A stretch of 64,000 bases of DNA from Vitis vinifera (Eukaryota; Streptophyta; Magnoliopsida; Vitales; Vitaceae): contig NC_081820.1 of assembly GCF_030704535.1 (NCBI RefSeq), forward strand, positions 24,422,001 to 24,486,000, in the 5' to 3' direction. The notes under the pieces are model-generated. The model searched no databases. It was not told the origin of the DNA and saw nothing but the letters and a program-made list of their open reading frames with translations. A program made the translations under genes and the position numbers. Positions 1 to 64,000 of the stretch are shown piece after piece; positions within the stretch are counted from its first letter, which is position 1, and the number at the start of each line of letters is the position of its first letter.

Positions 1-1247
1 CATCAAAAGCCAACGTGGAGGAAGGAATGAGTGCCAAAGTCAATCAATCGGACGGCTATGATTAAGGGAAAGGAGTATGGGGAAGACGGAGGGGAATGGG
101 GCCCAGGGAAGAGAAGGGTAATGAAGAGGAGAATTAATAAGGAATGCCTGGACTATTTCCTAATCCGTACGCCACAGCGCAAATGGCTGAACATTAAGCT
201 GACAACACCAACATTCATTCAAATTTTTGTTTTGGCATTTAAACCGACCAGGCCTCCAAAGGGTATGTCGGTCATTTTCCGTATACCCGGCAGTTTCTTT
301 CATGTTTCCAACCTAATATTGTTTCATAATAGTAATAATAAATATTTAGCCAGCCATAGACGAGCCTCTCGGTTGTACCTAAAAAACACACACAAAGACA
401 TACTATTTCAAGCCAGGCGTGTCCCAAGCGCGTGTGAATGACTTTCCCAATTCTGAAAAACCCAATCAAAGGAGTTATGCATGGCATTAGTTGTTTTACT
501 TTTTAAATAATATATATAATAATGTGAATTTTAACTCTAAATTATTTTAGGAAGTTATATTAAATATTTTTATAAAATAAAATATATATACATATTTTTA
601 ATTTAGTGTATGAAATCTAATTTACGAGAAATCATTGAATTTACATAAAATAATATGTATAAAAAGTAGATTCATACATGTATATGAAAGATCTATATTA
701 TAATTTAATTAGAATTAGATGTAATATTTAATTATAAAAAAATTATAATTTTTTAATAATATTATTATATTATTTTAAATTATTTATATGTTTTGTATGA
801 AGATTTTTTTATTATTTTAAATATATATTTTTTTCCTCTATCCATCCTGATTACTTCATTGTCGAGTGTTTAAATTTTTATGGGGTTTTTTAATTAAAGC
901 TTTAACATCAAAATGAGGATTTATGAAGACAAAGATGCGAGGATGAAGAAGCTTATTTCATTATCTAGGGTTAATATTATGCTATTTGGAGGTTATAAAC
1001 TTATAATAATTTTATTGTTTTTTGTAGGAGAAATTGTGATGAGGTCTTTGAAAGAGGAAAGAAGGCATTTCAATTAGAGAATAGGATGAGACTGAGCGTG
1101 TCATGCACATGCCATGGAAGCAAGTGGGGGTAATGGCCATCACTGAGAATTAAAGCAAGAATCTATCACCTCGCTTCTTTCCTCTTCCCATATATACATG
1201 GTTTTTAGTGAACATCTCCGCCCCTCTCTCTCACATATCTGCCATTT
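1..1247. other. Intergenic DNA and upstream region of the SPCH-type gene
   Basis: No coding gene is supported here. The first 480 bases are less A+T-rich and hold an open frame on + (31-441), but its translation resembles no family I know and has no splice context. Bases 490-860 are strongly A+T-rich. A stretch near 1030-1140 precedes the SPCH promoter. Confidence 0.5.
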
Positions 1248-1255
1248 TATATAAA
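1248..1255 (+). promoter_or_regulatory. Probable TATA box of the SPCH-type gene
   Basis: The octamer TATATAAA lies about 437 bases before the start codon at 1685. A CT-rich tract at about 1286-1313, typical of plant 5' leaders, follows 30-60 bases later. A second TATA-like stretch lies near 1191, so the transcription start is uncertain. Confidence 0.4.
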
Positions 1256-1684
1256 CCTTTCCTCCACACTCACCTCTGCCTCTCCCCATCTCTCTCTCTC
1301 TCTCTCTCTCTCCCGTTGTCTTGTTCCCTGTAACCACAGACACACACAGTGTCTGCTTCGCCTGTTCTGTCAAGCGTCTAACGGCTTCTTTTCTATACTA
1401 AGGCCTAGAGCTTCTCTCTCTCAGTTTCCATTCTCCTTAGGATTCTATGTTTTCCTTTCTCTTTCTAATTTCACCTGTGATTCGCCCAAGCATCTAAAGG
1501 CGAATCCGCTTTTCCGCAGGCCCATCAAGTGACCTGATGGTGATAGTGTGGTCACTTTCACAGCGCTTTTAGCCTTTCTTTTCTTGATTTAACAAACTTA
1601 CACACCACCTCGTTCTCATTCACATCTGGGTCTTCTTCCGCTTTCGGCTATTTTCCATCTGGGTTTCCCAGGATTGTTTCGGAT

Positions 1685-3367
1685 ATGGGCGATAGTTTAT
1701 CCGACTTCTTTGAAGAGCCTGAGTTTGGTGGCGAAACCAGCTTGACTGGCGTAGCTTCCCCCGACGATCTCGATCTCTTCAGCATTTTCGAGAGTCTGGA
1801 GGGTGTCTCCGAGGTTCCTCCATTGGAGGAGACTGTGTTGGGCTCCAAAGAAGGTGAGGAAACAGCAAGATTGGTCTCTCAAAAATCTACTTCTTCCAGT
1901 GCTTTGCAGGAGTCCGAGACGGAGCTCGAAGCTTCCCCGAAGAGGAAGAGGCCCAAGCTCGCCGCACCCACTTCGTCCGAAGAGGGGAACCCAGATGGAC
2001 AACAGAGGGTGTCGCATATAACTGTGGAGAGGAACCGCAGAAAGCAAATGAACGAGCATTTATCAGTGTTGAGGTCCCTTATGCCTTGCTTCTATGTCAA
2101 AAGAGTAAGTCTATCCTTTATATCATTTCTCTCCTTTAATACCATGAAGCTTTTCTTGATTCTCAACGTCAATCGAGTATGACTTCTAACTGAACTGCAT
2201 GTAGAGAAAAATTAAAAATGAAAAAAGAAAATATATTATTTTCCTATAGAACTTTTGAATTAATTTATATGGGTTATGTCTAATATTTTGATTTTGATTT
2301 GGATTAGGGAGATCAAGCATCCATAATAGGCGGGGTGGTGGATTACATCAAGGAGTTGCAGCAAGTTCTACGGTCACTTGAAGCCAAGAAGCAAAGAAAA
2401 GTTTACAGTGAAGTTCTAAGCCCTAGGGTTGTTTCAAGTCCAAGGCCTCCGCCAATCAGCCCTAGAAAGCCACCATTAAGCCCTAGAATAAGCTTACCCA
2501 TAAGCCCAAGAACCCCGCAACCAACCAGCCCTTACAAGCCTGTTAGGTTGCAGCAGGGTTACCTTTCCCCGACCATAGCTCCTTCCCTCGAACCATCTCC
2601 TTCTTCTTCAACCTCCTCCAATGACAACGCCAACGAGCTCATCGTAAATTCAAAATCAGCCATTGCTGACGTAGAGGTGAAGTACTCCTGCCCAAACGTT
2701 GTTTTGAAGACAAAATCTTCACGGATTCCCGGCCAAGCAGTGAAAATCATTTCCGCTCTAGAGGACCTTTCGCTTGAAATTCTCCATGTTAGCATCAGCT
2801 CAATCGATGAAACCATGCTCAATTCCTTCACTATCAAGGTAAAATCACATGCAAAGAACTTTTTTTTTTTTTTTTTTCAGTAGTAAAGAAACCCAAGTTC
2901 TTTTACATAATTCTCATATCAAAACAAAGAGATGAATAAATATGGGAATTACCCATTAACCCTAATCTAAAACCCTAAACTGGGTGATAGTTTTAGGGCT
3001 GTTGTAGTTGTATGTGGTCCTTTTCAAGACCCAGACACTCTCAACAAATTGATACCAATAATTGTTTGCAGTAAATTTCTCTCATTCATGAGGTAAATTC
3101 TTAGGTTTATTGCATGCTCAGAGAGATGGCAGGAGCAAGATGCACTGAAAACTAGGGTTCTATTTCCATTTCCATCTATATTAATTGTCCAAAATTTTAT
3201 TCTTATTTTATTTTAAAATTTATTGAGCAATTGTCTTCACTCTGTTAATTAGAGTTGGAATTATTGAAGCTGATGATTGGGTATTTTATGCTCTTTGATA
3301 GTTTGGAATTGAATGCCAACTTAGCGCCGAGGAACTCGCTCACCAAGTCCAGCAGACATTCTGCTAA
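1685..3367 (+). CDS. SPCH: SPEECHLESS-type bHLH transcription factor
   Basis: Three coding exons, 1685-2104, 2308-2838 and 3302-3367, join in frame to about 338 residues (Arabidopsis SPCH is about 364). Introns begin GTAAGT and GTAAAA and end TAG. The acidic N-terminus precedes a bHLH domain at residues 110-163, split by intron 1 after FYVKR. The basic region has the H-E-R pattern ([11 protein letters not shown]). A Ser-Pro/Thr-Pro-rich stretch follows (about 10 SP/TP sites, exon 2), which in SPCH is the MAP-kinase target domain. The C-terminal ACT-like domain ends in the conserved QQTFC. In Arabidopsis SPCH starts the stomatal lineage in leaf epidermis, pairs with ICE1/SCRM, and is destabilised by YODA-MPK3/6 phosphorylation. 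MUTE and FAMA are the nearest alternatives. The SP-rich domain and N-terminal acidic segment favour SPCH. Confidence 0.93.
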
Positions 3368-3944
3368 ATCTCTACTGATAGGGGCTGCATCAGAATCAAT
3401 CAAAACCCTAACAAAACCTCCCTCATCACTTTCTCTTTCTTTTTTCTCTCAGCTGCAATAATGAAGAAGAATGTGTGGGAGGCATTTACCTTAGTTTCTG
3501 TTTAACATATGTAATTGTAGATCAGGCATTACTTGTACTAATTTCCTAGTGTAACCCTTGTAATTGAGCATTATTCTCAAGCTTTATTACTATCTATGAA
3601 TTTAATTTCCATTCTCAATTTATGCTAATTACTATCACAGTTGTCTTCATTCAATTCACATTTGCAAAAACTAAGATATTCTTGTAGTATTCACATAGGG
3701 TTCGAAGCAATTGATGTTAGCAGAAAATAATTGAACAACAAAGTAGGTAATTATCCGGTTTCCTATGAATCCGAACAAACGGATTCTTGTGCTGAAAATT
3801 ATGGATGAATTCTTTGAAGCCTTAAAATTTTAAGTTCTCCATGGTGAGTATGGCCCAGTGGATAATATTCTTGTCCAAAATTTAATAATGGCTAACCTTT
3901 ACAAATATATATTTCGTGGAGAGGTGGGATATTGTATTGTGAAA

Positions 3945-4165
3945 AATAGTCAAACCGACAATAATTTTGAGAAGTGTTCCTACCATTTCTAATATTTGAA
4001 AAATAAAAAATTTTAACGGTTAGAAATGTTAAAAATACTTCTCAGAATCACTGTCAAATATACTTTTAATTAATTTCCATGAAACTTAGAGTCCATTTGG
4101 GATTTCAAGCGCTAGAAAGATTAAAAACATTTCTTAAAATTACTAACAAACCGACTCTTAATCTT
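3945..4165. repeat. Foldback MITE-like element(s)
   Basis: The stretch has the pattern of a family seen many times in this window. A left half with TTTGAGAAGTG is followed by a run of the type TTCTAATATTTGAAAA. The right half is roughly its reverse complement and ends near TCAGAATCACTGTCAAA. A second partial unit follows at about 4090-4165. Ends are approximate. Confidence 0.45.
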
Positions 4166-5289
4166 CTTTCATTTGTTCGTGGAAAACTTCAGACAACAAG
4201 ACTTCGACCAATGCTGAAATTTGGGAGTCATTAATGTATGCCAACTTGGAGCATCAGGTTTTGTGCATCTTGTTCAAAATTTTCTTCAATACCAATTGAT
4301 CTGGTCCCATCTAGATATATAAACCGAAAAAGAAAAATCTCAAACACCATCTAAAGAAAATTGAACACATCTTCTGATAACAACATGTGAACGTGAACGC
4401 TGGACCATGCGTTAGCGTTAGGCTCGACATTCTCATTGTTTCTCTACCCTAGTTTCAAACTTTCATAATGGGGGTAACCCTACCTCAATTTTGTGTCTCT
4501 TTTTTGCATGTTTATGGGTTTTGATTAATCAAATGGCAGCATTACTTACCAATTATTGGAATGATAAATCCCAATGAAATAGTACCAAATTGAGGATGGC
4601 ACATGTGATATGGAACCATACATAAGATAAGTAGAAAGAAAAAAAGGTCGAAATCATTGACATTTTTCTTTCCTTTTGGTCTGATTTCCTTGTGGAGGCA
4701 TAGAGGACAGAGGTGGGTAGGGTGGGGTAAAATGATAAAGAAAACACAAACACATAATGGTACCATTGTGTGCCCAATTTATTGTTTTGGAACTCTCAGA
4801 AAAGGTGGGCTACCATCAATTGATACATTTTGGGTAGTTGAAAATGCAGTGAAAAAGTAAGACCTTGATGTCTCCATATATAGGGACTCTCCGCGCCCAC
4901 ATCCCTCACTCCTAGGCAATTTATCAGTGGGGGCTAGTTTCTTACTGTCTTCAAGACAAACCCTAAAGCAGACAGACCACTTGAACATCCATAGAGTGGG
5001 CCAAATCATTCAAAATTTCCTGCTAAATTATTGATGTGAAAGAACTTTAGGGTTGTGGGGAAATGGAAACATATATTATGCCACTATCATGAAACTTTGG
5101 CAATCAAACTTGTAAAATTTTCCAATTTGATCAACTACGAGATTCGTTTAATTTAAATTTGAGAAATTTTTTTTTTCCAATTTGATCAATTTATGCGAAA
5201 ATTTAACGAAAAAAATTGACCCATATTTGTAATGAGCAACATTTTTTCATTTGAGTAGGAAATATGAACCAGAAAGTGGTAATGGACCA

Positions 5290-5640
5290 TCAGGCCCGGT
5301 AAAGAACAGGTGGGTCCATCTAGCTGAGTGAGAATAAATATTTTGGGCCCGATAAATCTTTGGTGGAGCTCAAAATATTTATAGTGGATCTAGAATATAT
5401 TTGGAGTTTTATTTTGGGCTCACATAATGGTTTCTCAGGGGCTGGGCCATCGCCCTCTCTGCCTTGGGCTTGGCATTTATGGGCATGTGGCCAGTTTTGC
5501 TATCATAAACCAAGAGGTTCATATGTGGGCCTGATAAAAAATTTGGAGCTAGTTTTTACTGGGTTAAACGATGGGCCTGACCCTTAACATTTTGGGCTCT
5601 AACCTCGTGGTTTTTCTTGTTTGGCCCTAATGGGGTGTGA
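5290..5640. promoter_or_regulatory. Cluster of TGGGCC/TGGGCT (site II-like) motifs
   Basis: About ten GGGCC or GGGCT words, or their complements, occur in roughly 350 bases. Examples lie near 5294, 5344, 5415, 5443, 5465, 5535, 5573 and 5593. Plant site II elements (TGGGCY) bind TCP factors and usually sit in promoters of housekeeping genes. No gene start is evident beside this cluster, so it may be a relic promoter, a ncRNA promoter or a repeat. Confidence 0.3.
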
Positions 5641-6621
5641 CCTATGTTGGCGACAACTATTGCCAGGCGTGAAACGACGTGGACTGAGGGCTGCCCGCCA
5701 GACGTTTACGTCCATATGTAGAAGATGAATGAGGAGGAAAAATGTCCGGATGTTAGAAGATGATGGGAGAGCAAATCATAAGATGCTATCAAAGATCAAA
5801 TATTGGATACTATGTTCGAATTTATAGAAATATAGGACAAAAAAAAAAAAAAAATTAATGAAACGAAATTCAGTGAAAACCAGTAAAAATATTGAAATTT
5901 TTTTTTCAAAAAATAATAAAACAATTAATCTTGTTTATTTGTAGAACATGTCTTAAAAAAACTCATATAATTGGTATCTCTAGTTTTATTTCTAGTACTG
6001 CAAAACATGTAAATAGCTCAAACGATACGTTTTTTGTTTGTTTGTTTGTTTTGTTTTTTGTTTAATATAAACAAGAAAACCCAAACTAGTGATTGTTTGC
6101 TTTTTTTGGCTAAATAGAAAATATTAAAATATTTGATTTTTTTATTCAATTGAAAATAGTTTATTGATATCAACTTATATAACTAAATTTAACATATTGA
6201 TAGTAAATTTATGTTAATTATATTAGTTGTTATTAACATATTATTTTTAATTTAATAGAAAAACAAAAAAACAATCCTAAACTATGGATCAAGTGGAGAG
6301 ATTCAATAAAAAAAGAGGTTAATAAACCTCTTAGATGAAAATTGACAGCACGTTACAAGAACTATTACAAGACGAAAAGAGGACCAAAATTGGCAGGTGA
6401 AGAGGAAAAATGTTACAGAAATGATCTCTAGTACCTAAAACAAAACTCCAGAGGCTAAGCTATCATTAGTTGAATACAGACAACTAGTGCTGCTGCATAC
6501 ATATGGATATGCTTCTCTTTATCTCCAATTCTTGCAAGCTAGGATTTGCCGCTAAGCCTATGACTTTATTGTTATTATCTTAAAGCTTTCTATTGTTTCC
6601 TATTGAAGTGGATGATAAGAA

Positions 6622-8703
6622 TTAAAAGAATCCCAGGTGGTCGAAGTTAAAGTTCGGATCGAATTCCATGGAACCAAACGGGAACTGCTCAAACTGAGGG
6701 TTTGTGGTTGAAGCAGCAGCTGAGATTATCTCATTGAGATTGGCTTCGGGGGCCTGCAGGTTTTGGTTTCCTCCAAGGCTGTTCATTTCATCAGACGACA
6801 TGGAAAAATAGTTTGATCTAGATGCTGCAGGAGATACAAATGAGGTAGGAAAATTACCAACGATATTGTTGTCCATCATGGAAGGCGAGAAGCCAGGTTC
6901 TTCGACCTTAATATTAGACGTTGAAGTGAAGCAAAAGGGGGGAAATGCTTGGTCGCTTGGCGTGTCCAAGCCTTCTGTTACGACTCTGAGGCCACTTTGG
7001 AAGCTCAAGAGCATGTCTTGTGCTTGTTGCTGGTTTTGTTGGGGTTGGAGGTTGAATTGCTGATGATCTTTGCTGTCCATCAGTCCTTGGTTTCCCGGCA
7101 GTGCTGCCGGCGGTGGAATTTGTTGGGAGACTTGGGTGCAAGTGTGTCTTCCACGGTAGGTGATTTCAAAGATGGTTGGGTCATCGTCTGATCTTTGAAC
7201 TTGCTTTGTAGCCAAACAGCCTTGGGCATTTCTATGAGTGCATTTGTAATAGCTCCTGAAAGTAAAATTCAATCTTCTATGGTAAGTTAAAAAAAAAACG
7301 AAAGTAAATTCACTTTTTCATTTCTTAATTCTTTTATCTTAAGCAATTAAGTATCAAGTGGAAAAAAGTGGGTGGATAGATTCAAATGGTGTAGACCCAA
7401 CACTTGGTATTAAGAATGAGCCAGTTGGTTTGGTTAAAGCCAACATTTGAGGCAAGTGGACAAGGAATTTGCTTTATATTAGCGTGCCTAAGAACATGTT
7501 CTAAGGCTGCCTACCAAGTTGACTCAGTTTTGGGGTGGACTTTTCTCATTTCCCATTTGTACATGGCCTTCATGTGTTTTATGCTTATGGGTGGTCGCCC
7601 AAAATGACTACTTTCACACTTGGAACCAATAGGTCAAGGACACTTCAAATCCTTTCATATATCAGCTTAAAGATTCAATACTTCAAAAAAAACACCTAAA
7701 AAGGGGCTGTAACTCTTTCTGTTAAATAATATATAACTCGATATTTGAAAATGACCATAATGCCCCTGTCAGTTCTGATTAGGGGTGTCATACTCATTTT
7801 CATAAAAAAAAAAATCTTTTTATTTTTATTCTCAAATTATTTCAATTTCTAAGAGACATGCATGTGATTTTTTATATTTTTTTTTGGCAAAATAAAGAAC
7901 ACTTAGGAACTGAGTCCGACATGTCATCTACTAAAGGCTATAATGCAGGCATGAATTGGTGAGGTTAGAGGCAACACCCTAAGATTCAGAGACAACAAGG
8001 GTGTCTACTTTTTGATGAGAACATGACTTTAATTTCTTCTAAATTTCAGATGGATCCAATCTCACTTATCAGTTATCAGTTATCACCACTAGAATTTATG
8101 TATATTGATGTAGAACTTTCCTACCTTGGATATTTGGCTCCGAGAATGTCCTTCTGCCCATACTTCCTCCAACTAAACCCATCATCAAGAGGGCCTTCTG
8201 GCCCTGGCCCTAGAGACATCTGCACTTGCTTTGTCCACCTTGGCAATGTCTTTCTGCAACAAAATTCTAAAATTATTCAGCTCAAAAAATGAAGGTAAAT
8301 GGATTGAATCATATGAACGGATGGATGGTAGGGAAGAACAATGGTGGTATATAAGAATTTTAATTGATCACCTCTTCCTAGACCCATCTTTGTGCTCCTG
8401 CTCCTTATCAGAATCTTCGCTCCTAGGACTCCCACTGAGCGAGCGTGGAGACTCAGACATCCCTATTCCAATTGCTCCTCCTCCGCCTGCTGCGGCGGCC
8501 TGTGGCTCGCCCACTGGGCCGCTACACCTCAGCAATGAAAGGGCCTTCTCGTATGAAGTTAGGATCTTTTGGACCAAGGATTCACGGGCGTCATGTGAAG
8601 AAGACGACACGCTGAGATGGATTTGTAGCTGTTTGGCTAGCTCTCTCCCATTCGTAAGCTCATTTATCAGATTCTTTTGTTCCCAACTTCCCATGTTCTC
8701 CAT
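6622..8703 (-). CDS. Group III WRKY transcription factor (WRKY30/41/53-like)
   Basis: Read on the minus strand, exons 8703-8372, 8253-8125 and 7255-6622 join in frame to 364 residues. The start at 8703 gives MENMGSWEQK; an in-frame ATG at 8694 is possible, and the longer open frame further upstream is non-homologous. WRKYGQK is at residues 139-145. The zinc ligands C159, C167, H191 and C193 give spacing C-x7-C-x23-H-x-C, the C2HC finger that defines group III. The intron after PR within the WRKY domain is the position typical of this group. Before the domain lie Ser-Pro-rich segments and a basic KRK stretch. Members bind W-boxes (TTGACC/T) in the nucleus and act in defence, salicylate response and leaf senescence. 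I cannot choose among WRKY30, 41, 46, 53 and 55 orthologues. Confidence 0.93.
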
Positions 8704-9114
8704 TTTTAAACCACCCAAAGAAGAAGAACAAACTGTACTTGACTGCGCCAATAACCAGAAAAGGATCACTTATAGTAGACTCGCATGAATGCTACTTCAC
8801 TGCAGTTAAAGCAACTAGATATAAGAAGAGCCGAAGAGAAGAAAGAATAAGAAGCTACGAGCATGGAAATTTAGCTTAGTTGCAATCAAACTCGGCTTCA
8901 AGATAATACTAGCAAGAGAAAAAGGCAAGTAAGAAACTGAGGCATCAAAAGTGGGTTTGGAGGCGAAATTAAATCTGGAAAAGGAAGAGAATTGTTAAGA
9001 GGGTTTCTGAGTTTGTTGTGATTTGGAATGGTTAGAGGGGGGTGGGGGTGGGGGTTTTGCATTTAAAGAATGGGTATTTTTGAATGAAGAAAATTGAGGG
9101 AAAGAGAGAGAAGT

Positions 9115-9120
9115 TTGACT
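9115..9120 (+). promoter_or_regulatory. W-box-like TTGACT upstream of the WRKY gene
   Basis: TTGACT occurs about 410 bases upstream of the WRKY start codon, and another lies at 9608-9613. Group III WRKY genes often regulate themselves through such boxes. Single hexamers are common by chance, so this is weak. Confidence 0.25.
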
Positions 9121-11289
9121 GAGAAAAGAAGGAGGGGGGTTTGGAATGGTATTTTCTGCAAAGACTAGTCTTTGGTCATTGGAATGGTAATAGGGGAGTG
9201 AGGGAAGTCCAATTGCTGACCGTTTCTCCTCAAAGAACCCTTCCCGGATCTTGTTCCCTCTCTCTCTCTCTCCCTCCTCTACTTAGTAACAACGCGGAAC
9301 CAGGCTTGAAGATTCCTGGTCCGCTATTCACAATGCTTATCTCTGACTTTCCTCTTCTGTTCGCAATCCACGTTGATTCGAACCCAAACGTAAAATAAAG
9401 AAAAGGTTGAGAGAGAGAGAGTGCTGATATGGGAGTGACGTTTGGGTTTAATCTAAGGATTACGTCGAAGTTGATAGATGGGATCAAAGTTTCTTACCAT
9501 GAAATCCAGCGAAATGGTAAGCGTATTTTGTGGCATACGCTGCCTTCACCACATCAATCCGCCACGCGCCCACTCATCCCGATTCTCGACCTTAAAATTT
9601 TGGGTTTTTGACTTTTTCCTCGCCACCCAAAAGCACTTCTCACCGGGGGCTGGCTTGGGAGTTGGGAGTGATCCTTATGTAAAAGTGCTTTTAATTAGTA
9701 TTATCATGTTTCAAATATAAACCATTTTACAAAAAAATCAATTAATATTTTAATTAATTAAAAATAATATTTTAAGGGATTTTTCATATTTTAAAAATGA
9801 TTTTTATTTTGGTAACATTTGAAAATGGAAAAGAAAAATGAAAAAAAAAGGTCACCAATTTTTTTATTGGATTTATTGTACAAAGTATTAAAAAAAATAT
9901 CATAAATTAACTTTAAAAATTCTTATACCTTAAAATTTGTGTTTGTTTACTTTTTACTATTTATTTTCCACTTTTCCTCTTTATTTTCCTTCTCCAGTCC
10001 CTCTCCCTTTTTTTTCTTTTGAATTTTCTATCATAAAACTAAAGGTAGAAAAAGTTGTTGAAGTATTTTTTCAAAAAGTTATATAATATTTCACATGCTA
10101 AGGAAGCCAAAATGAAATGAATGGAAAATACAAACATAAAGAATATCACTATCCTATTCTAATGAATACTCCATTCTTCCTTCTAGTAGATGTCGACATA
10201 ATGTTTTAATTAAAAGGTCTTTTGTTGCATTTGAAAAGTTAACGGTAGCTTAAGAGAGCAACGAAAGAAGCCTCCGGAGCGATGATATTTCCTTATTAAA
10301 ACAAGTGGATGATGTTTCATGTATGTTACTTATACTATCTATATAATAGACTTACATACATTTCAAATCATCTGAGCTTATTGGGTCAAAATTGGTGAAC
10401 ATTTGAAAGGGATCAAGCGAAATGTCTTTTTGTTAAATTCATAATCACACAAGACATAATGAGAATTTTGTATTTGAATAAAAAAAAAGAAGATGATTGC
10501 GATATTCACATCAAATGCAAGACTTTTCTTAACTGACATTTTAAGTTGTAGGAACTCATTATGCTCAAAGCTCATGACTCATTAAGTTCAAAACAAATAA
10601 TATTTATTAAGAAAAAACGTGAATGATTATGAATTAACACTTAATAATAATTAATATTGAAAAGTACTTTATTCTCCGTGTAGGTTTGGATTGAATTTTT
10701 TAAAGGTAGAAAAATCATTTTTAATTTTTTTTAAAAATTAAAATTTTAACTAAAAATTCATGTAACCTCAATTACTTTGATCACGCACATGAAGGAGAGT
10801 GTTGGGAAATCACCATCACCTTCACAAGTACTTGTGGATTAATTTTCAATTGTTTTCTCAAATGATTTGAAAAACATTTAGTGCATTCACACTTGAACAT
10901 TAATAAATTTTTTGTTTCCTTAATGTTGTGGACATGTTTTATTGTTTTTAATTTTGAGAATTGTGAAGGATGAGAAGAAGCATGGAAGATGGAATTGAAA
11001 ATTATATTTTTGTTTTATAAAAATAAAAATATAGGGCAAGTGGATTTGATATTAAACTTCCACGTGAGATCTTGATGGTTTGTTGGCATGTTACATGCAC
11101 TTAGACTTTTCTTTATTCATATATATTCCTCTTAAAAACACTTCCGTTATCCCCTGGTTTTGATTAGAAAATACTTTGAAAGTTTTAAGGAGTATTTGTC
11201 TTCTTCACTTCAATGCTTAACTACTCAATAAACAATGCTCAACTCTGATTTTTCCTTATGTATTAAATGATAGATTTGAAGGATGATTT

Positions 11290-11536
11290 TAAAAGAAACG
11301 TTTTGTTTTATTTTAGGAAAGTAATAAGAAAAAAAAATATTAAGAAAAATGATTTTCTTATATTTATTGTATTATAGAAAATACGAGAGAAAATTAAATA
11401 TAATTAAAATTAGTTAAAAATTTACATATTATTGAATTATTTAACTTTGATATAAAGGAGAAATATAAATTAAATAAGTTTGAAAAAATATGTAAAAATA
11501 ATTTCATAATTTTGAACCTATTTTTTTATTTTCTTT

Positions 11537-11574
<38 letters not shown>

Positions 11575-11625
11575 TTTTTCTCATATTTTCCTTCAAATTT
11601 GTTAGGAATCAAACACATCCTAAAA
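11290..11625. repeat. MITE of the 'TTTCTAGGAACCAAAC' family
   Basis: The stretch resembles 49888-50195, 60230-60520 and part of 38680-38830. Shared landmarks are TTATAGAAAAT, AAATATAATTAAAAT, an ATAAATTAAATAAGTTTGAA block, a T-rich tract with CTTTTAT, and an end of the type GGAATCAAACACA. An internal (TA)n run has expanded in this copy. Ends are approximate. Confidence 0.5.
11541..11572. repeat. (TA)n microsatellite
   Basis: About 16 uninterrupted TA units lie inside a MITE-like element. A likely length polymorphism. Confidence 0.85.
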
Positions 11626-12479
11626 GAAATGATAATTTATAGATTTTTATTTATTTTTTAAAATTATGAGAATCAAACCGATATAAAAAGATAATGAAAA
11701 TAATCAAAATTAGAGATTTCATTAAAATATTTACAAAATTATCATAAATCCAAATAGAAATGAAACTAACATTTATGCAAGAAACGAAATAAAGGGTATA
11801 ATTTGAAATTTTTGATATTTCTAATTATGGAGAAAAAATATTTTTAAATAGATATGCAAAAGAATAAACTAATTCTTTCTTGAACTTTGTATATATTTAA
11901 AAATAATAATAATAATTTTAAAATACATAGTTGTTTGTATATTGAAGATAGTTTAAAATCTACAATAATTTTACTATAGCTTTTTTATCAGAGTAGATTA
12001 GGAAACCAAAAGCCTAAAATTTGATTCCATGAGGAAGGGAATCAGTTTTCTTCATGGCGGTGGAGGAAATTATTTCTTCAATTTTCTTCTGGACAAAAAA
12101 AACGGCTTTCCTAGATAATTAGTGATACCCCTGTTTATCTTTTGACTCCGAATGTTAGGTAACACTAGAATGCGGACAACGCATGCACAAAATAGAATAA
12201 TTTTCTAGTCTTGTTTTCAATCAAGAATTGAATAAAAGAAAGAGGTAAAAGTTTCAAGTTTGAAATTGTAAGTTGTAGAAATTTAAAATTTTTGCTTTTA
12301 AAAATAGGAAAAAAATCATATTTGAATTTTTTTTTAATTTATCAAAATAACAATAATTTTAAAATATTGGAATATAAAAGAAAATGAAATATAAAAATTC
12401 AATTATTTTATTCAATATTTTATCAAATTACATGAAAAAAGATGGAGAAAAAAAGGTAAGAAGAAAAAACAAAAACAAA

Positions 12480-13640
12480 TATTTGAATGGGCTAAGTGGG
12501 TTGACACAAGGAGTTGATATGATAGCTCGATTAATCATTTCCTTAATCTTAGCACGACTCGCTATAGTAATTAGGTTGTGTTGGTCCAACTTGACCTTTT
12601 TGCGTACTAACCAAGGGCCAAATTAGGCGGCCTAGTCCACTTGATAGCTCTACAATCGACCGTTTAAGTTGATTAATCAAGGTGACCTTTGGGCTTATCT
12701 TACATATTTTGGCGATGGTCACCAATACTTGAGCTGGAAACTCAATTGATTGAATTACCTATCAATGGTCCAAGTCAATTGATTGAGGTTTCTACCTCTA
12801 AATGGTTACTTGCATTATTTTGTCATCAACAACTATATAGTTGGTTGACAACCCAAGTCGACTAATCGATGGTCTAAGTTGATTGATCAATATAATCTGT
12901 CTAAGGGCAAATTTACTTATATTACTCATATATAAGAGCTTAAAATTACCATTATTACTAAGAAAATACCTTGAAATCACTATTCATATTTTCTAAGGGC
13001 TTTTTCCTTGATTTTGGAGTGCATTAAATCAAATTTTGCATGTGTATTTATTTCAATCCAAACTTCCCACAACATTCATTTGAATCAAAACTTGTTTCTT
13101 ATTGGTCGTATTACTATCCTTTTTGAGTTGTAAATTGTGAGAAAGTTTAAAAGTAAAACATCTTTTAAGTAAAAATTATGGAAGATTTCTTGAAATTAAG
13201 AGTCCAGTGTAAAGAAGACTACACTTGATTGAAGCATTGAAAGTTTAGTGGAACCTCGACTTATATTAGGAGTTAGAGGAGAGTATACGTAAAGTAGGAT
13301 TGGAATAAATGATTATAAAATCTTAATTTACATCTCTCTTTCTTTCTCTCTTTTTCTTTTATTACCTTACTACTTATTGTATCATTTGCATTGATTACTT
13401 GATAAAATTTGTTATAATTGACTAACACTCAATTTACCTACTCTTTTAGGTATAAACCTTGGTTGAATTAGCTAAGATTTGAATTCTATAAGAGAAGGAA
13501 TTTAAATTCACCTATTTTATTTATCAAACACTTTTAGATAATTAATTTTTCTAAAAGTTAAGCCTCTAGTATTTGGACCCGTGATATATTTAAGACATTC
13601 CAACAATTTTTTAAAAAAATTTTAAGTTCATTAATCATAT
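12480..13640 (+). mobile_element. Decayed LTR-retroelement fossil (probable Copia-type LTR/leader)
   Basis: This stretch has repeated phrases of the form 'TTGATTGATCAA / GTCGACTAATCGATGG' and then a G-rich leader. It ends with text of the kind found at the 3' end of plant Copia LTRs. A similar arrangement recurs at about 37050-38120. No coding region survives. It looks old and heavily decayed, and family assignment is tentative. Confidence 0.3.
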
Positions 13641-14613
13641 TTGAATCAATATAATTAATCTTCAGACATGTTTTCAACTTATTTTGACTTATTTATTCAA
13701 AATCAAACCTTAAACAAGTTAAATATAATTAAATAAATTATTATTATAATAAAATTAATTAACATAATTATTAAATAAGAAATTCATACTATGAAATAAG
13801 TTAATTGTTTGAAAGATATTAAAACACCCAAATTCCAAATAATTCTTTTAATAAAGTAACCATTTAAAAATAAATAAACAAGTTACACGTGTCGCATCTA
13901 TATATAGATATGGAGTTCATACTTGGGAGGAATTTGTAATTTATTGTTTAATATAACTTTCCACGAAAAGTCTTATTCTATCATTAACAAAAGTCCTTTG
14001 AAATCCCAAATCGCTTTCACTTTTAATTAAATAATTAAATACTACAAAAAAAAATGAAAAAAAGAAAAAAAAAATCATGGGTTCATACTAAACAAGAACT
14101 GCATTAATAACGGTTGAAAGATTCAAATAGATGAATTTAGACCCATTCAATGATTGGAATGTTTGAAAAGGCAAATGGGTTGGCTAGAAAAGGGAACCAA
14201 GATTTATGAATCGGTGGCCGCAATCTGGGTCTTCTAGACGTTGTTCATACGACCAAGTTGTGGACCAACGCGCTTAGGACTTCTCCACCCACGGTCCTCG
14301 CCTTGGACCCCTGCCTTTTCCCGGCCCTTTTGAATCGGGTCAAACGCCCTTTATTTTTCGTCATGTTAGGTACCTTCACAAAGGACTTTTGGTGGTTTCA
14401 ATACCATTTTTCAAGGGCAAATTTTTAGGGATTTACCCGGTCCAGTGCTCGGTTTTTTTTTTTAAGCTAAAGTTTGATTGATTCAACATGTGAGAAGAAG
14501 CCCCTCCAATCAAATAATTATTCATTTTGCCTTTTCTTTGAAATTTTTGGTCAAAATGATTTTTTTCCCCTTTTTCCTACTTTATACGTATTTTTTAATT
14601 TGATTAAAAATGT

Positions 14614-16894
14614 TGTAGACCCCCATTTAGGCGTGGATCACCTTTTTCTCTATTTATTTTTGCAGATCACATTTTTAGTCAGGTGTCGCTATCCCAGTGG
14701 GCCACGTGTCACATCCTTAGTGACCATAAGGAATCAACCTCGCTTTTTGAAGCTGTAAGAGGAGTGGGACAGAAAAGGTGGCTGCAGTGGGGCGAGACAG
14801 AAAAGGTGGCTGCAGTAGAGATCATTGAAAAGACAAATCCGAGATACAGAGGTGAAGGGGGGGGAGGACAGCAGGGTGCCGGAAAAAGGAAGAGTTTTTC
14901 TGAGAGTTTGGGGGGAAAGGAATATGGGTTGAACGACAATAGGAAGCTAAGAACAGAGGAGCGTGGAGTCGTTGGGAAGAGTCCAGGACACGAAGCTGAA
15001 AAGGGAGATTTCCAGGTATGACCATTTGTTTTTTATGTGTATATTTTCCTTTTTTTTCTGTCCAAGTCTGATTGTCAATGATTTTTTTCATGTCTGCTTG
15101 TTGGATTGTTCTGTTTTGGTGTCTACTGATTGAATATTGGAAAAGTTTGCTGTGTTTTATGCCCTATTCTGACGAGTATTTTCCATCGTAACTCACCGGA
15201 TGTTGGACCCATGGATGAAACGATGAAATGGGTCCGATATGCTAGTTAAAGTCTTCATTTTTTTTTCTTCTTGTTGCTATCCTGTTATCTTCTTGTTTCC
15301 CTTTCCTCCCTGAGTGCACTCATGCAAGCGTGTCGTCATCTCGTCCCCATGTGTTTTTTCTTTATCCACCATACCCATCGTTCACCTATACACCTCTCTC
15401 TCTAGGTCGTCATACCCATTTCCTCACTCAAGCCTGCAGGAATCAGGCATCCTCCACCACACCCATTTTTCTCTCATTCATTCCCCATCCCACTCCCTCA
15501 CTTACATGGAGTCTCCCGGGTGCATACTATCCTTCACTCTTTCGCATACCCATTAAAGTCACTCACCCAAGCCTCCATATCTATACAACCCATACTTATC
15601 CTTCATGCTACTCATAACAATGTTCTACCTTATCCAGGTGTCTCACTCCGGGAATTCCTCTCCGCCGCCATTCCATTCGAGTGTCTCACACCCGGAATTC
15701 CTCTCCGCCGCCATTCCCCTTGGTGTCTCACTCTCGGGATTCCTCTCCGCCGCCATTCCCCCGGGTGTCTCACTCCCGGGATTCCTCTTCGCCGCCATTC
15801 CATCCGGGTGTCTCACACTAGGAATTTCTCCCCGCCGCCATTCTCCTGGGTGTCTCACTCTCGGAATTCCTCTCCGCCGCCATTCCATCCGAGTGTCTCA
15901 CACCCGGAATTCCTCTCCACCACCATTTTCATCCGGGTGTCTCACACCTGGAATTCCTCTCCGCCGCCATTCTCCCGGGTGTCTCACTCCTGGAATCCTT
16001 CTGCGCCGCCATTCCCCCGGGTGTCTCACTCTCGGAATCCTTCTGCGCCACCATTCCATCCGGATGTCCCACATCCGGAATCCTGCCCCGCCGCCACTCC
16101 CTTCTCCAGATGTCTCACATTTTAAATTTTCATCTTTAGGGTTTCAAGTCCTAAAAATCACATTCTTAATAAAAATTGGTTGCCACTTTCCTTCTGGCAA
16201 GCCATTTTCACACCTTCTCTATTTTAAAAAAATGTTTTGAAATAAGCAAATAATCAAAATTTGTAATTCTAAATAATGGAATTTACGGATTTGGTCCATG
16301 CAAAAATGAACTGGGCTTTGGTGGGGGCCCCACATACATGATCTTATGATCAATTGATTGATCTGTTTGACTGACTCGGTTGTCATACATGATTTATTTA
16401 TCCTACTCTCTAACATACATGCGATTATTCCTTAACTATGCACTAACCTCACTTCTTGATAGCGCTTTATTGGATCGCTGCCCAGGTACGCATCCACATC
16501 CACTTTGGTAATTTTCTATACATGTTTTGATTCTTATATGTGCAATCATACTGATTATTCATTGATCACCTCATCAATTGCCACGTTAGCTTCATTTTAT
16601 TAGTAGAGACCCGACTTTAGAGACTTAAAGGGGTGCTACGGTCTTTATCGTACCTTCCCGATAAGTAACCTGATCCCCGAACCCAATCCGGTTTTTTGCA
16701 GACCGTCTTTTCCAAAATAAAAAGTCACACTTAGGGTTTTTTCTTTCTTATTTTGTTTACCTTTTAAAAATAAAACAAAAATAAGTGGCGATTCCAAGTC
16801 ATTTTTTTTAACCAATAAAATCACAATTTTTCAAGTAAAAATTGAGCTTGCCATCAAGTGGGAAACGCATTGAGCACGAAATGCGGGGTCCACA
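14614..16894 (+). mobile_element. Solo LTR-like fossil with internal minisatellite (LTR retrotransposon, probably Ty3/Gypsy)
   Basis: The element runs from TGTAGACCCCC to GGGGTCCACA, so it has the TG...CA ends and a short inverted terminal match. The flanking five bases are AATGT at 14609-14613 and AATGC at 16895-16899, a near-perfect target duplication. Length is about 2.3 kb. The 3' part (16600-16860) has the GTACCTTCCCGATAAGTAAC and AAGTGGCGATTCCAAGTCA phrases that recur in long LTRs of woody eudicots. No gag or pol is visible, so this is best read as a solo LTR left by recombination. It interrupts the A+T-rich intergenic DNA and is clearly more G+C-rich than its flanks. Age cannot be dated from one LTR. 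Gypsy assignment is from memory of similar LTRs. Confidence 0.65.
15639..16118 (+). repeat. 42-bp GC-rich minisatellite, about 11 copies
   Basis: About eleven units of 42-45 bp begin GTGTCTCAC, continue with a variable (T/A)C-C-GGAAT block and CCTCTCCGCCGCCATTC, and end in CC(C/A)(C/T)CCGG. Because the period is close to a multiple of three, several long open frames with SPPPF-like repeats arise. These are by-products of the repeat. Units differ by point changes, so homogenisation is incomplete. The array lies inside the solo-LTR-like fossil. Confidence 0.9.
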
Positions 16895-16969
16895 AATGCA
16901 TTTTGAAAATGCGGTTTCAATTAAAAATAATAATAATATTCTATATAACCTAACTAAAAGCCCATACAG

Positions 16970-17130
16970 TAATTTTAAAAGGTGTTTTTAACATTAAATT
17001 TTTTTTATCATTTAAATATTATAAAAGTTATAAACGTCTTCTGAAATCACTATCAAACGTATTTTAAGAGTCTGTTTAGATAAGCGTTTTTTAAAATCAT
17101 TATCAAACATGTTTTAAAAGTGATTTTGAG
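16970..17130. repeat. Foldback MITE fragments
   Basis: Two partial units of the 'GTGTTTTTAA...TGAAATCACTATCAAACG' family lie side by side, with the second ending near 17110. They are the same family as the triplet at 33352-33715. Confidence 0.4.
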
Positions 17131-17717
17131 AGATGCGAGAAGCCGCTCCTTACAAAAATAGTGTGTTTGACAATTTTTTAAATGATTTTTGTAATTCTAA
17201 AAAATTAGATGACATAATTTATGGGAAATCATTTGGTAAATAATTCTTAAAATAAAAATCAATTTTAATTTATAATACATTACTAAAAACACAATTAAAA
17301 TATATATTTTTATTTATTTCCAAACATTGAGTGATTTTCCTTGTAAACGGTTTCAATAAAAACACCACTCACAAAAATACAATGTTAAATGACTGGAGAT
17401 CCATTATCAATTGGGCCCAAGTTATGGATATGGCTCCGAACACAAAGCCCAAAGATACCATCAGTTGGGCCTATTTATTAAAGCATGACCCATTTCCTAC
17501 TGAGCCTTAGGCCCAGTTAGATTAGATCCGATTTGGACACGAAGGCCATCTCTCAAGTCACACTCAGTTAGACAGCAAGCCCATTTCACATATTTTAGTT
17601 TTAGAGTCAATTTTTTTCATTTGCCATAAAATTAAAATTTAGGTGTAAATTTTTGTAAATAAGCCTCTCATCAGCCTATCTCCTCCATAAAAATTGTATT
17701 CCAACTAGTATAAAGCT

Positions 17718-17724
17718 ACGTGTC
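17718..17724 (+). promoter_or_regulatory. ACGTGTC (ABRE/G-box-like) element upstream of SIG5
   Basis: ACGTGTC lies about 310 bases before the inferred SIG5 TATA-like box, and another CCACGTCA word is near 17927. SIG5 of Arabidopsis is induced by blue light and stress through ACGT-core and related elements. The link here is inference. Confidence 0.3.
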
Positions 17725-18030
17725 ACAAATGGCTGATATCAAACTACGTATTCATCCTCACACCACCAAACAACACTGGGTCCCACAACCTCGTTGTAAT
17801 ATTCATCGCCCAATCAAAACCTTCCACGTTTCACCTTTCTCATCCACAAGCCTCAGAAAATATCTTTCATCCAGTCCCCGCCAACCACGTAAGCCCTCTC
17901 CGAGATTATTCTCTGCTGCAACATTGGCCACGTCACCAAAATTATTTTCCTTCACTTCACGCAACTCTCTACCGTTAATTTTCTGGAGTAGAGCTCGTGG
18001 ACGCCTTAATTTGAGGATTTATGATTTTGG

Positions 18031-18038
18031 TATTTAAA
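18031..18038 (+). promoter_or_regulatory. Possible TATA box of SIG5
   Basis: TATTTAAA lies about 100 bases before an inferred leader-intron donor at 18140. A transcription start near 18065 would fit. No other good TATA-like word lies close by. Confidence 0.35.
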
Positions 18039-18139
18039 CTCCGGTACTTTTAACAGCAGAGATTCTCTCCAAATCGCTGTGAATTCTGTGTTAACTCGGT
18101 GACGCGGTTCTGAGTTCCTTTTCTTTTGCTTCTTTAGAG

Positions 18140-18815
18140 GTATGATTCTCTGCATTGATTTCCATGTTGGCTTTTCTGTTTGGTTCTCGGGAAAGGAGGA
18201 AAGGAAAATTCAGTGTGGTGTTTGTAGTTTAGGTTGGAAGTTGAAAGCTTTGCTTAGAATTATTTAATATCCATCATAACTCTTTTTGAGATGGGTTTAT
18301 TTGAATTTGAATTCTATTGATGGAAATATTTGCTTGTGAGCTTAATTTATGATGATTCCACAATCAAGGTTAGCGGAAGGGGATTTTTATAATTTCAATC
18401 AAATGGGTTATTATAATTCTAAAATGCATTTAATTTATAGGTTTGATTCAATCAATTTTTAGTTTACTTTTGCAGATGAAGTGAATATATCTGATTATGT
18501 TGAAGAAATGGCGCTTTCTTCTTTGGGTTGGTAGTGGTATATGATGTGAAAGAGTGAACAGCTTGAGAGGAAAAAAAAAAAAAAAAGGGCTTAATCCACT
18601 TGCCATAAAAATTTAAAAGATTTGAGGTGGACAAATCCTAGAAAAAGATAGAAAGAGATGAGAAAGAGCTAAAGTGATTGAGCACATAGTGTGTTCCAAT
18701 GGGGTTTTCTTGTTTTTTTTTTTTTTCTTTTTTCTAAATTTTTGTAATTCTTTTCCCTTAAAATTTCAGGTATAGAATCTATGTTAAATCATATATGTGC
18801 CTCTTGCTCTTGCAG
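18140..18815 (+). other. Probable intron in the 5' leader of SIG5
   Basis: A donor AG|GTATGA at 18140 and an acceptor CTTGCAG ending at 18815 bracket DNA that is A+T-rich with T-runs before the acceptor. The start codon at 18878 follows 62 bases later. Transcript data would be needed to prove it. Confidence 0.5.
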
Positions 18816-18877
18816 GAATTGTACAGTTTGGAAAGCTTTCATTCATCACTTAGAAATTTTGTTGTAAATAACTTGGC

Positions 18878-21251
18878 ATGGGAGTTGTGACTGTTTCTAG
18901 CTCAGCTTCAGCTTCTCGAACCCCATTTGGATTGAACGCAAAATTTTCAAATCATCAAACCCCTTTGAGGAGGCCCCTAGTTTTGGCATTCAAAGCAGAT
19001 AAAGCCAAGAACATAGCTCTGGTTACTCCCCATGAGCCAATCCCTTTACCTATAGAGACTTCTAAAGATCATAAGAAGAGACTTCGTAGGGCTTCCAAGC
19101 CTTCAAAGAGAGTAAAAGCGGTCAGTACAGATGAAGTATCGCCATGTAGTGTAGAATTGGATTACAATGAAGCTGCTGCCAAACTTGAAAATATATACAA
19201 GCTTAGCCCTGCAACTGATGTTTCAGAGGCAGAAGATTTAGAACGTGTCGTTAGGAGAGGGCGACAGAGGAGGAAGAGAGTTACTTTGGCTGATGACAAG
19301 GCAGAGAAGGAGGTTAGTGATAATGTAGTGAGGATCCATAATAAGAAACCGAAACGATTGAGTCTTGAGAAGAGGATTGCTTTGAGTAAGATGAAGCAAG
19401 AAAAAGCAGTTGCTTCAATTCAAAAGAAAAGGGACAGTAAAAATGAAGATGAAAATATTGATGTGCTTGTTAGGGAGTACTCGGCTTCTACTGACTTGGT
19501 CAGTTTGGACTGGAAGAAAATGAAGATACCACCCGTGCTTCCTCCCTCAGAGCATGCATGGCTATTCAAGCTAATGCAGCCCATGAAGGTGAGCCTTTAA
19601 TTTCTCACTAAGATATCGGTCTTTAATTGGGGAATCGGTTTTTACTTTCTCTTTCTCAAGAATTAGTATTTACTTGCTGCTAAATATGTTTACTTTGATT
19701 TAGGGACTCCTTGAAGTGAAAGACAACTTACAAAAGGATTTGGGGAGAGAACCAACCGATGGGGAATTAGCAGAGGCCATGAGTATGAGTGCAGTTCAAG
19801 TAAGAAGACACATGGAAGTTGGTCAAGCAGCAAGAAACAAGCTGATTAAGGTAACTATTGTTTTGTTTTCTCCCTCCTTGACCTCACAGTTTTGGTAACA
19901 CTTCCAAAGACATGACATGAGACTGCAGATTTTTCTTTGATTTTCATATTGTACTTTGTGGTCATAAATACCATCCTCTGCTTTTATTGAAAATCGAAAT
20001 TTATTTCAGATTTTCATACCATTTTCTCTCCTGAGTTCTTTAGGCATGTATTATGTGAAATGAATATTAACAGATCATGCTGTTGATGCAGCACAATCTT
20101 CGACTGGTTTTGTTTGTAATCAACAAGTACTTTCAAGAGTTTGCCAATGGCCCAAAGTTTCAAGACCTGTGTCAAGCAGGAGTGAAGGGCCTTATCACAG
20201 CCATCGATCGCTTTGAACCAAAAAGGAGTTTCCGGCTCTCAACCTATGGTCTGTTTTGGATTAGGCATGCCATCATGCGCTCCATGACACTCTCAAGCTT
20301 TACACGCGTCTCCTTTGGCCTTGAGTCGGTATGCTTTCTCCCTTCCCAATTTGATTATCTTGGAATTATGGGGTTTCATCATTTTTCAACTTGTGCAATG
20401 CTGGAAATAATTTTGAATTGTCTGATTAATTGAGAAAGAAACAAAAATGGACACTGTTAGTAGCATTGAAATTCTGAAAGAACTTGGTGAAGCTCCAAAA
20501 GAATCTGGATAAACAGAAATGAATGTGATATTTGGGAGTTTTGCAGAAACATTAGATTTTCTTGGTTATAGAATTGTATAGGAGAACTATGCAGTTTGTA
20601 AGAAGATCGATCTTTTCATTTCTGCAGGTTAGGGTAGAAATCCAAAGAGCAAAACTAGAGTTGTTGTTCAAGCTCCAAAGATTACCAACAGAGGAAGAGA
20701 TAATAGAAAAGGTTGGAATCTCCCCTGAGAGGTACCATGAAGTGATGAGGGCCTCAAAATCCGTCCTCTCTCTCCATGCAAGGCATGCAACCACACAAGA
20801 AGAGTACATCAATGGAATTACAGATGTTGAAGGTGTTGGGGGTGATAGGGGGCGGCAACTTGCTCTTCTCAGACTTGCTCTTGATGATGTGGTAATTCTT
20901 CGCCTCCTTCAACTAGAGTCGAACCATATAGTCCCTATAATGATGGGTTTCCATTCGAATTCTACTAATAAACTTACCCTTTTTGTTTGTCTGAATTCCA
21001 TCTTTGTTCAAACAAATTAGCTAATGAACTATTTCTTAAACTCTTTTATGCAGCTCGATTCTCTGAAGCCAAAGGAGAGCTTGGTGATGAGACAGAGATA
21101 TGGTCTTGATGGTAAGGGTGATCGGACACTGGGGGAGATTGCAGGAAACCTAAGCATCTCAAGAGAAATGGTTCGAAAGCATGAGGTGAAGGCTCTCATG
21201 AAGCTCAAGCATCCAGCACGAGTGGATTATCTTCGCCAATACATATTCTAA
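18878..21251 (+). CDS. SIG5: Plastid RNA polymerase sigma factor 5 (SIG5-type)
   Basis: Five coding exons, 18878-19588, 19704-19850, 20092-20328, 20628-20891 and 21054-21251, join in phase 0 to 518 residues (Arabidopsis SIG5 is about 517). All introns are GT-AG. The N-terminus ([13 protein letters not shown]) is Ser-rich and fits a transit peptide. The variable region holds many basic residues. The core begins near residue 235. Region 2, with [19 protein letters not shown] and a DNA-melting/-10 stretch around [11 protein letters not shown], is in exon 3. Region 3 is in exon 4 ([19 protein letters not shown]). The region 4 helix-turn-helix is in exon 5 ([21 protein letters not shown]). SIG5 directs the plastid-encoded polymerase, notably at the psbD blue-light promoter. 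The start is supported by the MGVV beginning shared with Arabidopsis SIG5. Other SIG paralogues match less well by memory. Confidence 0.94.
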
Positions 21252-22143
21252 AATAATCGAACTTCATCTGCCTTGCTTATCAATACGTCTTCATATACTC
21301 CTTTGCTTCCTCCCAATCATCTCTATTCATCAGCCATGGTTGTATACTAATTGATCTGCACCATAGTCTTTTAACTACCAGAATATACAAGTTTCATAAA
21401 TTCATACAGTGTAATCTTTATTTGGAGAATCGGAGATTGCAAATCTCCAAGTATATATCACATCTTAAATCTTATTTTCTCAGTATTAAGGAGACGATGA
21501 TGTTATATAATACTGGTTGATTATACGTGCCTAAACCTTCAAACATGTCTTTTGGTTGCTTATAGAAACATAAATGCATCCAGGAAATGACAGTTCAATA
21601 ATCTGTCTGGTTAAGCTTTGACCCAAAAGCTTAAGGTGTATGGAAATGTTTTTAAGAATCAATCATGTTAACTACGAGTCCATTTGATTTTAGAAAACAC
21701 TTTTAACATAAAAAGCGTTTTTAACTAAAAGTCTAACATTGGATAAGACTTAAAAAACACTTCTAGTGCTTCATAGAGAAGTATGGAAATATGATTTTCC
21801 CGAAAATGCTTTTACAAAAAGTGCTTCAAATAAAAACACTAACAAACACGCTCTAATATTTTCGAGTAAGTGAGTTGTTTTTGTTTTGAAATGAAAGCAG
21901 AATCATGCCTACAATTACCGAAAACAATAAAAGAGAGAGCAGAGGATGGGTGAAGAGCACCAGGGCAAATGAGAAATGGTGAGTAATGGCTACCTTAACA
22001 CAAATTTTTGAGTATTCAAAACACTCTTTACACCAATATAAAAGCCAAGAAGCTACCCCTGAAAGAACAACCTTTCTAAAGGAGCCAAGAGGAAGAAGAA
22101 GACAAAAAAAGAATCATTGGGCATGGCCAAGTAAGTATGAGGT
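21252..22143. other. Intergenic DNA between the convergent SIG5 and R3-MYB genes
   Basis: It holds the two 3' untranslated regions and one foldback element at about 21676-21856. Nothing else is recognisable. Confidence 0.5.
21676..21856. repeat. Foldback MITE-like element
   Basis: The left end GAGTCCATTTGATTTTAGAAAACACTT and the right end AAAAGTGCTTCAAATAAAAACACTAACAAACACGC are approximately complementary. The core contains AAAAGCGTTTTTAAC. It belongs to, or resembles, the common 'ATTTGGTAGTGATTCTAGAAAA' family. Confidence 0.4.
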
Positions 22144-24946
22144 CTATTGCTTCTTTTGACTAGCCTCTTTTCCCCTCTCAGCATACCCTTGGCGATTTCT
22201 CATTATCCAAAACCTCTCTATTTCTTCAGGTTTTCGCCCCGGAATTCGACCTGCTATCAAATCCCACCTGAAAAATTGCGTCAAAGACTCAAACTTTGAT
22301 AATTGGCTTAAGAGTTTTGATACCATATTAAACTACCAACCTAATAAAAAAAATTAATATATCATTAAATGACAAGCTTATAGCATATACCGACATGGAA
22401 TTAAAATTTAAACATTATTCTATTAAAAAAAATCATGATAAAAAAACAAAAGAAAAATATAAGTATATTTGATGATCCTTCTTCAAAAAAAAAAAAAATT
22501 GTTTTTTTTTTAATAATAAAGTGTTTTCATAATATCTTTAAATTATTTTTATTTATTTTCAAGAGTTGATAAAACATTAAAAGTAACATATTAGATATAA
22601 AAATTATTTGAAGTTTTCAAATCAATTTTATGTTTTATAAAATATTAAATAATAGTTTTTAAAAAATATTTTAAAAAACTGTTTTAAAAAATAGTTATCA
22701 AACAAATCCCTGTTATTTATTTAAGTCCCTTTTAATATTTAGTTTTTTTAAAAAAAATATTGTTTAATCAAATCACGAATCAAAACACTCTAAATATTTG
22801 TTTGATAAGAAATTTCTATTTTTATTTTTTAATTCAAACATATCAAAATTTTATTCTAAATGGCATTTTCACTGTTCGATCATGGCCCCTTGGAGAAAAA
22901 TACTTCAAAATTATTTCATTGCTAGATATAAAAATTTATAAAAATATAATTTATTGATAGAGAAATCTAGAGACCACTCGAATGCAACTTGGCAACATGA
23001 AGAGACACTTGCTCTCTCAACGACAATCCCTCCAATCCTTGCTTTCTGTGATTAGACCTTAGGGACCTTCATATAGCTGTCACTGAAAGCAATTTTTCTA
23101 AGTTGGATAACTGGGTAAGTTTGATTTGGGGAAACTTGTGTTTTGATAGGCCATTTAGAAAATATCTGATTTTTGGAACCCAACTTTATAAAATATGAGA
23201 ACCAAATTTTAATATGGAAAGTAATACTATTTTCATGCACTCTCAGTTGGCTCTATTTTTTTTGCCAAGATTACCCTCCGACAACAATGACCTTGACGGC
23301 GATGACTTTTGGCTTAGGTTTTTCAATGCCCCGAAGGAGGCTTCCTTTTTGGCTTTTTTCTTCATGCTGGAGTGAGGAAGACAAAAGTGTCCTTGCCGTC
23401 GTTGTTGCTCCGGTGGAGGAAGTCGCGGAACTTCCACCATTTCAATGATCCTGTGGAGTTGCTTTTCTTGTACCTTCTAGGTGGAGACTCCATCGCCTTG
23501 GGTTTCCACACGCAGTATGTCCCCAGTGGCACTCCCTCGAGCTCGTTGGCCTCTGAAGCCGTTCCTCTCTCCTCTATCAAAAGCATATTTTTCAATTGAA
23601 ATTCTATTTCATATTTGAGAAAAATCCGGAGGTGTCAAGGTCATTGCCGTCGCCACCATTGTAACTTTTTTTTTTTTATCTGTAATGGACTCGGAGTGTC
23701 CTTGTCATCGGAGGCCGACGAGCTCAAGAGAGTGCCATCGGGGACGTACTACGTGTGGAAATCCAAGGCTACGAAGTCTCCACCGAGAAGGTGCAAGAAA
23801 AGCAACTCCACGGGATCATCGAAATGGTGGAAGTTCTGTGACTTCCTCCACTGAAGCAACAACGACGATAAGGACACTTTCGTCTTCCTCACTCCTCACT
23901 CCAGGATGAAGAAAAAAAACCGAAAAGGAAGCCCCCTTGGGCGCTGAAAAACCTAAGCCAAAAGTTATTGTCGTTGGAGGGCAATCTTGTTACAAAAAAT
24001 GGAGTCAGTTCAAAGTGTATGAAAGCAATATTACTTTTTATATTAAAATCTGATTTTATAAAGTTGGATTCCGAAAATAAGATTTTTCCAAATGGCCATC
24101 AAAACACAAGTTTCCCTTGATTTGGCTTCAAAGAACCAGAGGCTTCACAGAGTACCATCATGAGAGGCCTTAATTTCAGGGATTCATGGAAGAGGAATTT
24201 GCAGAAGAAATGAGACAACAAGAGGATGGTTAATCTCGAAGTACAAGTGTACAACCCCATAGAGGAGGTAATTAATAATTACATTGTAGGGAGTACAATC
24301 ATCACAAGCATTAATTGTAGCAGAGCAGAAAACAGGACTGCAACAACTTCCCTAACACATGAGCTGTGGCCAACGCTATACTTTCAAGTTTCAAGTTTAA
24401 ACCTTTTTTTTTTTTTTTTAATAATATTTACATAGAAATAAAATTTATTAAAAAAAAAATTAGAAAAAGAAAAATCAAACAATGGTGTCAGTTATCATCA
24501 CCACAACTACTACTCCCCTGTGCCTTAAAATAAATAAAAAATTTTAAAAAAAAAATTAATACTTTAGATAACAGTTTTTATTTCTAACATTTAAAAAGCA
24601 ATTAAATAGCTCTGAAAATAATAACAATACAACGGTTGTCTTCCGGTTGAATATAGAGTAATACTCACCTATCTCCGACGAGTCTGTACATTCTGTAAAT
24701 GAGATCTTCTTCTTGTTCGCTCATGTTTATGAATTCCCATTCAATACTACTCACCTCTTCAGAAAACAAATCCAAAAAGAAAAAAGGGTGGCTCAGTCTC
24801 TACCAGTGAGTCGAAGAAGAAAGGAGAAGGAAAGAAAGAAAGGGAAGAAGAAGAAGAAGAAGAAGAACCCATTTAAGATTAGGAAAGTTACCTTCAGACT
24901 GCGAGGGGGCGGCGATTTTGGGGAGTTTCCGGCGGCGTCGGTCCAT
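22144..24946 (-). CDS. CPC: R3-MYB repressor of the CAPRICE/TRIPTYCHON/ETC type
   Basis: On the minus strand, exons 24946-24892, 24756-24669 and 22267-22144 join in frame to 88 residues. The last two donors and acceptors are split-codon junctions that restore SEEVSSIEWEFINM and GDRWDLIAGRIPGR, both hallmarks of the family. The single R3 repeat carries the bHLH-binding signature [DE]Lx2[RK]x3Lx6Lx3R within EEDLIYRMYRLVGDRWDL. There is no activation domain, and the C-terminus is short (ERGKEASQKKQ). In Arabidopsis such proteins move between epidermal cells and compete with R2R3-MYBs for GL3/EGL3-type bHLH partners, repressing trichome or non-hair fate. I cannot say whether CPC, TRY or an ETC is the true orthologue. 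Intron 2 is 2401 bp, long because a 988-bp transposon sits in it. An open frame reaching upstream of the start (to 25210) is hydrophobic and non-homologous. Confidence 0.93.
23362..23595 (-). pseudogene. DUF1645-like gene fragment, left arm
   Basis: The minus-strand frame shows ANELEGVPLGTYCVW, then KPKAMESPPRR, KKSNSTGS and the RSNNDGKDTFVFL block, which resembles the middle of plant DUF1645 proteins. It is a fragment without start, N-terminus or C-terminus, captured in the transposon arm. The frame ends soon after FVFLTPA. The other arm holds a diverged copy, which makes this a duplicated captured fragment. Function of the family is poorly known to me. Confidence 0.6.
23690..23925 (+). pseudogene. 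DUF1645-like gene fragment, right arm
   Basis: The plus-strand frame shows ADELKRVPSGTYYVWKSK, KKSNSTGSSKWWKFCDFLH and then, in the next frame, a DKDTFVFLTP block. It is the diverged mirror of the left-arm fragment. Reading runs outward from the element's centre. It has an internal stop directly after CDFLH. Confidence 0.6.
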
Positions 24947-25617
24947 GGTTTTAATGAAGGAGAGGGAGGAGAAGAAGAGAAGAAAGAAATTGAATGAAGA
25001 GGAAAGGGAAGGGAATGAATTTTTAATGAGAGAGAATATTGTGTCGGAATGAATAATGCAGATGCAACTACATATAATGAGGGTGAGGGCCAACAAACCC
25101 AGAAAATTCGTGAGTTCTGTTGACTTGTAGACTTGTAGTTGACAACCTTCAGAGAAAACGGGCACAGCTTTAGCCTCCGAGTTTTGGGGTATTTTGGTAA
25201 TTTGATTCACTCTACTTAAACTGAAAGTGATATGGGGTGATTTTGGCTTCTTATATGATTCACCGTTAAATGAACCAAAAAGGCCAATTTAACCTTTTCT
25301 TCACTTTTAAAAATTTATCGTCACTATTATTATTTTGTAGGGTTTCTCCTTGATTTTTTATTTATTTTAAGTTTTGTCTTGTTGATGCTTGGGAAGTGGT
25401 GATGATGGTGTGATTTTACTTTTGGGAAATTTCCTAGAAATTCCTAAAAGGGTAATTTTATGGGCTGAAATTACCAAAAAGGCTATATAATCATAACATT
25501 TTAAAAAATTTGTTTCAAAACTAATTTTTCTTTTAATTTTATAAAACCGATGTCTGATTAGAAATCTAAAATATTTTTATTCTGATTTTTATATTTTTAA
25601 ATATGTTTTAAAATTAT

Positions 25618-25931
25618 GTTGCTAGACGAAACGACAGAATGCATCACCTTAGATGGCGAGAGTTCAGTAACCAAAAGCATCACTAGTCTACGCTCTGACC
25701 TAAGTAGCATGAGGCACGTGGAATCCCGTGTGAATTAGCAATTACCACCTTGCAAGACTAAATATTCCTAGGTGACCGATAGCGAAGTAATACCATGAGG
25801 GAAGGATGAAAAGAACCCCCATCGAGGAGTGAAATAGAACATGAAATTGTAAGTTCCCAAGTAGTGGGAGGATACGGGAGATCTAACTGCGTGCCTATTA
25901 AAGAATGAGCCGACGACTCATAGGCAATGGA
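25618..25931 (+). pseudogene. Nuclear copy of part of plastid 23S rRNA (NUPT)
   Basis: About 310 bases match remembered 23S rRNA text of the plastid type, for example GGCACGTGGAATCCCGTGTG, TGACCGATAGCGAAGTA, CCGTGAGGGA-like, GAAAAGAACCCCCATCG and GAATGAGCC-GACTCATAGGCA. A number of positions differ, apparently mostly as C to T and G to A, which is the usual mark of an old methylated nuclear insertion. The fragment corresponds to an internal part of the 5' half of the rRNA. It sits in otherwise A+T-rich DNA and is not a working gene. Confidence 0.9.
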
Positions 25932-26539
25932 TGATTTATTTTTAATCATTTTTTATATTTATATAATTATTTTTTTAAAATAGCCAAAAAAAAATAACTA
26001 AAAACAATTAAAAGATCATATTTAAAAACATCATGTTTCCTGCATTTTTATTGTTAAACATGTTTTTTTCAAAAAATTGTTACCAAAATCAAATCAATTT
26101 TTTTTTTCATTTATAAAATTTATTTATTTTTTATATATAAAATATATTTATAAAGATACTCAACAAGGGAATTCATAACCTACAAGGATAGCCCATTCGT
26201 CTTATAAGGTTTTTTAAGCTTTTAGACGAAGTTGTGTTATATTTGATAAGGATTCCACAGTATGACTGCCACATTATCTTTGGACATTTCCTAAAAGCTA
26301 AAACCGACAGCCATATGCTATCTCAGCTGGGCCTTACCCTACCTTTTTTGTTTGATTTATTTTTTTAAACCAATATTTATTATCTACAATTGAATTGATG
26401 ATAAAACAGAATCCTAAGTCAGCGAATCACTAATAGAATTTGGGGTGGTGAATAGTGAGTTGCATATGGCTTCGAAAAATGTAGATAAGTTTTTGGCATC
26501 TTGCCTTAAACATCATTCACAAAATCTTTCTTCAAATCT

Positions 26540-26891
26540 TGATATCATCTGAGTTTTGGCAAAAATAATTCATTTTGAAAAGAAAAAAAAATTCACAAAG
26601 TAAATTCCTTGTCTAAATAATTTCTAAACTAGTGGTGCATATGACCTGTGTGGATATTATTGTGGTCTAATTTTTTTATTATTTTTTTTCTTATTATAAA
26701 ATTATAATTAGTAACTATGGTTTTAATTTTTTTTTCAAAGATAATACCGTATATATAATTATCAATTACAATTTCATGATATAGATACCCACCTGGATGA
26801 AAAACACTAGTTGAGAATTATTTTATTAGAAGATTTACTTTGTGAAATATTTTAAAAATAAATTATTTTTGCTCAAAACTTAAAAATATCA
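26540..26891. repeat. Foldback element (MITE-like) with about 80-90-bp arms
   Basis: The left arm from TGATATCATCTGAGTTTTGGC to AACTAGTG (about 26540-26634) and the right arm (about 26808-26891) are imperfect inverted copies. Both include CAAAAATAATT, CACAAAGTAAAT and CTAGTG. The 170-base centre is A+T-rich. No coding capacity. Confidence 0.65.
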
Positions 26892-28079
26892 CACTACTTT
26901 GAAATAAAAGTATGTTTTAAGAGTGATTATAAGAAGGGTAAAAGTCATTTATATTTGAGCATGCTTTTCAATGGAATGAGATATTTAGTAAAAGAATACT
27001 CGTGAAATTATCTGTTTTTAATGACTTTGATACATGGTTCTTCCAAAAATCATTTTTTATTATCTAATGTTTTATAAAAAATATCGTCAAAGTATTTATT
27101 TTTTGTTAATATATATTCAAATATTAAAAACTCTTTTAAGAATATTTTCATTAAAGCGATTTAAATTTGTATTGTTTTTCAAACGTAATTTTTAAAAGAA
27201 TCATCTATCAAAATGAGCCTTTTGAAATAACTTCACATGAATTTCAAGATTTTTAAAAATTTTATCAAAAGCTTATTTTTTACAAGTAATTGGCTCTTTC
27301 AAAATCAATACAAAATTGGCTCAAGTGATTTTTTTTTAAAACCCTATATAATCATTCTTATAAACACAATAATTTGTAGTTTTCTTTCATTATTAGCTTT
27401 TTTTTTTCATAGTTACGGTCAGTACTTAGTAATTTTCATAGACTTATGAAAAAAAATTCCAAAATAGGAACCTAAATTTATAAAATACAAATTTGAAGTA
27501 GCTATCTAAAAATAATTAGTATTTCATGCACTTTTTGGTCAAATGTATTATTTTTTACTATTAAGGAGTTACTTTTTAATGAAATAGGTACTACTTTGAT
27601 CGATAGGTGCATAAAACTTGAATTAACTTTAAAGAATTCTTATTTTGTAATTATTTTTACATGCTTTATCCAATAAAAAAATAACCATTGGGAAAGGAAT
27701 CAACATCCTAATATTGAGGATTTTGGTTTTCTTGAGAATGATTTTTTGTTTTTGATTTTTTTATTCTTATTTTTAGATTGAATGAAGAATGAATACGTTT
27801 CTTTCAAGTGTCTCAAGGACCAATTTGCAATCCTTTTGAATCATTAATTTTTATTTTTGTTTTTTTATGGTAGCTTGGGGTACATGGGAATGAGGACAAA
27901 AATAAGATGAAATCCGAGATAAATTAGAATACCAAGTGGAAAAAAATAATCTAAATCTTGGTACCCTTCTAGTTTTCATGAAAATTGTTGGAGAGTACTC
28001 CTATAAGTCTATTAGGTGGTTAACATTTTCTTAGTGAGCTCAATTACTCATGGATTAAAATCAATTAACAAATTTTGAT

Positions 28080-28520
28080 GAATAAACAATGCATTAATGG
28101 ACTTAAGCAAATTAGTGATTCCCTCTTTGATTGACTCATCGATTAATCAACTGATTGCAACAATCACATTTAATCATACTTTCTATCTATTTAAGTAACT
28201 CCTTTGCCTCGCTCTTAGGTTGGCCCTTCGACTTGACTAAGTTCCACTTGTGCCATGTGTGTATGGGCTAGCCCATGGTGTAGTCAATTATAATATACTC
28301 AACTTCTTCTTTCATAGGTTCATCTACAACATTTTGTGGTGCCTCATGGGCATGTTCCTATCTGGGTTGGTCTGGTTTAATCGAAGTCAACTAACTCACA
28401 TGGAATACGGGGTGAGTTTTCATTGAGCTTGTCGCTTGAGTCTATAGGCTACCTCTCTTATTCACTTCTTTACAAGAGAGCTTACAAATAGAGTTATAGT
28501 TCAAGCTTCCTTCATCCTAC
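28080..28520 (-). mobile_element. Possible retroelement fossil
   Basis: This stretch is less A+T-rich than its surroundings and has phrases that resemble fragments of plant LTR-retrotransposon coding or leader sequence. It is too decayed to name a family and shows no intact frame. It begins with an 'ATTAATCAACTGATTG' phrase like those at 12640-12890 and 37460-37700. Confidence 0.25.
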
Positions 28521-29528
28521 CTTTGTGTTTCTTTTATTTCTTTTTTCTCGAATTTTTGGAAGAACAAAGATTTTAAAGTTATCATCTTTATAGAATACAC
28601 CCCCATAAGCAATATCGATCATTGAATCCTATAAACAGAACCCTAATTTCAATGAATGGGAAATTGAATGGATTTTCTACTTTGACTTTATTTTATTTCT
28701 GCATTCCAAAATTTACAAATGTGATTTATGTTTATGTTAGAAAAATTAAGATAAAAAAAGTCAAAAAATATATTTATTTAATTAAAATTTATCAAAATAT
28801 CAAAAAAGTTATAAAAAAAAAAAAAAAACTACCTCAAATCCACTGAAATAATTTAAGCAAGTGTGACTTTATGTTTTATACTATTTCATGCAAATAATGA
28901 CCACTTTGGAAAGTGGACAGGTTTGAATGACAAGTAGAAATAACTATTTTCTCTACCTTTCACACTGTGAACAATCAAATCATAAAATCATGGGAAGCCT
29001 CCCAAATATAAAATTCCTGCAAACTTTCCATTGGGTTTCCTAGTAGCCAAACAGGCCATGGGTTAGGGCCTTCAAGTTTATGATTTTTATCTCCCTCTCA
29101 ATAATTTGACATAAAAAAGTACTTAGTACTATTCCCAAAAAAAAAACCACAAACATTATTTTTACAACAGCTGTTAAAATTAATATTCAAAATTTTCATA
29201 ATTTTAAAATTTGTCTCATTATTCAGATTTCAGAGTACAGAATAACAGTAGTACACATGTGATCACAAGAATGGTTTGGAAGAATAAGAGGATTTTCTCC
29301 TATTAATAAATAGGTATCTGCCGTTCTGTTACATTCAGAGGCCAGATGGTCTGTTCAGACTTCAGACGAGAGTGTTACAATATCAATCCTAATTTGTTTT
29401 TTGCGGTGTTGTGTCCAAAACTAAGAGACAAAACAAGCGAATTTAAAAAAGTTAAAAGTTTCCTTATCTTATCTTAAGCTATCTTCTTTGACTAAAATAT
29501 TCTTATCCCAACATTTATTTATACTCTT

Positions 29529-29549
29529 ATATATATATATATATATATT
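29529..29549. repeat. (TA)n microsatellite
   Basis: About ten TA units in A+T-rich intergenic DNA. Confidence 0.7.
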
Positions 29550-30158
29550 TAGGATTTTTTTTTTAAAAAAGGTTAAATTACAAAAAAGTATTTTTTATTC
29601 TTTCTTTTTCTCTTAAATTTTTTTTTAACTAATATCAATCTTAAACTATGACGAAATGTCTAATAAAAAAACCCCACTTAAGAAATAAGTGTAGACAATG
29701 GAGCATAGTTTAGGGTTTTCAACATTGCTTAAAAAAAAAAAAAAAGGAAAAAAAATGTTTATAGGCTAAATTGAAATTCTGACAAAATATATGATGGTTT
29801 TTTGTAAATTACTCTAAAGTTAACAAAATATTGAAGGAAAAAAAATTAAAAATAAATAAATAAAACAAAACAAGAGTTTATTAATGTGCCATCAACTTCA
29901 AGACTGACTCAGCTTTGTAACATTGTATAACACAAGGAGATTTAGTGGGTGTTTTTGGGGCATATGCAAAGTGTAATGTCAGCATCAAATGAGAAATAGA
30001 ATGCTGCATGCTGCCATTGCTTTCAGTTTCAGATTTATTCCCAGACTAGGTTTCCCATAGAACACAACATTTTGGTTTAGGATATACCTCTATTTTTATT
30101 TTTTATTTTTAAAATAGAAAATGTAAAAATATTTTATTTTTTTAAAAGTTGAAAAAAG

Positions 30159-30163
<5 letters not shown>

Positions 30164-30200
<37 letters not shown>
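30164..30200. repeat. (GA)n microsatellite
   Basis: About 18 uninterrupted GA units follow an A-rich stretch. A likely length polymorphism. Confidence 0.9.
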
Positions 30201-30205
<5 letters not shown>

Positions 30206-31004
30206 GACTAACAAACATGTCTAATATTTTATGAAAATTAAATATATATATACCCAATTTCTTATCTTGAAAATAAAATATGTATGAGAAAATTTAGGTT
30301 ATTAAATAAAGATATAAAAGGATTATTTGATTAAAATGGTCGATGAAAACTCAATTTTAAAAATTTAACCTTTCATCCTTTTTTTAGGTTGCGTTTTAAC
30401 AAAAATACTCTTATTTTTTTCTTGTAAAAATAACATTATCTTTTAAAAAACTACATATAAATATTTGAAATAATCAAGGGCATATGTGTCATAAATGAAT
30501 TACTCTTTAAACAAAAATACGAGAGAGGTGAAATTCTCAAATATGAAGATTATTTCATCATTTTCAACCAATTAATTCTATAAATAAATATAAGTTACAT
30601 AAAATGGATGAAAATAAGGTAAAAGGTTAAATATACTTTACCCCTTAACTTATCATGTGTTCCCTTTAAACTTATTAAATACCAATATTTTACCTAATAT
30701 GAAATTAAGTAAAATTATCTTTAAATTAATAGTCTTGAAATGAAATTTCTAAAATGTTTTTAAAATATATTAATTTTAATTTTAATTTTTTATTTTTGAG
30801 AGATATTCAGATGTCCATTTGTAATTTTTTATATATAGTTATGAAGTATGATGACTTCGAACTTGAATAATAAACTTTATATATATATATATTTCAGCTA
30901 TTTTTCTTAGTATTTTAGCCTTATTTCTTTGCTTTAAAAATTATTAATTGACGTTTTAATAAGTTTAAAAAGGTAGAGGGTTGGATTTTAACAAATTTGA
31001 GGAG

Positions 31005-31116
31005 TAAAATGTTGAATTTTGAATGTGAGGGGCAAAAGCGTAAAGCACGACAAAGATGGGTAAGATGTTGAATTTTGAATGTGAGGGGGCAAAAGAGTAA
31101 AACGCGACGAAGTTGA
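31005..31116 (+). repeat. Two-copy 56-bp tandem repeat
   Basis: The phrase GTTGAATTTTGAATGTGAGG occurs at 31011 and 31067, and each copy continues with GGCAAAAG(C/A)GTAAA(G/A)C. The two copies differ at several bases. Purpose unknown. Confidence 0.7.
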
Positions 31117-31756
31117 GCAGCCCCCGGACAAATTATAATGGGACATGCGTGGTATAAAACAATATTAAGATATACACGTGGCATAATGTGATCGGTCGTA
31201 CCCTTTTGATACGTATCGATTGGACTCTACAACGAGATCCTCGCTAATTATGCGATGGGATATAAAAGAAAGCTTTTCAAACATTTTTAAAATCATTTTA
31301 ATGATAAAATGATTTTCAATATTTGGAAAGGACAAAAAAATGTGGGGGAATTGTGAATATTAATAAATCTCATTTTGAAAAAAAAAAAAATGGTTGATAA
31401 TATCTTTATTTTAAATTTTTTTTTTCAAAATTTTAAAATAAATTATGAAAATTATTTGAATTGTAAAGATATTGAGTAAGAAAGTAAGGAGGGGTGAAAA
31501 AAATTGATTTTTAATTTTTTTTTAGAAAAAAAAATTATAATTGGATAAAAATATTTGAAAAATCGTCCTTTTTTATTTTTTTTCTTTTATTTTCCTTCAA
31601 TTTAATTTTTTTTAATACTAAAGCACAAAAAATAAAAAAAAAATTTAAAAATGTTATTTTATTCAATATTAAAAAAATCAAGAAAAAGAAAAAAAAAGAT
31701 GAGTCTAATAATTATGAAGACATAAATATAATTTCTTTTCATCTCCAATTTCAAAT

Positions 31757-31790
31757 TCCACTTTTATTATTATTATTATTATTATTATAA
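31757..31790. repeat. (TTA)n microsatellite
   Basis: About ten TTA units in A+T-rich intergenic DNA. Confidence 0.8.
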
Positions 31791-32344
31791 AATATTTTCA
31801 GATAATTAAATTAAAATATAATTATTTTTAAAAACAATTTTTCATTTTTTTAAAAATAAAAAATAGAAAATATGATATTTAAAAAAACATATTTTAATTG
31901 TTTTAATTCATTTTTATTTATTTTTAAGGATTACTTTAAAAAATAATTATATAATATGAATAATAATTAAAAAATAAAATATCACAAATAAAATTTATTT
32001 TTAAAATATATTTAAATATTTAAAAAATAAATTAAAAACATTTTAATTCACTGTTCAAAATAATTCCCAAATAAACTTTTTTTAATAGTTAAAATACAAT
32101 AAATATACACAAAATCGGAAATCCCTTATTATTTATATTTTTTATAAAGGAAAATATTAATATTTATTTTATTGTGAAACTCACCCAGAGAAAAGGACAG
32201 TTCCATAAATTCTGCCAGAGATGCCGTGCGCGAGTCCAAAATAAGATCAAAAGTCTTACTATACATTATTACCATCTCAGTGCAGGTGCCACGCATCTGA
32301 CCTCATTTGATGGGTTCAAGCAATACTCCAACCATCTGTATACG

Positions 32345-33080
32345 TGACATGATATCAATCGAACATGTTTTTCGTGGGTCTCGACGAAGGATAAATGAGT
32401 TTTAATTAAACTTCTCGGTATAACTTATTTAATAAATAAATAATTTTTGGATCAATTCATATAACATAAATTTGATCCGACTCATTTAATAATTATGTTA
32501 TTAATCTAATTATATTTTAAAATTATTTAATTTATTTTAAACTCAATTTTAAATAAATAAGTTAATTTAGTTATAAAAATATTTAATTGAGATATTAATC
32601 ATACAAATATATATAACATCTAACTCAACCTAATTATTAAATAGGCATAATAGATTCAAACAATACTCTTCAAAACGATAGGTGAATTTAACATAGCTCT
32701 TTATTTTTACTATTCACTCTCTACCATTCGTTGGTCAATAAAATAAAGTTTGATATCATTTATTGGTATGATATGATACCAATCGAACATGCATTTCGTG
32801 AGTTTGGATTAAATATAGATGAGTTTTTTTAAATTCATGTTAACTTACATAACTTGTTTAATAAATTAGTAATTTTTTTATTAACTTATATAACACAAAT
32901 TTGACCGGAATTGACTCATTTAATAATTCTGTCATTAACCTAATTAATTTTTAAAACCATTTAACTCATTTTAAATTATGTTTTAAATAAATATGTTAAT
33001 TAATTATAAAACATGTTTAATTGAGACATTAATCATATAGATATATACAAGATCTAATTAGACCTCATTGTTAAATAGAA
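32345..33080 (+). repeat. Direct duplication of a roughly 300-bp A+T-rich repeat
   Basis: Copy 1 (about 32345-32640) and copy 2 (about 32768-33080) share GATAT(C/A)CAATCGAACATG, AACTT(A/G)TTTAATAAAT, ATAACA(C/T)AAATTTGA and GACTCATTTAATAATT. They also share an ATTAATCATA(C/T)A(A/G)AT end. Spacing between starts is about 423 bases. The text resembles a decayed form of the dispersed plant repeat rich in 'TTAATAAACGGGTC' phrases. Class unknown. Confidence 0.65.
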
Positions 33081-33351
33081 AAACTTGATTATTAAATGAA
33101 TTAAATACATTCCATGATATATTACTTATTTAATAATTAAGTATTATTTAGGTTTATATTTAATCTAAATTTATTAATTTTTTTACTTGTTTGATTTGTT
33201 GCATTAAAATTACAAATATTTTTATTAAAAATAAAAATAATTATAATATTTTTTACATTTTTAATTAATGAAAATATATTTTTCTTTATCATATTTGAAA
33301 CAAAAAATTAAGTGGATTTTGAAGTGCAATAATTTAAAGTATAATTATTTT

Positions 33352-33475
33352 AGAGTGCATTTAATAATGATTCTAGAAAACATTTTTAATATTTTTTAAC
33401 ACTTGAATAATATTTTTTTTTTAAGTATTAAAAATGTTAAAGTGTTTTCTAAAATCAGTGTCAAACAGATTCTTA
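33352..33475. repeat. Foldback MITE, unit 1 of a tandem triplet
   Basis: It starts GAGTGCATTTAATAATGATTCTAGAAAAC and ends TTTTCTAAAATCAGTGTCAAACAGATTC, which are near-complementary. The centre has ACACTTGAAT...TAAGTATTAAAAATG. It has no coding capacity. Confidence 0.75.
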
Positions 33476-33596
33476 AAACTCGTTTAATAGTAATTTTGAT
33501 AAGCGTTTTTAATATTTCTAATACTTGAAAATTTTTATCATTCAAGTATTAAAAATATTAAAAATATTTTCTAAAATTACTTTCAAATGCATTCTT
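33476..33596. repeat. Foldback MITE, unit 2 of a tandem triplet
   Basis: A second unit abuts the first. It runs from CTCGTTTAATAGTAATTTTGATAAGCG to TTCTAAAATTACTTTCAAATGCATTC, with AATACTTGAAAA...TTCAAGTATT in the centre. Confidence 0.75.
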
Positions 33597-33715
33597 AAAA
33601 TATATTTGGTAGTGATTATAGGAAGTGTTTTTGTGTCTTATAATACTTGAAAATTTTCATCCTTCAAGTATTATAAAACCCAAAATCACTTTCTATAATC
33701 ATTGTCAATCGTACT
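33597..33715. repeat. Foldback MITE, unit 3 of a tandem triplet
   Basis: The third unit runs from ATATTTGGTAGTGATTATAGGAAGTG to CACTTTCTATAATCATTGTCAATCGTACT. Its core TAATACTTGAAAA...TTCAAGTATTA is a good palindrome. Confidence 0.75.
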
Positions 33716-34554
33716 CTATATTTTATTTAAAAAGTGATTTTGAAAATATTGGAAAGGTAAGTGATTTTGAAAATATTAAAAACATTTTTCTTAAAAAAAT
33801 TTAACCGTTGATAAGATTTTAGAAACTATTTGTAAACGTTTATTTCAATTTTTCTTCTTTACAGATAACAACTTCATAAAAAATATTACTAAAAATATAT
33901 TTTTTGGTTCATATTCAAATATTAATTAATAATGTCCTTACATCCCAAAATATAATAGTAACCAAATTCAATGAGAGGGTCATGGTGATGAGAGGAGGTA
34001 TATACCGAATGGATTTTTTAAATATATATATATATTATTTGTTAGAAAAATATTATTAAAATACAATAGCTTGAAGAATATCAAGAATTGTATGATGATA
34101 AAAACTATTTTGTAAAATTATCTTTTTGAAAAGACAAGTTCCACAATAATTCAAATATGCTAAAGTTGGCTGTTTTATTAAAAATAAAAATATTTTAATT
34201 TTTTAAAAATAAAAATAATAATTTTATATTTTAAAAATCGAGTTCAATAACATGTTTAATAATGATTTTAAAAACCTTTTTAATTTAAAAAGTGTTTTTA
34301 AAACTGTGTTTAGGAGTGTTTTACTCAATGTATTTTTAGTAAAAGTGTCTCTTCTTAAAAAATATTTTTAGGAGAAATGCGTATAAAATGTTTTTCGAGA
34401 AAATATTATAAGTGATTTTTTAATACTATAAATAATTTTTTCAAATTTTGGAAAGTATTTCATAAATTTTATTAAATATTTTAAACATTTTTTCAAAAAC
34501 ACTTTTTAGATTAAAAACGCTTTGTAGAATTACTATCAAACAGAATCCAAAAAG

Positions 34555-34665
34555 TGTGTTTGGTAGTGATTCTAGAAAACGTTTTTAGTCTATTTCACAC
34601 TTGAATGATAAAAAAAATTTAAGTAAAAATATTTCATAAAATCATTGTCAAATGGTTTCCCTCGT
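34555..34665. repeat. Foldback MITE, same family
   Basis: GTGTGTTTGGTAGTGATTCTAGAAAACG at the left and AAAATCATTGTCAAATGG at the right are the family's ends. Bases 34270-34540 hold further decayed units. Confidence 0.6.
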
Positions 34666-34872
34666 GTTTGATAAATTTTAGAAAATATTTTTAAAATTTG
34701 AAAAATAACTTGTAGTATATTAAAAAAAATACTTGATAGGCGATTCTCCAAAATAAATATTTCGAGAGATAACTCTACTAAAAATAATTCGAGTAAAATA
34801 ATTATCAAACATATTTTAAAAAATAAGTTTAACTTAAAAATATTAAATTCATCTTTTTTTTTTTTTTTTTTA

Positions 34873-34995
34873 AGAGTATATTTGATAATAATTCTAGGAA
34901 ACGTTTTTACTCCTTTTAACATTTGAATGATAAAAATCTTCAAGTATTAAAAGTTTTAAAAATGCTTTATAAAATCATTATCAAATGAGTTTTAA
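34873..34995. repeat. Foldback MITE, same family
   Basis: GAGTATATTTGATAATAATTCTAGGAAACG at the left and TATAAAATCATTATCAAATGAG at the right match the family ends. The centre carries ATTTGAATGAT...TTCAAGTATTAAAA. Confidence 0.6.
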
Positions 34996-36149
34996 GTTAA
35001 ATTTGATGGGGATTCCACTCCGCATAAAATAAGATAGTTTTAAAAATATCAAAATCTTTTTTTGTTTTTTTGATCTCCTATGAGCCCCATACCTGAACTT
35101 ACCGACAACTCTCCTCCACATGTAAGAAATAAAATTTTATATGAATTAATGATACATGACACATCTACAAAGTAAATAATGTTCTTTTTTAATATAAGAT
35201 TTCCAAATATTATGCCACTTGACATCAAAATATGTATTATTCAAAGCTATTGTATTCAAAATGTACCATGCTTTTTGGGCCAAATGATAAGCATGACAGC
35301 CTGTAATGAGATGTGACCCATATTTTTTCTTTTGGACACCTTCCAAATTGCAGATATTGTAGGCAATTTGCTTGTAGTAGAACCATGCTTCACACTTTCC
35401 GTCTTTTTATTTATTTATTAATTTTTTTAATGGGTTTTTCTTAGAAGGTGCGTACCGTGTGGATAAGGTTGTAGTCACGCTTCCACTTAGCGGACAGCCG
35501 AAAGAAAATAATTCTCTAACTTTTAGCTTGAAGTTGGTGTGTTGTTAAAAATATGAAATGGGTTTTATGGACCTAGTGGTAGAATCCCATGAACCACTGG
35601 GTGAGTTCCACACTACATGTACACATATATTCGATTGATAGCAAAACATTACTTATATTAAAACTTTGGGGTAATTTTATTTTGATGAAAAGTAAGACTT
35701 CTAGGTTTCATCAAGATTCTCGATTGATTATTCCGTTGATCAAGTTTCTCGTTTCATGCCATGAATGAAACTACAAAGACAATAACCATTCTTTTCTCTA
35801 GTACAAGAGTTTTAACCTTCGTTTTCATGGAGAAAAATAGAAAAAACTTTGAGAAGTGATTTTCTTTTCTTTAAAAAAAGAAGAGTATGTATTTCTTTTG
35901 TATTCAAAGAGAAAAAAAAAAATGTATTTCTCTCTTTTCGATGTTTTTTAAGGAGAGATAGTAGAGAGAAAATAAACTTTTTTTTATTTATTTAATAGTG
36001 ACAGTCTTTGGGTAGTTTTAAAACTCTTAGAAACTACTACCCTTATTTCTATCATTTATTGGGTTGGGTCGTGTCAACTCACTTGAGCGCCCAAACCCAA
36101 CTCCAACACATTCACATTCCCTAAAGTTTTAGTCATATACATTTAGTTT

Positions 36150-36400
36150 TTTTTTTTTTTTTTTTGTGACAACGGAAGCTTTCATGCAAATAAGGTTAAT
36201 TCAAGAACATAAAGATAAAACAATCATGCATATGATACACGAGGTTTAACGTAGTTCGGTCAACCATGTCTACGTCCACGGATGAAAGATAATCATTTCA
36301 CTATACAATATAAAATATTACAGAAGATGGAATCAGATATAACTATTGGGTTTTCAAAACATCTCGTATTTTCCCACTCCTTATATTTATACTTACCGCT
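36150..36400. repeat. Dispersed plant repeat with GAGGTTTAACGTAGTTCGGTC phrase
   Basis: The stretch ACACGAGGTTTAACGTAGTT, followed by CTACGTCCACGG, belongs to a text widely repeated in plant genomes, often within retroelements. A long T-run precedes it. I cannot assign the class or the ends. Confidence 0.4.
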
Positions 36401-37049
36401 CGTTCTTCCTCACAACTCTATTTACCTTATATAGTTTTTATATACTCATCTTCATCTCATAATTTTTTACCCTTATAATCTAGAATATTTATAAAGATAT
36501 TTCCAATAACTTTCCTTATTTTATAAGAAAATCTTATATTGCAATAATATATTAACTTAGGAAATATACAATATTCTTTACAAAAATGAATCTTTACTAA
36601 TTAAGAAATTGAAACAATTCCCGACGGTTTTGAAATTTCGTCGATTAACTCTTTTATTTTTTTTTATTTGTTATTTTCACTCATCTTCTTTTTCACTTAT
36701 ATATATATAAATTAGTGGGGAGTAAGTATATTTAGCCAGAACCTAAGGAGAAGTGAGTGAAATTAATCTTTAGAAGGTCTTACATATGTTTAATTGTATC
36801 ATGTTACCTTTTTTCAAAGAGATATTTGAACAATTTGATTAAGAGTATGTTTGGTTTTAGAAAAACTTTGAAGGAAAATGTAAGAAAAAATATAGAAACT
36901 AATCATCCATTCAACTCTTAATGGCTTTCGAGAAACAATAAGTTATTGGTTTGTCAAAACCGATTAGAATTTGAGCATGTGTTCTCTTAATATATAGAGT
37001 TGTTATATCTTTTATAAAGTAACTATTCTAAGACATAAAATGTTAACTC

Positions 37050-38120
37050 GAAGGGTTCTTCTAACAAAGTTTTAATGGTTATAAAACAAGATTAAGTTCA
37101 TTAATATTTTAAATTAAGTAATTTCAATGAAAAATTTTAAAGAAAGCTCAAACAATGTTGATAGAAAATCAAATGACATGAAAAATGTGAATCCCTTAAA
37201 GACTTAAAGTGTCTAGGAAATTTGTAAGATGGTATTCCATGGTGCACTTCAGTCTAAAATCTTTTTTCATTCACTTCAAAACTATTGTTTTCAACCTTAT
37301 TTAAGCTTAAAAATGAATCATAAAATTGGATGAATATTTGTTTTAATTCAAAACCGTAAGTTTAATTTTTTTTTTCTAAACTAACTTACAAAGGCTTTTT
37401 AAAAGGTTACACAAAAGGTTGAAACAAAAACCCAAAAGCTTTTATGCACTTTTAGGTGTAATCAATTAAAGGTGAACTAAGTCGGTTTAATCGATTGGAG
37501 AAACAACTGAACATATTGGGCTTGCCCGAATGAGGATTGGTTAAGGGTGCATAAATTTTATCTCTCTTCTAATAGCTTATGTACTATCAATTGGAGTTTT
37601 AGCTCGCTTAGTCAAGGATCAATTGAACTTCTAAAACACCAATAGTCACCTACAAACCATTAGATATACCAATGATTAGTCAATTAATTGAATTGAAACT
37701 TGACTGATCAAGACCATGTTTGTTGTTTCTAGTTTCCAAAGTTGTTTTCTATAAATTAAAGAACCTTATTGCATTTATTGATAAAAAAAACATTTGCATT
37801 GAATTGATAAACACCTCCTCGCTTTTGAAGTTCTTCCCTTAAGTGCATTGAATTCCAACTTCTTTTATTCATTTAATGCACCATAAAATCCATCATAGTT
37901 TTTATGGTACGTGAGTCAAATTCTTTCTAAGATTGGAAGCATTGAATTCTTTTTTATATATTTTATCTTAAGAAGTTTCAAGTGTACGTGGATTTGAATG
38001 AAGTGTGAAGGTACATTAGAATATCGCAACCTAAGTGTAAGAGAGTTAAAGACTTTTACCTTAAAGTCTTGAAAATAATGGAATTCTTAATTAAAACAAA
38101 AGGAGAGTGAATGTGATGAA
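37050..38120 (+). mobile_element. Decayed LTR-retroelement fossil, related to 12480-13640
   Basis: Phrases such as TCGGTTTAATCGATTGGAG, 'CACTTGAT...AAGTGT...GAGTTA' and an increasingly G-rich 3' part parallel the stretch at 12480-13640. No coding region remains. It looks old. Ends were not found. Confidence 0.3.
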
Positions 38121-38829
38121 TTGCCAAATCATTATAAAAAAAAAAAAAATCTGTCCTTTCATGACTTTTTATTTATTTTATTATTATTTTTTTGTTACTT
38201 TCTTCATACCAAACATTACTTAAAAGTGTGTGATTAAAAAGACAAATGAATAAAATACAAAACAATAATTTGGATATTATGATAAGTCTTATTCCTACTT
38301 TTTTTTTTCTTTACAACTACCAGTCCTTTGTAACGGACCTTTTTTGCTTTGTACTATCCTTTGCTCCGTTTTCATTCTTATCTCGCGAAATGTCTTTTCA
38401 AACATTTTAAAATTTGTCAATCTTCTCTCTCCTCGTCCTTCCTCTTGCCATTTCACTTTGCCTCCTTTTTTTTTATTTTATGTTTTCGGTTTCTTTCTTT
38501 ATTTGGAAGTGGGTATAAATAAATTAATAACGAATATCTTTCTTAATAAAGTTTTTCTAAAAAATGAAGGTTATTTTTTAAATTTGACATTATGTTGTAG
38601 TTTTAATCAAATAACAATTTTATTTAATTTTTTTTTACTTAAAAAGTAAGCATTAATGCAAAATTTTACTAAGGCTATATTTGTTTTTTTTAAAAGTTTA
38701 AAAGAAAATGAGAGGAAAAGAAAATAGACAAAAAAAAAAAATTAGAAGAAAAAAGTTAAAGAAAACAAAAAAACAAAAAAAAATTTAATCAATTATTTTT
38801 ATATATTACTTCACTTTATTTTCTCTTAT

Positions 38830-39210
38830 TTAGATATTGCTTGATAATTATTTTCGAAAATAGTTTTTAAAAGCTGTTCTTTGATATTTTATAGAATAGA
38901 AATCTGTTTGAGAATATAAAATGTTTTTAACTTGTTTTTTATATTTTTAAATATTTTTAAAAATAATTTTATATCTCATGTTTTATTTTTAATCATTTTA
39001 CATGTTTACATTTTCTAGAACAATTCCTAGAAAACAAGTGAAAATAATAAAAAATACAACTAAAAAATGTTTTCTTAAAACATCTTGTTTTCTGTTTTTA
39101 AGAACAAAAAATAGAAAGCAGTTTCTAATTACTCAATGTGTTTTTTCTGTTTTTTTTATTCTAAAAAATAGAAAAATATTATCGAAAACAATTACCAAAT
39201 AAGCTCTTAA
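38830..39210. repeat. Long foldback MITE (about 390 bp)
   Basis: The left end CTTGATAATTATTTTCGAAAATAG and the right end TCGAAAACAATTACCAAATAAG are complementary. The interior carries ATGTTTTATTTTTAATCATT, also present in the copy at 60950-61355. Its open frame (39002-39202) is a by-product. Confidence 0.6.
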
Positions 39211-39749
39211 CTTTTCTACATAAAAATTAAATAATTTTAAAATATACAAAAATTTTATTAATATTGTAAAACCAAATATGAAAAAATATTTTTTCTTAAT
39301 TTTTTTTTTTTCATATTTCCATAAACAAACATAACTTAAATACCTTTATAAGTGTATATGATTCATATCAGGATAATTAAGGAGAAAATTTCCAAGGATT
39401 GTGTTATATTTTTTTGTTTGTCAAATGACAATAATGCCCTGCATGCAATGATGTGGCAGATTGTGATTGGTTGGGTGCAGTGGAAAAAAAATGTAGACCT
39501 TAGAAAGAAGAGGCAATGTACTTATAAATCTATATATCTTTCCACTAGATAAAAATGGCATAATTAAATTTATTCATTTTGGAAGGAACAAATTCTCCTA
39601 AGAATTTTGAAAATATTAGCAGCCAAATGAAGTGGAAAAAAAAAAAAGTACAAATTTTTACTTCACAAAATTTGCTCCCATAATTTTCAAATTTATTTAT
39701 GTTTATAAATAAAAATTTAAAAATATATAAAACTTTAAATCATTTTCAT

Positions 39750-39772
39750 TATATATATATATATATATATAT
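39750..39772. repeat. (TA)n microsatellite
   Basis: About eleven TA units in A+T-rich intergenic DNA. Confidence 0.8.
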
Positions 39773-40200
39773 TATTTTATTTTTCAATTTGGATTCATTT
39801 AATTTACAGCCTCGTTTAGAATAATTTTTGTGTTTTATATTAGTCAGAAATAGATATTGAAATCGAATTTCTAATAGATAATATTGATATTATAAAAATT
39901 TTATTGAATATGAAATAACTTATAACCTTGTTTGGTACACAAGAGATAAGATCTAAAAAGAACAGAAAATAAGGTAAAATCACAATATCACATGTGAGAA
40001 ATGAATCAAGGAATCAAAATCCTTACAAGAGTGAATTTGATTTCATGAAAATGAAATTTAGATTCCTATTTCTAATTATAATCCAAACACGATAATGAAT
40101 ATTATCTTAGAATTTCAAACACATCCACTCCTTTTAACAAAATTATCCAACTGGGAACTTGAGGGGATTGAGCTATTAGCCTATTATTAGACTTTAAAAA

Positions 40201-42026
40201 TAGAGATTTTCTCTTTTCAAAACACAATCCAAACAGGGCTTTACTGCTTTGGCCCCAAGAAGTCCATCCAAAGCACTGCAATTCCCATTAAAAAGTAAAA
40301 CAAAAATACAAAAAAATAAAAAGAGAAGGAAAAGTAGAACATCAAAGCCAGAATTTGACACTGAAATAAAATAATATGAGATAAGGTTTGAGACATATCT
40401 GGTTTTATCAGTGACTGACTAGATCATTTTATTCTGGAACTTCTCTTATGCCTATACAAAACCACATTGAATTCTATGCTAATCCATCAACAATTATCCC
40501 ATCAACCCTCTCCAGTTTCTTCTTTTGAGAAATGCAAAGTTCAAACATCAATATCAAGAGGATTATGTGACAAACATTGATATATGCAATGTAATTTTAG
40601 CAGAGGAATATATTCCCATTTCTCATCTATCATTTGGTTCAAAACCCAGCATCAATGTTGACAATACATAAAAGATTTCCCATCAACCTCCCACATGGTT
40701 GCTTGAGTTCATCCCCCATTAGACATACCTGCAATCCAAAGAACATTTCCCATCAGCAAGTGGCCGAGCAAGGAAACAACCTGTGCAAAACGATGGGATT
40801 CCTTCCACGAGTCTGTAAGCTGATGGCCGTGGTTTGATGCATCTGATTAAGGGAATTTAGTGGTTGTAAAGCTTCATCAGCTGCAACCAGAGATATCGGT
40901 ATAAGTACTGTTAGAAAGTAGATTTTTATAATTTGGACAATGTTCAAGTACCAGAACAATGAATAAAGCATCAGAAACCATAAGGTTGGTTGAGGATATA
41001 GAATTTTGAAGATTAGTTGAAGGATGAGAGTGCACAAATGGGAGACAGGCTAAAGAAAAAAAAATGCTGAGATGACCATCATAGCAAATGGGCTTGACAC
41101 TTTTTCCATAAACCAAAAAGAAAGAAAGAAGAAGAAGAAAAAAGAGAATACCTCTTCTACAAAATTCCACCTTTATACTTGAAATATTTGACTAGCAAGA
41201 ACTTTCCGGAAACAGGAATTTTTCATGTGACTTATTTCCTTCAAATAGAAGCCAAAATCAATAGCCACCCAACCCCAAATGGAATAGATTTTCTTTGTTT
41301 TCTGTTAAAAGCAGACCACTGAAACTGTTTTTGTCTGATCAATTTTGATTCCATAAGTGGAATATTCTATAGACCCATGTAATGAGTGGAAGGGAAAAAA
41401 GGCTTAATATTTTTCAGTGTGTATGGGAGCACATAATTTTTGGAAAAATGTTGTTCTTGCAGACCAATTTATAATATATCAATGAGACATGCTTAGTTTT
41501 GAACAAATTTTCCTTGTCATGAGCTGTGTCCATAAAATGTTGCTTATTTTTTTTTTCCTCTCAAAAAACAAGGTGCCTTTTCTCTTGATGTAAAGAGAGA
41601 AACAATAAAATTGGGAGAAAGCATAGTTTGAAAGTTACAAGTACACAATCATGGTGGAGACCATGCATGTTTTCAATAACTTGAACACAGCAATCATTAA
41701 AAAAAAAAAAAAAGAGAGAGAAAAATGAAACACATGTTTTGAGAAAATCCAAACAACACCTAAGGGATTTGTGTCTATCAGGTAGTGGAAGTCTTGTGAC
41801 ATCTTCCACTGACAAGAGAACCAATATCCAATAATTCTTTGTGTTGTTCCCCTTTCATCTCCTTCTGTCTTGTTATTAAAACCTAGCACTTTGGTGGATT
41901 AAACAAATTCAAACAAAGGCTCCATCCTAGAGCCAATTTATTTCCCTCCACAAGTTAATCAAGACGTAGACAGCACTTCATCCTTCTTTCAATTTTCTAT
42001 TATTCTTTTCCTATCTGGCTCCCCAC
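40201..42026. other. Region upstream of SWEET3
   Basis: It is less A+T-rich than the desert to its left. Minus-strand open frames at 40753-41037 and 40877-41170 overlap and contain splice-like TTGCAG words, but the peptides are not recognisable. It may hold a non-coding transcript. Bases 41200-42026 are probably SWEET3 promoter. Confidence 0.35.
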
Positions 42027-42028
42027 TA

Positions 42029-42035
42029 TTTATAT
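42029..42035 (+). promoter_or_regulatory. Probable TATA box of SWEET3
   Basis: TTTATAT lies about 110 bases upstream of the start codon at 42140. A leader of roughly 80 bases would fit a start near 42060. Confidence 0.4.
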
Positions 42036-42139
42036 CCCTTAAGAGAGTAACAGTCCAGGCAGCATTCTTCATTGGTTCTTTACAAGCTCTTCTTCTTGGG
42101 ACCATTCTTCTTGTGTCCATATCTCTCAGTGCCAAAAAC

Positions 42140-43743
42140 ATGGGTGATAGGTTGCATTTGGCAATTGGAGTAATGGGTACTTTCTACTATATATGTTTAT
42201 TTCCAAACTCACTATTATTATTCTTGACCAGACTCAACGAAAACATCACCTAACATATAACACATGCATGGTTTTCCCTGCAGGGAATGCAGCTTCTCTG
42301 TTACTTTACACTGCACCCATGTAAGACCTTATTCTACTGCACTCCTGATTTGTTTTGTTTTATTTTATTTTGGAGACAACATACTTGATGAATTTGAACT
42401 TTTTGACTGTGTATTTATACATTTTTCAGATTAACTTTTGCAAGGGTTATGAGGAAGAAAAGCACTGAGGAGTTCTCATGCATTCCTTACATCATTGCAC
42501 TGTTGAACTGTCTCCTATATACTTGGTATGGCCTACCTGTTGTAAGCTACAGGTGGGAAAATTTCCCAGTGGTCACCATCAATGGCTTAGGAATTCTTCT
42601 CGAATTCTCCTTCATTCTTATATACTTTTGGTTCACTTCACCTAGGGGAAAGGCAAGCTACCTTCACTTGATTTCACATTTTATTATATATTGATGTGTG
42701 AAGATCATTAGAATACATGGAAGAGAGTTTTTATTCGAGTTTTTGTTTGAATATGTGGGCATGAAGAACTAACATGTGCTCAGGATATCAGTGCATACAG
42801 CATGTGTTTGGATGTCAGTTTATGCACAAATGCTAGTTGAAGAAACAAGGAAAAATATGTGGTATGAATAGGATACTAATATTTATATGTCAAGGTGCAG
42901 ATCAAGGTAGTTGGGACAGTAGTACCTGTTGTCACAGTGTTCTGCATCACCGCTATTATCTCATCTTTTGTGCTCCATGATCACCATCACCGCAAGATGT
43001 TTGTTGGCAGCGTTGGACTAGTTGCCTCTGTAGCAATGTATGGTTCTCCCCTGGTGGTAGTGGTGAGCCAACTTTTCTCATAGTTAATTTCATAACTCTG
43101 TTCTTCTAAACAACCCAATCTGGCATTAGGGAATAGCATTAGTCAGCTCCATGGAGAAGTTTGTCATACATGTATGCACAATATTTCAAATATGGATGCA
43201 TCTCACTCTATGCTTATGTATTCTACGAAGACATTTAATTTTTTACAGCTATATTTATATAAAAGGATGTTATTGTCATTGCTGCTGCTGCAACTGCTGT
43301 ATGCTAATTAGCTACTTTGTTCTATAATTGCAGAGGCAGGTGATACTCACAAAGAGTGTTGAATTCATGCCATTCTACTTATCTTTTTTCTCATTCCTCA
43401 CTAGTTTTCTTTGGATGGCTTATGGACTACTGGGTCATGATCTCCTTCTAGCGGTTTGTATAATGATTAAACCTTACTAACTCTGTTACATAGCATAAGC
43501 CCGAAAAAAATCCTCTTCATAATACTCTGCATAAGCTTGGGTTATCTAACTTTATCATTGAACTCCTGGCAGTCTCCTAATCTGGTGGGTAGCCCCCTTG
43601 GCATCCTCCAGCTTGTGCTCTACTGCAAGTACAGGAAAAGGGGAATAATGGAAGAACCAAACAAATGGGATTTGGAAGGAAATGATGAGAAATCCAAACA
43701 GTTGCAGCCTGTGATAAACAATGACAGTAATGGCAAGATTTGA
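42140..43743 (+). CDS. SWEET3: SWEET3-type sugar transporter (MtN3/saliva family)
   Basis: Six exons, 42140-42176, 42284-42320, 42430-42652, 42901-43062, 43334-43453 and 43573-43743, join in frame to 249 residues. The first two are 37-bp mini-exons with split codons (G|GG and AT|A). Intron 3 starts with GC, not GT (AAG|GCAAGC), and ends GTGCAG. The product starts [25 protein letters not shown] and has two MtN3 triple-helix repeats joined by a linker helix, hence seven membrane segments. Repeat 1 has [28 protein letters not shown]. Repeat 2 has [16 protein letters not shown] and [11 protein letters not shown], then [18 protein letters not shown]. SWEETs are bidirectional uniporters in the plasma or vacuolar membrane. 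The sequence resembles Arabidopsis SWEET3 (clade I) more than SWEET1 or SWEET2. The short hydrophilic C-tail carries Lys/Asp/Glu residues. Confidence 0.93.
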
Positions 43744-45290
43744 AGAATTATTTACCTGAAGGTCTGTATTTTGTGCTCTACTATTCATTCAATCATGAAT
43801 GCATTTATTAGTTATGCATATGCAAAATATACTACACATATGCAGGTTTTTTGATAGATTACTACACTTGTAGTTAGTTGCTTTAATCTTGAGTTCTTTG
43901 TTTTTTCACAGGGGAAATTCATCTCATGGGGTAATAAATAGTAAGAGCAACCAATTGAAGTTGAGAAAGTGCATTTATTCTGTAACACGCTTCCTACAAT
44001 AAATAAAGAAAAGAGAAACCAATAAGGGATTTCTAACCAAATCAAACATCAGATTCAACTAATGTGCCCACTCAGAACTTCATTACACATTAAGGGTGCA
44101 TTTGGGCATCCCAAAAAAGCAAGTGATTCAACTTTTCTTCTCAATCCTGTAAACTGGAGCCATCCTTAAAGAGAGTTTGAAAAAAGGGTAGAGCCATCGA
44201 TTCAAGAATTCTAAAACAGAAGCTATGCATGCAACAAAAAAGACTTGGTTCAGAATTTCAGATGCTTCAGAAAATAAGAGGGGCTTATTCAAAATTCAGC
44301 ACAAATAAAAAGCCAATCGAACTTATGAGAATTCTTACAAAAAGGAAAAATCAGTAGCCACTAGTTGAAAAAAAGGTAGAGTGGAACCATTATTACCTCT
44401 TAAATGCTAAACAATGATCAGAGTTTTGGGTGCCCAAAAGGCAAAAGCAGCATCTCACTAATCAACGTCACTGTTGCCAGCAGACATGAGAAGAAAGATT
44501 TGTGAATCCACTTTAGCTGTGCATAAAGAATATGTGCTGAGAACCCATTCAGCAATAGCAAATCCTTGTCAGCCATCATTACTTGATTTGACAGCACAAC
44601 AATCTTTCAATTTGACAAAACCACAAGTCAAGACTGAGGAATATTTTGTTTCACAATTGTAAGCCGTCAGATTCGAGGACCTGCCATGAAACCAACCCAT
44701 TTACAAATTACTGAAACAACTAAAAGATGCCTTGAAGAAGAATGCCTATTGTAATCATGAACAGTGGAGTATCACTTATACCTCCTTTATGGTCATCCCA
44801 CTGACCATAAAGTGTGATAAACTATTCGGAGTCATGGATTTCACCATGTAGTTGACAGGCCATGTGGAAGTAAAAAAATTCTCAGTGCCTTTCCAGGGGT
44901 ATTCTAGTTATTTGATATGGAAAACCAGGAATGTCTACAAACTACATCTGATGGGGCACTGTCTACAAACTACAAATTCAATTATACAAGATGTGAACTT
45001 GCTAATAAACTCAGGTATTCCAAGAAAAGGAGAAGATTGAGGAAAGAAATGAGCTCAATGATCAAAAATAAAAACAAAAACAAACAAAACTTTTGAGTGA
45101 ATAAAAGTATAAACCCAAAAGAACACCATCCATGAAGTGCAGTTGAGACATTAAAAACATAAAAATGTGCAATAACAGCACAATAAGGCAATGAAATCAC
45201 AGAAGTATGAAGGAAGAAAATGAATCTTAAGAGATTATTTTAAATCAGATAGATCAGCCACCAGCAGAAGACTAGAAATCTGAAAATGTG
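43744..45290. other. Intergenic DNA between the convergent SWEET3 and PPR genes
   Basis: It holds the two 3' untranslated regions. Short open frames at 44474-44662 and 44852-45200 have no recognisable product. I see no repeat, RNA gene or clear regulatory site. Confidence 0.45.
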
Positions 45291-47480
45291 CTAATTAAAG
45301 GATGGTGTGCTGAAATTAACAGCCTGTGTTATTGGTATAGAAACATGATCAAAATGAACAACTGAGTTTATATTTGCTGTTAGGTGCTCCAAAGTTGCAT
45401 AAATCATATTACAATATGGATGGGATCTATCTTCTATAGAGAACACATGAATTTTATTGTTAAGCTCAATCCAACTACATCCAGGATCCTTCTTCACTTT
45501 GAAACCCCTCAATATCTTCCTTACCATCATCTTCTCCCTCCACCTCCCTAGCCCTGCATATATGTTGGACAAAATAACATAAGAAGAGATTGGCTTGGGA
45601 TCAAAACTAAACATCTTCTCAGCCACTCTCTCACCCACTTCCAGGTCCATCCAGAACCAACAAGCACTAAGCAATGCTCCCCAGACAACCCCATCTGCTT
45701 CAAGTGGCATCTTCTTGATAAACTCCTCTGCTTCTCGTATATGGCCTGATCGGCCCAGAAGATCAACCACACATGCATAGTGTTCTAATGTTGGGGTTAC
45801 ACTATAACATCTCTCCATTGAGTGGAAAATTTTCATTCCTTCATTGACCAGACCTGCACGACTACAAGCAGACAGAACTCCAACAAAAGTAGCTCCATTT
45901 GGGGCTAATCCTTGCTCTATCATACGATCAAAGAGTGAAATTGCCTCAGACCCGAGCCCATGATATGCATGACCATTGATCAGAGCCGTCCAAGCTGCCA
46001 CGTTGGGTGAAAAGATGCTCACAAAAGATGTTTGAGCCTCCATGATGCTCCCACATTTGGAGTACATATCTATGAGGGATGTTCCAACATAAACATTTGA
46101 TTCAAATGGTGTTTTAATCAGATGGGCATGCAGTAATTGTCCTTGATGAAGGGATCCAAGACATGAACATGCATGGAACAGAGCAGAGAATGTAGATTGA
46201 GTTTGTTGTATTGATAATCTGTGCATTGTTATATATAGTTTCAAAGCCTCTTCAGGTTGACCACTATGAATATAACCCGATATCATTGAATTCCATGTCA
46301 CAGGATCTTTTTCATTCTTAGTTTCTTCAAAAAGTTCCAAAGCTTTATCAATTTCTCCATTCCTAGAGTACACTGAAATCATAGTATTTGAAGAAAATAT
46401 AGTTCTGCAAGGCATTTTCTCAAACAATCTCTTAGAATCATCCATTTGACCACCAACTGCATACCCTTTAATCATTAAGTTATATGAAACTGGATTCATC
46501 TCTGTCATTCCGTTAAAAACCAGCTCAGCATCCTCAATTCTGCCCATCGATATAAGCCCTTCAATTAAGGAATTCAAAGCATTTAAACACGGGTTAACAA
46601 CGCCTTTACACACTCTCAAGGCATCATCAATAGCTTCGCATTCACAATAGAACTCAACAAGAGCCCCTCCAATTGAGGGATCATATTCCAACCCACATTT
46701 CATCAAAAGCCCATGAACAGTCCTCCCTACACTCAAAATCCCGAGTCTACCACAAGCCCTCACCACACAATCAAAAGTAAACTCATTGGGAGTCGTTTCA
46801 CCACTCCTCATCATCAACCTAAAAATCTCCAAGGCCTTCCCACAACCATCCCCATTCTTAGAAAACCCAGAAATCAAAGTCGTCCAGGCAACAACATCTC
46901 TCCTCGGCATCTTCACAAACACACTCAAAGCATCATCCATCACATTACAAGTCACATACCCCACAAGCATCAAACTCCACAACACCTCATTCCTCCGAAC
47001 CAACACATCAAAAACCCGCCGTGCCTCCCCAATTTCAAAGCAACTTGCATAAAAATACAGCAAAGCACTCCCCACAAGCTCAAAACTCTCCGACCCAGAT
47101 TTTAGAACAAGACAATGGATCAACTTCCCGTCGCGCAAACACCTCAAACGAGCACAAACACTCAAAACCGACGAGAACGTGGATTCACTGAGCTTCATAT
47201 GGCTGCGGTGCATGGAGTAAACTAGAAATAGAGCTTCACTGAATCGTCCATGCTTTGAGTAGCTAGATATCATAGTGTTCCACGACACGACAGTTCGTTG
47301 AGGCATCTGGTCGAACAGTTGGCGGGCAACATCCAGTTTTGATTGTTTTGCATAATTGCTTATAGCAATGTTTGTGGATATAATTTCACTGAGATTGGAT
47401 TGATGTGCTGTGTATAATTTGAACTCCTTTAGCCTTTGGTGTTTCCAAGCTTTGGAAATGGAAGCTTTGATCAACATCAT
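45291..47480 (-). CDS. PLS-class pentatricopeptide repeat protein with C-terminal E domain
   Basis: A single intronless open frame encodes 729 residues, as usual for plant PPR genes. Repeats run almost through the whole protein. Examples are ARQLFDQMPQRTVVSWNTMI, DALSVFVKMPRRDVVAWTTLI, SKRLFEKMPCRTIFSSNTMI and EAISLFDRMIEQGLAPNGATF. The mixed 31-, 35- and 36-residue repeats mark the PLS class. The end, PSSYVILSNIYAGLGRW-like followed by KKDPGCSWIELNNKIHVF, is the E motif. It has no DYW domain. Family members bind organellar RNA sequence-specifically and act in C-to-U editing, usually with a DYW partner. The N-terminus MMLIKASISKAWKHQRLKEF is basic and Ser/Leu-containing, which fits mitochondrial or plastid import. 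The RNA target cannot be predicted from memory. The next gene on this strand (CNGC) ends 1.5 kb upstream. Confidence 0.93.
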   Translation of the reverse strand: MMLIKASISKAWKHQRLKEFKLYTAHQSNLSEIISTNIAISNYAKQSKLDVARQLFDQMPQRTVVSWNTMISSYSKHGRFSEALFLVYSMHRSHMKLSESTFSSVLSVCARLRCLRDGKLIHCLVLKSGSESFELVGSALLYFYASCFEIGEARRVFDVLVRRNEVLWSLMLVGYVTCNVMDDALSVFVKMPRRDVVAWTTLISGFSKNGDGCGKALEIFRLMMRSGETTPNEFTFDCVVRACGRLGILSVGRTVHGLLMKCGLEYDPSIGGALVEFYCECEAIDDALRVCKGVVNPCLNALNSLIEGLISMGRIEDAELVFNGMTEMNPVSYNLMIKGYAVGGQMDDSKRLFEKMPCRTIFSSNTMISVYSRNGEIDKALELFEETKNEKDPVTWNSMISGYIHSGQPEEALKLYITMHRLSIQQTQSTFSALFHACSCLGSLHQGQLLHAHLIKTPFESNVYVGTSLIDMYSKCGSIMEAQTSFVSIFSPNVAAWTALINGHAYHGLGSEAISLFDRMIEQGLAPNGATFVGVLSACSRAGLVNEGMKIFHSMERCYSVTPTLEHYACVVDLLGRSGHIREAEEFIKKMPLEADGVVWGALLSACWFWMDLEVGERVAEKMFSFDPKPISSYVILSNIYAGLGRWREKMMVRKILRGFKVKKDPGCSWIELNNKIHVFSIEDRSHPYCNMIYATLEHLTANINSVVHFDHVSIPITQAVNFSTPSFN

Positions 47481-48963
47481 TGAAATGCTTCTGAGCTTTC
47501 CGATTTGGCAGTTGAACTTGGCGCCTACTTTCTTCCCTTTTTTCTTTTTTTCTATAATAGCTCTGCGCTGAAGTACAGTTTTCCCGATGACACGCCTTAT
47601 CCAATATTTTCACCCTCTTACAAAACGACACCGTTTTGATGATCCTCCTCAATTCTATATTGATGTTCAGGATGAGGCCATTTAAAAAAAATAAAATAAA
47701 AATAAAAACTTTATATAAAAAATAATTCATAATTCTAAAATTTTCAGAAGATTGTGTAAAATTAAAATTCATCTTGAATTTCCAAAAAATAAATTCAATA
47801 TGAAAAATTTTAATTAAGAAAGTGAGTTAATTTTCAAAGTAAATTCACATTTTTTTAAAATAGTTACGAGTTTCATATAAAAAATGGACTTATTTTTTGA
47901 CAATTCAATATCTACATAGTAAAATAAAATAACATTCAATACTATTACAAGTACTTCATTTTTATTTATTTTTAAAATAATCTTTTTAATAATATTTTTT
48001 TTAAACAATATTTAAAAAAATAGAAAAAAAAAAACTTATCTAAAATTTTATTACTTTTCATCTTATAGGCCGTATCATTATTTTATACCTTAATTTAATA
48101 TGTTCATAAATGATGTCATAGTTTGTTTTCTCATGGTGATTCAAAGAGTAATTGTAAAAAACATTTATAGTTTTTCTAATATTTAAAAAATGAAAGTTTT
48201 TAAACATTAGAAAGGTAATAAATGTTTTTTAAAATCATTATCAAATGCATTCTTTGTGATAAATAAAAAAATATTTATTTTAAAGTTTTTTATAACATGT
48301 CATTTGGTAAAAATTATATATTTTCATGGAAAAAACCAATTATTATTCTTTAATTACTTTAAGTAATTATTTAGATTTTTAAATATGGTTTTTAAAATTT
48401 TTATGTATTTTTAAATTATTTAATTTTTATATGAAAAAAATATAAAATTACATAAATAAATAAATTTAATATAATATATGATAATAATCTATTAAATCTA
48501 TTTTCATTTTCTCTTTCCTTGACCAAAGATAACAAGTAAATTTATGATTAAGAAAAAAAATATATATATCCCATGATTATGATGAACTAATTTCTTCCTA
48601 ACTTGTTATTTTAAGTTAATTTTATATTTTATCAAACATATAAAATAATTAAATTGATTCACCCTCAAAAATTCACTACTCCATTCAGCATGAGAGACAG
48701 ATCACCAACTTTGAAAAGAGAGGTGAAAGACCGCCAACTATACATTCACAGTATGGTGTCTCTCATTCTCAAATCACTAATCTGATGATCATTGATTCAA
48801 AGGAAAAAAAAAATACAATCAAGGAAATCCATATACAACATAATATACACAACGACCTCATACAGTTGACACTCTTGACACACTCTCTGGCTTTGCTTAT
48901 ATAACCATTTTCCACATTCTACATAACACCATCACCTAGCACAAACAGAAATATATAACCTAC
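47481..48963. other. Intergenic DNA between the PPR and CNGC genes
   Basis: It is A+T-rich from 47650 onward and contains a MITE at about 48138-48262. The first 170 bases before the PPR start are less A+T-rich and probably hold its promoter. No gene is supported. Confidence 0.45.
48138..48262. repeat. Foldback MITE
   Basis: A unit of the window's common family runs from GTGATTCAAAGAGTAATTGT to AAAATCATTATCAAATGCATTC, with TCTAATATTT...AACATTAGAAAGG in the centre. Confidence 0.5.
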
Positions 48964-51900
48964 CTATTGATCTTCAGCAGTAAAATCCGGCTCCGCCGGT
49001 TTCTGAAGCAGTATCGGTGATATTCTCTCTGGCAACCTTGCTTTTCGTGTCTTGTTACGCCGCAAAGCACGGAGAGCATTGGCTGCGAATCGGGATGCAT
49101 AAATGGTGGCACCTAGACTAGGTGAGCTCCCACCTGCCTTGGCCAATGCGTCCTGCAACCTATCCTCCTCTTCCCGAAGGGACTCTTCCAGCTTCTTCCT
49201 CCAGTAGCGGCGCCAGGCGGCTTGTATGAAACAGGCAGCCCAAGTCCTCCACTGGTGGGAGTAGAGCCTGAAGGTGTGGCGGAGCTGCTTGCTGTGGAGT
49301 CTTCGGAATTGGGAGGCAACAAACTTCAGGTCGTCAGCCATTAGAGCAAAGGCTTCAACTTCGGAGAGGGCTAGGACGGTTCTGGTTGAAATGGGAAGGT
49401 TTGATGTTGAGTGGGGGTCCAGTGCCCATGTGAGAAGTTCTTCTCCACAGAAGTCACCGGCTTTCAGATAATCAGAGTTCAAGAAGCCAGTCCTTCCACC
49501 ATTGGTTGTCATGGTGGATAGCTTGCCTCGCATGACAAAGAGCATCTCATCGACTGGGTCCCCCTCCCGGACGATGTAGCTATCTTCTGTGTACAGTGCT
49601 GGCTTGAGACGGTCACACATTGCATCCATCAGTTGCTCATCCATCTTTTCGAACATTGGCACCTTAACAATGTTTAAGAAAAAGATGTAAATCCATGGTT
49701 TAGTAATAATTAATGGTGCATTACCAATCAACTTGAAGACAACACACAATGCTGAAAACCAAAGAAGTAAATGAAGATTAGAAAAGAGGTATACACTCAA
49801 ATTATACGAAGTATGTGCCGGTAGGACAGTTTTTTTTCTAAGACTGTTTGGTTGTAGGAAAGTACTAAGGATAAAATATATATATTAAGATTATGTTTAG
49901 TTCCTAGAAAGTACTAAAAAAAGAAAAAAAATATTAAAGAAAATAATTTTCTCTTGTTTGGTTATATTATAGAAAATCAAATACAATTAAAATAGGTTAG
50001 AAATTTATATATTTTAAATTATTTAATATTTATATAAAATAAGTTAAATAAGTTTGAAGTAGTATATATAAATAACTTATTGACTTTAAATCTATTTTTT
50101 ATTTTCCTTTACTTTTTTTTCCTTATACTTTTCCTCTCAATTTTCTTTCCCTGGTATCTTCTCTCAGATTTTCTAGGAACCAAATATAGTTTAAATAATG
50201 CTCAGATCAAAAACCTAAAACCACTGATCTGTGTAATCAGCAGAGTAACTATCTTAAGCACTGACATGAACATTGTCTTCATGTCAATGCTAACAACTAA
50301 CATAAGCTACTTGTCTGTCCCCACCCAAACAAAAAGGAGAAAATGCAACTGAATGTATACCATCCATGGGGTATATTTATATTAAAGGGAAGGTTATGAC
50401 ATATTGAAATAACAGATCAGCCTTAATGCATATCTCGCTAATTCAGAAATTATATAGATATTCTCATTCACTTGAAGGGCAAATAATAGTAAGAGCAATT
50501 CTAGAAAAGGGTAGGTGAACTCACTCTCCTGAGCAGAGCCAAGCAGAGATGGCGTTTTATGTCCCTTCTAAGGTCCTTGGGAAGATTAATGAGTAGATTC
50601 TGTTCGTCAACACCTCTGGTTTCTTGCCACTTGTACTGTTCATACCTTCTGATTCGCTCCCTCAGACTCTCAGGAAGCAGGCGATGAGACATCCACTGTT
50701 CTGCATCTCGCCTTTTCACTCTCATCTCCTCCAATCTTATGGTTGTGGACTGCAGATATGTCTGTTACACCACAAATTCAGTACATCAATTCAAGACTAA
50801 ATGAGTACCATAAAATATGGTCCAGGCATCCAGACCATCTCATGAGCCTCACATCACTCTTTAATTCTTAAACTTGGCTTGGTTTCATAATCAAAACAAT
50901 TCAGTCATAAAATGTATAGATGTTTTTCATATCATCCAGATATTGACATAGCTCCATTTTTCATAAGGGAAAAAAATGTCTTTAAAAGATGCATGTCATT
51001 GATGCTACCAAGACATTTTTAACCAGCCAATTGCTCAATTCCCCAAAAAAGATATCAAAAGCCATTTTACTTGATTCTAAAAACTCTAGAACTTTTATCT
51101 ACAAAACATCAGTCATTTAGTACTGCAAACACAGTATCAATGGAAGATCTCTGGAACCATTTCCATAATCTCCCATCGTGTTGAAATACAACTTCTCTAT
51201 GGATGTTATGTTTCCAGAGCACTGAAGGACAAAATGAACATGCATTTACTATATTGAAGCAATAATTACACACCAAAAAATTCTCAAACCATGCCCATTG
51301 ATTGAGTAGTCCAAAAGAAAGAAGCAGGTGTGTGATATATCCTACTTATGATTTACACAGCATCTCTCATGCTTACACATAGTATCAAATAACTAAGAAC
51401 TAATAAATAGAAATATTCAGCACTAACCTGCATATTTCCAATAAGAAATGAAAATAAAACCAAGCCAGAGATGGAAATGAACACTGCAAAGCAAATTTCC
51501 CAGACATAGGTGCTTGTTTTGAGGTTTTGACCAAGAGAACTGCAAAAAATGTACCAAGTATAAAATACCACAATAATAAACACAAATGATGCTCAAAGTA
51601 AGAAAACCAAAAGTGTATGCATTTATCATTACAAAGAGAGGGTTTGAACAAGGTAGAGATATGTCATATATTTTATGGTAAGACCATCTATATAATTGGA
51701 AATGCAAATAAGGGAAACCAACCCAATTTTGACAAGTGAAAATTCATAAGACAGGAGATTACAGCTGCCATGCTGCATAAAAAATTTTCAACCATTTACA
51801 ACAATTGACTCCTGAGAACTACATGAGCTTAAATCATTTTAAACCAATAATCATCATTTGTCTGGCATCCACCTAAAATTTTCTCTTGAATTATGCAGTA

Positions 51901-54900
51901 AGCAGCACCAAATTTATGAGCTAAAAGCAATTTGAATTTCCACTACATGAGCTTAAATCATTTTAAACTAATAATCATCATCTGTTTGGCATCCACCTAA
52001 AATTTTCTCTTGTATTATGCGGTAGGCAGTACCAAATTTATTAGCTAAAAGCAATTTAAATTTCCATTAATTTTTTGCATTGGCCTATGCCTTTCTCACA
52101 CATTATGTGATGGGATGCAGCTAAGTCAGCCAGTGGCCCCATGGTTTCGTGATAACATTACTTTAGATTACGAGCCTAGAGCAAAGATCCATTCAAATTA
52201 GATCCACAGAGAAAAAGTCCAGAATATGAAGGTTTTAGGTTAAGTAGGACTAAAATGGATTAAAGAATACAACAATAATAAAATTAGGTGCAGAGGGAAT
52301 AGTTAAAATAGATGGATATGAGACACCTATAATTGATTGAATTTATCATCTAGGTTGATCATTCAACAGTGGGAATTGATACAGATGTTGCACATAGAAT
52401 TAGAGTGTTTCTGCAGTGTTGTGAGGATGCAAATACCATTCTTCTATTTGAAGGCAAAAATTACAATTCTGCTATAAGACCTATGTTGCTTTATGGTTAA
52501 ATGTTGGAAAATCAAGAAACACATGCAACATGAGCATGTCTGAAATGAGGATAATGGACCAGTAGCAAAGCAAGAAAAGATAGAATAAGAAATGAGTGTA
52601 TCCATTTGGGATCAAAGTAGTACCAACTGAGAAAAAGGAGAGGGAAACTCATTTAAGATAGCTTGACTAGCTGCCACAGAGACCAATAAATGTGTTTAGA
52701 GCACTATTTTGCTTTTAACTTGAAGCTGCTCAAGGGACAAGAGAAAGATCAAAAAGAAGTCTAACTGAGGCAGTAAAAAAGCAATTATGTCTTTAATACA
52801 ACATTGGACACGGTCCTAAATAGAGCTCAAAGGCAAGCAAGAACTCACTTAATGAACCCAAAATGTTGGAATATAGATGAAATATTTGAATTACCAAAGC
52901 TCATATTTGGCTACCCGTTCAGCCCTTCCCTAGAAAACTCTCACTACATTAAATTCTCAGCATGAGGTAGGTAACTAAAAAGTAACTAAAGATGAAAAAG
53001 GGAAGATAATATAAGATGAGGAGCATGGGCATCACACGTGATTAATATAGCATGCTATGTATAATGCAACAACATAGCAAGTCTGCATATCTACATAAAC
53101 TAAGAATTTAAGGGCAGTGAATGAGAAGCATAGTGGTGGACACAGCACAACCATTATTTCTGAAGTCTGAAGCACAGACTGCTTTCTTGTTCGCATACTC
53201 TATGAATGTGAAAGGAACATGATTAGAACTCCAAAAAACACATGTATGATACAAAATGCTTATTTATGGAACACACTGACATTAAGTGTTCAAAAATAGA
53301 TTGATATGAAAGAATAAAAGATTTGACATGGGCATACCTCAGATTTTGCAGGCCCCACCAAAAACAGTAAAAGAACTTCTGTGGAAAATCTGTTGACTCC
53401 ACAACACCAGACTGAAGGGCGTCAAGTAATATTCCAAAATCAAAAACCGTTGTATTTGGTTCTATTACAGGACATGAAGCGTTAAAAAGTGTTGTATTCA
53501 CTGTTCCTTTACAATATAGAGAACTATCAATGCATGAAGTATCATTTCCACAAGCTTTTGTCCAGCATGTAGTTTCGCGATCTATAGCAAACAAGTACCA
53601 AAAAGCTCCAAGTACCTACAACATCTTAAAGTAATGATCAGAAAGATCTGTAAAAGAGATAATAATTTCACTTCTATTTGAAAAATAAGTTAACAGGGAA
53701 AACTAAAAAATGAAAGCTTTTCACATTTTACTCCTATATTCTGTCCGTGCCACATCCCTCCAGGAGGAGAGAGAGAGATCCAAAACACATTTTTCTCCTG
53801 CTTTACCCTTGGATATTATTCCATTTGCAAACATTGGTGCCCATTAGAACCTACAAGGTATCCTCACTGACAACTGGAGTTATAATTTAACCATCCAACA
53901 TGTTTATTAATCTAATTATGGGAACAGGTATAATTTGGCTACAAACATGGAAACCATACATCTATTGTTTGATTTTTTTATTTTTTTTATTTTTTATGGG
54001 TAAAGCAAGAGAATATCATAAAAAGAAATGCCAACAGTGTGCCCCAAAGTACATACGATGCATCTATTGTTTGATATATGAAGAATCCTAGTAAATATCA
54101 TGGTAGGCAAACATTTAGTAGCAGAGGGCCTAAATCTTAACATATGGGGATGAATCTCACTCCTAGACATGCAAACACCTAAAACACACACCCAGATCCA
54201 TGCAAAGCAAATATCTTTCTCATTTCTTTTTTGTAAGTTGTTAGATCTTATATCTTGAATTGCTTCCTTTTTTATGTCCAAAAAAGAAACAAAGAGTTCT
54301 TATTCATTTGAAAAAGTCAGTTTCAGATCTGTGAGAAGTCAAAAGCCAAACATCCAATATGTGTTTAAAAAAATGAATTGTTCCAAAATTTCAAGGTCAA
54401 AGAGAATTTTAATATGTATAAAACATAAAGGCAGTAAATATACGCACCATATCTACATACATGTCTATATATAAAAATGACATTTAAGCCTTCATAACAT
54501 GGCATTTGCCAAATATGTTTGCAAAAAAAATGTAATGGCAGGTAATCAAACTCACATGACTCGCAAGCATGTAAAGAAAGAGATTGAATGCAGCTCCAGC
54601 CCATGCAGTTTCAGTGAGTATGCCAGAAGTTCTTGTGACTTCTTTGTATAACGGACGAACTCGGAGCACCCGTGGTATGTATTGGAAGAAGACAACAAAT
54701 TTCAACAGCCTCTTTGTATTCATGTATTTTGAGCCTCCTAGTTTGGGAATGATAATCCAAATTACCACCTGAACATATTGCAATAAGATTAAAGTTCACA
54801 CCTAATATCAAATTAATGCAACTTAATGCTAGTAAAAACAAGATATTAACTTGCTTGGGTTTTGATTTCAGACAATTTACTGTCATAAGAGCCTTTCTAG

Positions 54901-56721
54901 GAGATACAAGATAAACATTAGGGCAGTTGATCATCCACCCACCTTCAGTCACACAAATAACAGTGAGGATCACAAAGGCATGACCAATAATTGGTTCCTC
55001 CAGCTTCAAAAAACTCGTATATTTAATGAACCACACAGGTGGACAAGCAGAGAATTTTAAAATGACCAAAAGAGTGAAGTGAAAAGTACAGTAAGGTGGA
55101 GGTGCTGGCTAGCTAATCTATTCAAGTCTCTTAAGTTGTTGTGCAGGAAACCTTAGGATCCAATCCCGCCTTCATCAGTACTGGGGGGATTTAGGGGGTA
55201 TGGGGGAGGGAAGAACCATCCCCTATTGTGTAGCCCATAGGCCCAAATATGCCTCCTTGTGAACCCAAATAAGAAATTGTCAACAAGTCAATAAGATCAC
55301 CGCAAGAAAATCTAATGCCATGAATATAAATCCCAAGCACACACAAGATCTGATTTCTTCTCATCCCACTATCCCAAACAAATGTTCCAATGAACAAACT
55401 AGGGCCTATTGGCCTAACAGTGGGCACTTTATGCCTTGGCAGCCTTGCAACCAAACCTTAAAATACTATGGGAAGAACATTCTGGCTGCAGAAAAGTTTT
55501 CCTTACCTGTGGGAGGGGAAGAACAGCGAGGATGTCGATTAGGAAGTACGAGGACAAATATCTCCTTGCTATTGCCCAAGAATCTTCTACTAGAACACCT
55601 CTTCCAAATACTCGAGAAGAAGGAGCAATAAAACCAGTTCGAAATTGAAAAATAATATGGAGTATATAAAAGATATCGGTGAAGGAACGCAAAACACTGG
55701 CTGTAATCTGCAATGATTCGTCCAACGAAAGGCATTTCTTTAATTTATCAATCACTGGGATGTAAAAGAACAAAGGATCTAGGGAGACTGCAATAATGCA
55801 TGATAGAACGAATATCTTATTCCACTTTTGGAGGAATGGCCCCTGTGGATCAAGAATTTTCTTTCCGGAACCCTTTTCCAGATTTCTTCTGAAAGAAAAG
55901 GATTTCAATGACCTTCTAATGCTGTTAATCCGTTCAGAACCACATTCCAAACCTCTCTGGAACTTCCCTGAAACTGAGTTTATTGCTAGTCTGATTTTCC
56001 CTGATCTTACTCCATTGTTTATGGGAATTTTCCCTTCACTACTTCTCTCTGAACTCCAATCCTGGAACCTGAATAAAATATAACCAATATAAAAATCAGT
56101 CCATGACACAATATCCAATGCAAAGGAATAATTAAATGTGCCACTGAATAGAAGAACATCTTAAACATCAAATGTAAACAATCATATCAATTGCTCAGTT
56201 GAACAGGAGCAGGCAAAACCTAGGAGTCCTACTATGCCAAAAGTACACCCACCACTAACTAATGTCCATGTGAGTACTTTGAGATTCTGAAACCATGGCA
56301 GCAATGCAGAGGAACCATGTATTGTAAATTGAATTAGCCAGAGTCATCTTCTGCATGATTAGAACTATAACCTCTGATGCTATAATCCTATATTAAGCAA
56401 AATTTGGGGTTTTTCAAATGAAAGAAAAAATAGCATTGAAAAGGGAGAAGAGAGATATTGATAGATAAGCTAGGAAACCCTTAAAACGATAGTTGCAACT
56501 GAAAGTTCTTTTTAAATCTAAAACAGATAGGGAGCCCTCGTCTAGTGCAGGATTTTTCAAAATTTAGCACAGCAATGGAGGGATAGGACTACAGTATGCT
56601 GCAAAATGTTAAGAAGTTAAGTAATGAGTCTGACTAAAATAGAAGCTACTGAACATTCTGAGTTAAGAGTACGCAGAGTTAAAAGAACTGACCTCACAAA
56701 CTTCTCTTGTCGGTAGTTCAT
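48964..56721 (-). CDS. CNGC1: Cyclic nucleotide-gated cation channel (CNGC1-like)
   Basis: On the minus strand, seven coding exons, 56721-56693, 56068-55507, 54768-54556, 53615-53338, 51539-51428, 50761-50525 and 49662-48964, join in frame to 709 residues (CNGC1 is about 716). The first exon codes only MNYRQEKFVR, split by an intron, which agrees with CNGC1. The order is a basic N-terminus, S1 near residue 80 (IFVLSCIIAVSLDPLFFYIP), S2-S6, and a pore with FYCFWWGLQNLSSLGQNL near residues 350-367. Then come a C-linker and a nucleotide-binding domain with the phosphate-binding cassette near 547-561 (FCGEELLTWALDPH). An IQ-type calmodulin site lies near 622-636 (FIQAAWRRYWRKK). The protein should be a Ca2+-permeable plasma-membrane cation channel. 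Intron 4 holds a LINE relic and intron 6 a MITE. Confidence 0.94.
49888..50195. repeat. MITE in CNGC intron 6
   Basis: The element runs from GATTATGTTTAGTTCCTAGAAAG to TTTTCTAGGAACCAAATATAG, which are complementary ends. Its interior resembles 11290-11625 and 60230-60520. It lies inside intron 6 (49663-50524) and splits no exon. Confidence 0.65.
51818..52065 (+). repeat. Two-copy tandem duplication of 124 bp in CNGC intron 4
   Basis: Copies 51818-51941 and 51942-52065 share ACTACATGAGCTTAAATCAT, CATCCACCTAAAATTTTCTC and GCTAAAAGCAATTT. They differ at roughly a dozen bases, so the duplication is not very recent. It abuts the LINE relic. Confidence 0.9.
52185..52880 (+). mobile_element. Decayed LINE relic (RTE clade, 3' end of the reverse-transcriptase ORF)
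   Basis: Read on plus, antisense to the CNGC gene, translated blocks match the C-terminal part of plant RTE LINEs. DVAHRIRV is near 52385, IRPMLLYG near 52480, KARKDRIRNECI near 52570 and LNRAQRQARTHLMNPKCW near 52815. These correspond to the usual DVTHRI, RPALLYG, KDRIRNEHI and RAEWR-R--LADP motifs. The frame is broken by numerous stops and shifts, so it is an old 5'-truncated copy. The tail end was not resolved. Confidence 0.75.
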
Positions 56722-58850
56722 AGTGTTGGTTTAGTTATGAGACAATGTAAAACATGGAGAATCACCCTCTGCACACTCAACAAACCTGGGCGAATGCTTC
56801 ATGTAGAAGAATTTCTGAAGACAAAGTGCTGATATCAACACCCAAAGAAATGGAAAAGAGAAAAAAAAACTCATATCAGATTTATATCCATTTTCACCAA
56901 TTATGAATATAAACTCTGCAGATTGTGCAACTCTTAAGTTGAGATCTAGGAGGCAAAAAATTCAGAGCTGCCAAAGAGAAGTTTAGTTCTAATACTAATT
57001 ATTCCTCTATCATCACCAAGAAACAATAAACAGGTTGAAAAAAATTTCCTTTATTTTAAAAATGCCATATGAAAGATCATATCAATTTTGCCTCCAATAG
57101 AAGTTGATCATTAACGATACAATAAAATTTAGGGGGAAAGAACCATATATCATGATTCCTTAGTTGATTGTTGCGGTCATCACTTCCTTTTATTAAAAAA
57201 TAAAATGACTCCAATCAACCCAATAATTTAAAAAATATGTACACCACATCAGTCATTATAGGAATCGAGATAAGGCCAATTTGGATTGAAGTCTAAGAAG
57301 CCAAAAGCTCCTCTTTAAGCTCAATAAGAACTCATATACCAGTTTGCATAATTTTGTTAAAAGAGCTTAATATGGAATTAGAAGTCCCATTTTCACACGT
57401 GCATGAAGTTATTTCATGTTTAACATTATGCAAAAAGTTACTTCACCTTCTAACTAAAGTCAAAAACAAAAAACTATCCCAAATGAGGCTTAAGTCATAA
57501 AGAATGGAATTTTCCTGACCATTTTTTCGATTTTCGGAGATAATGAATTAAGCATTCTCCTTTCCCTTGCCTTATTCTTTCCAAGAAACAAACAAGATTT
57601 AAGACATGGGAAATTACAAAAACAACTGAACCATTTTATTGGATGACAAATTTTACTAGTGCAATTTATCATATATTTGATATACTATGACAAAACTTTT
57701 ACTTAAAGAGAAGATGAAAATACAAGTAAACCCAAGAACATGACAATACACATAAGTGCTGCAACTCATGCAACCTTGAAATTCATTGAACATGATTCCA
57801 TAAAGGCCCCAAACATTAGTGTGCGCCATTACCATACCACCAAAATAACTCGTAGCAGCAAGAAAGTAGCAATAATAATGATCAAAGACATCCAAGCCAT
57901 ACTATATAGAGTTATGTGTTGATTAGAATGAAAAAATCCAGATTGGGTATATGTATTATTTCTTTCATAATTTCATTAAATATTAAATATGCGTTATCTA
58001 GATTACCCCTTACAACTAGAGATGAATTGCAGTATAGAACCAATCTCCAAGTCTCACACAACAATTTACAAATTTCGATTTTTTTTAGAAAATGAAAAAG
58101 TTAAAATTGAGAGAGAGAGAGAGAGAGAGAGCAGAAAAAAAAGGTACACAGACTATAAAAGGTCAATAATTTGAACCAAAAATGAGAGCGGAAAAAGAAA
58201 CTGCAAATCCTAAATTCTCGAAAGCTGAAAGACTACCGTTTCATAACTTAAGTCAACGCAAATTCCGACAAAAACTCCCATGAAAGATGGAAAAAAGACC
58301 CAAAACCCAAATCCAGGGAAGAAAAAAAGGAGAAACTTCAACCAAAACTTGCACAAACCAAAATATACAACTAAAAATCGAAAAACAGCAATCACTTCAC
58401 TGATTGAACAAAATCAACGGGCGCTAGCGAAACGCTAACCAGCGGTCCAGGACCGATAACCAAAAGCACAAAAAATGAATCGATTAAACACGAAAAACTC
58501 ACCCGAAACAAATAAGACAAACTAAAAATCGACAAAATAGTCATTTCCACAGAATCAAACGGCGATTACGAGAGATTGACTAGTAATTCAGCAGTAACGA
58601 TAAATAAAAAGAAATATGCAAAAATTAATCGATTTCTGCAGAAGCGATGAGAGCGTACCGCGGACGAGAGACAAGGCAGGTGTTATTGATGAAGAGAGAG
58701 AAAGAGAGAGTTTCTTGGAAGTGAATTCGGAGATTTGAAATGAGGGTTTGGGGAAGCTTCGTGGAGACTTCCGCTGTGGTCACGGTCTGAGAGTCGTTTT
58801 GTGTAGAGAGAAAGTTTAGAGAGAGATGAGTTGGGTACAGAGGAGTCAAG
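56722..58850 (-). other. Probable 5' leader and leader intron of the CNGC gene
   Basis: A donor CGCG|GTACGC near 58660 and an acceptor TGTGCAG ending at 56769 would make a leader intron of about 1.9 kb. The first exon would run to about 58850. The leader piece just before the start codon holds a short upstream open frame (ATG TTT TAC ATT GTC TCA TAA, near 56730-56750). GA runs at 58111-58132 and 58692-58712 lie inside. The model is inferred from splice words only. Confidence 0.4.
58111..58132. repeat. (GA)n microsatellite
   Basis: About ten GA units within the inferred leader intron of the CNGC gene. Confidence 0.8.
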
Positions 58851-60229
58851 AAGGGACAACACAGGCGAGGGTAGTGGGGGCCTCGGGTTCTCTGCGGTTG
58901 CCTTCTGTCCGCTCTCTACGGTACTTCAGGGGCGTTTTGGGGATTCGATGATTTTGAAGTGGCAAATTTGAAATTGTAAAATTGTCAACAAACAAAAAAG
59001 AGTATGAAAAGCAAATTTAAAAAGAAGAATAAGATCGCTTTCATGACTATAATAAATAGGGTGTTATTAATTTTATTTTTAATATAAATTTATGAAATTA
59101 ATACATAAAAATTAAAAATTATATCATGATTGAAATCATTTTTATAAGACAGCCAAACAAAGAATATACAATTGACAATAACTTGATAATATTTAACACA
59201 CTTTTTAAAAACGTTAGGATTTATTTGACTTTTGATAGAAAATATATATATATATATTTTTAAAAATAAAGATAAGGATGTGTTTGGCTTGAAAATAACT
59301 CTATTTCTAAAAGAATATAAATATTTTTTTTTTACTTTTAAAAACACATAGTAATAATTTTTTTATAAAAAAATATTTTTTAAAAATTCATTCTAAAATT
59401 GGATTGATTTATATAATAAATTTGAAGTGTTTTTAATTATTTTTTTATAAAATAATTTAAATAATAATTAAAAGGATTTGAGAAAATTTAAAAAAAAAAG
59501 TCATCCTAACTAAATAAATAATATTAGTTTTTGATATTTGAGTTTTTAAATATAATTTGGTTTTTTAAAATAATTAAAAATTATTCCCATCTTGAAAAAA
59601 TAAAATAAAATTTGAAATAAAATGTAATTTTCAAATTTAAAATTTAAAACGAATATTTAAAATAATAAAAAACACCTTACGACAAGATGAGATATTTAGA
59701 AGTCTATATCTATGACGTGGCTGGCTGTGATTGGTCATGGAAGAAACCGAATACAACCGGCGAACAGCCGGCAAGACTGCAGAAGTCAAAACGCCATCGG
59801 CGTTGACTTGATATTCGACTATCGCCTTATCGTAATCCATCCGCTCTTCTACTTGCGGACACATGTACGGTCAGCAAGAGCGGCCTCACGTTAAATCAAT
59901 TTGGTCACCCATGTATTTAAATATTAGTAATAATCAAGAAGCGAAACTACCGCCAGCATCCTTTATTCAATGTGGAAAAAGACATTCTAACAAAAAACAA
60001 ATTTTCTATTTTTCCTTTTTTCTTTTTTTAGTTTGTCGTTAAGTCAATTTTGTGGAGAATTTAAAATTAATATCGTCTAATTCTATAATAAAATTATTTT
60101 TTTAATTCATAAAATAATAAATTTAAAGAAAATCTTATTGAACTCAAAAATAATTTTTTGCTTTTTGAGAAGCCAATTTGAAAATATATTCTTAATTTGA
60201 TGCTTTAAAAAATAATATACTCTTCTATT

Positions 60230-60520
60230 TTTATACAAATGTCTTTTTTTTCTTTAAATTCATGCTTTGTTGAAATTCTTCTTACGAATATATATGAATT
60301 TTAATATATTTTTAAATAAAATTATTTTATATTTAAATTATATTTATCTAATATTTGTATTTAAGAATTAAAATAAGTTTGAACCAATACATAAAAATAT
60401 TTTATTAATTTTAAATATATTTTTCATTTTTCTTCATTTTTCCTTTTTTTTAAATTTTCTTTTTTTTTGTTCTTCTTATATTTTTCTTCCAAATTTTCGG
60501 AAATCAAACATAGCCTTAAA
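60230..60520. repeat. MITE of the 'TTTCTAGGAACCAAAC' family
   Basis: It shares AAATAAGTTTGAA, an A+T-rich core and TCGGAAATCAAACATAG with 11290-11625 and 49888-50195. It is more decayed than the copy in CNGC intron 6. Confidence 0.45.
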
Positions 60521-60949
60521 ATATCAAAACATAGTACATGAATTAAATAACTTTTTTATTAATTTTGGAATAAAATATTTTGTAGAAATTTATGACCTTT
60601 TGTAAGTAGTTTTTCCCCCTTTATATATATATATATATAAGATATTAATAATTATTTTGTTTTCTTGAAAGCTAAGTCGAATTCATCCACTTTACATTAT
60701 TGCCAATTGAAAAGGACAAAAGGGATGGCAATACCTATGAAAGTGAACTCACGGAAAACTCCTAATCAAGGAATCAAAGAAATCTGTCTGGCAAGATTTT
60801 TTTAAATTTAGATGTCGTAATGTTTGAAAACACATCAAGTCCTGGAAATATATATATATTACTAATAAAAATTAGATATTTGGTTAAAAAAAAATTAAAA
60901 TACTCTCAAAAAATTAGAAAGGTATTGAAGTATTTTATAAACTAAAAAT

Positions 60950-61355
60950 TAAGTGTTTGTTTGATAATTGTTTTTTAAAACGGTTATAAAATACAGTTTT
61001 TGAATACTATTATTTTATGTTTTGTATAATAAAAGCCTATTTAAAATATTTTAAACATATTTTTAATAATTTAAAATATATTTTTAAAATAATTTTTATG
61101 TCTGATGCTTTATTTTTAATCATTCTATATATTTGTATAATTATTATTTAAAACAACTCTTAGAAAATAAGTTCAACTATATAAAATAACTAAAAAATAT
61201 TTTTTTAAATACTATATTTTTTATTATTAAAAATATAAAATAGATTAAGAACAAAAAATTAAAAACATTTTTTGATTGTCAAATATATTTTCATAATTTT
61301 TTGTTATAGAGAATATAAAATTATTCTAAAAATTAATTGTCAAACAGGCGTAAGG
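60950..61355. repeat. Long foldback MITE (about 400 bp)
   Basis: The ends GTGTTTGTTTGATAATTGTTTT and AATTAATTGTCAAACAGGCG are complementary. The interior ATGCTTTATTTTTAATCATT also occurs at 38830-39210. A further decayed copy, in the opposite orientation, seems to lie at 61345-61690. Confidence 0.6.
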
Positions 61356-63681
61356 GTTTTTTTTGTTAACTATTAACAAAAATTGTTTTGTATTTTAAAT
61401 AAAATAAAAAAACATGTTTAACCACTAAAAAACAGTTTTTTATTCTTAAAAACAAAAAATATGTTGTTTTTTGAAAATATTTTTAAATTATTTTTGTTCC
61501 TTTTTTAAAGTTATTTAAAAAAATAATTATTATAAATATAGCATTACAAATAAAATTATTTTTAAAAAAATGTTAAAAAGCATTTAAAACAAGTTATTAT
61601 TAAATGAATTTTTATTCTATAAAACATTGAAAAACAACTTAAAAAAAATTATTCTCAAAAATTATTTTCGAAAACTATTCAACGTAACCCAATTGCTCAT
61701 TTTCAAGACATCATAAATCAAAAGTAAAAAAAATATGAATTTTCAGTTAAAATATAAATACATAAAAAAAAAAAATTTTTTTTTTGTCTCTAACATTTGT
61801 TTTAACGTTGAATTTTATATATATATATATATATATATACTATGGGTGTTTTCTCATGGTATATTCTTGTAACAAATTGGACAAAAGTGTAATCAGAATT
61901 TTTTTGGTTATAAAAAGTTGTTCGTTTACCATAATAATTTATCAATTTCAAGACACTTTTGTTCTTATATAACAAACAATTATACATGGGCAAAAGCACT
62001 TATATATATATATATATATAACTAATTACATAAAAACATTTTAAAAATAAATACTACTTAAGCTATAAGATGATGTATCTCTGATCTAATCATGTAAATA
62101 TTATCTGTTTTTAATTTAAAACGATCATCACGATTTTAATAGCGATAATTTTCTTCTTTGTCCAAAGTGAAATATCACGTACATTATAATTTTTAAAAAT
62201 TGTAACAAAAAAAGGTCATTTAAATTTTAAGGATATATTTGGCATATGTTCTTAAAAATAATTTTTTATGTTTGAAAACAAAAATGCATGAAAATATTCA
62301 ATTATTTTTAAAATAAACCTTTTAGATTTAATATGAAACCAATTTATTTACTTTGAATTATTTTTAATTGTTTTCATGTGTTTTATAAGACGATTTTTAA
62401 AAATAATTATAAAAATATAGAAAATAAGTCGAAGACATTGAAATTTTCAAACAAATTTTTATTTTAAAAATTATTGAAAAATTGTCAATAACCGAGAAAT
62501 GTTTTAAAAAAATATTTCCAAACAAATCATAAATTTCAAATAAAAGTTTTTATTTTTATTTTTCACACCCAAATAAATTATCTAAAAAAGTTTACAATAA
62601 ACTATAATAAAATAACTAAGGGGACTTGGGTCAAAATAGATTGTTTTTGTATGAGTTTCCATTAAAAAAAATAAAAAATAAATAAAAGAGAGAGAGAGAA
62701 TTTGACCACAAAGAAAAAAATATACAATCATACCTAGCTTGAACTTTCCCACCATATTCATTGTCATGGGAGCAATCATGATTTACATTTCATAGAACTC
62801 TATGGCAGTATGACCATGCCTCAATTCCATTTTGACTCAGCTCTTATTGATGCTTGAAAGTTCAAATAGACCCATCAATGAGTGAATTTCATTTGTCTCC
62901 TATCATTTTCAATATCAAGTAAACATAATATTGAGTATATTTATTGAAATATGCTTTATGTTTCATTTATTGAAGATAAAGTTCTTGCAAATAATTTGGT
63001 ATTTTAATTATTGACATTAATCAAAGTGTCAATAAATCAAATAAATTTTATTGGCACGTATGCAAAAATCGACTCAAATATATTTAAATTAAGACAGGCA
63101 AATGATAATTTTTTTATTTATTAATGTCGTATCATCAACTAACTATAACTTAGTCGAGCTCTTTAGGATATTGGTTGCAACATCATTGTCGACTTCTCCA
63201 AACCAATCATGATTGAGTCAAACTTTATATATCATTAATAAACGGTCATCGTTATCTTTATGGGGCATATCCCTATTTACGAAAGATATGATATAGAATA
63301 AATAAATAAAAATTAGATAGAGCATGCAAGTATCATTTGTCAATGCAAATTTATACCATAATAAAACTTATATAATAAAAAAATAAAAATTAATACATGT
63401 GTAAGATACCTAAAATATCCCTTAAATAAATTTCATCCTGGGTAATTCCTAACTGACCTTATCATCTCAAGAAAAAATGTACAATATAATTAGACTCCAT
63501 GCAACTTGAAATTATTTACATGGTACATTATTTACATTCTTTGCAATTTATCACATTTTTAGTCACAATCTTTGTAAGTTGTAAGAATGACTTATAGCCA
63601 AGATTCCAAGATCACTAAAATCATGCTCATTGACAACTTTAGAACACCATTCAACACTTATATCTTATAATAATAATAATA

Positions 63682-63715
<34 letters not shown>

Positions 63716-63716
63716 C
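63682..63716. repeat. Compound (TA)n(TG)n microsatellite
   Basis: About ten TA units are followed by six TG units, after a TAA run at 63667. A likely length polymorphism. Confidence 0.85.
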
Positions 63717-64000
63717 TAAGAGTAAACATAGGGGAATTCTTTTATTTGTGGGCACAAAAATACAATATCACCACTAAAAATTTTGAACAATTATTTTTAA
63801 ATATTAAGTTAATTTTTAATATTTTAAAAATTAATTTTAAAGTCAATAGTATAAAATTTGAAATAAGATTTTTATTACATCTACAATTTTTTTTTTTTAC
63901 ATTTCCTTGAAGCTTATAGAATGATATATTAAATAAATTTTACATTTAATTTGTAGTTATAAATTGTTTAATTTTAATTTTAAATCTCTCAAATTTATTT

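Follow-up and report, generated by a model that had tools for sequence, protein, structure and literature searches.

The 988-bp imperfect inverted repeat at positions 23129-24116 of the 64,000-nucleotide stretch of DNA analyzed here (the window) lies in an intron of a predicted R3-MYB gene and carries a piece of a DUF1645 gene in each of its arms. It raises the questions of what kind of sequence it is, how one gene fragment came to be present twice in opposite orientations, and whether RNA made from it could silence the gene from which the fragment came. The explanation that accounts best for the observations, and that we regard as highly probable as a whole, is that it is a hairpin Pack-MULE whose ancestor would have captured part of a gene on contig C17, extended its termini into the captured DNA by copying of one end, transposed, and then decayed under methylation.

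The inverted repeat and its host intron

The model of the R3-MYB gene was built from splice sites and the protein. It comprises three minus-strand exons, and its product contains a Myb_DNA-binding domain (E 4.5e-9). Intron 2 extends from 22268 to 24668 (2401 bp), begins with GTGAGT, ends with TTTCAG, and contains the element, in agreement with the first-pass annotation, which had placed it in an R3-MYB intron. The features of this region are as follows.

22144-22267, minus strand: R3-MYB exon 3, coding part, ending in TAG (splice junctions, stop)
23121-23128, no strand: left target duplication, TTGATTTG (9 bp, TTGATTTGG, with a one-G overlap), from the flank match
23129-23277, plus strand: left TIR core, AT-rich (GC 0.306 over 23129-23275), from family matches to element positions 1-149
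23306-23584, minus strand: left captured DUF1645 fragment, long arm, matching C17 gene positions 781-486 (PF07816, E 9.5e-12)
23585-23697, no strand: loop beyond the donor matches, with a match to the interior of other family members at 23618-23653
23698-23964, plus strand: right captured DUF1645 fragment, short arm, with an in-frame stop, matching C17 gene positions 516-781 (PF07816)
23978-24116, minus strand: right TIR core (GC 0.305 over 23976-24116), from family matches to element positions 850-988
24117-24124, no strand: right target duplication, TTGATTTG, from the flank match
24669-24756, minus strand: R3-MYB exon 2 (splice junctions)
24892-24946, minus strand: R3-MYB exon 1, coding part (splice junctions)

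Positions 23278-23305 and 23965-23977 separate the captured fragments from the left and right TIR cores, respectively. Alignment of the two arms (23129-23556, 428 bp, and 23708-24116, 409 bp), which flank a loop of 151 bp, gives 349 identical and 52 mismatched bases (87% identity over 401 aligned bases) in addition to 35 gap columns. A chance palindrome was rejected, since the element scores 774 against its own reverse complement and none of 200 dinucleotide shuffles exceeds 52; the best score among 122 other 988-bp stretches of the window is 232. Both arms are layered, with AT-rich outer parts of 147 and 141 bp (GC 0.306 and 0.305, left and right) and GC-rich inner parts of 281 and 268 bp (0.516 and 0.500). 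Even when as many as 3 mismatches are tolerated, the 19-bp terminus is confined within the 64-kb window to the two ends of the element, and TTGATTTG is present at both ends as an exact 8-bp target duplication (random pairs of window 8-mers match at a rate of about 1e-4), which becomes a 9/9 duplication, TTGATTTGG, if one G is allowed to overlap the element end. The imperfectly matched arms of about 410-430 bp with matched ends and the 8-9 bp target duplication described at first pass are thus borne out.

The PF07816 (DUF1645) profile scores above cut-off in the left arm (E 9.5e-12) and also in the right arm (E 2.2e-8 with X at the in-frame stop, E 1.5e-5 up to the stop), so that the DUF1645 fragment previously noted in both arms is indeed there. 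Among the 18 stop-to-stop frames of at least 40 aa in the element, the ten longest were scanned and DUF1645 was the sole family found; within those ten frames, the element has no transposase of its own. A 15-bp tandem duplication gained by the left arm was rejected because, as judged by eye, the translations of other copies have the same stretch, which in the window copy appears rather to have been lost from the right arm.

Several other repeats and insertions were observed in the window. An Rfam match to bacterial-type LSU rRNA at 25386-25846 (E 1.2e-22; the rRNA-like part is at about 25630-25930 by eye) is probably a plastid-derived insertion. A GC-rich minisatellite with about 11 copies of a 42-bp unit occupies 15637-16101, and a 124-bp unit is present twice in tandem, with 92% matches, at 51818-52066. 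In the AT-rich region at 33345-35000, tandem repeats with a 122-bp unit overlap inverted ones; these may be nested small transposons.

Family, probable donor gene, and proposed formation of the hairpin

The genome searched comprises 495.6 Mb in 21 contigs. A 22-bp terminus with up to 2 mismatches occurs at 140 sites in it (71 forward and 69 reverse), as against 0 for the reversed control, so that the terminus does recur elsewhere in the genome, as expected of the transposon that had been proposed; an exact terminus scan of viral_contigs gave 0 matches. The TIR core that the element shares with this family is 149 bp long on the left and 139 bp on the right; the terminal inverted repeats of TIR-type Mutator-like elements usually measure 100-500 bp. 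In the 30 relatives with both ends recognized, the 9-bp flanks, when each end may be shifted by as much as 2 bases, agree at 9/9 positions in 15, at 8/9 in 8, and at 7/9 or fewer in 7; in a control in which flanks of different elements were paired and shifted in the same way, there was 9/9 agreement in 2 of 870 pairs and 8/9 in 17. When no shift is allowed, perfect flanks are found in 11 of the 30 at 9 bp (control 0/870), in 4 at 8 bp (control 2/870), and in 0 at 10 bp, a peak from which the target duplication of the family is taken to be 9 bp. Members with fewer than two ends recognized automatically (L009, L019, L020, L022, L026, L038, L040, and L041) lie outside this count; L038, L040, and L041 are represented by partial sequence only, which for L041 is one end.

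A MULE transposase domain is encoded by two relatives of the element. L039, which is 8.7 kb long and has TIRs of 435 and 447 bp and a 9/9 target duplication, contains this domain, PF10551 (E 7.4e-16), and the same domain is above cut-off in the end of L041 that is in hand (E 1.1e-15). The left TIR of the window element is 75-80% identical to those of L039 and L041 over 134-149 bp and the right TIR is 69-71% identical; for L039 the values are 75-76% over 134 bp on the left and 69% on the right, and L039 therefore need not be the helper. Because its relatives have 9-bp target duplications, long TIRs, and MULE transposase domains, the window element is placed in the Mutator superfamily and is a non-autonomous TIR-type Mutator-like element (Pack-MULE); the target duplications of TIR-MULEs are given as 9-11 bp in PMC3310237. 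The exact 8-bp match of TTGATTTG would suit a hAT element, since hAT target duplications are 8 nt according to PMC8903248, but this assignment is very improbable and was rejected in view of the same three family features, and even 8 bp is compatible with a MULE, for which PMC4858842 gives a usual range of 8-11 bp. Less probable still, and likewise rejected, is an inverted duplication or young MIRNA-type locus formed in place with no transposition; MIRNA genes related to TEs and pseudogenes are indeed described as arising by inverted duplication (PMC3237417), but opposed to such an origin here are the target duplication, the termini shared at 140 sites, the three sister copies on other contigs, and an Rfam search of the window that gave no match inside the element. 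The locus is thus a hairpin transposon, as first proposed, by its inverted arms, target duplication, family termini, and sister copies.

In the long-armed family members L045, L053, L025, and L037, the inner arms resemble one another and family sequence elsewhere, and these members are therefore not counted as gene captures. A separate stretch, L013 262-9597 (C10:23593361-23602696), has 9.3 kb between two family termini, with inverted arms of about 3.1 kb that are 89% identical and a longest stop-to-stop frame of 157 aa.

A search of the genome with the left DUF1645 fragment found 10 places, namely the eight arms of four hairpins, a gene on contig C17, and a distant paralog on C1 (69% identical). 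The hairpins are the window copy on C16 (C16:24445129-24446116) and copies on C6, C18, and C15; each has DUF1645 sequence in both arms, and the arms make up 84-87% of element length. In the C17 gene, an ORF of 312 aa, with a TTG taken as its start, encodes a complete PF07816 domain; all eight arms show 86-90% identity to the gene. It provides the genomic relative that the host-derived fragment of the first-pass annotation implied, and by sequence comparison this one gene is the probable donor. A PF07816 profile search gave 18 matches, comprising 7 genes with near-complete domains, the 8 arms, and 3 other partial matches. No single-fragment DUF1645 Pack-MULE intermediate is present among the 10 places found with the left fragment, and no relatives of the fragment were confirmed in genome_contigs or viral_contigs.

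In each hairpin the donor match ends inward at gene position 486-488 in the long arm and at 513-519 in the short arm, and the alignments of the sister copies with the window copy continue across the loop. Since these asymmetric inner edges match in the four copies and the loop aligns, a single inverted duplication followed by transposition is indicated. A 12-bp deletion is common to the long arms of the C6, C15, and C16 copies and is absent from C18. The tree of the arms is star-like and weakly supported (0.47-0.85), and long and short arms do not form separate groups in it, so that later gene conversion between arms may have occurred. The target duplications of the sisters range from 9/9 (C18) through a run of A (C15) to 6/9, with no clear duplication (C6, L009). 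By eye, the C6 copy lies between ORFs resembling tandem glutathione transferase genes (L009 1185-1921 and 5625-6161), and the C15 copy lies near an LBD-like ORF (L011 4880-5685).

A second series in the same clan bears on how such hairpins form. Its probable donor, by sequence, is an ORF on C17 that encodes a DUF1639 domain (L069, 3016-4854; at C17:3751515) and has neither family termini nor an inverted partner. The Pack-MULEs L067 (C14) and L068 (C15) each contain 1.84 kb of this donor and have terminal arms of 461-467 bp, in which the TIR runs 283-286 bp into donor sequence. Shorter than these are two hairpins, L042 (C5:24422848-24425913; arms of 693 bp, 97.4% identical) and L070 (C18:13332600-13335950; arms of 810 bp, 98.5% identical), which have 511 bp of donor per arm, the donor match extending to 626 bp on one side of L042. 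All four elements have 9/9 target duplications (L067, L068, and L070 stand outside the count of 30 relatives), and arm identity across the series is 96-98.5%; the DUF1639 hairpins are younger than the DUF1645 hairpins. L042 and L070 share 371 and 327 exact distinct 21-mers, respectively, with the donor stretch. A Pfam search of the L042 ORFs gave nothing above cut-off, whereas the donor ORF itself matches DUF1639. We read these sequences as a graded series from donor to Pack-MULE with partly extended TIR to full hairpin, the order of events being our own reading.

This gradation makes a route of capture, TIR extension, and internal deletion plausible for the DUF1645 hairpins as well, and by analogy we infer extension of the TIR into captured DNA as their mechanism of formation. 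An ancestral element would have picked up roughly 300 bp of coding sequence from the DUF1645 gene on C17, after which one end would have been copied onto the other, and the TIR, at first a core of about 149 bp, would have come to include the gene sequence. The hairpin formed in this way would have transposed with the transposase of a relative acting in trans, giving rise to four copies, one of them inside intron 2 of the R3-MYB gene. The copies would then have been methylated by the host, the presumed cause, and decayed, the intron transcript still being predicted to fold as a hairpin from which small RNAs may be made.

Decay and silencing potential

Transitions account for 43 of the 52 substitutions between the arms of the window copy. 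The sites changed between these arms are 16 of 31 in CG, 7 of 20 in CHG, and 20 of 137 in CHH contexts (CG plus CHG versus CHH, p 2.6e-5). Relative to the C17 gene, and on the assumption that it is the less changed copy, C>T and G>A changes pooled over the eight arms number 180/1337 and the reverse changes 24/885, with C-to-T changes at 93/426 CG, 53/234 CHG, and 34/672 CHH sites; because the arms share ancestry, these pooled counts are not independent events. Cytosine methylation in plant transposons is expected to leave C-to-T changes at CG and CHG sites, and the pattern thus suggests methylation as the cause of arm decay. The K2P distance between the window arms is 0.147, a value that was not turned into an age because methylation inflates the rate. 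Differences between the arms fall evenly on codon positions 1, 2, and 3 (8/64, 7/64, and 9/63), from which it appears that coding has not been maintained, and G-U-forming mismatches number 23 on the plus transcript and 20 on the minus (MYB-sense) transcript, so that the MYB-sense RNA gives no indication of having been selected for pairing. These two observations, together with the C-to-T decay, argue against a maintained regulatory role; the element is old, and nothing in its sequence points to a current function.

The long hairpin that the first-pass annotation suggested for the intron RNA is recovered as a prediction, the number of arm-arm pairs being 368 whether the element is folded by itself or as part of the complete 2401-nt intron; the longest uninterrupted helix in the predicted intron fold is 24 bp, G-U pairs included. 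Such a hairpin might act on the element itself, giving 24-nt siRNAs that direct methylation of the element's DNA, and perhaps that of the surrounding R3-MYB intron, and leave DUF1645 genes unaffected. We see the chances of this as evenly divided; it is compatible with the Pack-MULE explanation, to which it would be an addition. The strong CG and CHG C-to-T footprint favors it, as does the link drawn in PMC4858842 between folding of MULE TIRs, 24-nt small RNAs, and methylation, but the footprint is silent on the methylating pathway, and CHH sites are the least changed (34/672).

It is unlikely, by comparison, that the element is a natural hairpin silencing locus in which intron or antisense RNA gives rise to 21-24-nt siRNAs that act in trans to repress the DUF1645 gene on C17. 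In addition to the predicted pairing, such a role would draw on the modest set of 32 distinct 21-mers and 20 distinct 24-mers of the element that recur exactly in the C17 gene (taken over all four copies, the distinct 21-mers number 63), and the inverted CHS repeats of the soybean I locus would be a natural precedent (PMC3804491, PMC13051633). The first-pass annotation had DUF1645 family genes in general as possible targets, which is too wide, since exact 21-mers are shared with the C17 gene but none of those in the two DUF1645 fragments recurs in the four other genes compared (on C1, C3, C7, and one on C18); the two DUF1645 genes on C14 stand outside this comparison. In the window left arm there are 19 exact 21-mers against a mean of 2.7 under random placement of mismatches (fraction 0.017), but this is one of only 2 of the 8 arms that fall below 0.05, uncorrected; the excess is weak, and uneven mutation may lie behind it. 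The arms, moreover, are only 87% alike, and there is no G-U bias in the MYB-sense strand. It should also be noted that a model of read-through from the flanking gene was rejected at the maize locus Mu killer, where silencing accompanies antisense transcripts from a promoter inside the element and read-through yields sense transcripts that are not involved in silencing (PMC3440606); intron read-through is therefore not to be assumed sufficient here. What the exact matches would permit is weak targeting of one gene.

A broader proposal, that by TIR extension the clan repeatedly makes captured host genes into mobile hairpins (four for DUF1645 and at least two young ones for DUF1639), which scatter into transcribed regions and repress their donors in trans, is similarly doubtful. 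If it were true, the expression of donors would be tied to the host genes in which the hairpins land.

Comparison with known systems

As a Pack-MULE the element is of a kind already known, and there is little new in the window copy itself; the DUF1639 formation series and its young hairpins are the most interesting part of the analysis and are worth more attention. Sequence acquisition by MULEs was described as "yet to be understood" in 2012 (PMC3310237). The present genome apparently holds a graded series for one gene and an older, finished group of hairpins for another, and both the route of formation and the question of donor silencing are therefore testable in it.

The Pack-MULEs that Ferguson and Jiang (2012, PMC3310237) mention as having acquired sequence within extended TIRs resemble the window element in being non-autonomous TIR-MULEs with target duplications of the 9-bp type, a gene fragment, and several copies. 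Here, the arms form 84-87% of the element, and all four copies have the gene piece in both arms. In grapevine itself, the Mutavine families are similar in having long TIRs, 9-nt target duplications, and transduplicated gene pieces, and Mutavine-12 (10 kb, TIR of 416-441 bp) resembles L039 (8.7 kb, 435/447 bp) in element and TIR length (PMC2528002). The CHS inverted repeats of the soybean I locus share with the window element inverted gene sequence and potential siRNAs against related genes, but have a demonstrated phenotype and siRNAs, whereas the window element is a decayed transposon known from its sequence (PMC3804491, PMC13051633). The closest analogue is maize Mu killer, as it is described in PMC3440606. 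There, the duplicated gene is that of the transposase and a silencing effect is shown, whereas the window element duplicates a piece of a host gene and is characterized at the sequence level only. Mu killer nevertheless resembles the window element in being a MULE that has undergone deletion, in which both TIRs derive from a single end and part of a gene is duplicated in inverted orientation, and in its association with a transcribed gene, to which it lies adjacent.
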